Positions 1 through 45,595 of a DNA stretch of 45,595 nucleotides are shown here, in pieces. Position 1 is the stretch's first letter, and every line of letters starts with the position of its first letter. A program made the position numbers and the translations under genes. This DNA is from Bacillota bacterium (GTDB lineage Bacteria; Bacillota; Sulfobacillia; Sulfobacillales; JAIMBI01), in NCBI GenBank assembly GCA_021846565.1, contig JAJZWS010000023.1:1-45595 (forward strand), written 5' to 3'. The notes beneath the pieces were generated by a model. That model worked only from the letters and a program-made list of their open reading frames with translations, did not search any database and was not told where the DNA came from.

Positions 1-138
1 GGGCACCCACGCTGGTACTCCTTGCGAGGCAAGGCGGATTTCCCAGGGTGGTTGCCCCTTGGCCGGTCACGCAGTCCGGTAGCTGGCTTACTCCGGCGGG
101 GAAGAATACGGTTAGATAAAGTCAAGAAGAACTGTTAA
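1..138 (+). other. Unassigned left edge, open reading frame truncated by the window
   Basis: Frame 1 is open from the first base to a TAA at 136-138 and would encode about 45 Arg/Gly-rich residues ending DKVKKNC. Its third-position GC is clearly lower than in the real genes of this window, and I recognise no family, so it may be the tail of an unknown gene, a decayed gene or non-coding DNA. A small perfect stem (CCTTGC / GCAAGG, about 21-35) lies inside it. It stops 6 bases before a strong hairpin, which would fit a gene end followed by a terminator. I cannot tell more from the visible part. Confidence 0.15.
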
Positions 139-144
139 AGCCCT

Positions 145-179
145 CCCCGGCGTGCCGCCTGAGGGGTGGCACGCCGGGG
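145..179. terminator. Strong GC-rich hairpin, possible terminator
   Basis: A perfect 12-bp inverted repeat (CCCCGGCGTGCC / GGCACGCCGGGG) with an 11-base loop. No T-run follows on either strand, so it is not a textbook intrinsic terminator, although T-poor terminators are common in GC-rich genomes. It may end whatever lies to the left. It could instead be the end of a decayed mobile element. Confidence 0.35.
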
Positions 180-460
180 GGAGAGGTTGGCGGTCCGTTT
201 TGTGCCCGTGGGCTCGGGCGTGTCTTGCTCCTGCCGGGCGAGGGCTCGGCCGACGGAGCCCACCGCGTGTCCTGGGCGAAGCGGGTGGTTTCCGTAATCC
301 CTGCACGCTCCATGCAGCAATCCCGTACACCAACGCTCACAGACTACTCTAGGGTGGGGGGGCAGAGACGGTGGCGATCGAGGTGGATGCGGCCCCCTTG
401 CGTACGCGACAGACCGCGGTCGAGAGCAAGCTCCCGGTCCAGCGGGGCACGCCCCGGTCA
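180..460. other. Stretch without a recognisable gene
   Basis: About 280 bases between the hairpin and the moeA promoter. Short open frames occur on both strands but none has a ribosome binding site with family-like sequence. A long-range complementary pair GGGCTC / GAGCCC (about 210-270) suggests some RNA structure. I looked for a molybdenum cofactor or other riboswitch ahead of moeA and could not convincingly match one. Confidence 0.3.
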
Positions 461-489
461 TGGACGTTGCCGGGTTGACGTGTGATAAT
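461..489 (+). promoter_or_regulatory. Sigma-A-type promoter of moeA
   Basis: TGGACG (461-466) and GATAAT (484-489) are separated by 17 bases, and the -10 is preceded by TG in the extended -10 position (TGTGATAAT, 481-489). Transcription would start near 496, only about 17 bases before the GTG start of moeA and just ahead of its GGAGGG ribosome binding site, so the leader would be very short. Inferred from consensus only. Confidence 0.55.
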
Positions 490-512
490 GACGCGAGTTG
501 GAGGGCCAGAAC

Positions 513-1853
513 GTGGCAGTTAGAGAAGGCAGTGAACACGACACGGAGACAAGGGGTGACATCCGCCGTCGATTGAGCTTGGCGGAATTTCAGGCGGCGG
601 GGCTCGCGAACGTGAGCCCCGTGGACAAAATCGAATCGGTCCCGCTGGCGGGCGCGGTAGGGCGCGTGGCCGCAGAGGTAGTGCGGGCGCGCATTCCGTT
701 GCCCGCCTTTCGGCGCTCGGCGGTGGATGGGTATGCGTTGCGATCCGGGGATCGCGAGCGCCCCCTGACCGTGGTGGGCAAGACGACGGCGGGGCATCCG
801 CCCGACCGAGGCGTCGGTCCCGGCGAGGCGATGATGGTCACCACGGGGGCGATGGTCCCCGAGGGAGCCGACGCGGTGGCGCTGGTGGAGCGCTCGGTCG
901 TTCGCAACGGCCGGGTTCACGTGGAAGAGCCCGTCGGTCCCGGGCAGCACATTTCTCCCATTGGCGAGGACTTTGAGTTGGGACAGGTGCTCGTCGACGT
1001 GGACCGCGTCCTCGAACCGGTGGATGTGGCGGCGCTGGCGAGCCAGGGCCTGGAGTACATAGAGGTGTGGCGACGCCCGCGGGTGGGGGTGGTGTCCACC
1101 GGCGACGAGCTGATCCCCTTGGGTCAACCCCTCCAGCCGGCGCAGGTTTATGACGTGAACGGCACTGTGCTTATGGCCATGGTCCGCGCCGCCGGGGCGG
1201 AACCCGTGTGGCTGGGTCGGTTGGCGGACCGGTATCCGGTGGTGCGTGAAGCCTTGCAGCAGGCGCGCGATCGGGATGACTGGGACGTCTTGGTGAGCTC
1301 GGGCGGCACGGGGGCCAGCATCCCGGTGTTTCAGGAAATGCCGGTGGAGGAGTTGCACGACCTAATGCCGGCGGTGCTGAGCGAAGTGGGGGAGTTGTTG
1401 GCCCACGGCATCCGCATGACCCCCGGCCGACCCACGGCCTTGGGGCGTCTGGGCGGCCGGCCGGCGTTTTTGCTGCCTGGGTGGCCATATGCGGTGCTGG
1501 TGCATTTTGAGATGGTTGTGGCGCCGGCGCTGGCCAAGATGGCGCACCGGCCGCCGCCGACCCGCCGGCGGGTCGCGGCGCGCTTGGGGGCGACCCTCGC
1601 GCCGTCAGCCGATTTGACCCGCATCATTCAGGTGGAGCTGGTTCCCGACGATAGCGGTCAGCGGGTGGCCCATCTCTTGATGCCCCCGCCGCCCCCCTCG
1701 GCGTCGCGGATCATGACCCAAATGCTGAAAGCCGACGGGTTTGTCGTGGTGGAGCGCGGCGAGCGGCTGGAGGCGGGAGAGGAGGTGGCGGTATGGGTGT
1801 CAAGCGTCGGGAACAGCCCGGTGGACAGTCGGGAGCTGCGGCGACCGGATTAA
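513..1853 (+). CDS. moeA: Molybdopterin molybdenumtransferase MoeA-like protein
   Basis: MoeA inserts molybdenum into adenylylated molybdopterin in the last cytosolic step of molybdenum cofactor synthesis. Family marks: SAVDGYA near residues 69-75, TGAMVPEGADAV near 111-122, VVSTGDEL near 193-200, the MPT-binding SSGGTG loop near 262-267 and LLPGWP near 320-325. Length (446 aa) is a little above the usual 400-420. I chose the GTG at 513 because GGAGGG (500-505) sits 7 bases upstream; a TTG at 498 would lie inside the binding site. Odd: after the GG loop the usual VSVGxxD stretch is replaced by TGASIPVF, so the acidic residue expected there is absent, and PGNP reads PGWP. It could be a divergent paralogue with altered activity. 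The end overlaps the next gene by 61 bases. Confidence 0.85.
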   Translation: MAVREGSEHDTETRGDIRRRLSLAEFQAAGLANVSPVDKIESVPLAGAVGRVAAEVVRARIPLPAFRRSAVDGYALRSGDRERPLTVVGKTTAGHPPDRGVGPGEAMMVTTGAMVPEGADAVALVERSVVRNGRVHVEEPVGPGQHISPIGEDFELGQVLVDVDRVLEPVDVAALASQGLEYIEVWRRPRVGVVSTGDELIPLGQPLQPAQVYDVNGTVLMAMVRAAGAEPVWLGRLADRYPVVREALQQARDRDDWDVLVSSGGTGASIPVFQEMPVEELHDLMPAVLSEVGELLAHGIRMTPGRPTALGRLGGRPAFLLPGWPYAVLVHFEMVVAPALAKMAHRPPPTRRRVAARLGATLAPSADLTRIIQVELVPDDSGQRVAHLLMPPPPPSASRIMTQMLKADGFVVVERGERLEAGEEVAVWVSSVGNSPVDSRELRRPD

Positions 1854-3322
1854 AGGGGCGCTGGGAGGCACTCCCGTCGCCACGGTTCACCAAGAAGCCC
1901 AACTACATCTGGTACGTGGTGGCCACCGTGTGCGTGGGGGCCTTCATGGCCGCCGTCGATGCCAGCATTGTCAACGTGGCGATTCCTACGCTGCAGGGCA
2001 GCTTCCACGCGACCGCCGGGGATGCCAGTTGGGTGCTCATCGCCTACCTGCTGACGCTCGCGAGCGCCGTGACGGCCATTGGACGCTTCGCGGACATGAT
2101 TGGCCGTCGGCCGCTCTATACGTTCGGATTTCTGGTGTTCATCGTTGGGTCCGCGCTTTGTGGCGCCGCCCTCTCGTTGCCAATGCTCATCGCGTCGCGC
2201 GTCCTGCAGGCACTCGGGGCCGCTATGCTGCAGGCCAACTCCGTGGCCATCATCACGGCCACGGTGCCCGCCAGCGTGCGGGGCAAGGCCATTGGATTTC
2301 AGGGGTCGGCCCAGGCGGTGGGCCTCAGCATTGGTCCTGCGGTCGGCGGCGCCCTAATCGCGCTGTTTGGGTGGCGGGCCATTTTCTATGTGAACGTCCC
2401 CGTCGGCATTGTGGGCACGCTGCTGGGCGCCTTTATCTTGCCGAAGGACCGGCCCGGCGATGCCCATGCGCCGTTTGACTGGGGCGGCATGGCGTACTTC
2501 GCGGGGTTCCTGGTGAGCATCATGCTGGCCCTCACCGAGGGACCGGATTGGGGCTGGACCGCGCTGTCGATTCTGGGCCTGTTTGCCCTAGGCATCCTGC
2601 TGTTGTGGCTGTTCATTCGCCGGGAGGCCGGCTTCCCGGCCCCGATGGTGCGCCTAGAGTTGTTTCGCATCAAGACCATGACCATCGGCAACATCACCGG
2701 GCTCCTGTCGTACGCGGCCATGTTCGGCACCCTGGTGCTCATGCCCTATTTTTTGAAAGAGGTGCTGGCGCTTCCGGAAGCTACGATTGGTCTGCTGCTG
2801 ACCCCGGTGCCGGTGGCCATGACGGTGCTGGCACCGATTGCGGGCGGCTTGGCGGACCGGTATGGCTCGAGGATTCTCACCACTGCGGGGATGGGTCTCA
2901 CCACCGTGGGGTGCCTCTTGCTGGGCATCACCCTCGGTGGGGGCGCCAGCATTCCCATGGTGGTGGGCGAACTGTTGCTGGTCGGGGCAGGCCTGGGGCT
3001 TTTCACGCCGCCAAACAACAGCTCGGTCATGGGTAGCTCCCCGAAGGAGCATCTGGGGGTGGCGGGCGGCATTCTGAACATGTCGCGGTCGTTGGGCATG
3101 AGCTTCGGCACCGCATTTTCGCTGGCGGTCATGACCGCGATTCTGCTGGGCCTGGGCGCCAGCACGACCCACGCGGCCCCTAGTCAGTGGGTGCCCGCCA
3201 TCCACGCGGCCTTCCTGGGCTTGGCCCTGTTGTCCCTGGTGGCGACGGGCCTGTCAGGGATGCGGGCGGCCGGCGAACAGGGACCGGGGTCGGGGGAGTC
3301 GCATCCGCTGGAGTTGGCGTAG
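1793..3322 (+). CDS. MFS drug:H+ antiporter, DHA2 (EmrB/QacA) family
   Basis: A 509-aa membrane protein with about 14 hydrophobic segments, the hallmark of the DHA2 branch of the major facilitator superfamily, whose members export drugs or metabolites in exchange for protons. Visible marks: DASIVNVAIP in the first helix (residues 56-65), the helix 2-3 loop motif GRFADMIGRRP (97-107) and an RVLQALGAAML antiporter-type segment in the fourth to fifth helices. The first 36 residues are a basic cytosolic tail. The ATG at 1793 has AGAGGAGGT 7 bases upstream and lies inside the 3' end of moeA, so the two genes are probably co-transcribed and coupled. The substrate cannot be predicted from sequence. 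Confidence 0.9.
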   Translation: MGVKRREQPGGQSGAAATGLKGRWEALPSPRFTKKPNYIWYVVATVCVGAFMAAVDASIVNVAIPTLQGSFHATAGDASWVLIAYLLTLASAVTAIGRFADMIGRRPLYTFGFLVFIVGSALCGAALSLPMLIASRVLQALGAAMLQANSVAIITATVPASVRGKAIGFQGSAQAVGLSIGPAVGGALIALFGWRAIFYVNVPVGIVGTLLGAFILPKDRPGDAHAPFDWGGMAYFAGFLVSIMLALTEGPDWGWTALSILGLFALGILLLWLFIRREAGFPAPMVRLELFRIKTMTIGNITGLLSYAAMFGTLVLMPYFLKEVLALPEATIGLLLTPVPVAMTVLAPIAGGLADRYGSRILTTAGMGLTTVGCLLLGITLGGGASIPMVVGELLLVGAGLGLFTPPNNSSVMGSSPKEHLGVAGGILNMSRSLGMSFGTAFSLAVMTAILLGLGASTTHAAPSQWVPAIHAAFLGLALLSLVATGLSGMRAAGEQGPGSGESHPLELA

Positions 3323-3383
3323 ATTGTCTCTGGTCCGTGCCAGCCCGGGAGTGGCGCGCAGGAACAGGAAAGGAAGCGCAACG

Positions 3384-3587
3384 ATGTGGACAGTGGTATA
3401 CATCGCCACCAGCTCCGCGGCGGCCAACCGCCTGGTCGCCGTGCTGAGGGAGGAAGGACTCATGGTTACCATGCGTCCGATTGATTCCTCGGCCGACGGC
3501 AGGGGCAGCATCGAGATTCTGGTTCCGGACGGGGAAGCGGAGGAGGCCCACGAAGTGCTGGCGGAGCACCTGGGGCATCTGGGATGA
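3384..3587 (+). CDS. Small DUF2007-like (putative signal-transducing) protein
   Basis: A 67-aa protein beginning MWTVVYIA, with an alternating strand-helix pattern and ending in an EEAHEVLAEHLG helix. This resembles the DUF2007 'putative prokaryotic signal transducing protein' fold (WxVVYIA, then IEILVPxxEAEEA). No catalytic residues are apparent and the biochemical role is unknown. An upstream GTG-type start would add about 20 residues, but AGGAAAGGAAG just ahead of the ATG at 3384 makes that the better start. It sits between the exporter and the D-amino acid transaminase on the same strand. Similar small proteins are sometimes mislabelled glutamate decarboxylase in databases. Confidence 0.6.
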   Translation: MWTVVYIATSSAAANRLVAVLREEGLMVTMRPIDSSADGRGSIEILVPDGEAEEAHEVLAEHLGHLG

Positions 3588-3632
3588 AAGGCGCCACGCG
3601 CCACTGGAGGCAGAGAAAGGGAGGGGATTGCC

Positions 3633-4484
3633 CTGCGCGTCTATCTGAACGGGGCGTTTGTGGATGAGAGGGAGGCGCGGCTGTCTTTTGACGACCGCGG
3701 ATTTCTCTTTGGGGATGCCGTATACGAAGTGGTGCGTCTGTATGACGGGCGTCCGTTTCGGCTGGATGCGCATCTAGCCCGGCTCGGGCGCAGCCTGGCT
3801 GGGGTGTGGCTGCCCGCGCTGGACCTGAAGCAGTTGGGTGCTGTGGTATACGACTTGGCGGGCGAGGAGGGGGCGGCCGTCCCCGATGCCCTGGTGTATA
3901 TTCAGGTCAGCCGCGGGGCGGCGCCCCGCAACCACCCCTTTCCCGATCCGCCGGTGCCCCCGACGGTGCTCGCGTGGTGTCGTCCGTACCACGCGCTTCC
4001 GCCGGATCAGTTCCTGGCGGGCATTCGGGTGGTGACGGTGCCGGACGACCGCTGGGCGAAATGCTGGATCAAGACGGTCAATCTGCTGCCTAACGTCCTG
4101 GCTAAGGAGAAGGCCCGTCGGGCCGGGGCCGACGATGCCGTGTTTGTCCGTGATGGCATGGCTATTGAAGCCACGTCCGCGAACTTCTTCGTGGTGCGCG
4201 AGGGCACCCTGCAAACCGCGCCCGTGACCAACTACATTCTGCCCGGCATCAGTCGACAGGTTGTGCTGGAGCTGGCGGCGGCAGAGGACATCCCCATTCG
4301 GCTGGACCCCGTGGTGCTGGAGGACTTGGCGCAGGTGGATGAGGTGTTCCTGACCCACACCGGCTGCGGCGTCGAGCCGGTGACCACCGTGGACAACCGC
4401 CGCCTGGGCGAGACGGCGGGACCCATCACTCGGCGACTGTACGACGCCTTTGAGGCTTTGGTGCGCGTGCCCGTCATCCGGTGA
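3633..4484 (+). CDS. dat: D-amino acid (D-alanine) aminotransferase
   Basis: A fold-type IV PLP enzyme that interconverts D-alanine and 2-oxoglutarate with pyruvate and D-glutamate, supplying D-amino acids for peptidoglycan. The 283-aa product has DDRGFLFGDAVYE near the N-terminus, the D-specific carboxylate trap SRGAAPRNHPFP (Arg 99, His 101), the PLP lysine in WIKTVNLLPN (Lys 147) and the cofactor-ring glutamate in AIEATSAN (Glu 179). These follow the known D-alanine transaminases closely and argue against branched-chain transaminase or aminodeoxychorismate lyase. The family's N-terminal strand (RVYLNGAFVDE) is encoded upstream of the first GTG (3660), and the only codon with a proper binding site is CTG at 3633 (GGGAGGGG at 3619-3626). 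Overlaps trmL by GTGA. Confidence 0.9.
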   Translation: MRVYLNGAFVDEREARLSFDDRGFLFGDAVYEVVRLYDGRPFRLDAHLARLGRSLAGVWLPALDLKQLGAVVYDLAGEEGAAVPDALVYIQVSRGAAPRNHPFPDPPVPPTVLAWCRPYHALPPDQFLAGIRVVTVPDDRWAKCWIKTVNLLPNVLAKEKARRAGADDAVFVRDGMAIEATSANFFVVREGTLQTAPVTNYILPGISRQVVLELAAAEDIPIRLDPVVLEDLAQVDEVFLTHTGCGVEPVTTVDNRRLGETAGPITRRLYDAFEALVRVPVIR

Positions 4485-4957
4485 CGCTGGACGTTGTGCT
4501 GGTGGAGCCGGAGATTCCCCCGAATACGGGCAACATCGCTCGCACGTGTGCCGCCGTGGGGGCGCGGCTGCATTTGGTTGAGCCGCTAGGATTCCAGTGG
4601 CTCGACCCGCGGGTCAAGCGAGCCGGGGTGGACTACTGGCACTTGGTGGAGGTGCACCGACATGCCACCTGGGGCGCGCTCCCCGAGCAGCTCCGGCGGC
4701 CCGACACGTTGCATCTGTTTACCAGCCGGGGCGGGCAGCGTTTCGACCAAGCTCAGTATGGCGACACGGTCGTGCTGGTGTTTGGGCGGGAGTCCACCGG
4801 ACTGCCCGACACCCTCCTGGCAGCCCATCCGGACCGCTGGCGCATGATACCGATGCGGCCGGGCCTCCGGTCGCTGAACCTTTCGAACGCCGCAGCGCTC
4901 GCGGTCTACGAGGTCATGCGCCAGCGGGGCTACGCTGGCTTGACCAGCGGGGGATGA
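4481..4957 (+). CDS. trmL: tRNA (cytidine/uridine-34 2'-O)-methyltransferase TrmL
   Basis: A SPOUT-class methyltransferase that methylates the 2'-hydroxyl of the wobble nucleotide in tRNA-Leu isoacceptors using S-adenosylmethionine. The 158-aa length and the motifs EPEIPPNTGNIARTCAAVG (motif 1), LVFGRESTGLP (motif 2) and MRPGLRSLNLSNAAALAVYE (motif 3, the trefoil-knot SAM site) are those of the compact TrmL group, which lacks the N-terminal extension of TrmH. The start is GTG at 4481, within the GTGA overlapping the stop of the transaminase, so translation is probably coupled. Confidence 0.93.
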   Translation: MTLDVVLVEPEIPPNTGNIARTCAAVGARLHLVEPLGFQWLDPRVKRAGVDYWHLVEVHRHATWGALPEQLRRPDTLHLFTSRGGQRFDQAQYGDTVVLVFGRESTGLPDTLLAAHPDRWRMIPMRPGLRSLNLSNAAALAVYEVMRQRGYAGLTSGG

Positions 4958-5009
4958 CCCCGCCCCGACGGCCGTATACTGCGTCAGGTGGGCGGCGAGG
5001 GGCAATGCC

Positions 5010-5984
5010 GTGCTTTTTATAATTCTCTCGGGCATGATCCTGATCGTGCTGTCTGCGGACTACTTCACGAACGGGATCGAGTGGTTGGGAAAGGCGCTGG
5101 GGCTGAATGCCAGCGCTGTCGGGACCTTGATGGCGGCGCTGGGAACGGCCCTGCCCGAAACACTGGTGCCCGTGATCGCCTTGGTTTCCGGGGCGGGCGG
5201 GGCGGCGGCCGTGGGCTTGGGCGCCATCCTGGGCGCGCCCTTTATGCTGGCCACGCTGGGGTTTCTGGTATTGGGGGTGTCGCTGGCGTGGCCCGGCTGG
5301 CCGAGGAGACCCCCGACCGCGCGCCCGGACGCGATCACGCGCGACTTGAGCTTCTTTCTGGCCGTGTTTGGCGCAGCGCTGCTGGGGAGCTGGCTGCCGG
5401 CGCCGGTGAAAGTCTACTGGGCCGGGGGCATGGTGGTGGCGTACCTGCTGTTTGCCCGCACGGTGCTGCGATCGGGTCGGCAGTCACCGGCCGATGCGCC
5501 CACAACCCCGCTGCACCTGTCCCGGCAAATGCCGCCGGGACTGTGGGTCGTGGTGGGCCAGGTGGTCATGGCGCTGGCGGGGCTGGTGGTGGGGGCGCAC
5601 TACTTTGTTACGGCCGTGGAGGCGTGGGCGCGTGAGAGTGGCTGGAGTGGATTTCTGCTCTCCGTGATTCTGACGCCTGTGGCGACGGAACTGCCGGAAG
5701 TGCTAAATTCGGTGATTTGGATCCGGCGCGGCGCGCACACGCTCGCCTTCGGCAACGTCACAGGAGCCATGGCATTCCAGGCTTCGCTGGTGCCTGCGCT
5801 GGGCATGTGGCTTACGCCGTGGCGGTTCAATCCGCTGGAGGGAGCGGTGGGAGTGCTTGCGCTGGCGGCTAGCCTGTTCGTGTATGTGTCAGTACGCCGC
5901 CGCGGACTTTCGCCCCGAGATTTGGTGGGAGCCGGCGCGTTTTACTTTGTCTTCGTCGGCGTGGCGCTGGCGGGCTTGCGCTGA
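5010..5984 (+). CDS. Calcium/cation antiporter (CaCA superfamily, YrbG-like)
   Basis: A 324-aa integral membrane protein with two homologous halves of about five helices each. The alpha-1 repeat reads GTALPETLVP (residues 45-54) and the alpha-2 repeat TPVATELPEVLNSV (222-235), each carrying the acidic residue expected for cation coordination; a GNVTGAM motif (248-254) follows the second. This is the signature of bacterial Na+/Ca2+ or K+-independent cation exchangers. The GTG start at 5010 has GAGGGG (4997-5002) upstream. The gene follows trmL by 52 bases and is the last intact gene before a block of decayed DNA. The transported ion is not certain. Confidence 0.88.
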   Translation: MLFIILSGMILIVLSADYFTNGIEWLGKALGLNASAVGTLMAALGTALPETLVPVIALVSGAGGAAAVGLGAILGAPFMLATLGFLVLGVSLAWPGWPRRPPTARPDAITRDLSFFLAVFGAALLGSWLPAPVKVYWAGGMVVAYLLFARTVLRSGRQSPADAPTTPLHLSRQMPPGLWVVVGQVVMALAGLVVGAHYFVTAVEAWARESGWSGFLLSVILTPVATELPEVLNSVIWIRRGAHTLAFGNVTGAMAFQASLVPALGMWLTPWRFNPLEGAVGVLALAASLFVYVSVRRRGLSPRDLVGAGAFYFVFVGVALAGLR

Positions 5985-6271
5985 CGCGGCCAGGCCCGAC
6001 ATTGCGGCCACTAAATGCCTCTGCTGTTCAGTGACGGGGGTTCTGGGCGGTCGTATTATGACAAGCCGGTGATGGCAAGCAGTCGAGGGCACTCGTTTGG
6101 CGGCTCGGTGTTCCGCCTCGGGGTTCGGGCTCCCGCTACGGCGCGGTGGTGCGACTTTCGACTGCGACTCGCTCAAGGGCCCGATGGCGCGGAGATCGCA
6201 CCAAAGTGCCGGTCGGCCTCCAACAAAGCGTGGGGTTGGCTCGCGGGGCGCCCGGTGGGGAGGACGCAAGC
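5985..6271. other. Non-coding or decayed stretch before the cytochrome b relic
   Basis: No intact gene. One frame reads PRGSGSRYGAVV near 6120-6150, and another reads SLKGPMARRSH shortly after. Together these faintly recall the end of a Rieske iron-sulphur protein (HGSRY ... GPA), which would be the expected neighbour of the cytochrome b relic. The CPCH cluster ligands are not present, so this is only a suspicion. Confidence 0.2.
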
Positions 6272-6610
6272 ATGTGGACGCGGTTGGTGCAATGGGTGAT
6301 GAACGCTTAATGGTGTCGGCATTTTGGCGCGACTTGGCGGACCATCCTGGGATTTGGTTTTACCGGCTATCTGCTGCCCCGGGATGAAAAGGCGTGCTTC
6401 GCCACGCAAGTGGGCGTCAACTTCGTGAAGTACGTGCCTTTCATCGGCAACGCCCTGTTCTTGGCCGTCGCGGGTGGGCCAAGCATTGGGGCGGCGACGC
6501 CGTCGCGGTTTCTCGCCGTACACGTCTGGTTTCTGCCGGCCGCGCTCCTGGGGCGGTTGGGCCTGCACTTTCTCATGATTCGCCGCAACGGGATCACGGC
6601 CCCGTACTGA
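6272..6610 (+). pseudogene. qcrB: Decayed cytochrome b (b6) subunit of a menaquinol:cytochrome c reductase
   Basis: GGGGAGGA precedes an ATG at 6272 that starts MWTRLVQWVMNA, then a TAA (6308-6310) interrupts the same frame. After the stop the frame continues with unmistakable cytochrome b sequence: FGFTGYLLPRDEKACFAT (canonical TGYLLPWDQKAYWAT), VPFIGNALFLAVAGGPSIGAAT, RFLAVHVWFLPA and LGLHFLMIRRNGI. The two histidines of the second haem-ligand helix (HVW and LHF) remain. The first two helices with their partner histidines are missing, so about 100 residues were deleted as well as the stop gained. It ends at a TGA at 6608-6610. In Bacillota such genes encode the haem b subunit of the bc complex; this copy cannot make it. 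Confidence 0.85.
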
Positions 6611-6716
6611 CCGGGCAGCCAGGAGACCGAGGGCCCATGGGTCCGGTCCGGAAGAGCGGGCCGACCGAGGAGGATAGCCGACGGCGGACGACTTGCATCC
6701 TGGGCACCAGGCCAAA

Positions 6717-7356
6717 GAGTACCAGAGCCCGACCGTGGTGCCGTTCTGGCCGGAACACCTGCTGAAGGAGCTGGTGGTGGCTTTGTAGCGGTGTTGGTCC
6801 TGATGCTGTTTGCGCATTTTACGCCCGTGCCGCTGGGCGCGCGCGCCGACCCGGAAGACTGGGCGTTCCAGCCAGCGCCCGACTGGCGAGTGTGCTGGGG
6901 CTCACCTCGCTCGACGGGATCTTGATGTTTGCTCTGGCCACCGTGGGCGTCATGCTGTTTATCGGCGTGCCGTTCATCGATCGGCACAAGGAGCGGCGCC
7001 TCTTGAAGCGCCCGGTGATGTTGGGCATCCTGCTGGTTGGCTTTGTGTTCTTCGGTTACTTCACTGCCAACGGGGTGTACACGCAGAAAAGGCTGGTGGC
7101 GGCCGACCCCATGGCCATTTATACAAGTTCGTGCGCCACGAGCCACGCGCTCGGACCGCTGGGCAACCAGACGGGGGTGGTCAAACTTCCGGATGGACAG
7201 TGCATCTACCCCCCTCCGCTGACCAACGTGGGCAGCATCCTGTCGGCGTTCGAAATTCGTCAGCAGCTGGTGCAGCCGGAGGGAGGCATGCCCTAGCTGA
7301 ATGTGCCGCCCAGAGCCCTGAAATATCTGGTGGGGTGGCTGACCAGTGTGAAGTAG
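6717..7356 (+). pseudogene. qcrC: Decayed bc-complex subunit IV/cytochrome c fusion (QcrC-like)
   Basis: Three frames together give a subunit IV followed by a cytochrome c domain, the Bacillus QcrC architecture. From 6717: EYQSPTVVPFWPEHLLKELVV; a frameshift near 6785; then LVLMLFAHFTPVPLGARADP and EDWAFQPAPDW; a further break and deletion near 6870-6890; then LDGILMFALATVGVML, GVPFIDRHKERR and KRPVMLGILLVGF. The haem c site reads CATSH (about 7135-7149), so the second cysteine of CxxCH is lost. GGMP is followed by a premature TAG (7294-7296), yet the same frame continues LNVPPRALKYLVGWLTSVK to a natural TAG at 7354-7356. Multiple independent lesions show a genuine pseudogene rather than a sequencing slip. 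Confidence 0.85.
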
Positions 7357-7461
7357 CGCTCGAGCGAAGGGAGTACACTGGGAGTCGGCTGCGGCTGCTT
7401 TCGGGCGGTCGCGGCTCAGGTGTGGATGGCGCGGGCAGGCTTTGGGCAGAGGTGATGGCAG

Positions 7462-7683
7462 ATGACCACAGCCAAGGAGCCGAGTCCGGAGGAGTTGGCG
7501 CGGGAGGCGTTGAAGTGGGAGGCAGCGGCGGCACTCGATCTGGTGGACAAGGTGCGCCGTGAGGGCTGGGGCGGGCTCAGCGCCAGAGAGTCCGGGCGCG
7601 TGGGAGGCCTGATGACCAAGTGGACCCGGGACCGAGTGCCGTCCGCGCGACGACTGAACCTACTGGAGAAGCCGGGGGGATGA
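7462..7683 (+). CDS. Divergent alpha/beta-type small acid-soluble spore protein
   Basis: A 73-aa protein. Its middle reads LKWEAAAALDLVDKVRR, corresponding to the first SASP helix with the EIAxELG region, and then GRVGGLMTK, corresponding to the conserved NGxVGGxMVK DNA-binding segment. Such proteins coat spore DNA in the forespore and are degraded by the Gpr protease on germination. An insertion-like GWGGLSARES replaces the usual loop, as in some high-GC spore-formers. The ATG at 7462 has AGAGGTG 6 bases upstream. No clear forespore promoter is visible ahead of it. Its stop overlaps the next start (ATGA), which is unusual for a SASP gene. Confidence 0.7.
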   Translation: MTTAKEPSPEELAREALKWEAAAALDLVDKVRREGWGGLSARESGRVGGLMTKWTRDRVPSARRLNLLEKPGG

Positions 7684-8420
7684 CGATGTATTGGGAGCGC
7701 ATGACGACGCGGCAGTTTGAAGCGGTGATGGGGAACGTGTCCACGGCCATTCTGCCCACCGGTACCGTGGAGGCGCACGGATTTCACTGCCCGCTGGGGA
7801 CCGACAACATTGCGCCGGCTGAGTTGGCGCGTCGACTGGAACAGCGGCACCCCGAAAAACTGCTGGTGGCACCGGCGGTGCCGTTTGGCCATTCGTGGGA
7901 TTTGGAGGAGTGGCCGGGCACGCTCAGCATTCCCGCGGCCGCCCTCGAGAACTACGTGGCCGAGGTGGGATTGGCCATGGGTCGCTGGGGGATTCGCCAC
8001 ATCATTCTCGTGAACGGCCACGGGGGCAACAACGGAGCGTTGGGACATGCGGCGGAGCGGCTGGCGGATGCGGGCCTGCGGGTGGTCATCAGCAACTGGT
8101 GGCTCGACTATGCCCAGGACATTCTGACGGTGACGGCAGGGCAGGGGCACGCGGGCGAAGATGAAACGTCGGTGATGCTGGCACTGGCCGCCGACGCCGT
8201 GGAGATGGCCCACGCAGGCGTGAACCCATATCGCCCGAAGTTTCGGTTTAAGGACCAGTCGGCTCGCAAGACGGCGCTGCGCCACGCCGTCACCGGCGAT
8301 GGCCGCCACGGGACACGGGAGAAGGGGAAGCGTATTCTGGACTTGGTGGAGGCCCGCCTGGAGCAGCTGCTGCAGGATCTGTGGGCGGACCAGCTGTTTC
8401 ACGAAACGCCGTCCCGCTGA
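7680..8420 (+). CDS. Creatininase-family metal-dependent amidohydrolase
   Basis: A 246-aa cytosolic protein of the creatininase/creatinine amidohydrolase superfamily, whose members hydrolyse cyclic amides or formamides with a two-metal centre. Metal and active-site motifs are intact: EAHGFHCPLGTD (residues 31-42), NGHGGNNG (113-120) and GHAGEDET (157-164). The superfamily also contains formamide hydrolases of nucleotide and cofactor pathways and the mycofactocin peptidase, so the substrate is open. The start at 7680 overlaps the SASP stop by ATGA; ATG 7686 is an alternative with a GGGGGG stretch at better spacing. Confidence 0.85.
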   Translation: MTMYWERMTTRQFEAVMGNVSTAILPTGTVEAHGFHCPLGTDNIAPAELARRLEQRHPEKLLVAPAVPFGHSWDLEEWPGTLSIPAAALENYVAEVGLAMGRWGIRHIILVNGHGGNNGALGHAAERLADAGLRVVISNWWLDYAQDILTVTAGQGHAGEDETSVMLALAADAVEMAHAGVNPYRPKFRFKDQSARKTALRHAVTGDGRHGTREKGKRILDLVEARLEQLLQDLWADQLFHETPSR

Positions 8421-8487
8421 CGGCGCCTCGCCACGCCACCGTGACTCTGCGGTGGGCCGATATTTGGGATCCTTTGAGGAGGCGCAC

Positions 8488-9678
8488 ATGAAACTCGCAC
8501 AACGGGTGGTGGATTTGGCCCCGTCCCCCACACTGGCCATTGACCAGCGGGCCAAGGCGATGGCGGCGGAAGGGATCGACGTGGTGAACCTGGGACTTGG
8601 CGAGCCCGACTTTGACACGCCCCGGGCCGTCGCGGCGGCCGCCGTCGCCGCGATTGGCGCCGGTGACACGCACTACACGCCCGCCGGCGGCACGCGGGCG
8701 CTGCGCCAGGCGCTGGCGCGGCACATTGAGGTGGAGACGGGGGCCCGCTATGCCCCAGAACAGGTGATGGTGTCCTCCGGCGCCAAGCATGCGCTCTTCA
8801 ACGCATTGATGTCCCTGGTGAGTCCGGGGGATCAGGTGCTGGTGCCGACGCCCTACTGGGTGACGTATCCCGAGCAGATCCGGCTCGCGGGTGGTACGGC
8901 GGTGTCGGTGCCCACGCCGTCCTCGAGCGCGCACCGGCTGACGGCAGCGGCACTGGAGGCCGCCTGGCGGCCGGGGGTGCGTGGTCTGGTGGTCAACAGT
9001 CCCAACAACCCGACGGGTGCGGTGATCGACCCGGCGGAGGTGGACCGGATTGCCGCCTTCTGTGTGGAGCACGACCTGTGGGTGATTGCGGACGAAATCT
9101 ACAGCCAGCTGGTTTATCCCCCCGCCGTCCACCGGTCGTTTGCTTCGGTGGCGGACATTCGGGACCGCTTGATTTATGTGCACGGGCTTTCCAAAACATT
9201 TGCCATGACTGGTTGGCGGATTGGCTACGCGGCCGGGCCCGCCCCCGTCATTGCCGCCATGGAGCGGTTGCAGGGGCAGGCGACCGGCAACCCCACGTCC
9301 ATTGCCCAAGCGGCTGCTCTGGCCGCCGTGACGACCCCGCTGCCCGAAGTGGCGCGCATGCGGGACACGTTTTTCGCTCGTCGGGCGCTGGCCGCTGAAT
9401 GGCTGGCGCGCTCCGCGCCGCTGGTGGGTCGGGTGCCCGACGGGGCGTTCTATCTATGGGTGGACACGGCAGGGTTGGTGGGCCACACGCTGGCCGGGGT
9501 AACCATCGCGAGCGGCGACGACGTGGCGCGGGCCTGGCTGGATGGAGCGCGGGTCGCGGCGGTGGCTGGTTCCGGCTTTGGCGCACCGCATGCGGTGCGC
9601 CTGTCGCTGGCGTCCTCCGAAGAGCGGCTGGCCGAGGCGTTTGCCCGGCTGGACCACCTCATGGTCCCCGTGGAGTAG
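8488..9678 (+). CDS. Class I/II pyridoxal-phosphate aminotransferase (aspartate/aromatic type)
   Basis: A 396-aa fold-type I aminotransferase with the subgroup-gamma signature: NLGLGEPDFDTP near residues 31-42, HYTPAGGTRALRQALA, the SPNNPTGAV loop that positions the cofactor, the DEIYS segment and the PLP lysine in SKTFAMTGWRIGYA. Such enzymes move amino groups between aspartate, aromatic amino acids or others and 2-oxoglutarate; the exact donor cannot be read from sequence. The ATG at 8488 has GAGGAGG upstream. The gene stops 2 bases before the murD start, so the two are likely one transcript. Confidence 0.9.
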   Translation: MKLAQRVVDLAPSPTLAIDQRAKAMAAEGIDVVNLGLGEPDFDTPRAVAAAAVAAIGAGDTHYTPAGGTRALRQALARHIEVETGARYAPEQVMVSSGAKHALFNALMSLVSPGDQVLVPTPYWVTYPEQIRLAGGTAVSVPTPSSSAHRLTAAALEAAWRPGVRGLVVNSPNNPTGAVIDPAEVDRIAAFCVEHDLWVIADEIYSQLVYPPAVHRSFASVADIRDRLIYVHGLSKTFAMTGWRIGYAAGPAPVIAAMERLQGQATGNPTSIAQAAALAAVTTPLPEVARMRDTFFARRALAAEWLARSAPLVGRVPDGAFYLWVDTAGLVGHTLAGVTIASGDDVARAWLDGARVAAVAGSGFGAPHAVRLSLASSEERLAEAFARLDHLMVPVE

Positions 9679-9680
9679 CG

Positions 9681-11072
9681 GTGGCCGCGCCGGAGAACAT
9701 TCTCATCCTGGGGTTTGGCATCAACAACGCGCCGCTGCTGCCGTACTGGGTGGCGCGCGGGGCCCGGGTCACCGTGGCCGACCGCAACGAGAGCGTGGTG
9801 GATCCCGCGGCCACAGCGGTCCGGTGGACGGTCGGGCCGAGCTATGTGGAGCAGGCGCAGGCTTGCGGTCCGTACGACCGAATTTATCTGACGCCGGGCA
9901 TCCCGCCCCACCACCCCGACGTGCAGCGGTTGGCGGCGGGTGCGGTGCTGACGTGCGAGACCGACCTGTTTTTGGCGTTGTGTCCCGCGCCGGTGCTGGG
10001 GATCACCGGGTCGGCAGGAAAAACGACGACGACGACGCTGTTGGGCGCCATGCTGGCGGAGGACGGCCGCCGGCCGGTGCACGTAGGGGGCAATATCGGA
10101 CGGAGCCTGTTCGCCATCGTGGAGGCCATACAGCCCGGCGACTGGGTGGCGATGGAGCTGTCGAGCTTTCAACTCCAGTTGGTGACCAAGAGCCCGGCCG
10201 GCGCGGCCGTGCTGAACCTGTCTCCCAACCACCTGGACCACCATCGCGACATGGGGGAGTACGCGGCCGCCAAGGCGCGTATCTTTCAGTTTCAGAGTCC
10301 CGATGACTTCCTGGTGACGGACGCCGTGCCCCCGCCGCTCATGGCGGCGGCGCTCGCCCGCCATCGGGGGCAACGGGTCACGGTGTCGCTGACGGCCCCC
10401 GTCGAGCAGGGGGCGTACCTCGAGGGCGGGACAATGATGTGGCGTCCAGAGCCGGGTCGCGCGGCCCTTCCGATCCAGACGTTGGACCGCTGGCGGCTGC
10501 CGGGGCGGATGAACGTGCACAATGCGCTGGTGGCGATGAGCCTGGCACTCAGGGCGGGCGCGCGCCCCGAGGCCGTGGCGGCGGCGCTGGCCGCCTTTCG
10601 GGGGGTGCCGCACCGGCTCGAGCTGGTGGCGGAGCAGGGCGGTATCCGCTATATCAACGACTCCATTGCGACGGCTCCCGACCGGACCCTGGCGGCGCTG
10701 GACGCGCTGGGCAATGCCTCGGGTGGGGGGCGGCCGCGGCCACTGGTGCTGGTGGCGGGCGGTTATGACAAGCACCTGGACTACGGACCCCTGGGCCGGG
10801 CCCTGGCCGAGCGCGCCCGGATGGTGGCGCTCACGGGCCCCACGGGGCCCGACATTGCCCGCGCCATCAGCGCGGCAGTCGCCCCCGGGTCGGGCCCACG
10901 GCTGTTAGGCCCCCTGCCCTTCGACGACGCGGTGCAGGCTGCCCTCGAAGCCGCCGAGCCCGGCGACATTGTCCTGCTGTCGCCGGCGTCCGCGAGCTAC
11001 GATGCCTTCCGGAATTTTGAAGAGCGTGGCCAGCGCTTTCGGACGCTGGTGGCGTGTCATCTGGGTCCGTGA
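9681..11072 (+). CDS. murD: UDP-N-acetylmuramoyl-L-alanine:D-glutamate ligase
   Basis: Adds D-glutamate to UDP-MurNAc-L-Ala in cytosolic peptidoglycan precursor synthesis. The 463-aa protein has an N-terminal Rossmann-like UMAG-binding domain (ILILGFGINNAPLL), the ATP loop GITGSAGKTTTTTLL, VAMELSSFQL, NLSPNHLDHHRDMGEY (central domain) and PHRLELV then YINDSIATAPDRTLAAL (C-terminal domain), typical of MurD. It starts at GTG 9681, two bases after the aminotransferase stop; an open frame continues upstream but is only a shadow of that gene. MurD outside the mra/dcw cell-division cluster is unusual, so a second copy elsewhere is possible. The D-amino acid transaminase 5 kb upstream could supply its D-glutamate. 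Confidence 0.93.
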   Translation: MAAPENILILGFGINNAPLLPYWVARGARVTVADRNESVVDPAATAVRWTVGPSYVEQAQACGPYDRIYLTPGIPPHHPDVQRLAAGAVLTCETDLFLALCPAPVLGITGSAGKTTTTTLLGAMLAEDGRRPVHVGGNIGRSLFAIVEAIQPGDWVAMELSSFQLQLVTKSPAGAAVLNLSPNHLDHHRDMGEYAAAKARIFQFQSPDDFLVTDAVPPPLMAAALARHRGQRVTVSLTAPVEQGAYLEGGTMMWRPEPGRAALPIQTLDRWRLPGRMNVHNALVAMSLALRAGARPEAVAAALAAFRGVPHRLELVAEQGGIRYINDSIATAPDRTLAALDALGNASGGGRPRPLVLVAGGYDKHLDYGPLGRALAERARMVALTGPTGPDIARAISAAVAPGSGPRLLGPLPFDDAVQAALEAAEPGDIVLLSPASASYDAFRNFEERGQRFRTLVACHLGP

Positions 11073-11126
11073 TCGGACCGTGGCGCTGTCCGTGCGGCAG
11101 TCGCGCATGCATCGGGAGGACCTTCG

Positions 11127-11157
11127 CGTCTGGCCGGGGCGCATCCCCGGCCAGACG
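11127..11157. terminator. Perfect 13-bp hairpin after murD
   Basis: CGTCTGGCCGGGG and CCCCGGCCAGACG enclose a 5-base loop, 55 bases after the murD stop. There is no T-run, but the position and strength fit a GC-rich transcription terminator that closes the SASP-murD run. Confidence 0.45.
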
Positions 11158-11460
11158 TCTGCTGGAGAGGCCTGCTTGATTGCTCTGGGATGGTTGTCTG
11201 CGTCCGCCGGTCCCGGTCATCGGCAGGCGTCCCTTGTGAGGAGGGGCCATGACAGCATGCGCCTGACCAGACCACGACATCGGCGCCGTGTCCCTGACAC
11301 CGCATGTTTGAGGTTGAGACGGCTCGCGCGCGGCCGCCGTCATAGACTCGGGCAGGGGCGGGGGCTTCCCCGCGGATCCGGGCGGCGCTCGTGGAGACGC
11401 TGGCCGATGTCGGGCTGGTCAGGGATCCCCGGGGCCGGGGCGGTTGCGGCCGGCGACGCG
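11158..11460. other. Stretch without a supported gene
   Basis: About 300 bases. AGGAGGGG (about 11239-11246) precedes an ATG at 11250 that gives only MTACA before a stop. Another frame reads MFEVETARARPPS before a TAG, and later IRAALVETLADVGLVRDP. These could be scraps of a decayed gene but I can name no family. Confidence 0.25.
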
Positions 11461-11463
11461 CGG

Positions 11464-11492
11464 TTGGCTCGCACACGCGGTTGGGCTACACT
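11464..11492 (+). promoter_or_regulatory. Probable sigma-A promoter of typA
   Basis: TTGGCT (11464-11469) and TACACT (11487-11492) are 17 bases apart. Transcription would start near 11499, leaving a leader of about 110 bases before the typA start. Consensus-based inference. Confidence 0.5.
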
Positions 11493-11607
11493 AGGTGGCT
11501 GATTGGTTCTGCGGCGTCGGTCCGAGCGCTGGCCGGGCCGGCGGCAGCGTGACCGAATCGGTCGGAAGACGTTTCGAAGACGTTTGGACAAGTTTGGAGC
11601 TAGGACA

Positions 11608-13446
11608 GTGGACACTTTGGAGCTAGTGGCTCAAAGCCAGATTCGCAACATCGCCATCATTGCACACGTGGACCACGGCAAGACGACGCTGGTGGACGCC
11701 ATGTTGCGTCAGAGCGGCATTTTCCGCGACCCCGGCCAGGTGGCGGAGCGGGCCATGGACACCAATGAGCTAGAGCGTGAGCGCGGCATCACGATTTTGG
11801 CCAAGACGACGTCAGTGCCCTATCGGGACTACCGGATCAACATCGTGGACACGCCTGGGCACGCTGACTTCGGAGGAGAGGTGGAGCGGGTCCTCAGCAT
11901 GGTGGATGGTGCGCTGTTGGTGGTGGACGCGCTGGAGGGGCCTATGCCCCAGACTCGATACGTCCTCATCAAGGCGCTGGCGGCAGGGTTGCACCCGATT
12001 TTGGTGCTGAACAAGATGGACCGGGCCGGAGCGCGTCCGGCGGAAGCGCTGGAAGGGGTCTTGGAGCTGTTCATGGACCTGAACGCTACCGATGAACAGC
12101 TAGACTTCCCCACGGTGTACACGGCCGCCAAGGCGGGGGTCGCGGCGCTGAGTCCCACACTGGACGGCCACGACGATTTGGGCCCCTTGTTTGAGACCAT
12201 CGTGGCGTGGGTGCCGGCGCCGGCGGGCGACCCTGCAGCGCCGCTGCAGTTGCAGGTCACCACGCTGGAGCATGATGACTACGTAGGCCGCCTGGGCATC
12301 GGCCGGGTGTCTCAGGGGAGCATCGCTGCCGGCCAGACGGTGGCGCTGGTCAATCACGAGGGGCAGGTCACGCGGAGTCGGGTCGCCAAGCTGTTTGGGC
12401 GCATTGGGCTCCACCGGGTCGAGGTGGAGCGCGTGGGGACCGGGGACATCGTCTCGGTCGCGGGGATCAACGGCGTGTCCATCGGGGACACCATCGCCGA
12501 CCCCGAGAAGCCGGTTGGCTTGGTCCCGCTTACCGTCGACGAGCCCACGCTCACCGTGCTGGTCGGGGTCAACACCAGTCCCTTTGCGGGGCGTGAGGGG
12601 CAGTACGTGACCAGTCGGCACCTGCGCGAGCGACTCTATCGAGAGCGAGAACGCAACATTGGGCTGCGGGTGGAGGACACCGAGAATCCCGACGTGTTTC
12701 GCGTGTCGGGGCGTGGGGAACTGCATCTGGGTATCCTGCTCGAGACCATGCGGCGCGAGGGATTCGAAGTGGCCGTGTCCAAGCCGGAGGTGATCATGCA
12801 CGACACCCGCGACGGGCGGATGGAGCCATACGAACACCTCGTGCTGGACCTGCCGGACGAGTTCGTGGGGGTGGTCATGGAACGGCTGGGGCCACGTCGT
12901 GCCGCGATGCAGGTGATGGCCGCGGCCGGGCCCGGCCAGACCCGTCTCGAATTTCACGTGCCGGCCCGTGGCCTGCTGGGATTTCGCTCCGTGTTTGTGA
13001 CCGACACCCGCGGGTACGGCGTGATGAACCACTTGTTCCTGGGCTACCGTCCGTACGCGGGGCCCATCGATGCCGCGCCGCGGGGGGCGCTGGTGGCGCT
13101 GGAGGCCGGGCCCGCCACCGCATACGCGCTAGACAACGCTCAGCAACGCGGCGTTCTGTTCATCGGGCCGATGACCCCCGTGTATGCCGGCATGGTGGTG
13201 GGCGAGAACAGTCGGCCCCAGGACCTGGAGATCAACGTGTGCAAGAAAAAACACGTGACGAACGTTCGCAACACCGGGTCTGAAGAGGCGATTCGGCTGA
13301 CGACCCCCCGCACGCTCACGCTGGACGGGGCACTGGAGTACCTGGCCAGCGACGAATTGCTGGAAATCACGCCGGCCAACCTGCGCATTCGCAAAGCCAC
13401 GCTGGATCGGCATGCACGCAAGCGGGAGCGGAAATCCGGCTCATGA
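11608..13446 (+). CDS. typA: Ribosome-associated GTPase TypA/BipA
   Basis: A translational GTPase of the EF-G family that binds the 70S ribosome and helps 50S assembly and growth under stress. Motifs: AHVDHGKTTLVD (G1), ERERGITI (G2 region), DTPGHADF (G3) and NKMDR (G4), followed by EF-Tu-like, EF-G-like and TypA-specific C-terminal domains. With the GTG at 11608 (GGAG 8 bases upstream) the product is 612 aa, the usual TypA length; the longer upstream frame adds Arg-rich residues with no homology. A second GTG at 11626 is possible but has poor spacing. The stop overlaps the dnaE start by ATGA. Confidence 0.95.
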   Translation: MDTLELVAQSQIRNIAIIAHVDHGKTTLVDAMLRQSGIFRDPGQVAERAMDTNELERERGITILAKTTSVPYRDYRINIVDTPGHADFGGEVERVLSMVDGALLVVDALEGPMPQTRYVLIKALAAGLHPILVLNKMDRAGARPAEALEGVLELFMDLNATDEQLDFPTVYTAAKAGVAALSPTLDGHDDLGPLFETIVAWVPAPAGDPAAPLQLQVTTLEHDDYVGRLGIGRVSQGSIAAGQTVALVNHEGQVTRSRVAKLFGRIGLHRVEVERVGTGDIVSVAGINGVSIGDTIADPEKPVGLVPLTVDEPTLTVLVGVNTSPFAGREGQYVTSRHLRERLYRERERNIGLRVEDTENPDVFRVSGRGELHLGILLETMRREGFEVAVSKPEVIMHDTRDGRMEPYEHLVLDLPDEFVGVVMERLGPRRAAMQVMAAAGPGQTRLEFHVPARGLLGFRSVFVTDTRGYGVMNHLFLGYRPYAGPIDAAPRGALVALEAGPATAYALDNAQQRGVLFIGPMTPVYAGMVVGENSRPQDLEINVCKKKHVTNVRNTGSEEAIRLTTPRTLTLDGALEYLASDELLEITPANLRIRKATLDRHARKRERKSGS

Positions 13447-16151
13447 CCGCACTGGCGGCCGATGTCTGGTCGCACTGGTCACTGGGACGAGCGCTGGGTA
13501 GTCCGACCCAGTTGGCGCGCGTCCTGGCGGATCACGGCTACACGGCCGCCGTGTTGGCTGATTGGGAAAACCTCAACGGCGCGGTGCGCTGGGTCGAGGC
13601 CGCCACCGCCGCGGGTATCACGCCGCTGGTGGGTACGGCCGTCCCCGTCGCGGGCGCACGCGGCGTGGACGTGGTGCAGGTGGTGGCCCGAAGCCGGCTA
13701 GCCTGGCCCTTGCTGTGCCAACTGGCCGCGCCTGGGCCGCCTCGAACCCCGGAGATGCTGGACGATGCGCGCCTCGTGTGGCTCGTGCGCCCGTCCGTGG
13801 CTATCGAACCCCCGAGGCAGAGTCCCGCGTGGATGATGGTGCCGCGTCCCACCGCCCCCACGCCCGCCGGGTGGCCCCTGCTGGCAGCGGCGCCGGTACG
13901 CTTTCGTTCCCCGGAGGAACGGGGCGCTTGGGATGTCCTGCGTCGCATGGGCTCCGAACCTTCCCTAGCCGAGGTGGGGGGGCCGCCGGTTCCGGCAGCC
14001 GAGCTGGCCGGGCGGTTTGGGGCCCAGCACCCGGCTATTCGGGCGTGGGACGAGGTCATGGCGGCGGTGGTGGACCCGGTGCTGCCGCGGGCACCGTCGC
14101 CGGTGCGCTTTGACGCCCAGGGGTCGGCCACTGAGGTGCTCACCCGCCGGGCGCAGGCCGGGCTGGCCGCCCGGTGGCCCGGGGGCGCCCCCCCCGTCTA
14201 TCAGGAGCGGCTGGCGCATGAGCTGGCAACGATTGCTGCCCTGGAGTTTGCGGACTATTTTTTGGTGGTGGCCGACGTCGTCGCGGCGGCCCGCGAGCGA
14301 GACATTGCCGTCGGGCCAGGCCGGGGGTCCGCCGCGGCCAGCCTCGTGGCCTACAGCCTCGGGATCACCGAGGTGGACCCGTTGCGCTGGGGCTTGGTGT
14401 TTGAGCGGTTTTTGAACCCCCACCGCGCCAGTCCGCCGGACATCGATCTGGACATTGAAGACACGCGGCGCGGCGAACTGGTGGCCTACCTGAAAGAACG
14501 CCACGGCGCGGATCGGGTGGCGCAGATTGGCACGTACAGCACGCTCGGCCCCCGTGCGGCGCTGCGCGAGACCGCGCGGGTGCTGGCGGTGCCCGCCGCT
14601 GATCTCGCGCCGGCGCTGGAAGGTGAGGCGGCGGGGGGCGCGGCGTGGCGGGCGGTGGCGGCCCAGCTCGAGGGAACCCCGCACCATGCCTCGGTGCACG
14701 CCGCGGGCGTGGTCATTGCTCCCGCCCCGCTCACCGAGTGGAGCCCGGTGATTCAACACGATCAGCAAACGGTGACTGGCCTCGACATGCACGCGCTGGC
14801 GGCACTCGGACTGGTCAAGTTTGACCTGTTGGGACTGCGCACCCTGACGGCGCTCAAACACGCCAGGACACTGGACGGCACGCTGCCGGCGCTGGGCGCG
14901 GTGCCGCCGGACGACCGGGCCACGGCCGTGCTGCTGGGCCAAGGAGACACGGACGGGGTGTTTCAGCTGGATGGGCGGGGCGTGCGGGAACTGCTGCGTG
15001 GCATGCAGGCCCAACGCCTCGAGGACGTCATGCTCGTGATTTCCCTGTATCGGCCTGGCCCAATGGACCAGATCGGTGAGTATCTGCGACGGCGGCGGGA
15101 AGGGTTCCACCCGTCCACGCCGTTGGAGGAGCTTTTGGCGGATACGCTGGGCATCCTGGTGTATCAGGAGCAGCTTATGGCTGTGGCGCGCCGCTTTGCC
15201 GGATACGACTGGGCGGCCGCGGACCTGTTTCGGCGTGCGGTGTCCAAGAAGGACCGGGATCTGCTGGAGGCGGAGCGCCAACGGTTCGTGGACGGCGTCC
15301 GGCAGCATCAGGGGCCCGGCGTGGACCCGGAACACCTCTGGCAACAAGTGGTCCCGTTCGCCCAATATGGCTTCAACCGGGCTCACGCGGCCGCCTATGG
15401 CCTGGTGGCCTACTTTGCCGCCTACGTCAAGGCGCATGCGCCCCAGGCCTTCTGGGCCGGGGAGATGATGGCGCACGGAGGGGACGGACTGGGCCCCGCC
15501 TTGGCGGCGATGCGGGAGGGGGTCCAGGTGCTTGCCCCGCACGTGAACCACAGCGCGTGGGAGCCCACGCTCGCGCCGGGGACGTCCGGGCGGGACGAAC
15601 CTGCCATCCGGCTGGGGCTGTCCGCCATCCGGGGGTTGCCGCGTGAGTGGGGCCGTGCCCTGTTGGGCACACGGCCGGCGGAAGGATTTCACCACGTGGC
15701 TGAACTGCGGGTCGGAGCGTGGGGCCCGATGAGCCTGGACCCGATGGTGCGGGCGGGGGCGCTGGACGGGTTGATCGGCGTGGCGGGCGGTGTTGTCGCC
15801 GGGGACCAGCTGAACTTCGGATTCCTGGACGAGGCAGTGCCGGCCCAGCGGGTGGCGTCCGGGGGGGCGCGGCCCGAATCGGTCTGGCCGCGACCCGACG
15901 GGCGGGTGTATGTTCAGGTGGACCGAGTGGACGAAACCGTCGTGGGCCGACTGGCCGCCTGGGCTCGCGACTGGGACGGGCCGGCGGAGCTCGTGGTGGT
16001 GGAGCCGCGTCGCCGGCAGGGCCGGCGCATTGGCGTAGGCATGGCCCCGTCCGTGTCGGCGCGGCGGGCGCTCCTAGGTGTACCCGGGGTGCTGGCGGTG
16101 GCCGTGGGGGTGACCGCCCCTGATGGTCGGGAAAGACGGGGTGGGTCGTGA
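13443..16151 (+). CDS. dnaE: Compact DNA polymerase III alpha-type (DnaE) protein with degenerate PHP domain
   Basis: A 902-aa C-family DNA polymerase. The polymerase core is intact: GPGRGSAAASLVAYSLGIT near residue 290, the catalytic aspartates in PDIDLDIED near 331-339, and the third aspartate in VKFDLLGLRTLT near 460, followed by ISLYRPGPM and the fingers region KKDRDLL. The protein is about 250 residues shorter than typical DnaE. The N-terminal PHP domain is recognisable, but its metal motifs are lost: the HxH motif reads DVW ahead of SHWSL, TDH reads ADW, and GxE reads GTA. It therefore probably lacks PHP exonuclease activity. The C-terminal region is short. Coupled to typA by ATGA and to the next gene by GTGA. 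I infer an accessory rather than main replicative polymerase. Confidence 0.85.
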   Translation: MTALAADVWSHWSLGRALGSPTQLARVLADHGYTAAVLADWENLNGAVRWVEAATAAGITPLVGTAVPVAGARGVDVVQVVARSRLAWPLLCQLAAPGPPRTPEMLDDARLVWLVRPSVAIEPPRQSPAWMMVPRPTAPTPAGWPLLAAAPVRFRSPEERGAWDVLRRMGSEPSLAEVGGPPVPAAELAGRFGAQHPAIRAWDEVMAAVVDPVLPRAPSPVRFDAQGSATEVLTRRAQAGLAARWPGGAPPVYQERLAHELATIAALEFADYFLVVADVVAAARERDIAVGPGRGSAAASLVAYSLGITEVDPLRWGLVFERFLNPHRASPPDIDLDIEDTRRGELVAYLKERHGADRVAQIGTYSTLGPRAALRETARVLAVPAADLAPALEGEAAGGAAWRAVAAQLEGTPHHASVHAAGVVIAPAPLTEWSPVIQHDQQTVTGLDMHALAALGLVKFDLLGLRTLTALKHARTLDGTLPALGAVPPDDRATAVLLGQGDTDGVFQLDGRGVRELLRGMQAQRLEDVMLVISLYRPGPMDQIGEYLRRRREGFHPSTPLEELLADTLGILVYQEQLMAVARRFAGYDWAAADLFRRAVSKKDRDLLEAERQRFVDGVRQHQGPGVDPEHLWQQVVPFAQYGFNRAHAAAYGLVAYFAAYVKAHAPQAFWAGEMMAHGGDGLGPALAAMREGVQVLAPHVNHSAWEPTLAPGTSGRDEPAIRLGLSAIRGLPREWGRALLGTRPAEGFHHVAELRVGAWGPMSLDPMVRAGALDGLIGVAGGVVAGDQLNFGFLDEAVPAQRVASGGARPESVWPRPDGRVYVQVDRVDETVVGRLAAWARDWDGPAELVVVEPRRRQGRRIGVGMAPSVSARRALLGVPGVLAVAVGVTAPDGRERRGGS

Positions 16152-16726
16152 ATCAGGAACAGTTGGTGCAGCATCTGACGCCCCCCCAAGGAGTGGAGAT
16201 GCCGCCGTATCCGGCGGAGCGGGATCGGGTGTATCGCTGGGCGCTGGTCGCGGCGGCGGCGGGGCTCGCGGGGTTTGGCGTGGGCTTGGGGCTGGGGGTG
16301 CCTGCGGTGGCGTGGGTATCGCTCGGCTGGCTCTTGGCGGCCACCCTTACCGCCTCGTACGTGTTTTTGGTGTGGATCGCCCAGTGGCGCACCGGCGTGC
16401 TGGGCCTGTCCGTGGCCGCCGTGGCCGCGTGTGGATGGATGCCGGGGGTGGCGGTGGGCCTCACACTGGCGGCGCTGTCGATCATGGCCGCGAAGGAGGC
16501 CCACTGCTTTCACTACCCGACGGGCCGCTATCTGCCCTGGGCCTCGCTGGTGACCGCCATCGTGACGCTATTGGCGGGAGGCGTGCTCGGCCTGCGGGTA
16601 CCGGCCCTCACGGTGCCGGCCGGCCTGCTGTTCTTACTGCTGGCGGGGTTGTGGGTGCCGCTCCTGCGCGGGCGGTTCAAGCTGCCGTTGTTTGCCGTGG
16701 GGACCCCGGCCGAGCCCACGAGGTAG
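16148..16726 (+). CDS. Uncharacterised integral membrane protein
   Basis: A 192-aa protein with a hydrophilic N-terminus of about 28 residues and then five or six hydrophobic segments. A conserved-looking intramembrane or loop motif AKEAHCFHYPTGRYLPW lies near residues 114-130. This recalls the DUF2301 membrane family, but I am not sure of the match. No catalytic site is evident. It begins with GTG inside the dnaE stop (GTGA), so it is probably translated from the typA-dnaE transcript. The gene converges with the minus-strand metallopeptidase, and the 44 bases between them show no clear terminator. Confidence 0.65.
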   Translation: MNQEQLVQHLTPPQGVEMPPYPAERDRVYRWALVAAAAGLAGFGVGLGLGVPAVAWVSLGWLLAATLTASYVFLVWIAQWRTGVLGLSVAAVAACGWMPGVAVGLTLAALSIMAAKEAHCFHYPTGRYLPWASLVTAIVTLLAGGVLGLRVPALTVPAGLLFLLLAGLWVPLLRGRFKLPLFAVGTPAEPTR

Positions 16727-16770
16727 TTGCGGTCAGGCGGTCAAACTGCGTGAAGCTGCGTGAGGAAGCG

Positions 16771-17622
16771 TCAGTATGTTGAAAGGCTCCGACGCCAGGC
16801 TTGGTACAGCGCGTCGGGGCGCATGTGGTAGATCGCCCGCATGGTGGCGGCAAACGACGCGACTCCCGCGAGCGCGTGCACGAATTGGCGAAACCGCGGC
16901 GGTCCGCCGTACCGAGGACTCACGAGGTATTGCACCAGCTTCAGGCCCTCGCGGTACGCGAGCGACTGGTGCGGGAGGGTGTAAAAGTTCTCGTTGAGGG
17001 CTCTCCACGAGTAGAGCCCCCCGCCATGGCCCATCTGATTGCTGGCGGTGAGCCACTGGTAGCCGGTCGCACGGTAGTCCTCCCACTGGGCCACTCCCTC
17101 ATTGAACCACGCGGGGTAGTTTTCATGGCCGACGCGGTCCAGCAGCGCGTGGCCCAGCTCATGGGCCACCGGCCCCTCGGCCTGAAACGTGGGCCGCCAG
17201 GACCCGTGCGGAATCCAGGCGCGCGGCAGGTCGATGCGGATCGTGCCCGCATCGTACAGCCCGATGTTGTTGGCGGCCGCGGGAAGCCCGGCGCTGGTGT
17301 TGAGCGACGCCCGGGTAGGGTAGATCACCACCAGCAGGGGAGTGGACAGCGTGGCGCCGAGACTCGCCCGCTCTACCGGATAGTCTCGCTGGAGGTCCTG
17401 CAGGACCAGCACCGCGGTCGCCCCGTGCCCGGGTGGGTAAACCACGTGAAAGGGCCCCGCCGTGACCTCCGGGTCGGTGAGGACGGTGAGCCGGAGCGCC
17501 GCGGCTTCCACCGGCCACCGCCAGCCGTACGCGGGCGGCACCGAAGCCACCCCGAGGGCGCCTACCACCACGACGGCGGCGACCCACGTCCACCGTCGCG
17601 TCATCCGCCGCCCGCTCGGCAC
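16771..17622 (-). CDS. Membrane-anchored or secreted HExxH metallopeptidase (peptidase MA-like)
   Basis: A 283-aa protein. A basic start and one hydrophobic segment (about residues 12-30) form a signal peptide or anchor, so the rest lies outside the cytoplasm. The zinc site is HELGH (154-158) with the third ligand probably the glutamate of WFNEGVAQWEDY (Glu 175), the gluzincin arrangement of the peptidase MA-like family. The GTG start at 17622 has GGGAAGG 9 bases upstream; an ATG six codons later (17604) is possible but lacks a good binding site. It follows the YIEGIA gene by 15 bases and should share its transcript, which suggests a role in sporulation. The substrate is unknown. Confidence 0.8.
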   Translation of the reverse strand: MPSGRRMTRRWTWVAAVVVVGALGVASVPPAYGWRWPVEAAALRLTVLTDPEVTAGPFHVVYPPGHGATAVLVLQDLQRDYPVERASLGATLSTPLLVVIYPTRASLNTSAGLPAAANNIGLYDAGTIRIDLPRAWIPHGSWRPTFQAEGPVAHELGHALLDRVGHENYPAWFNEGVAQWEDYRATGYQWLTASNQMGHGGGLYSWRALNENFYTLPHQSLAYREGLKLVQYLVSPRYGGPPRFRQFVHALAGVASFAATMRAIYHMRPDALYQAWRRSLSTY

Positions 17623-17637
17623 GCGCCGGGGCCTTCC

Positions 17638-18567
17638 CTACGAACCGGCGCCGCCCATCGGTCCCTGCACCAGCACGGGGCTCGAGATGCGGTTCCACTT
17701 GCCGCTCTCCAAGAGCGGGGTTTGGCGGATGGCTGTCACCAGCTTCGCCATGTCCCGGTCGACGGGGATGACGCCTAGGGCGGCGCGGCCGGTCGCGTTG
17801 GGCAGTTCCATGCGCGTGAGCGCCCCCTGCTCCGGGTAGCCCACGTCCTTCTGCACGCCGACAGCGGTGACGGCCTCATGGGTGATGGCCTGGCGCTGGG
17901 CCAGGTTCCACAGCACGGCCTGGCCGCGTGGCCCCTTGGGGCTCAGAATGACGCCGTATCCTTCCGCAATCCAGCGCTGCCGCGAGTGGGGCAGACCAAT
18001 TTCCATCAGCATGACGTCGTCGACGTACAACAGCGACTCCTTGGTGAAGTGAACGGTGCCCGGGGTCACGTCGATGACGTCGCCTACCACGGCGCCCGCC
18101 ATGAGCTGCTGGGACAGCACCAGCACTCCCAGTCCGCCAAGTACGCCGGGCACCAGGCCGGCCCAGGCGGTGAGACCCGAGACGCCGAGCGCCACCAGCA
18201 TCGCCAGGAAGGCCCGCGCCTCGTAGGTGCGGGCAATGCCTTCGATGTAAGACGGCCCACGCGGCACCAGGATGAGCTGCTCTTCTTTTTCCAGGGTGTT
18301 CCGCTCCGACTGCCGCGTGTTGTAGAACTGCGTCGCAGCCAGCGTCAGAAACGTGGCCGCCGTGAGCTGCTTGGCGATGAGCGACGTCACGATGGCGGAA
18401 CCTATCAAGGCGGCGATGAGCGCCATGGCCACCTGAATCACGTAGCCGCTGGGATAGCCGGGATAGTCCCGCCGCCCGGACTTGAGAGACAGCATGCGGG
18501 TTAAGACCCCGGCTGCGAGCCCAATAATCATGGGGGTCCAATCGATCGGTGCCGAACTGGAACTCAT
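17638..18567 (-). CDS. YIEGIA-family membrane protein of spore-formers
   Basis: A 309-aa protein with hydrophobic segments near residues 12-25, 43-65, 68-82 and 118-150. The signature YIEGIARTYEARA (107-119) gives the family its name. After the membrane part comes a soluble domain of about 150 residues. The family is known from endospore-forming Bacillota; its function is not established as far as I know. The ATG at 18567 has GGAGGTGG upstream. A forespore-type promoter lies directly ahead, and the metallopeptidase gene follows 15 bases downstream, so the pair probably forms a small sporulation operon. In other spore-formers a small 'capping' partner is annotated for this family; none is recognisable next to it here. 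Confidence 0.8.
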   Translation of the reverse strand: MSSSSAPIDWTPMIIGLAAGVLTRMLSLKSGRRDYPGYPSGYVIQVAMALIAALIGSAIVTSLIAKQLTAATFLTLAATQFYNTRQSERNTLEKEEQLILVPRGPSYIEGIARTYEARAFLAMLVALGVSGLTAWAGLVPGVLGGLGVLVLSQQLMAGAVVGDVIDVTPGTVHFTKESLLYVDDVMLMEIGLPHSRQRWIAEGYGVILSPKGPRGQAVLWNLAQRQAITHEAVTAVGVQKDVGYPEQGALTRMELPNATGRAALGVIPVDRDMAKLVTAIRQTPLLESGKWNRISSPVLVQGPMGGAGS

Positions 18568-18585
18568 GCCCCACCTCCGCCCGGC

Positions 18586-18615
18586 TAGTATGAGCGGCGC
18601 AGGCCGGGCGTACGC
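18586..18615 (-). promoter_or_regulatory. Forespore-type (sigma-G-like) promoter of the YIEGIA-peptidase pair
   Basis: Read on the minus strand, GCGTA (18615-18611) is separated by 18 bases from CATACTA (18592-18586). The -10 matches the sigma-G/sigma-F type CATnnTA exactly and the -35 matches GHATR at four of five positions. Transcription would begin near 18579, just before the GGAGG ribosome binding site. Consensus-based inference. Confidence 0.45.
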
Positions 18616-18627
18616 CCTGCGCGCCGT

Positions 18628-19908
18628 TTAGTCCTTGGGGAGCGGTGCGGGGGCATGGACGCCCCAGAAGGCGAGCGACGGGAGGGCCACCAAGACGCCC
18701 GACAGCCACAGCACCCGCGCTATCGGCCACACGGTGGCGGCGAGGCCCGCCAAGACGGCGCCCACGGGCCCGGTGGCGTTGGACAGCGCGCCGATGGCCC
18801 CGACGGAGCGGCCGATGGCCTCTTCGGGCACCATCAACAGGAGCGCCGTGTTGATGCTGGTGCTTTGCACGCCGAGCGCGAATCCCATGGCCAGCATGCA
18901 CAGCAGATCCCAGAGGGCGTTCGGAACCAGTGCCAGCGCGACTACCGCTGCGCCGATGGCCACCATCGCCGCCACGTTCAGCGGTACCACGGCCAAGCGC
19001 TGCACCAGGCGGTTTGAAAGGGCGCTGCCCACGATGCCGCCCACGCCGGCGGCCACCCAGAAGCCCCCATAGACAAGGGGGCCGGCATGCAGCACCTGGC
19101 GCACCCACGCTACATCCAGCACCGAGATGGCCACCGAGAAAAACCCGACCGCCATGGCTATCGGGACCAGGCGCCGAAGAAACGGATCTTGCCAGATGAC
19201 GTGCTGCCCCGCCTTCAGCTCTCGCCAGAGGCTGGCCGCCCCCTGAGCGGGTGGGGTGGGCGGCGGGGCGGCCGGGCGCGGGCGGATGAAGGCCAGCGAA
19301 ACGCTGGACGCCGTGAACGACGCCCCATTGAAAAGAAAAAGCGCGGCGGGCCCGAAGAGGCCCAACAGCACACCGCCGGCCATCTGGCCCACGAGACCGG
19401 CGGACGTGCGGGCAGTGGCCAGGATCCCGTTGGCGCCTCCCAGCTCCTCGCGCTCGACCAGCTCCGGCAGCAGCGCAAAGGACGCGGGCGCAAAGAACGT
19501 GCCCGCCAGGCGGGCCAGTATGACCAGCGCCACAATCCCAGTCAGACTGGCCCGGGCGGTCAGCGCCAGCCCGCCCAGCGCAAAGGCGGCGGCGGCGCGG
19601 ATCAGGTCTGCACCCAGCATGGTGCGCCGCCGGTTCCAGCGGTCCGCCCACACCCCGGACACCATCATGAAGAGACCCACCGCGTCGCCGACGCCGCTGA
19701 CCATGCCCAGCGCGGCGCGGCTTTCGGTCACGCTCAGCACCAGCCACCCCAGCGCCAGGCCGTTGAACGCATTGCCCACGGTCGACACCCACTGTCCCGC
19801 GGTCAAGAGACCGAGACTGGGACGGCGGACGGGCAGCCAGTCCGCCAGCGGGTGCGAGGCACGGTAGGTTTTCGGGTTCGCTTCCCGGTTGCTATTCGTC
19901 GCAGCCAC
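18628..19908 (-). CDS. MFS transporter (12-helix exporter type)
   Basis: A 426-aa protein with twelve hydrophobic segments and the loop motif GVWADRWNRRRTML near residues 84-97, typical of the MFS branch that includes enterobactin- and macrolide-exporter-like proteins. Segments such as GQWVSTVGNAFNGLALGWL (first helix) and LARLAGTFFAPASFALLPELV fit that group. The substrate is unknown. The only reasonable start is GTG at 19908, but GGGAGGG lies just 1-2 bases upstream, an unusually short gap, so the start is uncertain. The gene follows the ECF sigma factor by 73 bases on the same strand and may be co-transcribed with it. Confidence 0.88.
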   Translation of the reverse strand: MAATNSNREANPKTYRASHPLADWLPVRRPSLGLLTAGQWVSTVGNAFNGLALGWLVLSVTESRAALGMVSGVGDAVGLFMMVSGVWADRWNRRRTMLGADLIRAAAAFALGGLALTARASLTGIVALVILARLAGTFFAPASFALLPELVEREELGGANGILATARTSAGLVGQMAGGVLLGLFGPAALFLFNGASFTASSVSLAFIRPRPAAPPPTPPAQGAASLWRELKAGQHVIWQDPFLRRLVPIAMAVGFFSVAISVLDVAWVRQVLHAGPLVYGGFWVAAGVGGIVGSALSNRLVQRLAVVPLNVAAMVAIGAAVVALALVPNALWDLLCMLAMGFALGVQSTSINTALLLMVPEEAIGRSVGAIGALSNATGPVGAVLAGLAATVWPIARVLWLSGVLVALPSLAFWGVHAPAPLPKD

Positions 19909-19981
19909 ACCCTCCCGTTCGGCGTTGCGCCTCGGTGGTGTGGTCGGTGGCGGAAGCCAAAAGGTTCTCGGGCCGCTTCGA

Positions 19982-21061
19982 CTAGGCTCGGTCCCAACGA
20001 GCGAGGACGGTCAGGGGCGTAGGCCACTGGCTGGTGTGACGCCACAGGATGGCGACCGCTCCGTGCACGGTGCCGACCCAGCTGGGGGTGGGACGCGCCG
20101 CCTCGAGGCGCGCGTTGGCCGGCAGCTGGACCAGCAGCACATCGTCCAAGTCCGGGGAGACGGTCACGGGCACCTGCAGGGTGAAACGGTCCCGCCGTGC
20201 GCGCACCAGGCCCAGACGCTCGGTGTGCGCGGCGGACAGGTGCGTCTGCACCACGATGGCCGGGTCGTCCGCCGGCTGAAGCGTGAAGCCCATCTGGGGC
20301 CGCCCATCCGGTGTCGGAACCGACAGTCCCCATCGGCCCATGAGGCTTCTCCCGCTAACCGTCTGGAGTCGTGCGGGCTTGGGCCAATCCCCAGCTTGTG
20401 ACACCACGTGCTGGGGCTCCCGGAGCGGGCCGAAACGTCGCAGCGTGCCCTCCATGCGCCAGGCGAGCGTGCTGCCCACGGTGACCACCAGCGCCTGGTG
20501 CCAATCCATCGGCGCCGTGGCCGACATCACCGCCCGGTACGTGCGGCGGCACGCCGCGCAGGGACACACGGCGAGCGGACGGCTGCCCGCCTCAGGATGG
20601 CGCCAGTCATGCAGGCGGGGCGCGAGGCTTTGCCGCTCGCGGTGGAGGCGCGACTTCACGGTGCCCAGCGGCAGGGCAAATTCTTGCGCTAGCTCGGCTA
20701 GGGTGCATCCATCCACGATTCGTCGCCAGAGCATAGAGCCTGGTGGGACATTCACCTGGCGGAGAAGGCTGTCAAGGGTGTCGTTGTCGGCGCGGGCCGG
20801 AACAGCATCTTCGGGGCCCGCCCCGGCACTCCGCTCGCCAGCTCGATAAAAGTTGGCGATGTGGCGGATGGCCAGCGTGTGCAAGAAAGCAGCCGGGTCC
20901 CGAATGGGCTGCTTGCGAGACGCGGCCTGCCACCACGCCAGCCAGATGTCCTGGCACACGTCGTCGACGGCGCTCGCCGGCACACGACGAGACACCAAGG
21001 CCCTTAGCCGGGGGGCATGGGCGGTGACAAAGCGGTTGTCTGCGGGAATGGTCTCATCCAT
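19982..21061 (-). CDS. ECF-type sigma factor with a long C-terminal extension
   Basis: A 359-aa protein; usual ECF sigma factors have about 180-200. Sigma region 2 is seen in DDVCQDIWLAWWQ (residues 33-45) and AIRHIANFYR; sigma region 4 in TLAELAQEFALPLGTVKSRL (120-139). After residue 160 comes a new part: a cysteine cluster CPCAAC (166-171) followed by about 185 residues rich in predicted beta strands, matching no family I recognise. ECF groups with C-terminal regulatory domains exist (for example the cysteine-rich ECF44 type), so this may be a self-contained sensor. The ATG at 21061 has AGGAG 8 bases upstream; the frame extends 16 codons further but without support. No anti-sigma gene is adjacent. 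Confidence 0.82.
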   Translation of the reverse strand: MDETIPADNRFVTAHAPRLRALVSRRVPASAVDDVCQDIWLAWWQAASRKQPIRDPAAFLHTLAIRHIANFYRAGERSAGAGPEDAVPARADNDTLDSLLRQVNVPPGSMLWRRIVDGCTLAELAQEFALPLGTVKSRLHRERQSLAPRLHDWRHPEAGSRPLAVCPCAACRRTYRAVMSATAPMDWHQALVVTVGSTLAWRMEGTLRRFGPLREPQHVVSQAGDWPKPARLQTVSGRSLMGRWGLSVPTPDGRPQMGFTLQPADDPAIVVQTHLSAAHTERLGLVRARRDRFTLQVPVTVSPDLDDVLLVQLPANARLEAARPTPSWVGTVHGAVAILWRHTSQWPTPLTVLARWDRA

Positions 21062-21185
21062 GCGGTGCGCTCCTTTCCGGCACGAAGCGGCCCAGGGTAT
21101 ACGATACACGGGTGTGCCACTGGTATGGGTGGCCGAGACCCGGTAGAGTGGACGCTAAGAGGCGCCGAACCGGCAGGAGGGGACG

Positions 21186-22349
21186 ATGGACGTGGGCGAA
21201 TGGCGATGGGTGTCGGCGGGGGAATCCCATGGCCCGGCGCTGGTGGGCGTGGTGGAAGGGGTCCCGGCGGGCGTCCCGCTGACGCGGGCGCATGTGGACC
21301 GGGATTTGGGCCGGCGTCAGCAGGGCTACGGACGCGGCGACCGCCAAAAGATTGAGCAGGATCGGGTGGAAATCCTGGGAGGTGTCCGCCATGGGCGCAC
21401 GCTCGGAAGCCCCGTGGCGCTTCTGGTGCGCAATCGGGACTACGAAAATTGGCGCGAAAGCATGTCCCCGGACCCGGGCGATCCCGACCGGGTGGTGACG
21501 CGGCCGCGCCCCGGACACGCCGACCTGGTCGGCGGGCTGAAGTATGGCCACCGGGATCTGCGCAATGTGCTGGAACGGGCCAGCGCCCGCGAAACGACCA
21601 TGCGCGTGGCGACCGCCGCCGTCGCGCGGGCGTTTTTGTCGGAACTGGGGGTGCAGGTGGCCGGGCACGTCGTGCGCATTGGCCCGCATACGGTCGCCGA
21701 TCGCGAGTACACGCTGGCCGACTTTGACCGCGTGGACGAGTCCCCAGTGCGCGTGATTGACCGCCAAGCGGAGGCATCGATGGCCGGGGCGATCGACGCG
21801 GCCAAGGCGGCGGGCGATACCCTGGGCGGCCAGTTCGAGGTGCGCGTGTTTGGGCTGCCCGTGGGCTTGGGCAGCTACGTCCAGTGGCACCGGCGGCTGG
21901 AATCCCAGCTGGCGGGCGCCATGCTGTCCATTCCTGCCATGAAGGCGGTGGAAGTGGGCACGGGATTCCGTCAGACGGAGGCGTCTGGCTCGCAGGTGCA
22001 CGACCCGATTCGCTGGTCGGCCGAAAAGGGCTTCTACCGGGACAGCAACCGGGCCGGCGGCATTGAAGGGGGTATCACTACGGGAGCGCCGCTGGTCATT
22101 CGCGTGGGCATGAAGCCGCTGTCGACCCTCTTAAAGCCGCTCGACAGCGTGGACATCGCCACCAAAGAGGCCTACCAGGCGCAGGTGGAGCGTTCGGATG
22201 TCACGGCAGTGCCCTCGGCCGTCGTGGTTGGGGAAGCCATGGCGTTGCATGTGGCCGCGGCAGCCGTGTTGGAGAAGTTTGGCGGCGACTCGCTGGAGGA
22301 GATTCAGGAGCGATGGCAGCATTGGGTCGAAAAGGTCAGAAACTTTTGA
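21186..22349 (+). CDS. aroC: Chorismate synthase
   Basis: Converts 5-enolpyruvylshikimate 3-phosphate to chorismate with reduced FMN, the last step of the shikimate pathway. The 387-aa protein has the family signatures AGESHGPALVGVVEGVPAG at the N-terminus, RRQQGYGRGDRQ, RPRPGHADLVGGLKYGHRDL with RNVLERASARETT, and GGIEGGITTGAPLVIRV. Length is normal. The ATG at 21186 has AGGAGGGG upstream. It opens the run aroC-aroK-aroB and overlaps aroK by 37 bases. The 125 bases between it and the divergent sigma factor hold no promoter I can call with confidence. Confidence 0.96.
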   Translation: MDVGEWRWVSAGESHGPALVGVVEGVPAGVPLTRAHVDRDLGRRQQGYGRGDRQKIEQDRVEILGGVRHGRTLGSPVALLVRNRDYENWRESMSPDPGDPDRVVTRPRPGHADLVGGLKYGHRDLRNVLERASARETTMRVATAAVARAFLSELGVQVAGHVVRIGPHTVADREYTLADFDRVDESPVRVIDRQAEASMAGAIDAAKAAGDTLGGQFEVRVFGLPVGLGSYVQWHRRLESQLAGAMLSIPAMKAVEVGTGFRQTEASGSQVHDPIRWSAEKGFYRDSNRAGGIEGGITTGAPLVIRVGMKPLSTLLKPLDSVDIATKEAYQAQVERSDVTAVPSAVVVGEAMALHVAAAAVLEKFGGDSLEEIQERWQHWVEKVRNF

Positions 22350-22855
22350 GGCCTGTGGCCCTGATTGGGTTCATGGGGGCGGGCAAGTCGTTGGTGGGCC
22401 GGGGGCTGGCGGAAGCGTTGGGCGCGCGGTTTGAAGACCTGGATGACCGGGTGGCGACCGAACAGCAGCAGTCGATCGGAGAACTGTTCGCCGTGGGCGA
22501 GTCGGCATTTCGCGCGGCGGAAATGGCCGCGCTGCGCCGCCTGATGCGAGAACGACCGGGCATCTGGGCGCTGGGGGGCGGAACCCCCTGCACCGCCGAA
22601 GCCCGAACGGTCCTGATCCAGGCGGGGTGTCTCGTGGTGTGGCTCCAGGCCGACTGGCCGGTATTGTTGGAACGAGTCACCGGACACGGGCGTCCGCTCT
22701 GGAGCAACGGCTCGGCCGCGGCGCGGCAGTTGTGGGAGGCTCGCCGGGGCGCGTATGAGGCGGCGGCGCACTGGGTGGTGGATGGCGCCCCTCCTGCCGC
22801 CGTGGTGGCCGCGGGACTGGCGGAGCGGCTTCGGGAGGCAGGCTATGTGGACTGA
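22313..22855 (+). CDS. aroK: Shikimate kinase
   Basis: Phosphorylates shikimate at the 3-hydroxyl with ATP. The 180-aa protein carries the Walker A loop GFMGAGKSLVGRGLAEAL, the substrate-binding DLDD, ESAFRAAE (FRxxE motif) and the ALGGGTP glycine loop, followed by a lid segment with basic residues. The chosen ATG (22313) lies inside the end of aroC; AGGAG is close by, and a GTG at 22357 is an alternative that would still keep the ATP loop. The end overlaps aroB by 11 bases, so aroC, aroK and aroB are tightly coupled. Confidence 0.93.
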   Translation: MAALGRKGQKLLRPVALIGFMGAGKSLVGRGLAEALGARFEDLDDRVATEQQQSIGELFAVGESAFRAAEMAALRRLMRERPGIWALGGGTPCTAEARTVLIQAGCLVVWLQADWPVLLERVTGHGRPLWSNGSAAARQLWEARRGAYEAAAHWVVDGAPPAAVVAAGLAERLREAGYVD

Positions 22856-23924
22856 GCCGCTGGGCCCGGGCGCGGTGGTCGGCGGCAGCGGCGCGCTCGC
22901 GGCGCTGGAGACGCACCTGCCCGACGGCGGGCGGCCGACCCGGGGACTGGTGGTGGTGGATGCCGCGGTGTCCGAGCGCGCTCGATGGGTGGAGGAGCCT
23001 TTGATGCGTGCCGGGGTGGCCGTGGACCGGCTGGTGCTGTCGGGCGGGGAGTCCGTCAAGCGTTGGGACAGCGTCGAACGCATCGTGACCGCAGCGCTGG
23101 CGCACGGCGTGCGGCGCGACGGCTTTCTCGCAGCCGTCGGTGGGGGCGCCGTGACCGACGCAGTGGGGTTTTCCGCCGCCGTTTACCTTCGCGGCGTATC
23201 GTGGCTGGCGGTGCCCACCACGCTGCTGGGGCAGGTGGATGCGGCCGTCGGCGGCAAAACCGCCATCGACCTGCCAGCGGGCAAGAACCTGGTGGGAGCA
23301 TTCCACCCCCCCAACTTGGTCATTGCGGACCCCCGGTGGCTGGATACCCTGCCACCCCGCGAGTGGCGGTCAGGACTGGGCGAGGTGGTGAAGACCGCTC
23401 TCTTGCTAGGGGGTGACGCGTGGCGTCAGGCGGCAGGGCTGGCGGCGCCGCCGGGAGGGCGGTTCCAACTGGCCGACCTAGCGGAGAGGGCTACCCGGTT
23501 CAAGGTGCGGGTGGTGGCCGACGATCCCGAGGAGCGTCGAGCGGACGGGGGCCGGAGCCTACTGAACCTGGGTCACACGCTTGGCCACGCCGTCGAGGCG
23601 GCAGCCGGCATGGGTCCGCTGGCGCACGGCGAGGCAGTGGGTGTGGGACTCGTGGCGGCGTGCTTCCTGTCCGAGCGCATGATGGGGCTGGATCCCGCGG
23701 TCGGTGAGGCGCTCACCGGCGTGCTACGGCGGTGGGACATGCCCACTCGGGCTCCCGGCCTGGATGAGGCGGCTGTGCGGCGGTTTCTGGCCAAAGATAA
23801 GAAGGCCACCAGCCGAGAACTGCCATGGGTGTTGCTGGCGGCCCCAGGGCAAGCGACGCTCTCCCCCGTGCCGGCTGCCCTGCTTGATGAGGTGCTCGCG
23901 CGTGCGCTCACGTCGGGTGGCTAA
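22845..23924 (+). CDS. aroB: 3-Dehydroquinate synthase
   Basis: Makes 3-dehydroquinate from DAHP using NAD+ and a divalent metal, the second shikimate step. The 359-aa protein shows SGGESVKRWDSVE, the NAD-binding AVGGGAVTDAVGF, VPTTLLGQVDAAVGGKTAID, GKNLVGAFHPP, the metal ligands in SGLGEVVKTALL and NLGHTLGHAVE, and AHGEAVGVGL. The ATG at 22845 has GGGAGG about 7 bases upstream; the frame extends further into aroK but this is a shadow. Last gene of the first aro block; about 100 bases separate it from gcvT. Confidence 0.95.
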   Translation: MWTEPLGPGAVVGGSGALAALETHLPDGGRPTRGLVVVDAAVSERARWVEEPLMRAGVAVDRLVLSGGESVKRWDSVERIVTAALAHGVRRDGFLAAVGGGAVTDAVGFSAAVYLRGVSWLAVPTTLLGQVDAAVGGKTAIDLPAGKNLVGAFHPPNLVIADPRWLDTLPPREWRSGLGEVVKTALLLGGDAWRQAAGLAAPPGGRFQLADLAERATRFKVRVVADDPEERRADGGRSLLNLGHTLGHAVEAAAGMGPLAHGEAVGVGLVAACFLSERMMGLDPAVGEALTGVLRRWDMPTRAPGLDEAAVRRFLAKDKKATSRELPWVLLAAPGQATLSPVPAALLDEVLARALTSGG

Positions 23925-24025
23925 TGTCTGCGACTTCAGCGGCCGCATCGGGTGGTAAGTTCGGTACACTAGCGGGGAGAAGCGTGGTGCTGCGAGAGGT
24001 TTTGGGAAACAGAGGAGGCGGCCGC

Positions 24026-25144
24026 ATGCCAGAGGAGTCCACCGCGAGCCGGTGGCGCACGACCCCCTTGACCGCCTGGCATGAGGCGGCAGGCGCCCGC
24101 ATGGGCGAATTTGGCGGATTTTGGATGCCCATCCTGTATGAAGGGATTTTGGAGGAGCACCGCCGGGTGCGCACGGACGTCGGCATGTTCGACGTGTCGC
24201 ACATGGCGGAATTTCTGGTGGAAGGGGACGGGGCGGACGCGCTGGTGGACCGGCTGGTGACCAACTGGGTGAGCCGCCTCGAGAACGGCCAGGCCCTGTA
24301 CACACCCATGTGTCGGGAGGATGGGGGCACCCAGGACGATTTGTTGGTGTACCGGCGTGGGGCGAACCGCTACCTCCTGGTCACCAACGCGGGCAATCGT
24401 GACGACGACCGTGGTTGGATCGAGTCGGTGGCCCTGAACATGCCCGACCTGATCCCGGTGCGGGATGTATCGGATGAGGTGGCACTCATCGCGATCCAGG
24501 GACCCGGCGCGGTCGCCGCCGTCGGCAGCCTGACCAACGAGGCCGTCGCCAATATCGGCTACTATCACTTCCGGGAGGGCGTCTCGGTTGCAGGGGTTCC
24601 CGCGCTGGTGTCCCGCACGGGATACACCGGCGAGGACGGCTTTGAGTTGTACGTAGCCGCTGCCGACGCGCCCGCGCTGTGGGCGGCGCTGGCCCAGCAC
24701 GGCGTGAAACCCGTGGGGCTGGGTGCCCGGGATACGCTGCGCCTGGAGGCGCGGCTCCCCTTGTACGGACACGAGCTCAACCGGGACATCAGCCCGCTGG
24801 AGGCGGCGTTGGGCAGCTTCGTGAAGTGGGAGAAGCCCGGCGGGTTCATCGGCCGAGAGGCGCTGGCGGCTCAGAAAGACGTCGGGACGCCCCGCCGTCT
24901 GGTGGGGCTCGAGGCTATGGGCGGCATCCCTCGGGCCGGCTGTGCCGTCACGCGGGCCGGTGCGGCCGGGGAGGGCGTGGTGACGTCGGGCACGCACTCG
25001 CCCACGTTGGGGGTGCCCATTGCGATGGCCTTGGTGCCGCGGGCGTGGGGCATCAAGGTGGGGGAGTCCGTGGCCGTGGAGGTTCGCGGCCGCGCGGTGC
25101 CAGCCAAGGTGGTCAAGCTGCCGTTTTACCGCCGAGCGTCCTGA
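24026..25144 (+). CDS. gcvT: Glycine cleavage system T protein (aminomethyltransferase)
   Basis: Takes the aminomethyl group from lipoyl-GcvH and releases ammonia and 5,10-methylene-tetrahydrofolate. The 372-aa protein has the folate-binding GcvT fold: TPLTAWHEAAGARMGEFGG at the N-terminus, DVGMFDVSHMAEF, QDDLLVYRR, the SRTGYTGEDGFELYV segment and GLGARDTLRLEARLPLYGHEL, and it ends with the beta-barrel C-terminal domain. The ATG at 24026 has AGAGGAGG 7 bases upstream. I looked for a glycine riboswitch in the roughly 100 bases ahead of it and did not find one. First gene of the gcvT-H-PA-PB-glyA set. Confidence 0.95.
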   Translation: MPEESTASRWRTTPLTAWHEAAGARMGEFGGFWMPILYEGILEEHRRVRTDVGMFDVSHMAEFLVEGDGADALVDRLVTNWVSRLENGQALYTPMCREDGGTQDDLLVYRRGANRYLLVTNAGNRDDDRGWIESVALNMPDLIPVRDVSDEVALIAIQGPGAVAAVGSLTNEAVANIGYYHFREGVSVAGVPALVSRTGYTGEDGFELYVAAADAPALWAALAQHGVKPVGLGARDTLRLEARLPLYGHELNRDISPLEAALGSFVKWEKPGGFIGREALAAQKDVGTPRRLVGLEAMGGIPRAGCAVTRAGAAGEGVVTSGTHSPTLGVPIAMALVPRAWGIKVGESVAVEVRGRAVPAKVVKLPFYRRAS

Positions 25145-25197
25145 CGCGGCGGTCGGCGGGTCAGCGGTGGCGTGGAGATGAGAAGGGAGGCCCGGAA

Positions 25198-25578
25198 GTG
25201 GCAAATGGCAAGGTGCCCGAGGACCGCTGGTATACGGCGGAGCATGAATGGATTGCCAGCGACGGGACCGTGGGCATCACGGATCACGCGCAGGACGCGC
25301 TGGGGGACGTGGTGTTTCTCGACCTGCCCGAAGTGGGGCGGCACGTGGAGCGCGGTACCGTGTTTGGCGTGGCGGAGTCCGTCAAGTCCGTGTCGGATCT
25401 GTTTTGCCCGGTGACGGGGACGGTGGCGGCCGTCAACGACCAGGTCAAGGAGCGGCCGGAACTGGTGAACCAGGATCCATACGGCGAGGGATGGCTGGTG
25501 CGGCTGGACACCGTGGACCCCATCCAGTCGGGTCCCGTGCTGCTGGACGCCGCCGGGTATCGGGCGCTGCCCGATTGA
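25198..25578 (+). CDS. gcvH: Glycine cleavage system H protein (lipoyl carrier)
   Basis: Carries the aminomethyl intermediate on a lipoyl arm between GcvP, GcvT and the dehydrogenase. The 126-aa protein has the H-protein pattern YTAEHEW near residue 12, GITDHAQDALGDVVFLDLP, and ESVKSVSDL with the lipoylated lysine at position 63. Start is GTG at 25198 with GGGAGG 7 bases before it. It lies between gcvT and gcvPA and is certainly part of the same operon. Confidence 0.96.
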   Translation: MANGKVPEDRWYTAEHEWIASDGTVGITDHAQDALGDVVFLDLPEVGRHVERGTVFGVAESVKSVSDLFCPVTGTVAAVNDQVKERPELVNQDPYGEGWLVRLDTVDPIQSGPVLLDAAGYRALPD

Positions 25579-25657
25579 GCGCGAGCCTCGGTCATCGGGA
25601 CGAGGGCCGGGGGGTCGGCGGACTGGTCTATCTGAACTGAAGGAGCGGCAGGATACG

Positions 25658-26992
25658 ATGCGCTATATTCCCCACACGGCCGAGGATCGCGCGGCCATGC
25701 TGGCCGCGCTGGGTATGTCGGACACCTTGTCCCTGTTTGACGATATTCCCGCCGCAGCCCGGATGGGCCGACCGCTCCGCGTGCCCGGCCCGCTCACCGA
25801 AATGGAGCTTCAGGCTGCCATGCGGCGGGACGCCGCCAAGAACCGGAGCGTCGAGGACTTGGTGTGCTTCTTGGGTGGACAGTTTTACGACCGGTTCATC
25901 CCGGCGGCGGTGGGCGCGCTTGCGGGGCGGGGTGAGTTTGCCACGTCGTACACGCCGTACCAGCCGGAACTGTCTCAGGGCACGCTCGGAGTGATTTACG
26001 AGTTCCAGTCCATGATGGTGGGGTTGACGGGGCTCGCGGCCGCGCAGGCGTCTATGTACGACGGGGCTTCGGCGGTTGCGGAGGCGGCGTTGCTGGCTAT
26101 GGATGCGACGCATCGGCTCACCATCGTGATGGACCGGGCGGTGTTCCCCGAAAGCCGCCAGGTGGCGGTTACCTACGTGACGGCCCGTGGCGGCCGGGTG
26201 GTGGTGCCGGCTCCGGACCAGTCGTTGGACGAGTTGCTGGCGTCGCTGGTGGAAACCCCGGCCGCGGTGGTGGTGCAGCAGCCGGACGTTCTCGGCCGCG
26301 TGCGGGACCTCAGGCCGCTGGCGGCATGGGCCCACGAACGCGGAGCCCTGGCGATTGCGGCAGCGGACCCGGTGGCGCTGGCCCTCATCGAACCCCCGGG
26401 CCGCATGGGCTTTGATGTCGTCGTGGGCGAGGGCCAGCCGTTGGGCAGTGGCCTCCAATACGGTGGCCCGACGTTTGGGTTCTTTTGCGTGCAGGATGCC
26501 CTGGTGCGCCGGTTGCCGGGACGGGTGGTGGGTGCCACGCATGATGGTTCGCACAAGCGCGGCTACGTCCTGACTCTGCAGGCGCGCGAGCAGCACATTC
26601 GTCGAGAGCGGGCCACGTCCAATATTTGCTCCAACCACTCCCTGAACGCGCTGCAAGCCACGATTTACCTGGCGCTTTTGGGGCCGGAGGGCCTTAGGGA
26701 GGTGGCGCGGCTGTCCACGGCCAAGGCGCACTACGTCGTGGATCGGCTGACCGCGCTGCCGGGCTTTAGGCGCATGGCACCCGAGGCGCCGTACCTGTAT
26801 GAGGTGGCGCTCAGGGTGCCGGGATCCGTCGCGGACTTGAACCGCCACCTGCTGGACCGGGGCATTTTGGGGGGATGGGACATGGGGCGTTGGGACCGGG
26901 CGTGGGCCGGCGGTTGGCAATTGGCCGTCACCGAACAGCGAACGCGGGCCGAATTGGACCAGTTGGTGGAGGCGGTGGCGGCATGGCGGTAG
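25658..26992 (+). CDS. gcvPA: Glycine dehydrogenase (decarboxylating) subunit 1
   Basis: N-terminal half of the split P protein that decarboxylates glycine with PLP. The 444-aa protein begins [19 protein letters not shown], the usual GcvPA start, with [48 protein letters not shown] and a C-terminal small domain ending in [12 protein letters not shown]. In two-subunit P proteins this chain lacks the PLP lysine and pairs with GcvPB, which is consistent here. The ATG at 25658 follows AAGGAGCGG. It overlaps gcvPB by 10 bases. Confidence 0.95.
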
Positions 26993-28491
26993 GCACGGAC
27001 GGGCAGCAGGCGGACCGGACGCCCCTGATTTACGACCGATCCCATCCGGGGCGCCGTGGGGTGCGGCTCCCGGCGCCCGACGTGCCGGCGCTGGACGAGG
27101 CGGCCCTGCTGGGGCCGGCGCTGGCGCGCACGACACCGCTGGGGCTGCCCGAGGTTGCTGAAAACGACGTGGTGCGGCACTACACGGCGCTGTCTCAGAT
27201 GAACTATGGCGTGGACACCGGTTTTTATCCGCTGGGTTCCTGCACGATGAAGTACAACCCCAAGGTGAACGAGTGGGTGGCGGCGCTTCCCGGCTTCCAG
27301 CGCATCCACCCGCTCCAGCCGGAGAGCACCGTGCCGGGACTGCTGGAACTGTTGGCCAGCATGGAGTCGATTCTCGGCGAGATTTCTGGGATGGATGCGG
27401 TGACCCTGCAGCCCGCCGCGGGAGCCCAGGGCGAGTTCACCGGGGTGCTCCTGATGCGGGCACTCATTCGCGCACGGGGCGAGGAGCGCCACACGCTCAT
27501 CATCCCGGACTCGGCGCATGGGACCAACCCCGCCACGGCGGCCATGGCGGGCTATGGGGTGGCGGTGGTGCCGTCGAATGTGCGCGGCGGTGTGGACCTT
27601 GCTGCGCTCCGGGGGTTGGTGAACGGAGACACGGCGGGACTGATGCTGACGAACCCGAACACGCTGGGGTTGTTTGAGGACGAGATCCTGGAGATCGCGG
27701 ACGTCGTCCACAGTGCCGGGGGCCTCTTGTACTACGACGGGGCCAATGCCAACGCTATCCTGGGTGAGGTGCGGCCGGGAGACATGGGGTTTGATGTGGT
27801 GCACCTGAACCTGCACAAGACGTTCAGCACCCCGCACGGGGGCGGTGGCCCCGGGTCGGGCCCGGTGGGCGTGAAGGCAGTGCTGGAGCCGTTCCTGCCG
27901 GGGCCGCGCTTGCAGCGCGCCCCCTCCGGCGCACTGTCGTGGGACGACAACCGTCCTCAGTCCATCGGGAAGGTGCGGTCCTACTATGGCAACGTAGGGA
28001 TTGTGCTCCGTGCCCTGGCCTATATTTTGAGCCATGGCCCTGACGGGCTCCGGGAGGTGGCGCACACGGCGGTTCTAAACGCCAACTATTTGCGCGCGCG
28101 ATTGGCGGACCGGTATCCTACGCGCTACGACCGATCGGTGATGCACGAGTTTGTCCTCACGCTGGCCAGCCAGAAAGAACGCGGGGCGTCGGCCCTGGAT
28201 GTCGCCAAGCGCTTGATTGACTATGGCGTCTACCCCCCGACCGTGTACTTTCCCCTGGTGGTCAAAGAGGCGCTGATGGTCGAGCCCACCGAAACCGAAT
28301 CCAAAGAGACGCTCGACCGGTTTGCCGACGCGCTGGCCGCCATCGACCAAGAGATCGATGCCAGCCCCGAGGCACTCAAGACGGCGCCACACCACACACC
28401 CGTCGGCCGCTTGGACGAGGCCGAAGCCGCGCGCCACCCCAACATCCGGTGGTCGGCCGGCGGCGGACCACCGGAGTCCACTGGTCCCTGA
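26983..28491 (+). CDS. gcvPB: Glycine dehydrogenase (decarboxylating) subunit 2
   Basis: PLP-binding half of the split P protein. The 502-aa product shows [59 protein letters not shown] and the PLP lysine in [20 protein letters not shown] (Lys 279). The start chosen is ATG 26983, with GGAGG 10 bases upstream and lying inside the end of gcvPA; the open frame runs further upstream as a shadow. The C-terminal tail is Pro/Gly-rich and slightly long. Acts with gcvT, gcvH and glyA in glycine and one-carbon metabolism. Confidence 0.95.
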
Positions 28492-28522
28492 GCCGGAGCC
28501 CAGAGAGAGGGAGGAGTACGCG

Positions 28523-29761
28523 ATGCTGGCGGAAGTGGATCCCGAGGTGCAGGGCGCAATTGCCGGGGAGCTGGCGCGGCAGCAGTCCCACCTGGAACTG
28601 ATTGCATCCGAAAACTGGACATCGCCGGCCGTGCGCGAGGCGATGGGTTCGGTCATGACGGACAAGTACGCCGAGGGGTATCCCGGCCGCCGCTACTACG
28701 GGGGCTGCGAATGGGTGGATGTGGTGGAGCGCTTGGCCCAGGAGCGCGTGAAGGGCTTGTACCGGGCAGACTTCGCCAATGTGCAGCCGCACGCGGGGGC
28801 ACCCGCCAACACCGCGGTCTACATGGCCGCGCTCAAGCCCGGCGACACCCTGATGGGGATGGCGCTGGCGCAGGGAGGCCATCTGACGCACGGCAGCCCG
28901 GTCAACTTCTCCGGCAAGTTCTATCACGTGGTGGACTACGGCGTTGACCGCGAGACCGAACGGATTGACATGGACGCCGTTCGCCAGCGCGCGCTAGCCG
29001 AGCGGCCGAAGATTATCGTGGCGGGGGCCACAGCCTACCCGCGGGTGATTGACTTTGCGGCATTTCGACGGGTGGCCGACGAGGTGGGGGCTTTGCTGAT
29101 GGTGGACATGGCCCACATCGCCGGGTTGGTGGCGGCGGGCGAGCACCCCAACCCCATGCCTTATGCGGACTTTGTGACGTCGACGACCCACAAGACGCTC
29201 CGGGGGCCCCGCGGCGGGTTTATTCTCACGCGCCGCCCGGACTGGGCCAAGGCCGTGGACAAGGCGGTGTTTCCGGGCCTGCAGGGCGGACCGCTCATGA
29301 ACCTCATCGCTGCCAAAGCCGTCGCGTTTCATGAGGCGGCGACCCCCGCGTTTCGGACCTATCAGCACCAGGTGGTGCAAAATGCGCGGCGGTTGGCCAA
29401 CAGCCTGGTGGCGGAGGGGCTCCGCGTGGTGTCGGGCGGGACCGACAATCATCTCATGCTGGTGGACGTGCGGCCGCTGTCGCTGACGGGCAAAGAGGCG
29501 CAGGCGCGCCTGGCGAAGGCGCACATCACCGTCAATAAGAACACGATTCCCTTCGACCCGGAGAAGCCGGCCATTGGGTCGGGCATTCGCATCGGGACCC
29601 CAGCGGTGACGACCCGCGGGTTCGGGTTGCCGGAAATGGACCAGCTGGGCCGGCTCATCGGGCGAGCGCTCCGCGCGGTCGATGATGCGGCGGCGGCGCC
29701 GGTTCGCCACGACGTGGAGCGGTTGGCGCGCCACTTCCCGCTCCCGGGGGTGGACGGATGA
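28523..29761 (+). CDS. glyA: Serine hydroxymethyltransferase
   Basis: Interconverts serine plus tetrahydrofolate and glycine plus 5,10-methylene-tetrahydrofolate. The 412-aa protein contains [42 protein letters not shown] and the PLP lysine within [12 protein letters not shown] (Lys 224), all standard. The ATG at 28523 has GGGAGGAG about 6 bases upstream, 31 bases after gcvPB. Its stop overlaps the aroQ start by ATGA. Placed directly after the glycine cleavage genes, it completes a local serine-glycine-folate unit. Confidence 0.97.
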
Positions 29762-30249
29762 CGCGCGTCGCCGTAGTCCATGGGCCTAATCTGGGGCGGC
29801 TGGGGCAGCGCGAGCCGGCCGTGTATGGTGCGGTGACGCTCGACGAAGTCAACCAGGCTCTTATATCCTGGGGCCAAGCCCACGACATCACGGTCGAGGC
29901 GCATCAGTCGAACCTGGAAGGATCGCTCATCGACGTCTTCGAGGCAGGTGTGGGCCGTCTGGATGGGGCCGTCATAAATCCCGGGGCCCTGGCCCACTAT
30001 GGCTTGGCCCTTAGGGACTGCATTGCGGCCCTGCCCTATCCGGTCGTGGAGGTGCACCTGACAAACGTGTTTCAACGCGAGCGCTTTCGACGCCGCCTGG
30101 TGTTGGCGCCGGTGGTGGCGGGCCAAATCACGGGTATGGGGCCTTTGGGCTACCGACTGGCCCTGGAGGCGCTCCTGGAGCGCCTCCAGGGCGGTTGGCC
30201 CAGGCCATCGGGAGAGAATGGGCAAACAGAAGGAGGCGGACGCCCGTGA
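29758..30249 (+). CDS. aroQ: 3-Dehydroquinate dehydratase, type II
   Basis: Dehydrates 3-dehydroquinate to 3-dehydroshikimate by the trans mechanism of the small dodecameric enzyme. The 163-aa protein has [17 protein letters not shown] with the active-site Tyr, [12 protein letters not shown] (usually QSNHEG), [16 protein letters not shown] (usually GAYTHTSVA) and [15 protein letters not shown]. The family is clear, but some substrate-contact positions differ from the textbook set, so kinetics may differ. It starts in an ATGA overlap with glyA and ends in a GTGA overlap with efp, separated by the gcv block from aroC-aroK-aroB. A perfect hairpin lies in its last codons. Confidence 0.9.
30161..30191 (+). 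repeat. Perfect 13-bp inverted repeat within the 3' end of aroQ
   Basis: CCCTGGAGGCGCT and AGCGCCTCCAGGG flank a 5-base loop (CCTGG). The structure is in coding sequence ([13 protein letters not shown]) and ends about 55 bases before the efp start. It could act as an attenuator or RNA-processing site between the aro/gcv genes and efp, or be a chance result of repetitive helix codons. Confidence 0.5.
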
Positions 30250-30803
30250 TATCCAGCAACGATTTTCGCAACGGTGTGACCATCGAGTATGATGGCCAAG
30301 TATGGCAGGTGCTGGAGTTTCAGCACGTCAAGCCTGGAAAAGGTTCCGCGTTTGTGCGCACCAAGATGAAGAACCTACTGACCGGCAGCATCGTTGAGCG
30401 CACATTTAACGCGGGCGAGCGGGTGGCTGCCGCCAAGGTGGAGCGCCGCGAGATGCAGTACCTGTATGAGAGCAGCGGGGAGTACACGTTCATGGACACG
30501 GAGTCCTTCGAACAGATTGGCCTGTCGGCAGATCAGGTTGGCGATGGCGTGAAGTATCTGAAAGAAAATATGACCTGCTACATCGTGCTGTACCGGGAGG
30601 CGCCCATTTCGGTCGAGCTGCCCAACTCGGTCGAACTGGCAGTGACCGAAACTGACCCCGGGCTGCGGGGCGATACCGCCAGCGGCGGCAACAAGCCGGC
30701 AACCACCGAGACGGGGGCCGTCGTGAAAGTGCCGCTGTTTATCGAGACGGGCGACCGCATCATGGTGGACACCCGGACGGGCCAATACTTGGGCCGCGCC
30801 TAA
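30246..30803 (+). CDS. efp: Translation elongation factor P
   Basis: Binds stalled ribosomes and promotes peptide bond formation at polyproline stretches. The 185-aa protein has the three-barrel EF-P layout: [18 protein letters not shown], the loop [12 protein letters not shown] whose tip lysine (Lys 32) would carry any modification, and the C-terminal [15 protein letters not shown] with [13 protein letters not shown]. Start is GTG at 30246 with AGGAGG 9 bases upstream, overlapping the aroQ stop. aroQ next to efp is a familiar arrangement in Bacillota (often with a peptidase between, absent here). Confidence 0.96.
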
Positions 30804-30857
30804 GCCGTATGAAAGCGTCCCCCCGGGCGCACCTTAACGCGGCGGAGGAGGGAGCGT

Positions 30858-31391
30858 ATGGCGGAACTCAGGCGCAAGGTGGCCTACGTGGCGGGATTGG
30901 CGGAGCGGTACGACTTGGCGGAGTCGGGCCGAGAGGGCAAGGTGCTGGCAGAAGTCATCCAGGTCCTGCGGGCGGTGGCGCTGGACGTCGACGAGTTGCG
31001 CCAGGGCCAGCGGGAGGTGGAGGACTATGTCGAGGAGATCGACAATGACCTCTTGTGTCTGGAAGAGTCCCTTTACGATGAAGAGGACGACGACGAGGAC
31101 GTCTTGGGCGATGACATGCCGTCCCAGCAGCTGGGCGATCTCGACGACGATGAAGCGTATGTGGAGTTGGAATGCCCCCAGTGCGACCAGCCCAGTTATT
31201 ATGCGGAACACCTGTTTTCTCAAGAGGGCGTGGAGCTCACGTGCCCTCACTGCGGATATGTAGTGTTTGACAGCGCGGCCGACCGCCTCGTGACCGATGA
31301 CGATGACAGCCCTGACGAAGATGCGAAAGGCGCTGAGGCGGACCCGTGGGGTGACCGGGCCGTCCATGGGCGCACCGGTCGGGCGGACTAA
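30858..31391 (+). CDS. CD1247-type coiled-coil/zinc-ribbon protein
   Basis: A 177-aa acidic protein. The N-terminal 65 residues form a helical region beginning MAELRRKVAYVAGLAERYDL, which matches the CD1247 N-terminal domain seen in clostridial spore-formers. An Asp/Glu-rich linker follows (EEDDDEDVLGDD). Next comes a zinc ribbon with two CxxC pairs (ECPQCDQ and LTCPHCGY), then another acidic tail. The ATG at 30858 has GGAGGAGGGAG upstream. In related genomes such genes often sit between efp and spoIIIAA, as here apart from the inserted fatty-acid module. Function unknown; the ribbon suggests protein or nucleic-acid binding. Confidence 0.8.
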   Translation: MAELRRKVAYVAGLAERYDLAESGREGKVLAEVIQVLRAVALDVDELRQGQREVEDYVEEIDNDLLCLEESLYDEEDDDEDVLGDDMPSQQLGDLDDDEAYVELECPQCDQPSYYAEHLFSQEGVELTCPHCGYVVFDSAADRLVTDDDDSPDEDAKGAEADPWGDRAVHGRTGRAD

Positions 31392-31435
31392 AGCCCTAGC
31401 AACGGGGTGATGGCCGCTCGTCCCACCTGGAGCGC

Positions 31436-31458
31436 GGGCGGTGCGGCAGGCGCCGCCC
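31436..31458. terminator. Bidirectional hairpin between convergent genes
   Basis: GGGCGGTGC and GCGCCGCCC form a 9-bp stem (one G-T pair) with a GGCAG loop. It lies between the end of the CD1247-type gene and the stop codon of the minus-strand acyl-CoA ligase, which it touches, where a terminator for both directions is expected. Confidence 0.55.
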
Positions 31459-33038
31459 TACGCCCACGCCCGGCGCAGGGCGGCCTTGTCAATTTTGCCC
31501 GCGCTCGTCACCGGCAGCGCATCCACGAAGGCGAAGGCGTCGGGCACCCAGAAGCGGGCCAGTTGACCGCGTCGCACAAAGGTCATCAGATGCTCGTGGA
31601 GCACCGATTCGCTCACCTCGGCCCGCGCTTGAACCACCGCCAGAGGCCGACTGCCCCATCGTTCATCGGGGCGCGCAATGACGGCCACGGCCACCACCAG
31701 CGGATGGTCGGACAGCAGTGCCTCGATTAGCCCGGTGGCGATCCATTCGCCGCCGCTCTTTAACGCGTCTCCCTCGCGGTCCACCACGTAGAGCGTGCCG
31801 TCGGGGTTGCCCACCGCCAGATCGCCGGTGTGGAACCAGCCGTCCACGAAGCTGGCTGCGCTGCGTTCGAGGTCGTGGTGGTAGCCCGACGGCAACCAGG
31901 GGGAGCGCACGTGCAGGCGACCGATGCTCTTTCCGTCGTGAAGCACAGGGCGCCCCTTTTCATCCGCGAGCCGTGTCTCAACCATGTAGAGGGGCGTGGT
32001 CGCGCAGGCGAGAGACTCCCAGGCCGCGTCGGCATTGGGATCGACGTCGCGCGGAACGACGGAAATGCTGGTGGCCAATTGGTCCGACCCGCCGTAGATG
32101 AGACTGTACCGTACGCCCTTTTCGCGTAGACGACGTGCGAGACCGGTGGGCAGGGGACTGCCGCCGGTCAACACCTTGAGGCCGGGCAACTCCGGGACAC
32201 CGGCGCCGTCCGCGTGGTCCAAGAGCATATGAAGCTGCGTTGGCACCATGTTGGTCCACGTCACGCCCTCCTCGCGAATGAGGCGCAGCTGCTCAGCCGC
32301 ATCGGCCCGCCCCGGGAGCACGAACTTGGCTCCCAGGTAGGGCACCGACAGAGCGGTTCCCCAGCCATGGATGTGAAAGAAAGGGATTGCCGGCAGAAAC
32401 ACGTCACGGCTCGTGGCGACTGCCCCGCCCGGATGAAGTGCCAGGTGGTGAATGATGCCCAGTGACGCCAGCACCATGTCTCGGTGGCGATAGAGAACCC
32501 CCTTGGGCCGGCCCGTGGTGCCGGTGGTGTAAAACACCGAAAACGGATCGGTCTCCTGGACCCGGGCCGCTTCCTGCGGCATGCGCCCCGAACCCGTCGC
32601 GACCAATGCCGCCAACGTGGGCCCCCCCGGCTCAGGAACGTCCATGGTGTCCGCCATCCAGACCCAGCGGTCCGCAAACGCCGCGCGCAGCGGCGCCACG
32701 AGCGGCGCAAATCCCTCCCAAACGAAGAGCCACTCGGCTCCCCCATGTTGGATGGTGTACAGGAGGTCTTCGGCTGACAGCCGAAAGTTCAGCGTCAAGA
32801 GGACGGCGCCCAGCATCGAGCTGGCGTAGTGCACCTCGAGATTGCGCAGACTGTTCACATCCATTACGCCCAGAACCGTCCCGCGGCTCACTCCCAACTG
32901 CCTTAAGGCATCCGCCAGCCGTACGGCGCGCTCATGCAGTTGGCCATACGTGACACGCTGCGAACCGTCAACCACCTCCGCCCCGGTATCGTGGTCGACT
33001 GCAGCTGACAGCATCTCGTGCACCACCAACGCTCGCAT
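31458..33038 (-). CDS. Acyl-CoA synthetase (AMP-forming fatty acid:CoA ligase)
   Basis: Activates a carboxylic (probably fatty) acid to its CoA thioester through an acyl-adenylate. The 526-aa protein shows the adenylate-forming motifs FYTTGTTGRPKGVLYRHR (P-loop-like, A3), a YGGSDQLATSISV segment in the A5 region where the usual YGxTE is altered, FHTGDLAVGNPDG (A7) and DREGDALKSGGEWI (A8), with the C-terminal lysine in SAGKIDKAALRR. The ATG at 33038 has GGGGGAGG upstream. It follows the acyl-CoA dehydrogenase gene by 21 bases in the TetR-controlled operon. Chain-length preference cannot be read. Confidence 0.92.
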   Translation of the reverse strand: MRALVVHEMLSAAVDHDTGAEVVDGSQRVTYGQLHERAVRLADALRQLGVSRGTVLGVMDVNSLRNLEVHYASSMLGAVLLTLNFRLSAEDLLYTIQHGGAEWLFVWEGFAPLVAPLRAAFADRWVWMADTMDVPEPGGPTLAALVATGSGRMPQEAARVQETDPFSVFYTTGTTGRPKGVLYRHRDMVLASLGIIHHLALHPGGAVATSRDVFLPAIPFFHIHGWGTALSVPYLGAKFVLPGRADAAEQLRLIREEGVTWTNMVPTQLHMLLDHADGAGVPELPGLKVLTGGSPLPTGLARRLREKGVRYSLIYGGSDQLATSISVVPRDVDPNADAAWESLACATTPLYMVETRLADEKGRPVLHDGKSIGRLHVRSPWLPSGYHHDLERSAASFVDGWFHTGDLAVGNPDGTLYVVDREGDALKSGGEWIATGLIEALLSDHPLVVAVAVIARPDERWGSRPLAVVQARAEVSESVLHEHLMTFVRRGQLARFWVPDAFAFVDALPVTSAGKIDKAALRRAWA

Positions 33039-33059
33039 CCCGCACGCCTCCCCCTGCGT

Positions 33060-34697
33060 TTACCGGGGACCCAGGTTCGAGGGCTCGTCTACGCCCCAGA
33101 CCGCGGGATCCCCCATCATCCACACCTCCGGAGACGCCAGGGCCCACGCCGGATATTCTTCGCCACCGAGGAACCGTCGGGCATAGAGGGCGGCCAACGA
33201 CCCATATCGGGGAGCTGCGGCCGCGAGGTCGTATAGGAGCGCCACCTGCGCCGCATCCGCCAGCCGCGCCGTGGCATCTTTGGCATACCACTGCGCCTCG
33301 TCCGGCCGCGATGTGGTGAGCTGCGCCACCACCCGTTCCATCGTATCGACCGCCAGCCGAGCTTCTGGCGTACCGGCGCGCTGGAGTCTCGGTATAAAAT
33401 CGGCCAGAAACGCGTCATGCGCCTGCTTCTTCTGCATGGCCTCCAGCAGGTCGAGGGCCTGTACGTTGCTGGGTCCCTCCCAGATGGGGGTGATGAGCGC
33501 TTCCCGGTGCCAGCGGGCGACCGCATACTCCTCAAGGAAGCCGATCCCGCCGAAAAGCTCCATGGCGAGCCGGGTGACCGCCGCCGCGTGGTCCGCGGTG
33601 CGATTCTTGGCGAGGTGTGAGAGAAATCGCGCGGCATGATACCGGGCGGTGTAGGGGGGCGTCTCTGTCCACGCGTGCTGAAACAGGTCGACGGCGTGGA
33701 AGCTGAGAGCCAAGCCGCCCGCGATGCGCACCTCCATGTCTGTCAGGTCGCGGCGGACCAGGGGATGGTCCGCCAGAACCCGGCCGAACGAGTGCCGGCG
33801 CTGCACGCGCTCCAGCGCTTCAAAGTGGGCCTTGCGGGCAATGCCCATGGCGGCCACCGCGTTCGCCAGACGCGAGATCGTCAGCGCTTCCAAGGTATAG
33901 TAGATGCCGTGCTCGGGACGTCCCACCACGTAAGCTCGGCTGCCTTGGAATTCCACTTCGCCGGACGGCACGGCGCGGGTGGCGCTTTTGTCTTTGAGGC
34001 GGCGGACGTGATAGTTGAGCGTGCCGGATTCGTCGGCGCGGGGAACCAAAAAGAGCGCGAGCCCCTTGGGCCCCTCCGCGGCCCCCTCGGGTCGCGCCGT
34101 AACCACGGCTACGTCCGCCAAGCCCGCCCCACTGGTAAAATACTTTTCTCCGTAGAGGCGCCAGTGGTCGCCGTCACGCACGGCGCGCAGTGTGTTGGCG
34201 CCCAGGTCGCTGCCTCCCTGCACCTCTGTCATCCAGGTGGCGCCCCAAAACTCGCCGCGGAGGAGCTGGGTCTTCCATTCCGTGTGCTCTGGCGCATATT
34301 TGTGAATCACGTAGGCTGTCTGGTTGGTGATCGTAATGATGCAGTAGAGGCCGGGATCCGCCAGGAGGTACCCCTCCGCATAGTGCCGATGCCAGCTCCC
34401 ATCGACATAGATCCCGCCATTCATAGGCGCCAGTCGCCGGAGAAGCGCCACTTCTGCGGGTGACAGGCGGACGCGGTCCACGCGGCGGCCATCCAGGTCG
34501 TGCATGATGAGAACCGGGGGCGAGGTGTGGTCCACATGGTCGGCCACCTCGTAGGCCTCCCGCCCGACCAGTTCGCCAAACCCCTCGAAGGCGGGAATGT
34601 GCTCAACATAAGCGGGCCAGTACCGCGCCAGCACGTGGCGCAAGTCCGGGTCGCGGTCCCAGTGATTCTGTCCGTACGCATACGATTGATACCGCAT
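33060..34697 (-). CDS. Acyl-CoA dehydrogenase, AidB-like
   Basis: A 545-aa flavoprotein larger than ordinary acyl-CoA dehydrogenases and resembling the AidB branch. Visible features are WMTEVQGGSDLGANT (flavin loop), YGEKYFTSGAGLADVAVVTARPEG, RRHSFGRVLADHPLVRRDL and FGGIGFLEEYAVARWHREALITPIWEG, the family's C-terminal helical core. It probably oxidises a branched or long acyl-CoA; the electron acceptor would be ETF. The ATG at 34697 has GAGGAGG upstream and overlaps the tetR stop (TGATG). A longer open frame to 34862 is a shadow of tetR. Confidence 0.9.
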   Translation of the reverse strand: MRYQSYAYGQNHWDRDPDLRHVLARYWPAYVEHIPAFEGFGELVGREAYEVADHVDHTSPPVLIMHDLDGRRVDRVRLSPAEVALLRRLAPMNGGIYVDGSWHRHYAEGYLLADPGLYCIITITNQTAYVIHKYAPEHTEWKTQLLRGEFWGATWMTEVQGGSDLGANTLRAVRDGDHWRLYGEKYFTSGAGLADVAVVTARPEGAAEGPKGLALFLVPRADESGTLNYHVRRLKDKSATRAVPSGEVEFQGSRAYVVGRPEHGIYYTLEALTISRLANAVAAMGIARKAHFEALERVQRRHSFGRVLADHPLVRRDLTDMEVRIAGGLALSFHAVDLFQHAWTETPPYTARYHAARFLSHLAKNRTADHAAAVTRLAMELFGGIGFLEEYAVARWHREALITPIWEGPSNVQALDLLEAMQKKQAHDAFLADFIPRLQRAGTPEARLAVDTMERVVAQLTTSRPDEAQWYAKDATARLADAAQVALLYDLAAAAPRYGSLAALYARRFLGGEEYPAWALASPEVWMMGDPAVWGVDEPSNLGPR

Positions 34698-35401
34698 CAC
34701 AGGCCTCCTCGGCTGTCGTCCTCGTCCGTTGAGCCACGGACGCATCGCTCCGTGGCCGCCGGCCAGTCCCATTCGGCCGACACCGCGCCGCCGGTGCGCC
34801 AGAGGCGTTGGAATGCCCGGGCGGCGGCGTCCGCGTTGACGGCCTCCGGGTCCACGGCCCACTGGCAGGCCAATCCAATTCCCATCGCCACAATGAGCGC
34901 GGCGGCGACCTCCGTCGGTGCTTGTGACTGCATGGATTCCCGCGCCGGGACCGACACCTCGCCAGCGTCCTCCAGCAGGAGGTCGTGGGCGTAACCCCGG
35001 AAGTCAGCGAAGAGGCGCGCCAGCCGGTGTCGCACCTCGTCGGATGCCCCGGTGTGACCCAGTGCCGCCAACAGGGCCTGTGTGGCCTCGCGGTGATCCC
35101 GCCCCATCGTAGCGGCGGCGCGCAGATATCTGGGAAGGCGTCCGCCTGACCCGGTGTTCGGCGCGTTCTCCACCTGATCCCGCAGCGCCGCGTCGGCCTC
35201 TCGGAACGCCATCGCCAGCGCCTGAAGCAGGATGTCATTCTTGTTGACGAAGTAGTGGTATAGGATGCCTGTGCTCACGCCCGCGTGCCGAGCGATGTCC
35301 TTCACCGACAGGCTCGCGAAGCCGTACTCAACAAGGCACTCTAGGGCCGCGCGCTTCACCTGCTCGCGGCGAAGGTCCGTCAATTCTGGCCGCTCGGTCA
35401 C
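34697..35401 (-). CDS. TetR-family transcriptional regulator of the acyl-CoA operon
   Basis: A 234-aa repressor-type protein. The N-terminal helix-turn-helix is clear: REQVKRAALECLVEYGFASL then VKDIARHAGVSTGILYHYF (about residues 12-50), followed by a ligand-binding helical domain. Family members controlling fatty-acid breakdown usually bind an acyl-CoA. The GTG at 35401 has GGGGAGGAC upstream. It is the first gene of tetR - acyl-CoA dehydrogenase - acyl-CoA ligase, and an inverted-repeat operator lies about 50 bases upstream, so autoregulation is likely. Confidence 0.92.
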   Translation of the reverse strand: MTERPELTDLRREQVKRAALECLVEYGFASLSVKDIARHAGVSTGILYHYFVNKNDILLQALAMAFREADAALRDQVENAPNTGSGGRLPRYLRAAATMGRDHREATQALLAALGHTGASDEVRHRLARLFADFRGYAHDLLLEDAGEVSVPARESMQSQAPTEVAAALIVAMGIGLACQWAVDPEAVNADAAARAFQRLWRTGGAVSAEWDWPAATERCVRGSTDEDDSRGGL

Positions 35402-35449
35402 GGTGGTCCTCCCCAGTCAGCTCCGTCGCCTGTGCGCCATGGAGAATAT

Positions 35450-35479
35450 ATTGAACGTTCAATCGATCCGTTCAATCGA
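35450..35479 (-). promoter_or_regulatory. TetR operator with promoter elements
   Basis: A perfect 14-base palindrome ATTGAACGTTCAAT (35450-35463) is followed by a second copy of its half-site: CGTTCAATCGA occurs at 35456-35466 and again at 35469-35479, 13 bases apart. Read toward tetR, a TTGAAC and an AT-rich TATATT could be -35/-10 elements overlapping the palindrome, although their spacing (19 or 6 bases) is not ideal. The site is the only AT-rich island in the gap and is probably bound by the adjacent TetR protein. Confidence 0.7.
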
Positions 35480-35619
35480 AGAGAGGCACACAGGGGAGAC
35501 CGCGTCAAGCTGAGCGGCCCGTTTAGGGTGAGGCGTCGATCGCCGGTGAGGGGCGCAGCACGCGCGGCCGGTCGGGTGCCCCCCGATGGGGGGATGCCAA
35601 TGCCTGCGACCGGGAAGCG

Positions 35620-35648
35620 GTCTATGCCGGTGGCCCGTCCCATACCTT
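35620..35648 (+). promoter_or_regulatory. Sigma-E-type mother-cell promoter of the spoIIIA operon
   Basis: GTCTATG (35620-35626) and CATACCTT (35641-35648) are 14 bases apart. The -10 matches the sigma-E consensus CATACAnT at all but one position and the -35 resembles GKATATT at five of seven. The spoIIIA operon is a known sigma-E target in Bacillus subtilis. Transcription would start about 33 bases before the spoIIIAA ATG. Confidence 0.65.
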
Positions 35649-35687
35649 AGCCACAACCTGTTTCCACGTGTCCACAGGAGGGATCGC

Positions 35688-36623
35688 ATGGTCAACGCCC
35701 TGTCCACGGGGCCCACCGCCGGGCTCGAACAATGGGTGCCGAGTGTGCTGGTGCCGGGGTTCGTGCGGTTTTCCAGCCAGCGCCGGGAACAGGCGGCCGG
35801 GCTTGAAGAAATGCGCTTTCGCGTCCACCGCCCCGTTGCGCTGTATGGCGCGGGGTGGTCGACGTACCTCGGCCCCCAGGGGGCGTCGGATCGACCGGTC
35901 GGCTTGCCGGTGCTGGAGGCGGAGGACATTGGAGCGCTGGTGGAACGCCTGGCCGAACGTTCCCTGTACGCGCACGAGCATGAGTTGGCGGAGGGCTTCC
36001 TCACGCTCCCGGGTGGCCATCGGGCGGGGCTGGCCGGACGTGCAGTGCTTCAGAAGGGGCGGGTGACCACGGTGCGCGACTGGACGGGCGTGGACATCAG
36101 GGTGGCGCGGGCGGTGCGTGGCGCGGCCGACCCCGTGCTGCGGGCGGTGAAGGCGGCCCTGCCGGACCGCGCGGCGCCCTCGCTGCTGCTGATCGGTTCA
36201 CCGCGCACCGGGAAAACCACTGTGCTCCGGGACCTGGTTCGGCAGTGGTCCGACGCCGGTCAGCGGCTGGTGGTGGTGGACGAACGCAGCGAGATTCAAG
36301 GGGGGCCCGGCCCGGGGCGTTTCGATTTGGGGGCTCACACCGACGTGCTGGACGGGTGGCCCAAACCCGCGGGTCTTCGGGCGGCGGTGCGGGCACTGGG
36401 CCCAGACGCCGTGGCCGTGGACGAGGTGGGTGGGGCTGAGGACGTGGCCGCCCTCGAGTGGGCTCGGCGCTCGGGATGTGCGGTGTTGGCCACCGCACAT
36501 GCGGGCGACCGCGCGGAGGCCCGGCGACACCCGATCGTGGGCGCCCTGCTCCGCAACCTGGTGGTGGATGCGCTGGTGGAGCTGGGCCCGCAGGGGCGAC
36601 TCCAGGGCGTGGTGCGCGTTTGA
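35688..36623 (+). CDS. spoIIIAA: Stage III sporulation protein AA (ATPase)
   Basis: The cytosolic ATPase that powers or assembles the SpoIIIA-SpoIIQ channel between mother cell and forespore; related to secretion ATPases. The 311-aa protein has the Walker A loop IGSPRTGKTTVLRDL (one residue differs from the usual GPPxxGKT), VVVDERSEI in the Walker B region, and ATAHAGD near the C-terminus. The ATG at 35688 has AGGAGGGAT upstream; the frame is open further back but without homology. It heads eight spoIIIA genes in the usual order and is joined to spoIIIAB by TGATG. Confidence 0.93.
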   Translation: MVNALSTGPTAGLEQWVPSVLVPGFVRFSSQRREQAAGLEEMRFRVHRPVALYGAGWSTYLGPQGASDRPVGLPVLEAEDIGALVERLAERSLYAHEHELAEGFLTLPGGHRAGLAGRAVLQKGRVTTVRDWTGVDIRVARAVRGAADPVLRAVKAALPDRAAPSLLLIGSPRTGKTTVLRDLVRQWSDAGQRLVVVDERSEIQGGPGPGRFDLGAHTDVLDGWPKPAGLRAAVRALGPDAVAVDEVGGAEDVAALEWARRSGCAVLATAHAGDRAEARRHPIVGALLRNLVVDALVELGPQGRLQGVVRV

Positions 36624-37141
36624 TGCCGGCGCCGTGGTCGGTGCGCGTGCTGGGCGCCATGCTGCTGGCCCTCGGGGGCTTCCTGGCTGGCCGGATGGCC
36701 CAGCGCCCGTATGCGCGGCGGGTCGAGGAGCTGCAGGGGTGGCAAACCTGGCTCCGGCGGCTGGCCTCCGAAGTCGTGTGGCAAGGGCGGGATCTGGGCC
36801 GGGCCGTGGCGGCGGCCGGGGCCGGCACTCCGCTGGGGGTCTCTTGCGCCAGCCAGCGCTTTGTCGCGGAGCTCGGGTCGGAACGGACCACCGACGAACT
36901 TTGGCGCGACAGCGTGCAGGGGGCCGCCTTTTTGGCGCCCGAGGACGTCGCGGTGCTTTCAGAGCTGGGGCCCGTGCTGGGGCGCTATTCGCGCGAACAG
37001 GCGGTGGTGCATCTGGAAGCGTGCCGCGAGCGCTTAAGCCGATTGGAGGCTGATGCGCGTCGCGCACGAGATGGTACGGGGCGTGCGCTCGCGAGCCTGG
37101 TGGCGCTGTCTGGGGTGGCGCTGGCGGTGCTGGTGGCGTAG
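36623..37141 (+). CDS. spoIIIAB: Stage III sporulation protein AB
   Basis: A 172-aa membrane protein with an N-terminal helix (VLGAMLLALGGFLAGRMA), a long helical soluble part and a C-terminal helix (LASLVALSGVALAVLV). This is the SpoIIIAB layout, related to GspF-like platform proteins. Segments such as RRVEELQGWQTWLRRLASEV are in keeping with the family. The start ATG overlaps the spoIIIAA stop. Confidence 0.88.
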   Translation: MPAPWSVRVLGAMLLALGGFLAGRMAQRPYARRVEELQGWQTWLRRLASEVVWQGRDLGRAVAAAGAGTPLGVSCASQRFVAELGSERTTDELWRDSVQGAAFLAPEDVAVLSELGPVLGRYSREQAVVHLEACRERLSRLEADARRARDGTGRALASLVALSGVALAVLVA

Positions 37142-37163
37142 GCGCGTGGGGCAAGGAGGCGGC

Positions 37164-37361
37164 ATGGTCAACATCGACCTCATCTTGCGGCTGGCGGGCA
37201 TTGGGTTCGTGGTGGCGATTGCCTACGAAATCTTGGACCGCGTCAACCGCAAGGAGTTGGGGAACTTGGTGGCGGTCGGAGGGGTGGCCGTCATGCTCCT
37301 GATGGTGGTGCAGGTCATCGGGCAGCTGTTCAAGACGGTGCTCACCCTGTTCCACCTGTAG
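37164..37361 (+). CDS. spoIIIAC: Stage III sporulation protein AC
   Basis: A 65-aa protein with two membrane helices; the loop between them reads EILDRVNRKELG. Length and the ending FKTVLTLF match SpoIIIAC, a small integral component of the mother-cell side of the channel. The ATG at 37164 has AAGGAGG upstream. Confidence 0.93.
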   Translation: MVNIDLILRLAGIGFVVAIAYEILDRVNRKELGNLVAVGGVAVMLLMVVQVIGQLFKTVLTLFHL

Positions 37362-37371
37362 GGCGCTGGGT

Positions 37372-37767
37372 ATGGCCACAGCCTTGCGCTTGGTGGGTGT
37401 GGGACTCACGGCCACCGTGCTCCTGGTGGTGCTGGGGCAGTTTCAGCAGCGGTCCGTGGCGATGGTCGTGCGGGTGGCGGCGGCGGTCGTGCTGCTGCTG
37501 GCCATTCTGGTGCCGCTGGCGCAGGTGGTGGCGGCACTCGGCCGGATTGCGGCGCTGGCTCACGTGCGCGGGCTGTACCTGGCGCTGCTGCTGAAAGTGC
37601 TGGGGATCGCCTACCTGGCCACGCTGGGGGCCGAAGTGGCGCGGGACGCCGGGGAGGGAGCGCTCGCGGGCAAGGTGGAGCTGGCAGGAAAAGTTTTGAT
37701 TTTGGTGCTGGCGGTCCCGGTCCTCACGGCCATCGTCCAGCTGCTGTTCAAGATGATGCCGGGGTGA
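37372..37767 (+). CDS. spoIIIAD: Stage III sporulation protein AD
   Basis: A 131-aa membrane protein with about four helices, including LLKVLGIAYLATLGAEVARDAGE and a terminal VLILVLAVPVLTAIVQLLF, both typical of SpoIIIAD. Its position after spoIIIAC (10-base gap) and GTGA overlap with spoIIIAE are standard. Confidence 0.93.
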   Translation: MATALRLVGVGLTATVLLVVLGQFQQRSVAMVVRVAAAVVLLLAILVPLAQVVAALGRIAALAHVRGLYLALLLKVLGIAYLATLGAEVARDAGEGALAGKVELAGKVLILVLAVPVLTAIVQLLFKMMPG

Positions 37768-38969
37768 AGCGTCGGGCCGTGGGGGCGCCCAGAGACAGCG
37801 AGGAGGCGCGGAGGGTGCGCAGATGGATGCTGGCCTTGGGGGTGGGCTTGACGGCCGGAGCAGGATGGGGCCCCAAGGTATGGGCCGCATCCGTGAATCC
37901 CGCGACCCAGGAGCTCAAAACGCTCAATACGGCTCAGCTGGACCACGCGCTGGCTGTGCTCGGCAAAAACTCGGGTGCGCACCCAGTGTCGGTGGGGACG
38001 GTGGTACACGACTTGCTGACGCACCAAAATCCGTTTCACGTGCAGCAGCTGCTGAACGCCCTGCTGCAGGCCGTGGGGGGCGATGTGCTGGTGGAGGGCC
38101 GCCTGTTGGGGATCCTCCTGGTGCTGACCGTGGTGGGTGCGGTGATCATGCGGCTGGCGGACGCGTTCCCGGGACGGGATGTGGCCCGCGTCGCGCAGCT
38201 GGTGGTGACCGCCGCGCTGGTGGCCGTGGCCCTGTCGTCCTTTGGGATGGCCGTCGCGGTGGTGGCGGCCATGATGGAAGGTCTCTTGCATCTTATGGAA
38301 GCCTCGATTCCCGTGGTGGTGGTGCTCATGGCGTCCAGCGGGGCCCTGACCTCGGCCGGGCTGTTCCACCCACTGATTATGGCCGCCGTCAATGTGGTGG
38401 CGCTGGCTACGACGAACTGGGTCCTGCCGCTGGTTCTGCTGGCGGTGGCTTTAGAGGTCGTGTCGGCCTGGATGCCCGAGTTTCGGCTCACCCAGCTGGC
38501 CAGCCTGTTGAAGCAGGTGGCCATGTTCAGCCTGGGTGGACTGCTGACGATCTTTCTTGCCACCGTGGCCATGGAGAATGCGGCCGGCAAGGTGGCCGAT
38601 GGGCTGGCGCTTCGCACCGGCAAGTTTCTCACCAACGCCGCCATTCCCGTGGTGGGCAAGTTGTTCTCCGACGCCATGGACGTCGTACTCAGGTCGTCCG
38701 GGCTGCTGCTGACCGCTGTTGGCGTGACCGTAGCCCTGGGGGTCATGCTCACGGTGGCGTTTCCCCTGGTCAAGGTGCTGCTGCTGAGCTTGTTGTACCG
38801 GTTGGCGGCGGCAGGGGCCGAGCCCTTGGGAGTGGCCAGCGTGGGCAAGACGCTGCAGGCCATGGCGGCGGGTCTCGGTCTGTTGGCGGCCGTGGGCGCC
38901 GCGGTCGCGCTCATGTTCTTTCTCACGGTGTCGATGGTCGTCTCCACCGCGAGCGGGGTGGCCCCGTGA
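37764..38969 (+). CDS. spoIIIAE: Stage III sporulation protein AE
   Basis: A 401-aa polytopic membrane protein, the large transmembrane component of the channel. A basic N-terminus and hydrophobic segment with a possible cleavage site (WAASV, near residue 43) form a signal sequence, followed by a soluble stretch and about eight membrane helices. Segments such as ASSGALTSAGLFHPLI and ENAAGKVADGLALRTGKFL are in line with SpoIIIAE. GTG start within the spoIIIAD stop; its own stop overlaps spoIIIAF (GTGA). Confidence 0.93.
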   Translation: MKRRAVGAPRDSEEARRVRRWMLALGVGLTAGAGWGPKVWAASVNPATQELKTLNTAQLDHALAVLGKNSGAHPVSVGTVVHDLLTHQNPFHVQQLLNALLQAVGGDVLVEGRLLGILLVLTVVGAVIMRLADAFPGRDVARVAQLVVTAALVAVALSSFGMAVAVVAAMMEGLLHLMEASIPVVVVLMASSGALTSAGLFHPLIMAAVNVVALATTNWVLPLVLLAVALEVVSAWMPEFRLTQLASLLKQVAMFSLGGLLTIFLATVAMENAAGKVADGLALRTGKFLTNAAIPVVGKLFSDAMDVVLRSSGLLLTAVGVTVALGVMLTVAFPLVKVLLLSLLYRLAAAGAEPLGVASVGKTLQAMAAGLGLLAAVGAAVALMFFLTVSMVVSTASGVAP

Positions 38970-39460
38970 TCCCGGGGGTGGCGGAGTGGGTGCGCACCCT
39001 CATCGTGCTGGCCTTGCTGGCCACCCTGATGGAGTGGCTGCTGCCCGTGGGCGACTTGAAGCGGTACGCCACGCTGGTGGCGGGGCTCATCATCCTGCTG
39101 GCCCTGATTGGCCCGGTGTGGGGATTGGTGCGGGGCTTGGCCCGCGCCAATGCGAGTCGTTGGCTGGGCACGTCCAGTCCTAGCCGTCTGGGGCAGCTGG
39201 TGCGCCGACAGGAGCGTCAGGAGGTGTCCGCGGTGGTGGAGAGTCTGCCGGGCGTGGACGGCGTCACGGTCACGCCCCATCCAGGGGGCGTCGACGTGGC
39301 CGTTTGGGGGGCGCACATGGCGCCGGGAGTGGCGGCCGCCGCGCGGGCCGCCGTAGAGGAGGTGATGCAGGTGCCCGCCGGACAGGTGCACGTGGTGGTG
39401 CAGCCGGCACCGGGCCACAGAGAGGGGAGAGCGGGAAATGAAGCCCAACTGGCGCACTAG
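38966..39460 (+). CDS. spoIIIAF: Stage III sporulation protein AF
   Basis: A 164-aa protein with two N-terminal membrane helices (TLIVLALLATLMEWLLP and TLVAGLIILLALIGPVWGLV) and a C-terminal ring-building-motif-like domain with VSAVVESLPGVDGVTVTPHPGG and VPAGQVHVVVQP. This domain type assembles the intermembrane ring. It starts with GTG in the spoIIIAE stop and overlaps spoIIIAG by 23 bases. Confidence 0.9.
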   Translation: MIPGVAEWVRTLIVLALLATLMEWLLPVGDLKRYATLVAGLIILLALIGPVWGLVRGLARANASRWLGTSSPSRLGQLVRRQERQEVSAVVESLPGVDGVTVTPHPGGVDVAVWGAHMAPGVAAAARAAVEEVMQVPAGQVHVVVQPAPGHREGRAGNEAQLAH

Positions 39461-39899
39461 CTTGGCCACCCTGTGGCAGGACGACCGGTCCACGATGTGG
39501 CGCCTGATGGTGGTGGGCGCGCTGGGGATTGCCCTAGTGGCCTGGGGCTCGTGGGGCGGTGGCGCCGCCAAAGGCACCGAGCCGCCTTCCACCGCCGCCG
39601 TGGCGGGGGGCTCGGGGCTCGGCGCGCAGGAGGCACGGCTGGACCGAGTGGTGGCGGGGGTCGTCGCGGCCATCCCCGGCAGTGGCGCCGTCCATGTGGC
39701 GGTGTCGCTGGCGGCGGGGTCGGAGACCGAGTTCGCGAGCCACCGCACGAGTCAGCGCGTCCTGGCACCCCAGGTTCAGGGGGTCGTGGTGGTGGCCAGT
39801 GGGGCGTCTTCGCCCGCAGTGCGCCAGGAGATCACCACGGCGGTGGAGACCCTACTGCAGGTGTCCGCCTATCAGGTCCTGGTCCTGCCGGATCTCTGA
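39438..39899 (+). CDS. spoIIIAG: Stage III sporulation protein AG
   Basis: A 153-aa protein with one membrane helix (residues 21-38), a Gly/Ala/Ser-rich linker, and an extracytoplasmic domain. The latter contains a GSGAVHVAVSL strand and ends ITTAVETLLQVSAYQVLVLP, as in SpoIIIAG ring proteins. It is shorter than the Bacillus protein (about 230 aa), mainly in the linker and insertion. The ATG at 39438 has GAGAGGGGAGAG upstream. Confidence 0.9.
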   Translation: MKPNWRTSLATLWQDDRSTMWRLMVVGALGIALVAWGSWGGGAAKGTEPPSTAAVAGGSGLGAQEARLDRVVAGVVAAIPGSGAVHVAVSLAAGSETEFASHRTSQRVLAPQVQGVVVVASGASSPAVRQEITTAVETLLQVSAYQVLVLPDL

Positions 39900-39992
39900 C
39901 AGCGGGGAGGGAAGGGGCCCGGACAGCATCGGACGGCAACGGTCCTGGACGCATCGAGCAGCAGCATCCAGATGGTGAGGAGGCGATCGGGC

Positions 39993-40517
39993 GTGAATCG
40001 GTCAGCGTTGGTGCGGTTCATTGCGTTTCTGGGGGTGCTCGCGGTACTGGTGGGCTATGTGGCCTACCACCACCCCAGCACGCCGGGGTCGGGAGGCAGC
40101 CAGGCGGCAGGCGCCCGCCCCAGCACAGCCGGCGCATCCAGCCGGGTGACGGCGAACTACTTCGCCAATTTGAAGCAGAGTCGGGACCAGTTGATGAGCC
40201 ACGAGATTGCCACTCTGCAGGGCATCATCAAGAACTCCAGCGTGTCGGCGTCGGCCCGCAGCCAGGCCGAGCTCACGCTGGTGCAGGACCAGCAGTCGTG
40301 GAAGCAGGCCATACAGGTGGAGGGAGTGCTGTCCGGGCACGGATTCCCGTTGGCGGTGGTGACCCTGGACCCGAATTCCGCGCAAATTGTGGTTGGCCAG
40401 GCGCGGCTCACCACCCAGCAGGTGGCCCAGATTGCCGATACCACCACCCAAATCACGGGCATTCCGCCGCAAGACATCGTGATCATTCCCAAGACGGGGC
40501 CTGGCGGCAGTTCCTGA
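39993..40517 (+). CDS. spoIIIAH: Stage III sporulation protein AH
   Basis: Partner of SpoIIQ that forms the ring in the space between the two sporulation membranes. The 174-aa protein has a short basic N-terminus, one membrane helix (FIAFLGVLAVLVGYVAY) and an extracytoplasmic domain beginning NYFANLKQSRDQLMSHEIATL, the usual SpoIIIAH entry, ending TTQITGIPPQDIVIIP. I chose the GTG at 39993 because AGGAGG (39978-39983) lies 9 bases upstream; the ATG at 39972 has no binding site. Confidence 0.92.
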   Translation: MNRSALVRFIAFLGVLAVLVGYVAYHHPSTPGSGGSQAAGARPSTAGASSRVTANYFANLKQSRDQLMSHEIATLQGIIKNSSVSASARSQAELTLVQDQQSWKQAIQVEGVLSGHGFPLAVVTLDPNSAQIVVGQARLTTQQVAQIADTTTQITGIPPQDIVIIPKTGPGGSS

Positions 40518-40518
40518 C

Positions 40519-40565
40519 CCTCTGGACACCCCCGACGCCCTGTGGTGTCATAGGGGGAACAGAGG
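40519..40565 (+). other. Possible stem-loop in the accC leader
   Basis: CCTCTG (40519-40524) pairs with CAGAGG (40560-40565), and inside it CCCCC (40529-40533) pairs with GGGGG (40553-40557). The structure fills the gap between spoIIIAH and the ribosome binding site of accC. It may be a weak terminator or simply chance. Confidence 0.3.
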
Positions 40566-40579
40566 CGGAGGTGTAGAGG

Positions 40580-41926
40580 CTGTTTAAGAAGATCCTGGTG
40601 GCGAACCGTGGAGAGATTGCCATGCGTGTCCTGCGCGCGGCGCGGGAACTGGGTGTCCAGACGGTGGCGGTGTATTCGGAGGCCGATCGGGACGCGCTGC
40701 ACGTTCGCTATGCGGACGAGCGCTTTCCGATCGGGCCGGCCCCGTCGTCGGAGAGCTACCTGCATATTCCCAACGTGATTAACGCGGCGGTCCAAACGGG
40801 GGCCGAGGCCATTCATCCGGGCTATGGCTTCCTGTCCGAGAACCATCGGTTTGCTGAGGTGTGCCGCATCTGGAATCTGAAGTTCATCGGCCCCCCGCCG
40901 GCAGCCATTGAGCACATGGGAGACAAGGCGGCGGCCCGCCGCACCATGGCACAGGCCGGTGTGCCGGTCATCCCCGGATCGGACGGGGTGGTGGCGTCGG
41001 TGGAGGATGCGCGCCGGGCGGCTGAGCGCATAGGCTATCCTCTGCTGGTGAAAGCCAGCGGTGGAGGCGGTGGCCGCGGCATTCGGATCGTGGAGTCGGC
41101 GGATCAGCTCGCCGAAAGTTTTGAGCGCGCCGCGCGCGAAGCGCAGTCGTCTTTTTCCAACGCCGACGTGTACCTCGAACGCTTCATCGCCAATCCGCGG
41201 CACATTGAAATTCAGATCTTGGCGGATGAGCACGGCCACGTGGTGACGCTGGGGGAGCGGGAGTCCTCTCTGCAGCGCCGGCGTCAGAAAATCATGGAGG
41301 AAGCCCCATCGCCCGCGCTGACCCCCGAACTGCGGGCGGCTATGAGTGAGGCGGCAGTGCTGGCCGCGCGGGCCGTGGACTACACGTCGGCCGGCACCTT
41401 GGAGTTTTTGCTGGATGAGGATGGGCGGTTCTACTTCATGGAGATGAACACGCGGGTTCAGGTGGAGCATGCGGTGACCGAGATGGTGACGGGCATTGAC
41501 ATTGTGAAGGAGCAGATCACGATCGCAGCTGGCGAGCCCCTCTCCTTTGGGCAGCAGGATGTGCAGATGTCCGGCTGGTCCATCGAGTGCCGCATCAATG
41601 CCGAGGATCCCGAGCACCAGTTCCGTCCGTCGCCGGGCACGGTCACGAAGTGGGTTCCGGCGCTGGGGCCAGGCGTGCGCGTGGATGAAGGGGCCTATCC
41701 CGGGTATCAGGTGCAGCCTTTTTACGATTCGCTGCTGGCCAAGTTGGTGGTGTGGGGGCGGGATCGTCAGGAAGCGGTGGCTCGCATGCGTCGGGCACTC
41801 TATGAATTCCAGGTTGAGGGGGTGCACACGACGGTCGGGTTGCACCGCCAGCTGATGGAGGACCCCGCATTCGTCGCGGGCGAGTTGTCGACGCACTTTT
41901 TGGCCGACCGCATCGCCGGGGCCTGA
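40580..41926 (+). CDS. accC: Biotin carboxylase subunit of acetyl-CoA carboxylase
   Basis: ATP-dependent carboxylation of biotin, first half-reaction of acetyl-CoA carboxylase (fatty acid synthesis). The 448-aa protein has the full family pattern: FKKILVANRGEIAMRVLRA, EAIHPGYGFLSEN, the ATP loop KASGGGGGRGIRIV, ERFIANPRHIEIQ, and YFMEMNTRVQVEHAVTEMV with catalytic residues. The start must be CTG at 40580: the canonical N-terminus (MFKKILxANRGEIA) is encoded right there, a TAG lies two codons upstream, and GGAGGTG (40567-40573) is 6 bases before it. The first ATG or GTG would lose conserved residues and lack a binding site. No accB is adjacent. Confidence 0.93.
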   Translation: MFKKILVANRGEIAMRVLRAARELGVQTVAVYSEADRDALHVRYADERFPIGPAPSSESYLHIPNVINAAVQTGAEAIHPGYGFLSENHRFAEVCRIWNLKFIGPPPAAIEHMGDKAAARRTMAQAGVPVIPGSDGVVASVEDARRAAERIGYPLLVKASGGGGGRGIRIVESADQLAESFERAAREAQSSFSNADVYLERFIANPRHIEIQILADEHGHVVTLGERESSLQRRRQKIMEEAPSPALTPELRAAMSEAAVLAARAVDYTSAGTLEFLLDEDGRFYFMEMNTRVQVEHAVTEMVTGIDIVKEQITIAAGEPLSFGQQDVQMSGWSIECRINAEDPEHQFRPSPGTVTKWVPALGPGVRVDEGAYPGYQVQPFYDSLLAKLVVWGRDRQEAVARMRRALYEFQVEGVHTTVGLHRQLMEDPAFVAGELSTHFLADRIAGA

Positions 41927-41953
41927 GTCGCGTCAACACGGGAGGAGGGGACC

Positions 41954-42340
41954 GTGGAAGAGGAAGCGGTCGATGTCGGCAGCGTCCACATCGCCAACGA
42001 CGTCGTAGAGATTATTGCGGGCATGGCCGCCGCCGACGTAGCTGGGGTCGCGGGCATGTCGGGGGGCCTGGTGGGCGGCATCACGGAGCTGTTGGGCAAA
42101 CGGAGCTTGTCCAAGGGCGTGAAGGTGGACGTGGCGGATGGGGTGGCCACGCTGGACCTGCACTTGGCCGTGGCGTTCGGGTGCCGCATCCCGGAGGTGG
42201 CGAACGAGGTGCAGTACCGGGTCAAGCAAGCGGTGGAAACCATGACCGGCCTTGTGGTGCGCCAAGTGCACATTCATGTGCAAGGCGTGGCGTTCCCGCC
42301 CGAGGGCGAGCCGGAGGGCGGCCGCACGAAGCCCGGGTAG
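41954..42340 (+). CDS. Asp23/Gls24 family envelope stress response protein
   Basis: A 128-aa cytosolic protein with the family's opening VHIANDVVEIIAGMAAADVAGVAGMSGG and the middle VKVDVADGVATLDLHLAVAFG. Members act at the membrane in envelope homeostasis; the precise job of this one is unknown. The GTG at 41954 has GGAGGAGGGG upstream. Its place between accC and nusB is conserved in many Bacillota. Confidence 0.92.
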   Translation: MEEEAVDVGSVHIANDVVEIIAGMAAADVAGVAGMSGGLVGGITELLGKRSLSKGVKVDVADGVATLDLHLAVAFGCRIPEVANEVQYRVKQAVETMTGLVVRQVHIHVQGVAFPPEGEPEGGRTKPG

Positions 42341-42386
42341 CGCCCCGGCGACGGTTCGGACAGAACTGAGGAAGGAGGTGAACGCG

Positions 42387-42839
42387 GTGACCTTTCGCGG
42401 ATCCAGTCGGGGCAAGGCGCGTGAGACGGCGGTCCAGTGGCTGTACGAGCATGACCTGGTGGCGGCGGAGCCGGGACGACTGGCCGAGCGCAGGGTGCCG
42501 CGCATGGGGCAGAGCGGCCACCGGTACGCACAGCGGTTGCTGGATGGTGTGATCACCAACCGTGTATCCTTGGACCGCGACCTGGACCGCTTGGCGGTGG
42601 CGTGGCGGGTGGAGCGTATGAGCACGGTGGACCGGGCCATCTTGCGCGTGGGTCTGTATGAACTAGGGCATGAGCCCAGCGTGCCGACGGCGGTGGCGAT
42701 TGCCGAAGCGGTGCAGTTGGCGGATCGCTTCAGCACTCCAGCCGCGAAGCGCTTTATCAACGGCGTGTTGGGGCGAGCAGCCGAGGAGATGCGCCCGCCC
42801 GTGCCCGTGGCGGGCGCCGCACCCGACGAGGGCCCCTAG
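42387..42839 (+). CDS. nusB: Transcription antitermination factor NusB
   Basis: Binds boxA RNA with NusE (S10) in antitermination of rRNA operons. The 150-aa all-helical protein has the typical start SRGKARETAVQWLYEHDL and the conserved ERMSTVDRAILRVGLYELGH, PTAVAIAEAVQLADRFSTP and KRFINGVLGRAAEE. AAGGAGGTG is 6 bases before the GTG at 42387, making it the better start than the GTG at 42378, which lies inside that binding site. Confidence 0.94.
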   Translation: MTFRGSSRGKARETAVQWLYEHDLVAAEPGRLAERRVPRMGQSGHRYAQRLLDGVITNRVSLDRDLDRLAVAWRVERMSTVDRAILRVGLYELGHEPSVPTAVAIAEAVQLADRFSTPAAKRFINGVLGRAAEEMRPPVPVAGAAPDEGP

Positions 42840-42894
42840 CGGGCCGAATCGGGACGAGGCGACCGTCACCACCGGCTCTCGGGATCAGTGGGAC

Positions 42895-42918
42895 GGACCA
42901 CCGGACCACCGGACCACC
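42895..42918. repeat. Three tandem copies of GGACCACC
   Basis: Three perfect 8-base units in the nusB-folD gap, about 20 bases upstream of the folD ribosome binding site. Short tandem repeats of this kind can change copy number by slippage; here they lie outside coding sequence. Confidence 0.8.
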
Positions 42919-42946
42919 CGTGACGACACGTGAAGGAGGCGATGAC

Positions 42947-43825
42947 ATGAAGGATGCCGCCCCGCCCTCGCCGTCGTCCGTGAGGTGGCTGTTGGGCCGT
43001 CCAGCCGCCGACGCTGTCCAAGAGCGGGTGGCAGCGCGGGTGGCCGCTTGGACCGGGCCCCGTGTGCCGGGGTTGGCGGTGGTGCTGGTGGGCGAGGACC
43101 CGCCATCGCTGGCCTACGTTCGAAGCAAGAGGAAGGCCTGTCGTCAGGTGGGCATCGAATCGGTGCAGATCAACCTGCCGGAAACGGCCTCCACAGGCGC
43201 CGTGCGGAGCGCGGTGGCAGAGCTGAACCGCGACCCGGCCGTCCACGGCATCCTGGTTCAGTTGCCCCTGCCGCCCCAGGTGGATGCGGCGCAGATCATT
43301 GCCGCCATCGACCCGGCCAAGGACGTAGACGGGCTTCACCCCGACAGCCTGGGCCGGTTGATGAGCGGACGGCCGGGACTGGTGCCCTGCACACCTCGGG
43401 GCGTGATGACGCTCTTGGACCACTATCGCATTCCCGTGGCGGGCCGTCGCGCCGTGGTGTTGGGGCGCAGCGCGCTGGTGGGGTTGCCCCTCGCGCTGCT
43501 GCTGTTGCATCGGGACGCCAGCGTGACGGTGCTACATAGCAAAAGTCCACGCCCCTGGGAGCAGACGCGGGACGCCGACATCGTCGTGGCGGCCGTGGGG
43601 AGGCCGGGTCTCGTAGAACCCGAATGGATTCGACCCGGAGCGACGGTGGTCGACGTGGGTATCACCCGGTCGCCGGCGGGGCTCTTGGGCGACGTGGCGC
43701 CGGCCGTCGCAGAGGTGGCGGGGGAACTGACGCCGGTGCCCGGGGGTGTGGGTCCCATGACGGTAGCCACGCTGTTGGCCAATACGGTCGAGGCGGCGGG
43801 AGGCACGCTGGATGTGGGAGCGTAG
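42947..43825 (+). CDS. folD: Bifunctional methylenetetrahydrofolate dehydrogenase/cyclohydrolase
   Basis: Interconverts 5,10-methylene-, methenyl- and 10-formyl-tetrahydrofolate with NADP(H). The 292-aa protein shows VLVGEDPPSLAYVRSKRKAC with the catalytic Tyr and Lys, GILVQLPLPPQVD, AKDVDGLHPDSLGRL, PCTPRGVMTLL and the nucleotide-binding GRSALVGLPLALLL, ending VPGGVGPMTVATLLANTVEA. The ATG at 42947 has AAGGAGG 7 bases upstream. It overlaps xseA by 14 bases. It links with glyA and gcv in folate one-carbon metabolism. Confidence 0.96.
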   Translation: MKDAAPPSPSSVRWLLGRPAADAVQERVAARVAAWTGPRVPGLAVVLVGEDPPSLAYVRSKRKACRQVGIESVQINLPETASTGAVRSAVAELNRDPAVHGILVQLPLPPQVDAAQIIAAIDPAKDVDGLHPDSLGRLMSGRPGLVPCTPRGVMTLLDHYRIPVAGRRAVVLGRSALVGLPLALLLLHRDASVTVLHSKSPRPWEQTRDADIVVAAVGRPGLVEPEWIRPGATVVDVGITRSPAGLLGDVAPAVAEVAGELTPVPGGVGPMTVATLLANTVEAAGGTLDVGA

Positions 43826-45032
43826 CATCATCACCGTGAGTCAGCTGGTGGCAGACCTGGCTCAGGCGGTCGAAGAGGCGCCGTCCCTGCAGATGCGGTG
43901 GGTGGCGGGCGAACTCGTGGAAGCCAAGCACCACCCGGCGTCCGGCCATTGGTATCTGACGCTGGGGGATGCGGGGAGCCGTTTGAAGGCGGTCATGTTT
44001 CGCCAGGACGCGCAGGGCCTCGGGTTTCAACCTCAGGCGGGCCAACAGGTGGCCGTCCTGGGTCAGTTGCGCGTGTACCGGCCGCAAGGCGCCGTGCAAC
44101 TGTACGTAAAACAGATGGAGCCGCTGGGGGCCGGCGCTGAGAAGCAGGCGTTGGACGCCCTGTTGGCGCGCCTGCGGGCAGAAGGCCTGCTGTCGCGGCC
44201 AAAGCGCCCGCTCCCGGTATTGCCGCGCGCCGTGGGCGTCGTGACCAGCCGCAACGGGGCGGCGGTGCACGACATTGTCACGGTGGCCCAGCGTCGCTAT
44301 CCGGGGATGCCGCTGGTGGTGGCGCCGACCGCCGTGCAAGGTGAGGGGGCCCCCGCGGGCATTGTGGCGGCCCTGGCTCGCATCGCCGACCATCCCGGGG
44401 TCGATGTGGTGATCGTGGCGCGGGGCGGCGGGTCCAGCGAAGACCTCGCGGCCTTCAACGACGAGCGCGTGGTGCGGGCCGTGCATGCGTGCCCGCGGCC
44501 GGTCGTATCGGCCGTCGGCCACGAGATCGACACGACGCTGGTGGATCTGGTGTCGGACATGCGCGCGCCGACGCCGTCGGCCGCCGCGGAGCTGGCCGTC
44601 CCGGAACACGGCCAGCTGGCGCGGCAGCTGGCACAATGGGACCAACGCGCGGCCCGTGCGCTTGCGCTCCGCATCGTGGAGCAGCGGCGCATTGTGGCCG
44701 GGTATGTGGAGCACGGCGTGTTGCGCAGCCCACAACGGCTGTTGGCCGAGCGGCGGGTCGCCCTGGACCGGTTGGCGGACCGGGTGACGGACCAATTCCG
44801 GTGGGTGCTCGCGGGAGACAGCCGCGCCCTGGCCCAGTGGGTGAATCGGCTGGCGGGGTTGGATCCCACTGCCGTGCTGGGGAGGGGCTTCGCCCTGGTC
44901 GCGGACCAGGCAGGCCACCCGGTCACGGCTCAGTCGGTGGTGCCGGGCCAGGCGCTGGATGTGCAGTGGCGGGACGGTCGGTGGACGGTCACGGCCAACG
45001 CGATCGTTGCGACGGCACCCCGCGGCGGGTGA
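43812..45032 (+). CDS. xseA: Exodeoxyribonuclease VII large subunit
   Basis: Catalytic subunit of the single-strand exonuclease that degrades DNA to oligonucleotides. The 406-aa protein begins with an OB-fold (ITVSQLVADLAQAVE, RWVAGELVEAKHHPASGHWYLTL), then the catalytic domain with GVVTSRNGAAVHDI, VIVARGGGSSEDLAAFND and SAVGHEIDTTLVDLVSDMRAPTPSAAA, then helices and a terminal GRGFALV module. The ATG at 43812 has GGGAGG upstream and overlaps folD; a GTG at 43836 is possible. xseB follows after 41 bases. Confidence 0.95.
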   Translation: MWERSIITVSQLVADLAQAVEEAPSLQMRWVAGELVEAKHHPASGHWYLTLGDAGSRLKAVMFRQDAQGLGFQPQAGQQVAVLGQLRVYRPQGAVQLYVKQMEPLGAGAEKQALDALLARLRAEGLLSRPKRPLPVLPRAVGVVTSRNGAAVHDIVTVAQRRYPGMPLVVAPTAVQGEGAPAGIVAALARIADHPGVDVVIVARGGGSSEDLAAFNDERVVRAVHACPRPVVSAVGHEIDTTLVDLVSDMRAPTPSAAAELAVPEHGQLARQLAQWDQRAARALALRIVEQRRIVAGYVEHGVLRSPQRLLAERRVALDRLADRVTDQFRWVLAGDSRALAQWVNRLAGLDPTAVLGRGFALVADQAGHPVTAQSVVPGQALDVQWRDGRWTVTANAIVATAPRGG

Positions 45033-45073
45033 CCCACGACCAGGCCGCAAGGCGAAACACGGAGGGGTGCGGG

Positions 45074-45310
45074 ATGACGGAGCCGGTGCCGGGACGATTT
45101 GAACAGCTAGTGGCGCGTCTGGAAGCCATCGTCAAGCGGTTGGAGGGCGGGGGCACATCCCTGGAGGAAGCCGTGGCGCTCTTTCAGGAGGGACGCGCGG
45201 TGTCGGCCGAGGCGCAGCGGCTCCTAGACGCCGCGGAGGCCGCGGTCAACCGGACGGACGGGGCCGAGACCGTGACGTGGCTTGGTGGGCCGGAGTCCCC
45301 CGGACTATGA
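45074..45310 (+). CDS. xseB: Exodeoxyribonuclease VII small subunit
   Basis: The 78-aa helical partner that wraps the XseA stalk. It shows [32 protein letters not shown], the family core. The start is ATG 45074 with GGAGGGG upstream. The stop overlaps the polyprenyl synthetase start (ATGA), giving the common order folD-xseA-xseB-ispA. Confidence 0.95.
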
Positions 45311-45595
45311 CGGGCGCGTCATGGCTCGACGAGGTCCGGGCGGTCGTAGACGCCGAACTGGACCGGCGCCTGCCGCCTGACGACGCTGAACCCACACCTT
45401 TGTATCGGGCGCTTCGGTACGCGTTGCTCGCGCCGGGCAAACGGTTTCGCCCCGCGCTGGTGCTGGCCGCGGCCCGGTGGCTTGACCTCGATGCCGAGGG
45501 ACTGCTGCCGGCCGCCTTGGCGGTGGAACTGATTCACACCTATTCCCTGATTCACGATGACCTGCCAGCCATGGACAACGATGATCTGCGCCGGG
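45307..45595 (+). CDS. ispA: Polyprenyl (farnesyl/geranyl) diphosphate synthase, N-terminal part
   Basis: Cut by the right edge after about 96 codons. Condenses isopentenyl diphosphate onto allylic diphosphates to give prenyl chains for quinones and cell-wall carrier lipid. Visible: [20 protein letters not shown] (substrate-binding GKRxRP) and the first aspartate-rich motif [14 protein letters not shown]. The spacing of that DDxxD motif and the position after xseB match IspA-type farnesyl diphosphate synthases. ATG 45307 is in the ATGA overlap with xseB. Confidence 0.92.

Follow-up and report, generated by a model that had tools for sequence, protein, structure and literature searches.

In ECF sigma factors of group ECF41, a C-terminal regulatory domain is fused to the sigma factor, the adjoining gene is the sole detectable target and the promoter is specific to the group (PMC3426412). 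Members of group ECF42 have a C-terminal extension of ~200 residues and no anti-sigma factor (PMC8999054), and the ECF sigma factor described here is alike in both respects. Its gene lies on the minus strand of a 45,595-nucleotide stretch of DNA that was analyzed as a whole (hereafter, the window), at 19985..21061, with the stop codon at 19982-19984. The intact ORF starts with an ATG at 21061, preceded by an AGGAG ribosome site, and encodes 359 residues that Pfam and homologues identify as an ECF sigma factor with a C-terminal domain (CTD). Our combined findings suggest, with a probability of about 0.72, that this is a one-protein sigma switch, in which the CTD restrains its own sigma part and the adjacent exporter gene is the main or only target.

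The sigma part and its C-terminal domain

The sigma part (residues 1-154; 20600..21061, minus strand) consists of regions 2 and 4 without regions 1 and 3, as is characteristic of ECF sigma factors. Pfam detected region 2 at residues 12-76 (Sigma70_r2, E 9.6e-11), as it did in all 14 family members scanned, whereas region 4 was marginal (r4_2, residues 110-146, E 9.3e-6, 25.6 bits versus a cut-off of 25.7). The recognition helix GT[VI]KSR is unchanged throughout the family. These two Pfam matches, one of them marginal, bear out the ECF identity assigned in an earlier, sequence-only reading of this DNA.

The CTD, a soluble domain of 205 residues, begins at about residue 155 and takes up the rest of the protein. 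The sequence-only reading had called it unrecognised and proposed a profile search against Pfam; residues 155-359 matched no model in Pfam or in NCBIfam, and among PDB sequences there was no match below E 0.6 within these residues. It contains no transmembrane stretch (top 19-residue hydropathy, 1.03). AlphaFold2 models had a mean pLDDT of 82 for the whole protein and 87 for the CTD alone (pTM 0.85 for the latter), with a single short helix past the cysteines followed by a domain that is rich in beta strands from residue 187 on, as the earlier reading had anticipated. When the CTD was compared with the PDB using Foldseek, the matches were mainly M1 aminopeptidases (E 1.5e-6, probability 1.00, rmsd ~6), and the best matches across the CTD were to their N-terminal beta domain. 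The beta domain (~residues 187-359; 19985..20503, minus strand) is thus similar to this domain at the level of fold. However, the TM-score is only 0.44 by query length at 15% identity, and the window protein has neither the catalytic domain nor a sequence-level match. We therefore take the relationship suggested by the models to be fold resemblance, not membership.

Full-length relatives show that the extension is not an artefact of gene fusion or of reading frame, which the earlier reading had named as something that would refute it. Among 61 related genomes, each of the other three in the genus has an orthologue (95, 66 and 52% identical across the full length), the genome of the window itself has a paralogue (36% identical over residues 16-355), and further genera contributed single family members. 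Relative to the 66%-identical orthologue in genome G003, which served as reference because the pair with G002 was too close for use, dN/dS was 0.33 for the CTD and equally 0.33 for the sigma part. The CTD is under purifying selection.

Distribution, the paired exporter gene and its promoter

We estimated the extent of the family using profiles of the CTD only (A2, A3 and A5). These recovered 15 ECF-MFS modules from the order, spread over 11 genomes, and a different family of the class (f27) contributed three, which makes 18 modules in 14 genomes, with several mutual orthologues among them. Variants to which we gave the inferred label Sulfobacillus-like have the same layout with diverged CTDs (hhalign of A2 versus A3, E 1.4e-5, probability 80%), and an f27 member (L141) aligned to A2 with E 4.9e-8 and a probability of 95%. 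Across the phylum, 398 sampled genomes yielded no convincing CTD beyond the class, at limited sensitivity as few candidates were scored per genome, and no description of an ECF-MFS group of this type turned up in the literature searched. One third-type module (G001:C49; L071, ~5091-6965) has an ECF gene split into two frames and an MFS gene that is apparently frame-shifted, with an intact promoter; it is either a pseudogene or the product of assembly errors.

The sole constant neighbour is an MFS gene, found directly downstream on the same strand in all 18 modules. In the window, it encodes a predicted exporter of 426 residues (MFS_1 / MFS_3; 18628..19908, minus strand, with an uncertain GTG start at 19908) that exceeds the Pfam cut-off for MFS_3 (93.4 bits versus 27) and falls below that for TIGR00900 in NCBIfam (166.7 versus 319.6). 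The partner MFS proteins form at least three groups that are only ~25-36% identical to each other, and a single substrate for all of them is therefore unlikely, judging by sequence. MFS homologues that are unlinked to an ECF gene are often preceded by a gene for an HTH protein, ArsR-like by eye (e.g., L086, L087, L094, L095 and L096); the ECF gene thus occupies the place of a local regulator.

Other neighbours vary by group and include aroC and aroK as well as genes that we read by eye as peptidyl-prolyl isomerase-like, NADH dehydrogenase and aldo-keto-reductase-like. No anti-sigma gene adjoined any ECF-CTD locus examined, in keeping with what had been claimed for the window, where the neighbours are the MFS gene, YIEGIA, Peptidase_MA_2 and a divergent aroC. 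The YIEGIA family protein (17638-18567, minus strand; Pfam E 4.8e-89) adjoins the module in the genus only. It is followed by a Peptidase_MA_2 metalloprotease with an HELGH motif and a signal-like N-terminus (16771-17622, minus strand), three genes downstream of the ECF gene. Since this gene adjoins the module only in the loci of genus 'a', we regard a connection between it and the M1-like fold of the CTD as chance.

A promoter motif, GAAC-N17-CGA[C/T], mostly in the form GAACCTTT... / GAACCTTTT, lies between the ECF stop codon and the MFS start codon. The copy found in the window by motif search is GAACCTTTTGGCTTCCGCCACCGAC (19943..19967, minus strand), with the -35 element at 19967-19959 and the -10 element, CGAC, at 19946-19943. 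The AAC-type -35 and CG-type -10 at this putative target are a further characteristic of ECF sigma factors. The motif was present in 17 of the 18 ECF-MFS gaps, versus 0.09 expected from dinucleotide shuffles, with three of the 17 loci (f27) discovered after the motif had been defined; the eighteenth gap (G023) has N16 spacing. This enrichment supports the exporter gene as a target, which the sequence-only reading had thought plausible. In an order-wide scan, a stricter pattern matched every type-1 module, and it occurred 1-4 times per genome in the six module-carrying genomes of the window's own family, which is about as often as the reversed control pattern. Genome-wide, there was no clear excess of the promoter pattern that would point to a wider regulon. 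In the 260 bases that precede the ECF gene, the motif was absent in 14 of the 15 order modules, the remaining one (G006) having a weaker match, GAAC-N17-CGT. Thus, of the promoter proposed earlier as shared by the two genes, only the MFS side was found, and autoregulation through the same motif is not supported. The presence of the motif before the MFS gene, its scarcity genome-wide and its absence before the ECF gene suggest that the MFS gene is likely the main target and that transcription of the ECF gene probably relies on a different promoter. The ECF-aroC intergenic region is conserved within the genus.

The leader of the MFS gene contains an inverted repeat (19905..19943, minus strand), found by repeat search, whose arms, CCACACC (19943-19937) and GGTGTGG (19911-19905), overlap the -10 element and the start codon, respectively. 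Most type-1 modules have such a repeat, extending from the -10 element towards the ribosome site or the start codon, with sequences that differ among lineages. Because the hairpins aligned too poorly in MAFFT for base pairs to be counted, stems were tested in each sequence separately: they were longer than in shuffles in 10 of 12 (p 0.001-0.055), the exceptions being G001a and G001b. Single-sequence fold z-scores of the leader were modest, and nothing in Rfam matched at 19700-21300. Transcription starting a few bases past the -10 element would yield transcripts without the outer 5' arm, whereas read-through transcripts would carry it. Since the 5' arm begins at the -10 element, only transcripts from the ECF promoter would escape a hairpin near the ribosome site, and it is possible that the repeat gates translation of read-through transcripts. 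Late genes of phage T4 have a comparable leader device. A repeat overlapping the -10 element was also seen in L069, L072, L073, L074, L075, L076 and L077, with lineage-specific compensating sequences. In the two g2 genomes, an ORF of ~30-40 codons that has a ribosome site of its own separates the promoter from the MFS gene (L074, ~1775-1895; L075, ~2889-2970), ending in L075 directly at the MFS start (TAA-ATG); this short ORF could encode a leader peptide.

A candidate one-protein switch and its alternatives

With an MFS partner in 18 of 18 modules and the promoter in 17 of 18, the module looks like a self-contained sense-and-pump-out switch. In our model, the CTD would keep the sigma part inactive, or in a conformation of low activity, and release it on binding the exported compound or a related signal. 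Once free, the sigma part would direct RNA polymerase to GAAC-N17-CGA before the MFS gene, and to little else. The model has the CTD inhibit the sigma part; it may instead activate it. As no copy of the motif precedes it, the ECF gene itself would probably be expressed at a low, steady level, with control exerted after translation. The CTD probably originated as a fused zinc-finger anti-sigma-like segment together with a beta-sandwich ligand domain.

Two other explanations turn on the cysteines with which the extension opens. The sequence-only reading had noted a CPCAAC cluster there, possibly metal- or redox-sensing. The cluster is present (residues 166-171, with C166, C168 and C171; 20549..20566, minus strand), the other cysteines of the protein being at 36 and 119. 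Metal binding or oxidation sensing by the cluster, with direct control of sigma activity, would fit the CxxC (C168, C171) that is invariant among type-1 members, as well as the CxH...CxxC of b-type members, which could make a metal site. However, this CxxC is the only part of the cluster retained in close relatives, Sulfobacillus-like members have no cysteines there even though their layout, MFS gene and promoter are the same, and f27 members carry a structural form, C...HxxxCxxC after region 4, which is the pattern of a class I anti-sigma zinc finger. We consequently find direct metal or redox sensing very unlikely. The HxxxCxxC is limited to the three f27 members, the most distant of the family, where zf-HC2 stayed below the Pfam cut-off (E 0.026 and 0.076), and the window copy retains the CxxC only. 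Because HxxxCxxC occurs in distant members and the cysteines are absent from Sulfobacillus-like variants, the CPCAAC cluster probably represents an eroded zinc finger, a likelier reading than that of a primary sensor. The same sub-threshold fingers, and the proposal that extensions may stem from fused anti-sigma factors (PMC8999054), would suit a CTD that is the remnant of an anti-sigma domain and has to be cleaved off by a protease, as in IutY or ECF52/53, rather than acting as a reversible ligand switch. Yet the CTD has no transmembrane segment, its beta domain is conserved and well folded in the model, and Sulfobacillus-like members keep the beta part despite cysteine loss, which makes removal by proteolysis quite unlikely.

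Alternatively, the transporter itself may be the sensor; by binding the CTD, it would tether the sigma factor to the membrane and let go only upon substrate transport, with feedback from sigma to MFS. The strict pairing would be expected from such an arrangement, and the lack of a transmembrane stretch in the CTD makes a membrane partner possible. The layout and promoter are nonetheless constant while the partners are diverse, down to ~25% identity between groups; the MFS proteins are of normal length and show no obvious additional domain, and their homologues elsewhere work without an ECF sigma factor. We consider a sensing transporter unlikely, and favour the switch in which the CTD controls its own sigma part.

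The CTD, which no family library recognises, is an addition to the built-in regulators known from ECF sigma factors, and the rest of the circuit comes with it, namely a predicted promoter and a single target. The module would be a small, portable sensor-promoter-output unit and a route to finding the exported compound. The family also offers an apparent evolutionary series, in which the order of loss would be from the anti-sigma-like finger of f27 to CxxC to no cysteines.

Comparison with known ECF groups

The sequence-only reading had found no match to the groups with fused regulators that it recognised, and this held when we looked for the defining features of ECF41 and ECF42. The ECF42 extension is made of TPR helices, whereas the window extension is beta-rich with no TPR match, and no YCII/DGPF gene was among the neighbours of the window family. 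ECF238 (CorE), with its Cys-rich domain, is similar in having cysteines at the start of the extension; however, its CXC is in the sigma2-sigma4 linker, where the window protein has no cysteine (residues 76-108), and the window extension has only three cysteines plus a large additional beta domain. The fused anti-sigma domains of ECF52/53 and IutY resemble distant members of the window family in having a zinc-finger-like motif past region 4, but this finger is worn down or lost in most members. Moreover, in ECF52, ECF53 and ECF48 a transmembrane helix follows the zinc finger, in contrast to the window CTD. Thus, none of the SnoaL, TPR, CorE and transmembrane anti-sigma types of extension is matched by the sequence or model features of the window CTD.

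We tentatively propose, as a fuller reading that is less probable than the switch itself and on balance doubtful, an undescribed ECF group in which an M1-N-like beta domain, fused by way of what is left of an anti-sigma zinc finger, detects a compound and turns on one dedicated exporter, with the leader repeat gating the message. The features that define ECF41, ECF42, ECF238 and ECF52/53 were looked for in the window protein and its relatives and not found. By analogy, the closest working model is ECF41, with which the window protein shares a fused soluble C-terminal domain, the lack of an anti-sigma gene, an adjoining gene as its predicted target and a dedicated promoter. It differs in that ECF41 has a SnoaL-like domain, not found in 14 members of the window family at E up to 10, and in that the ECF41 promoter is TGTCACA / CGTC beside a COE gene, whereas the window family has GAACC / CGA and a predicted MFS target, which is always downstream.
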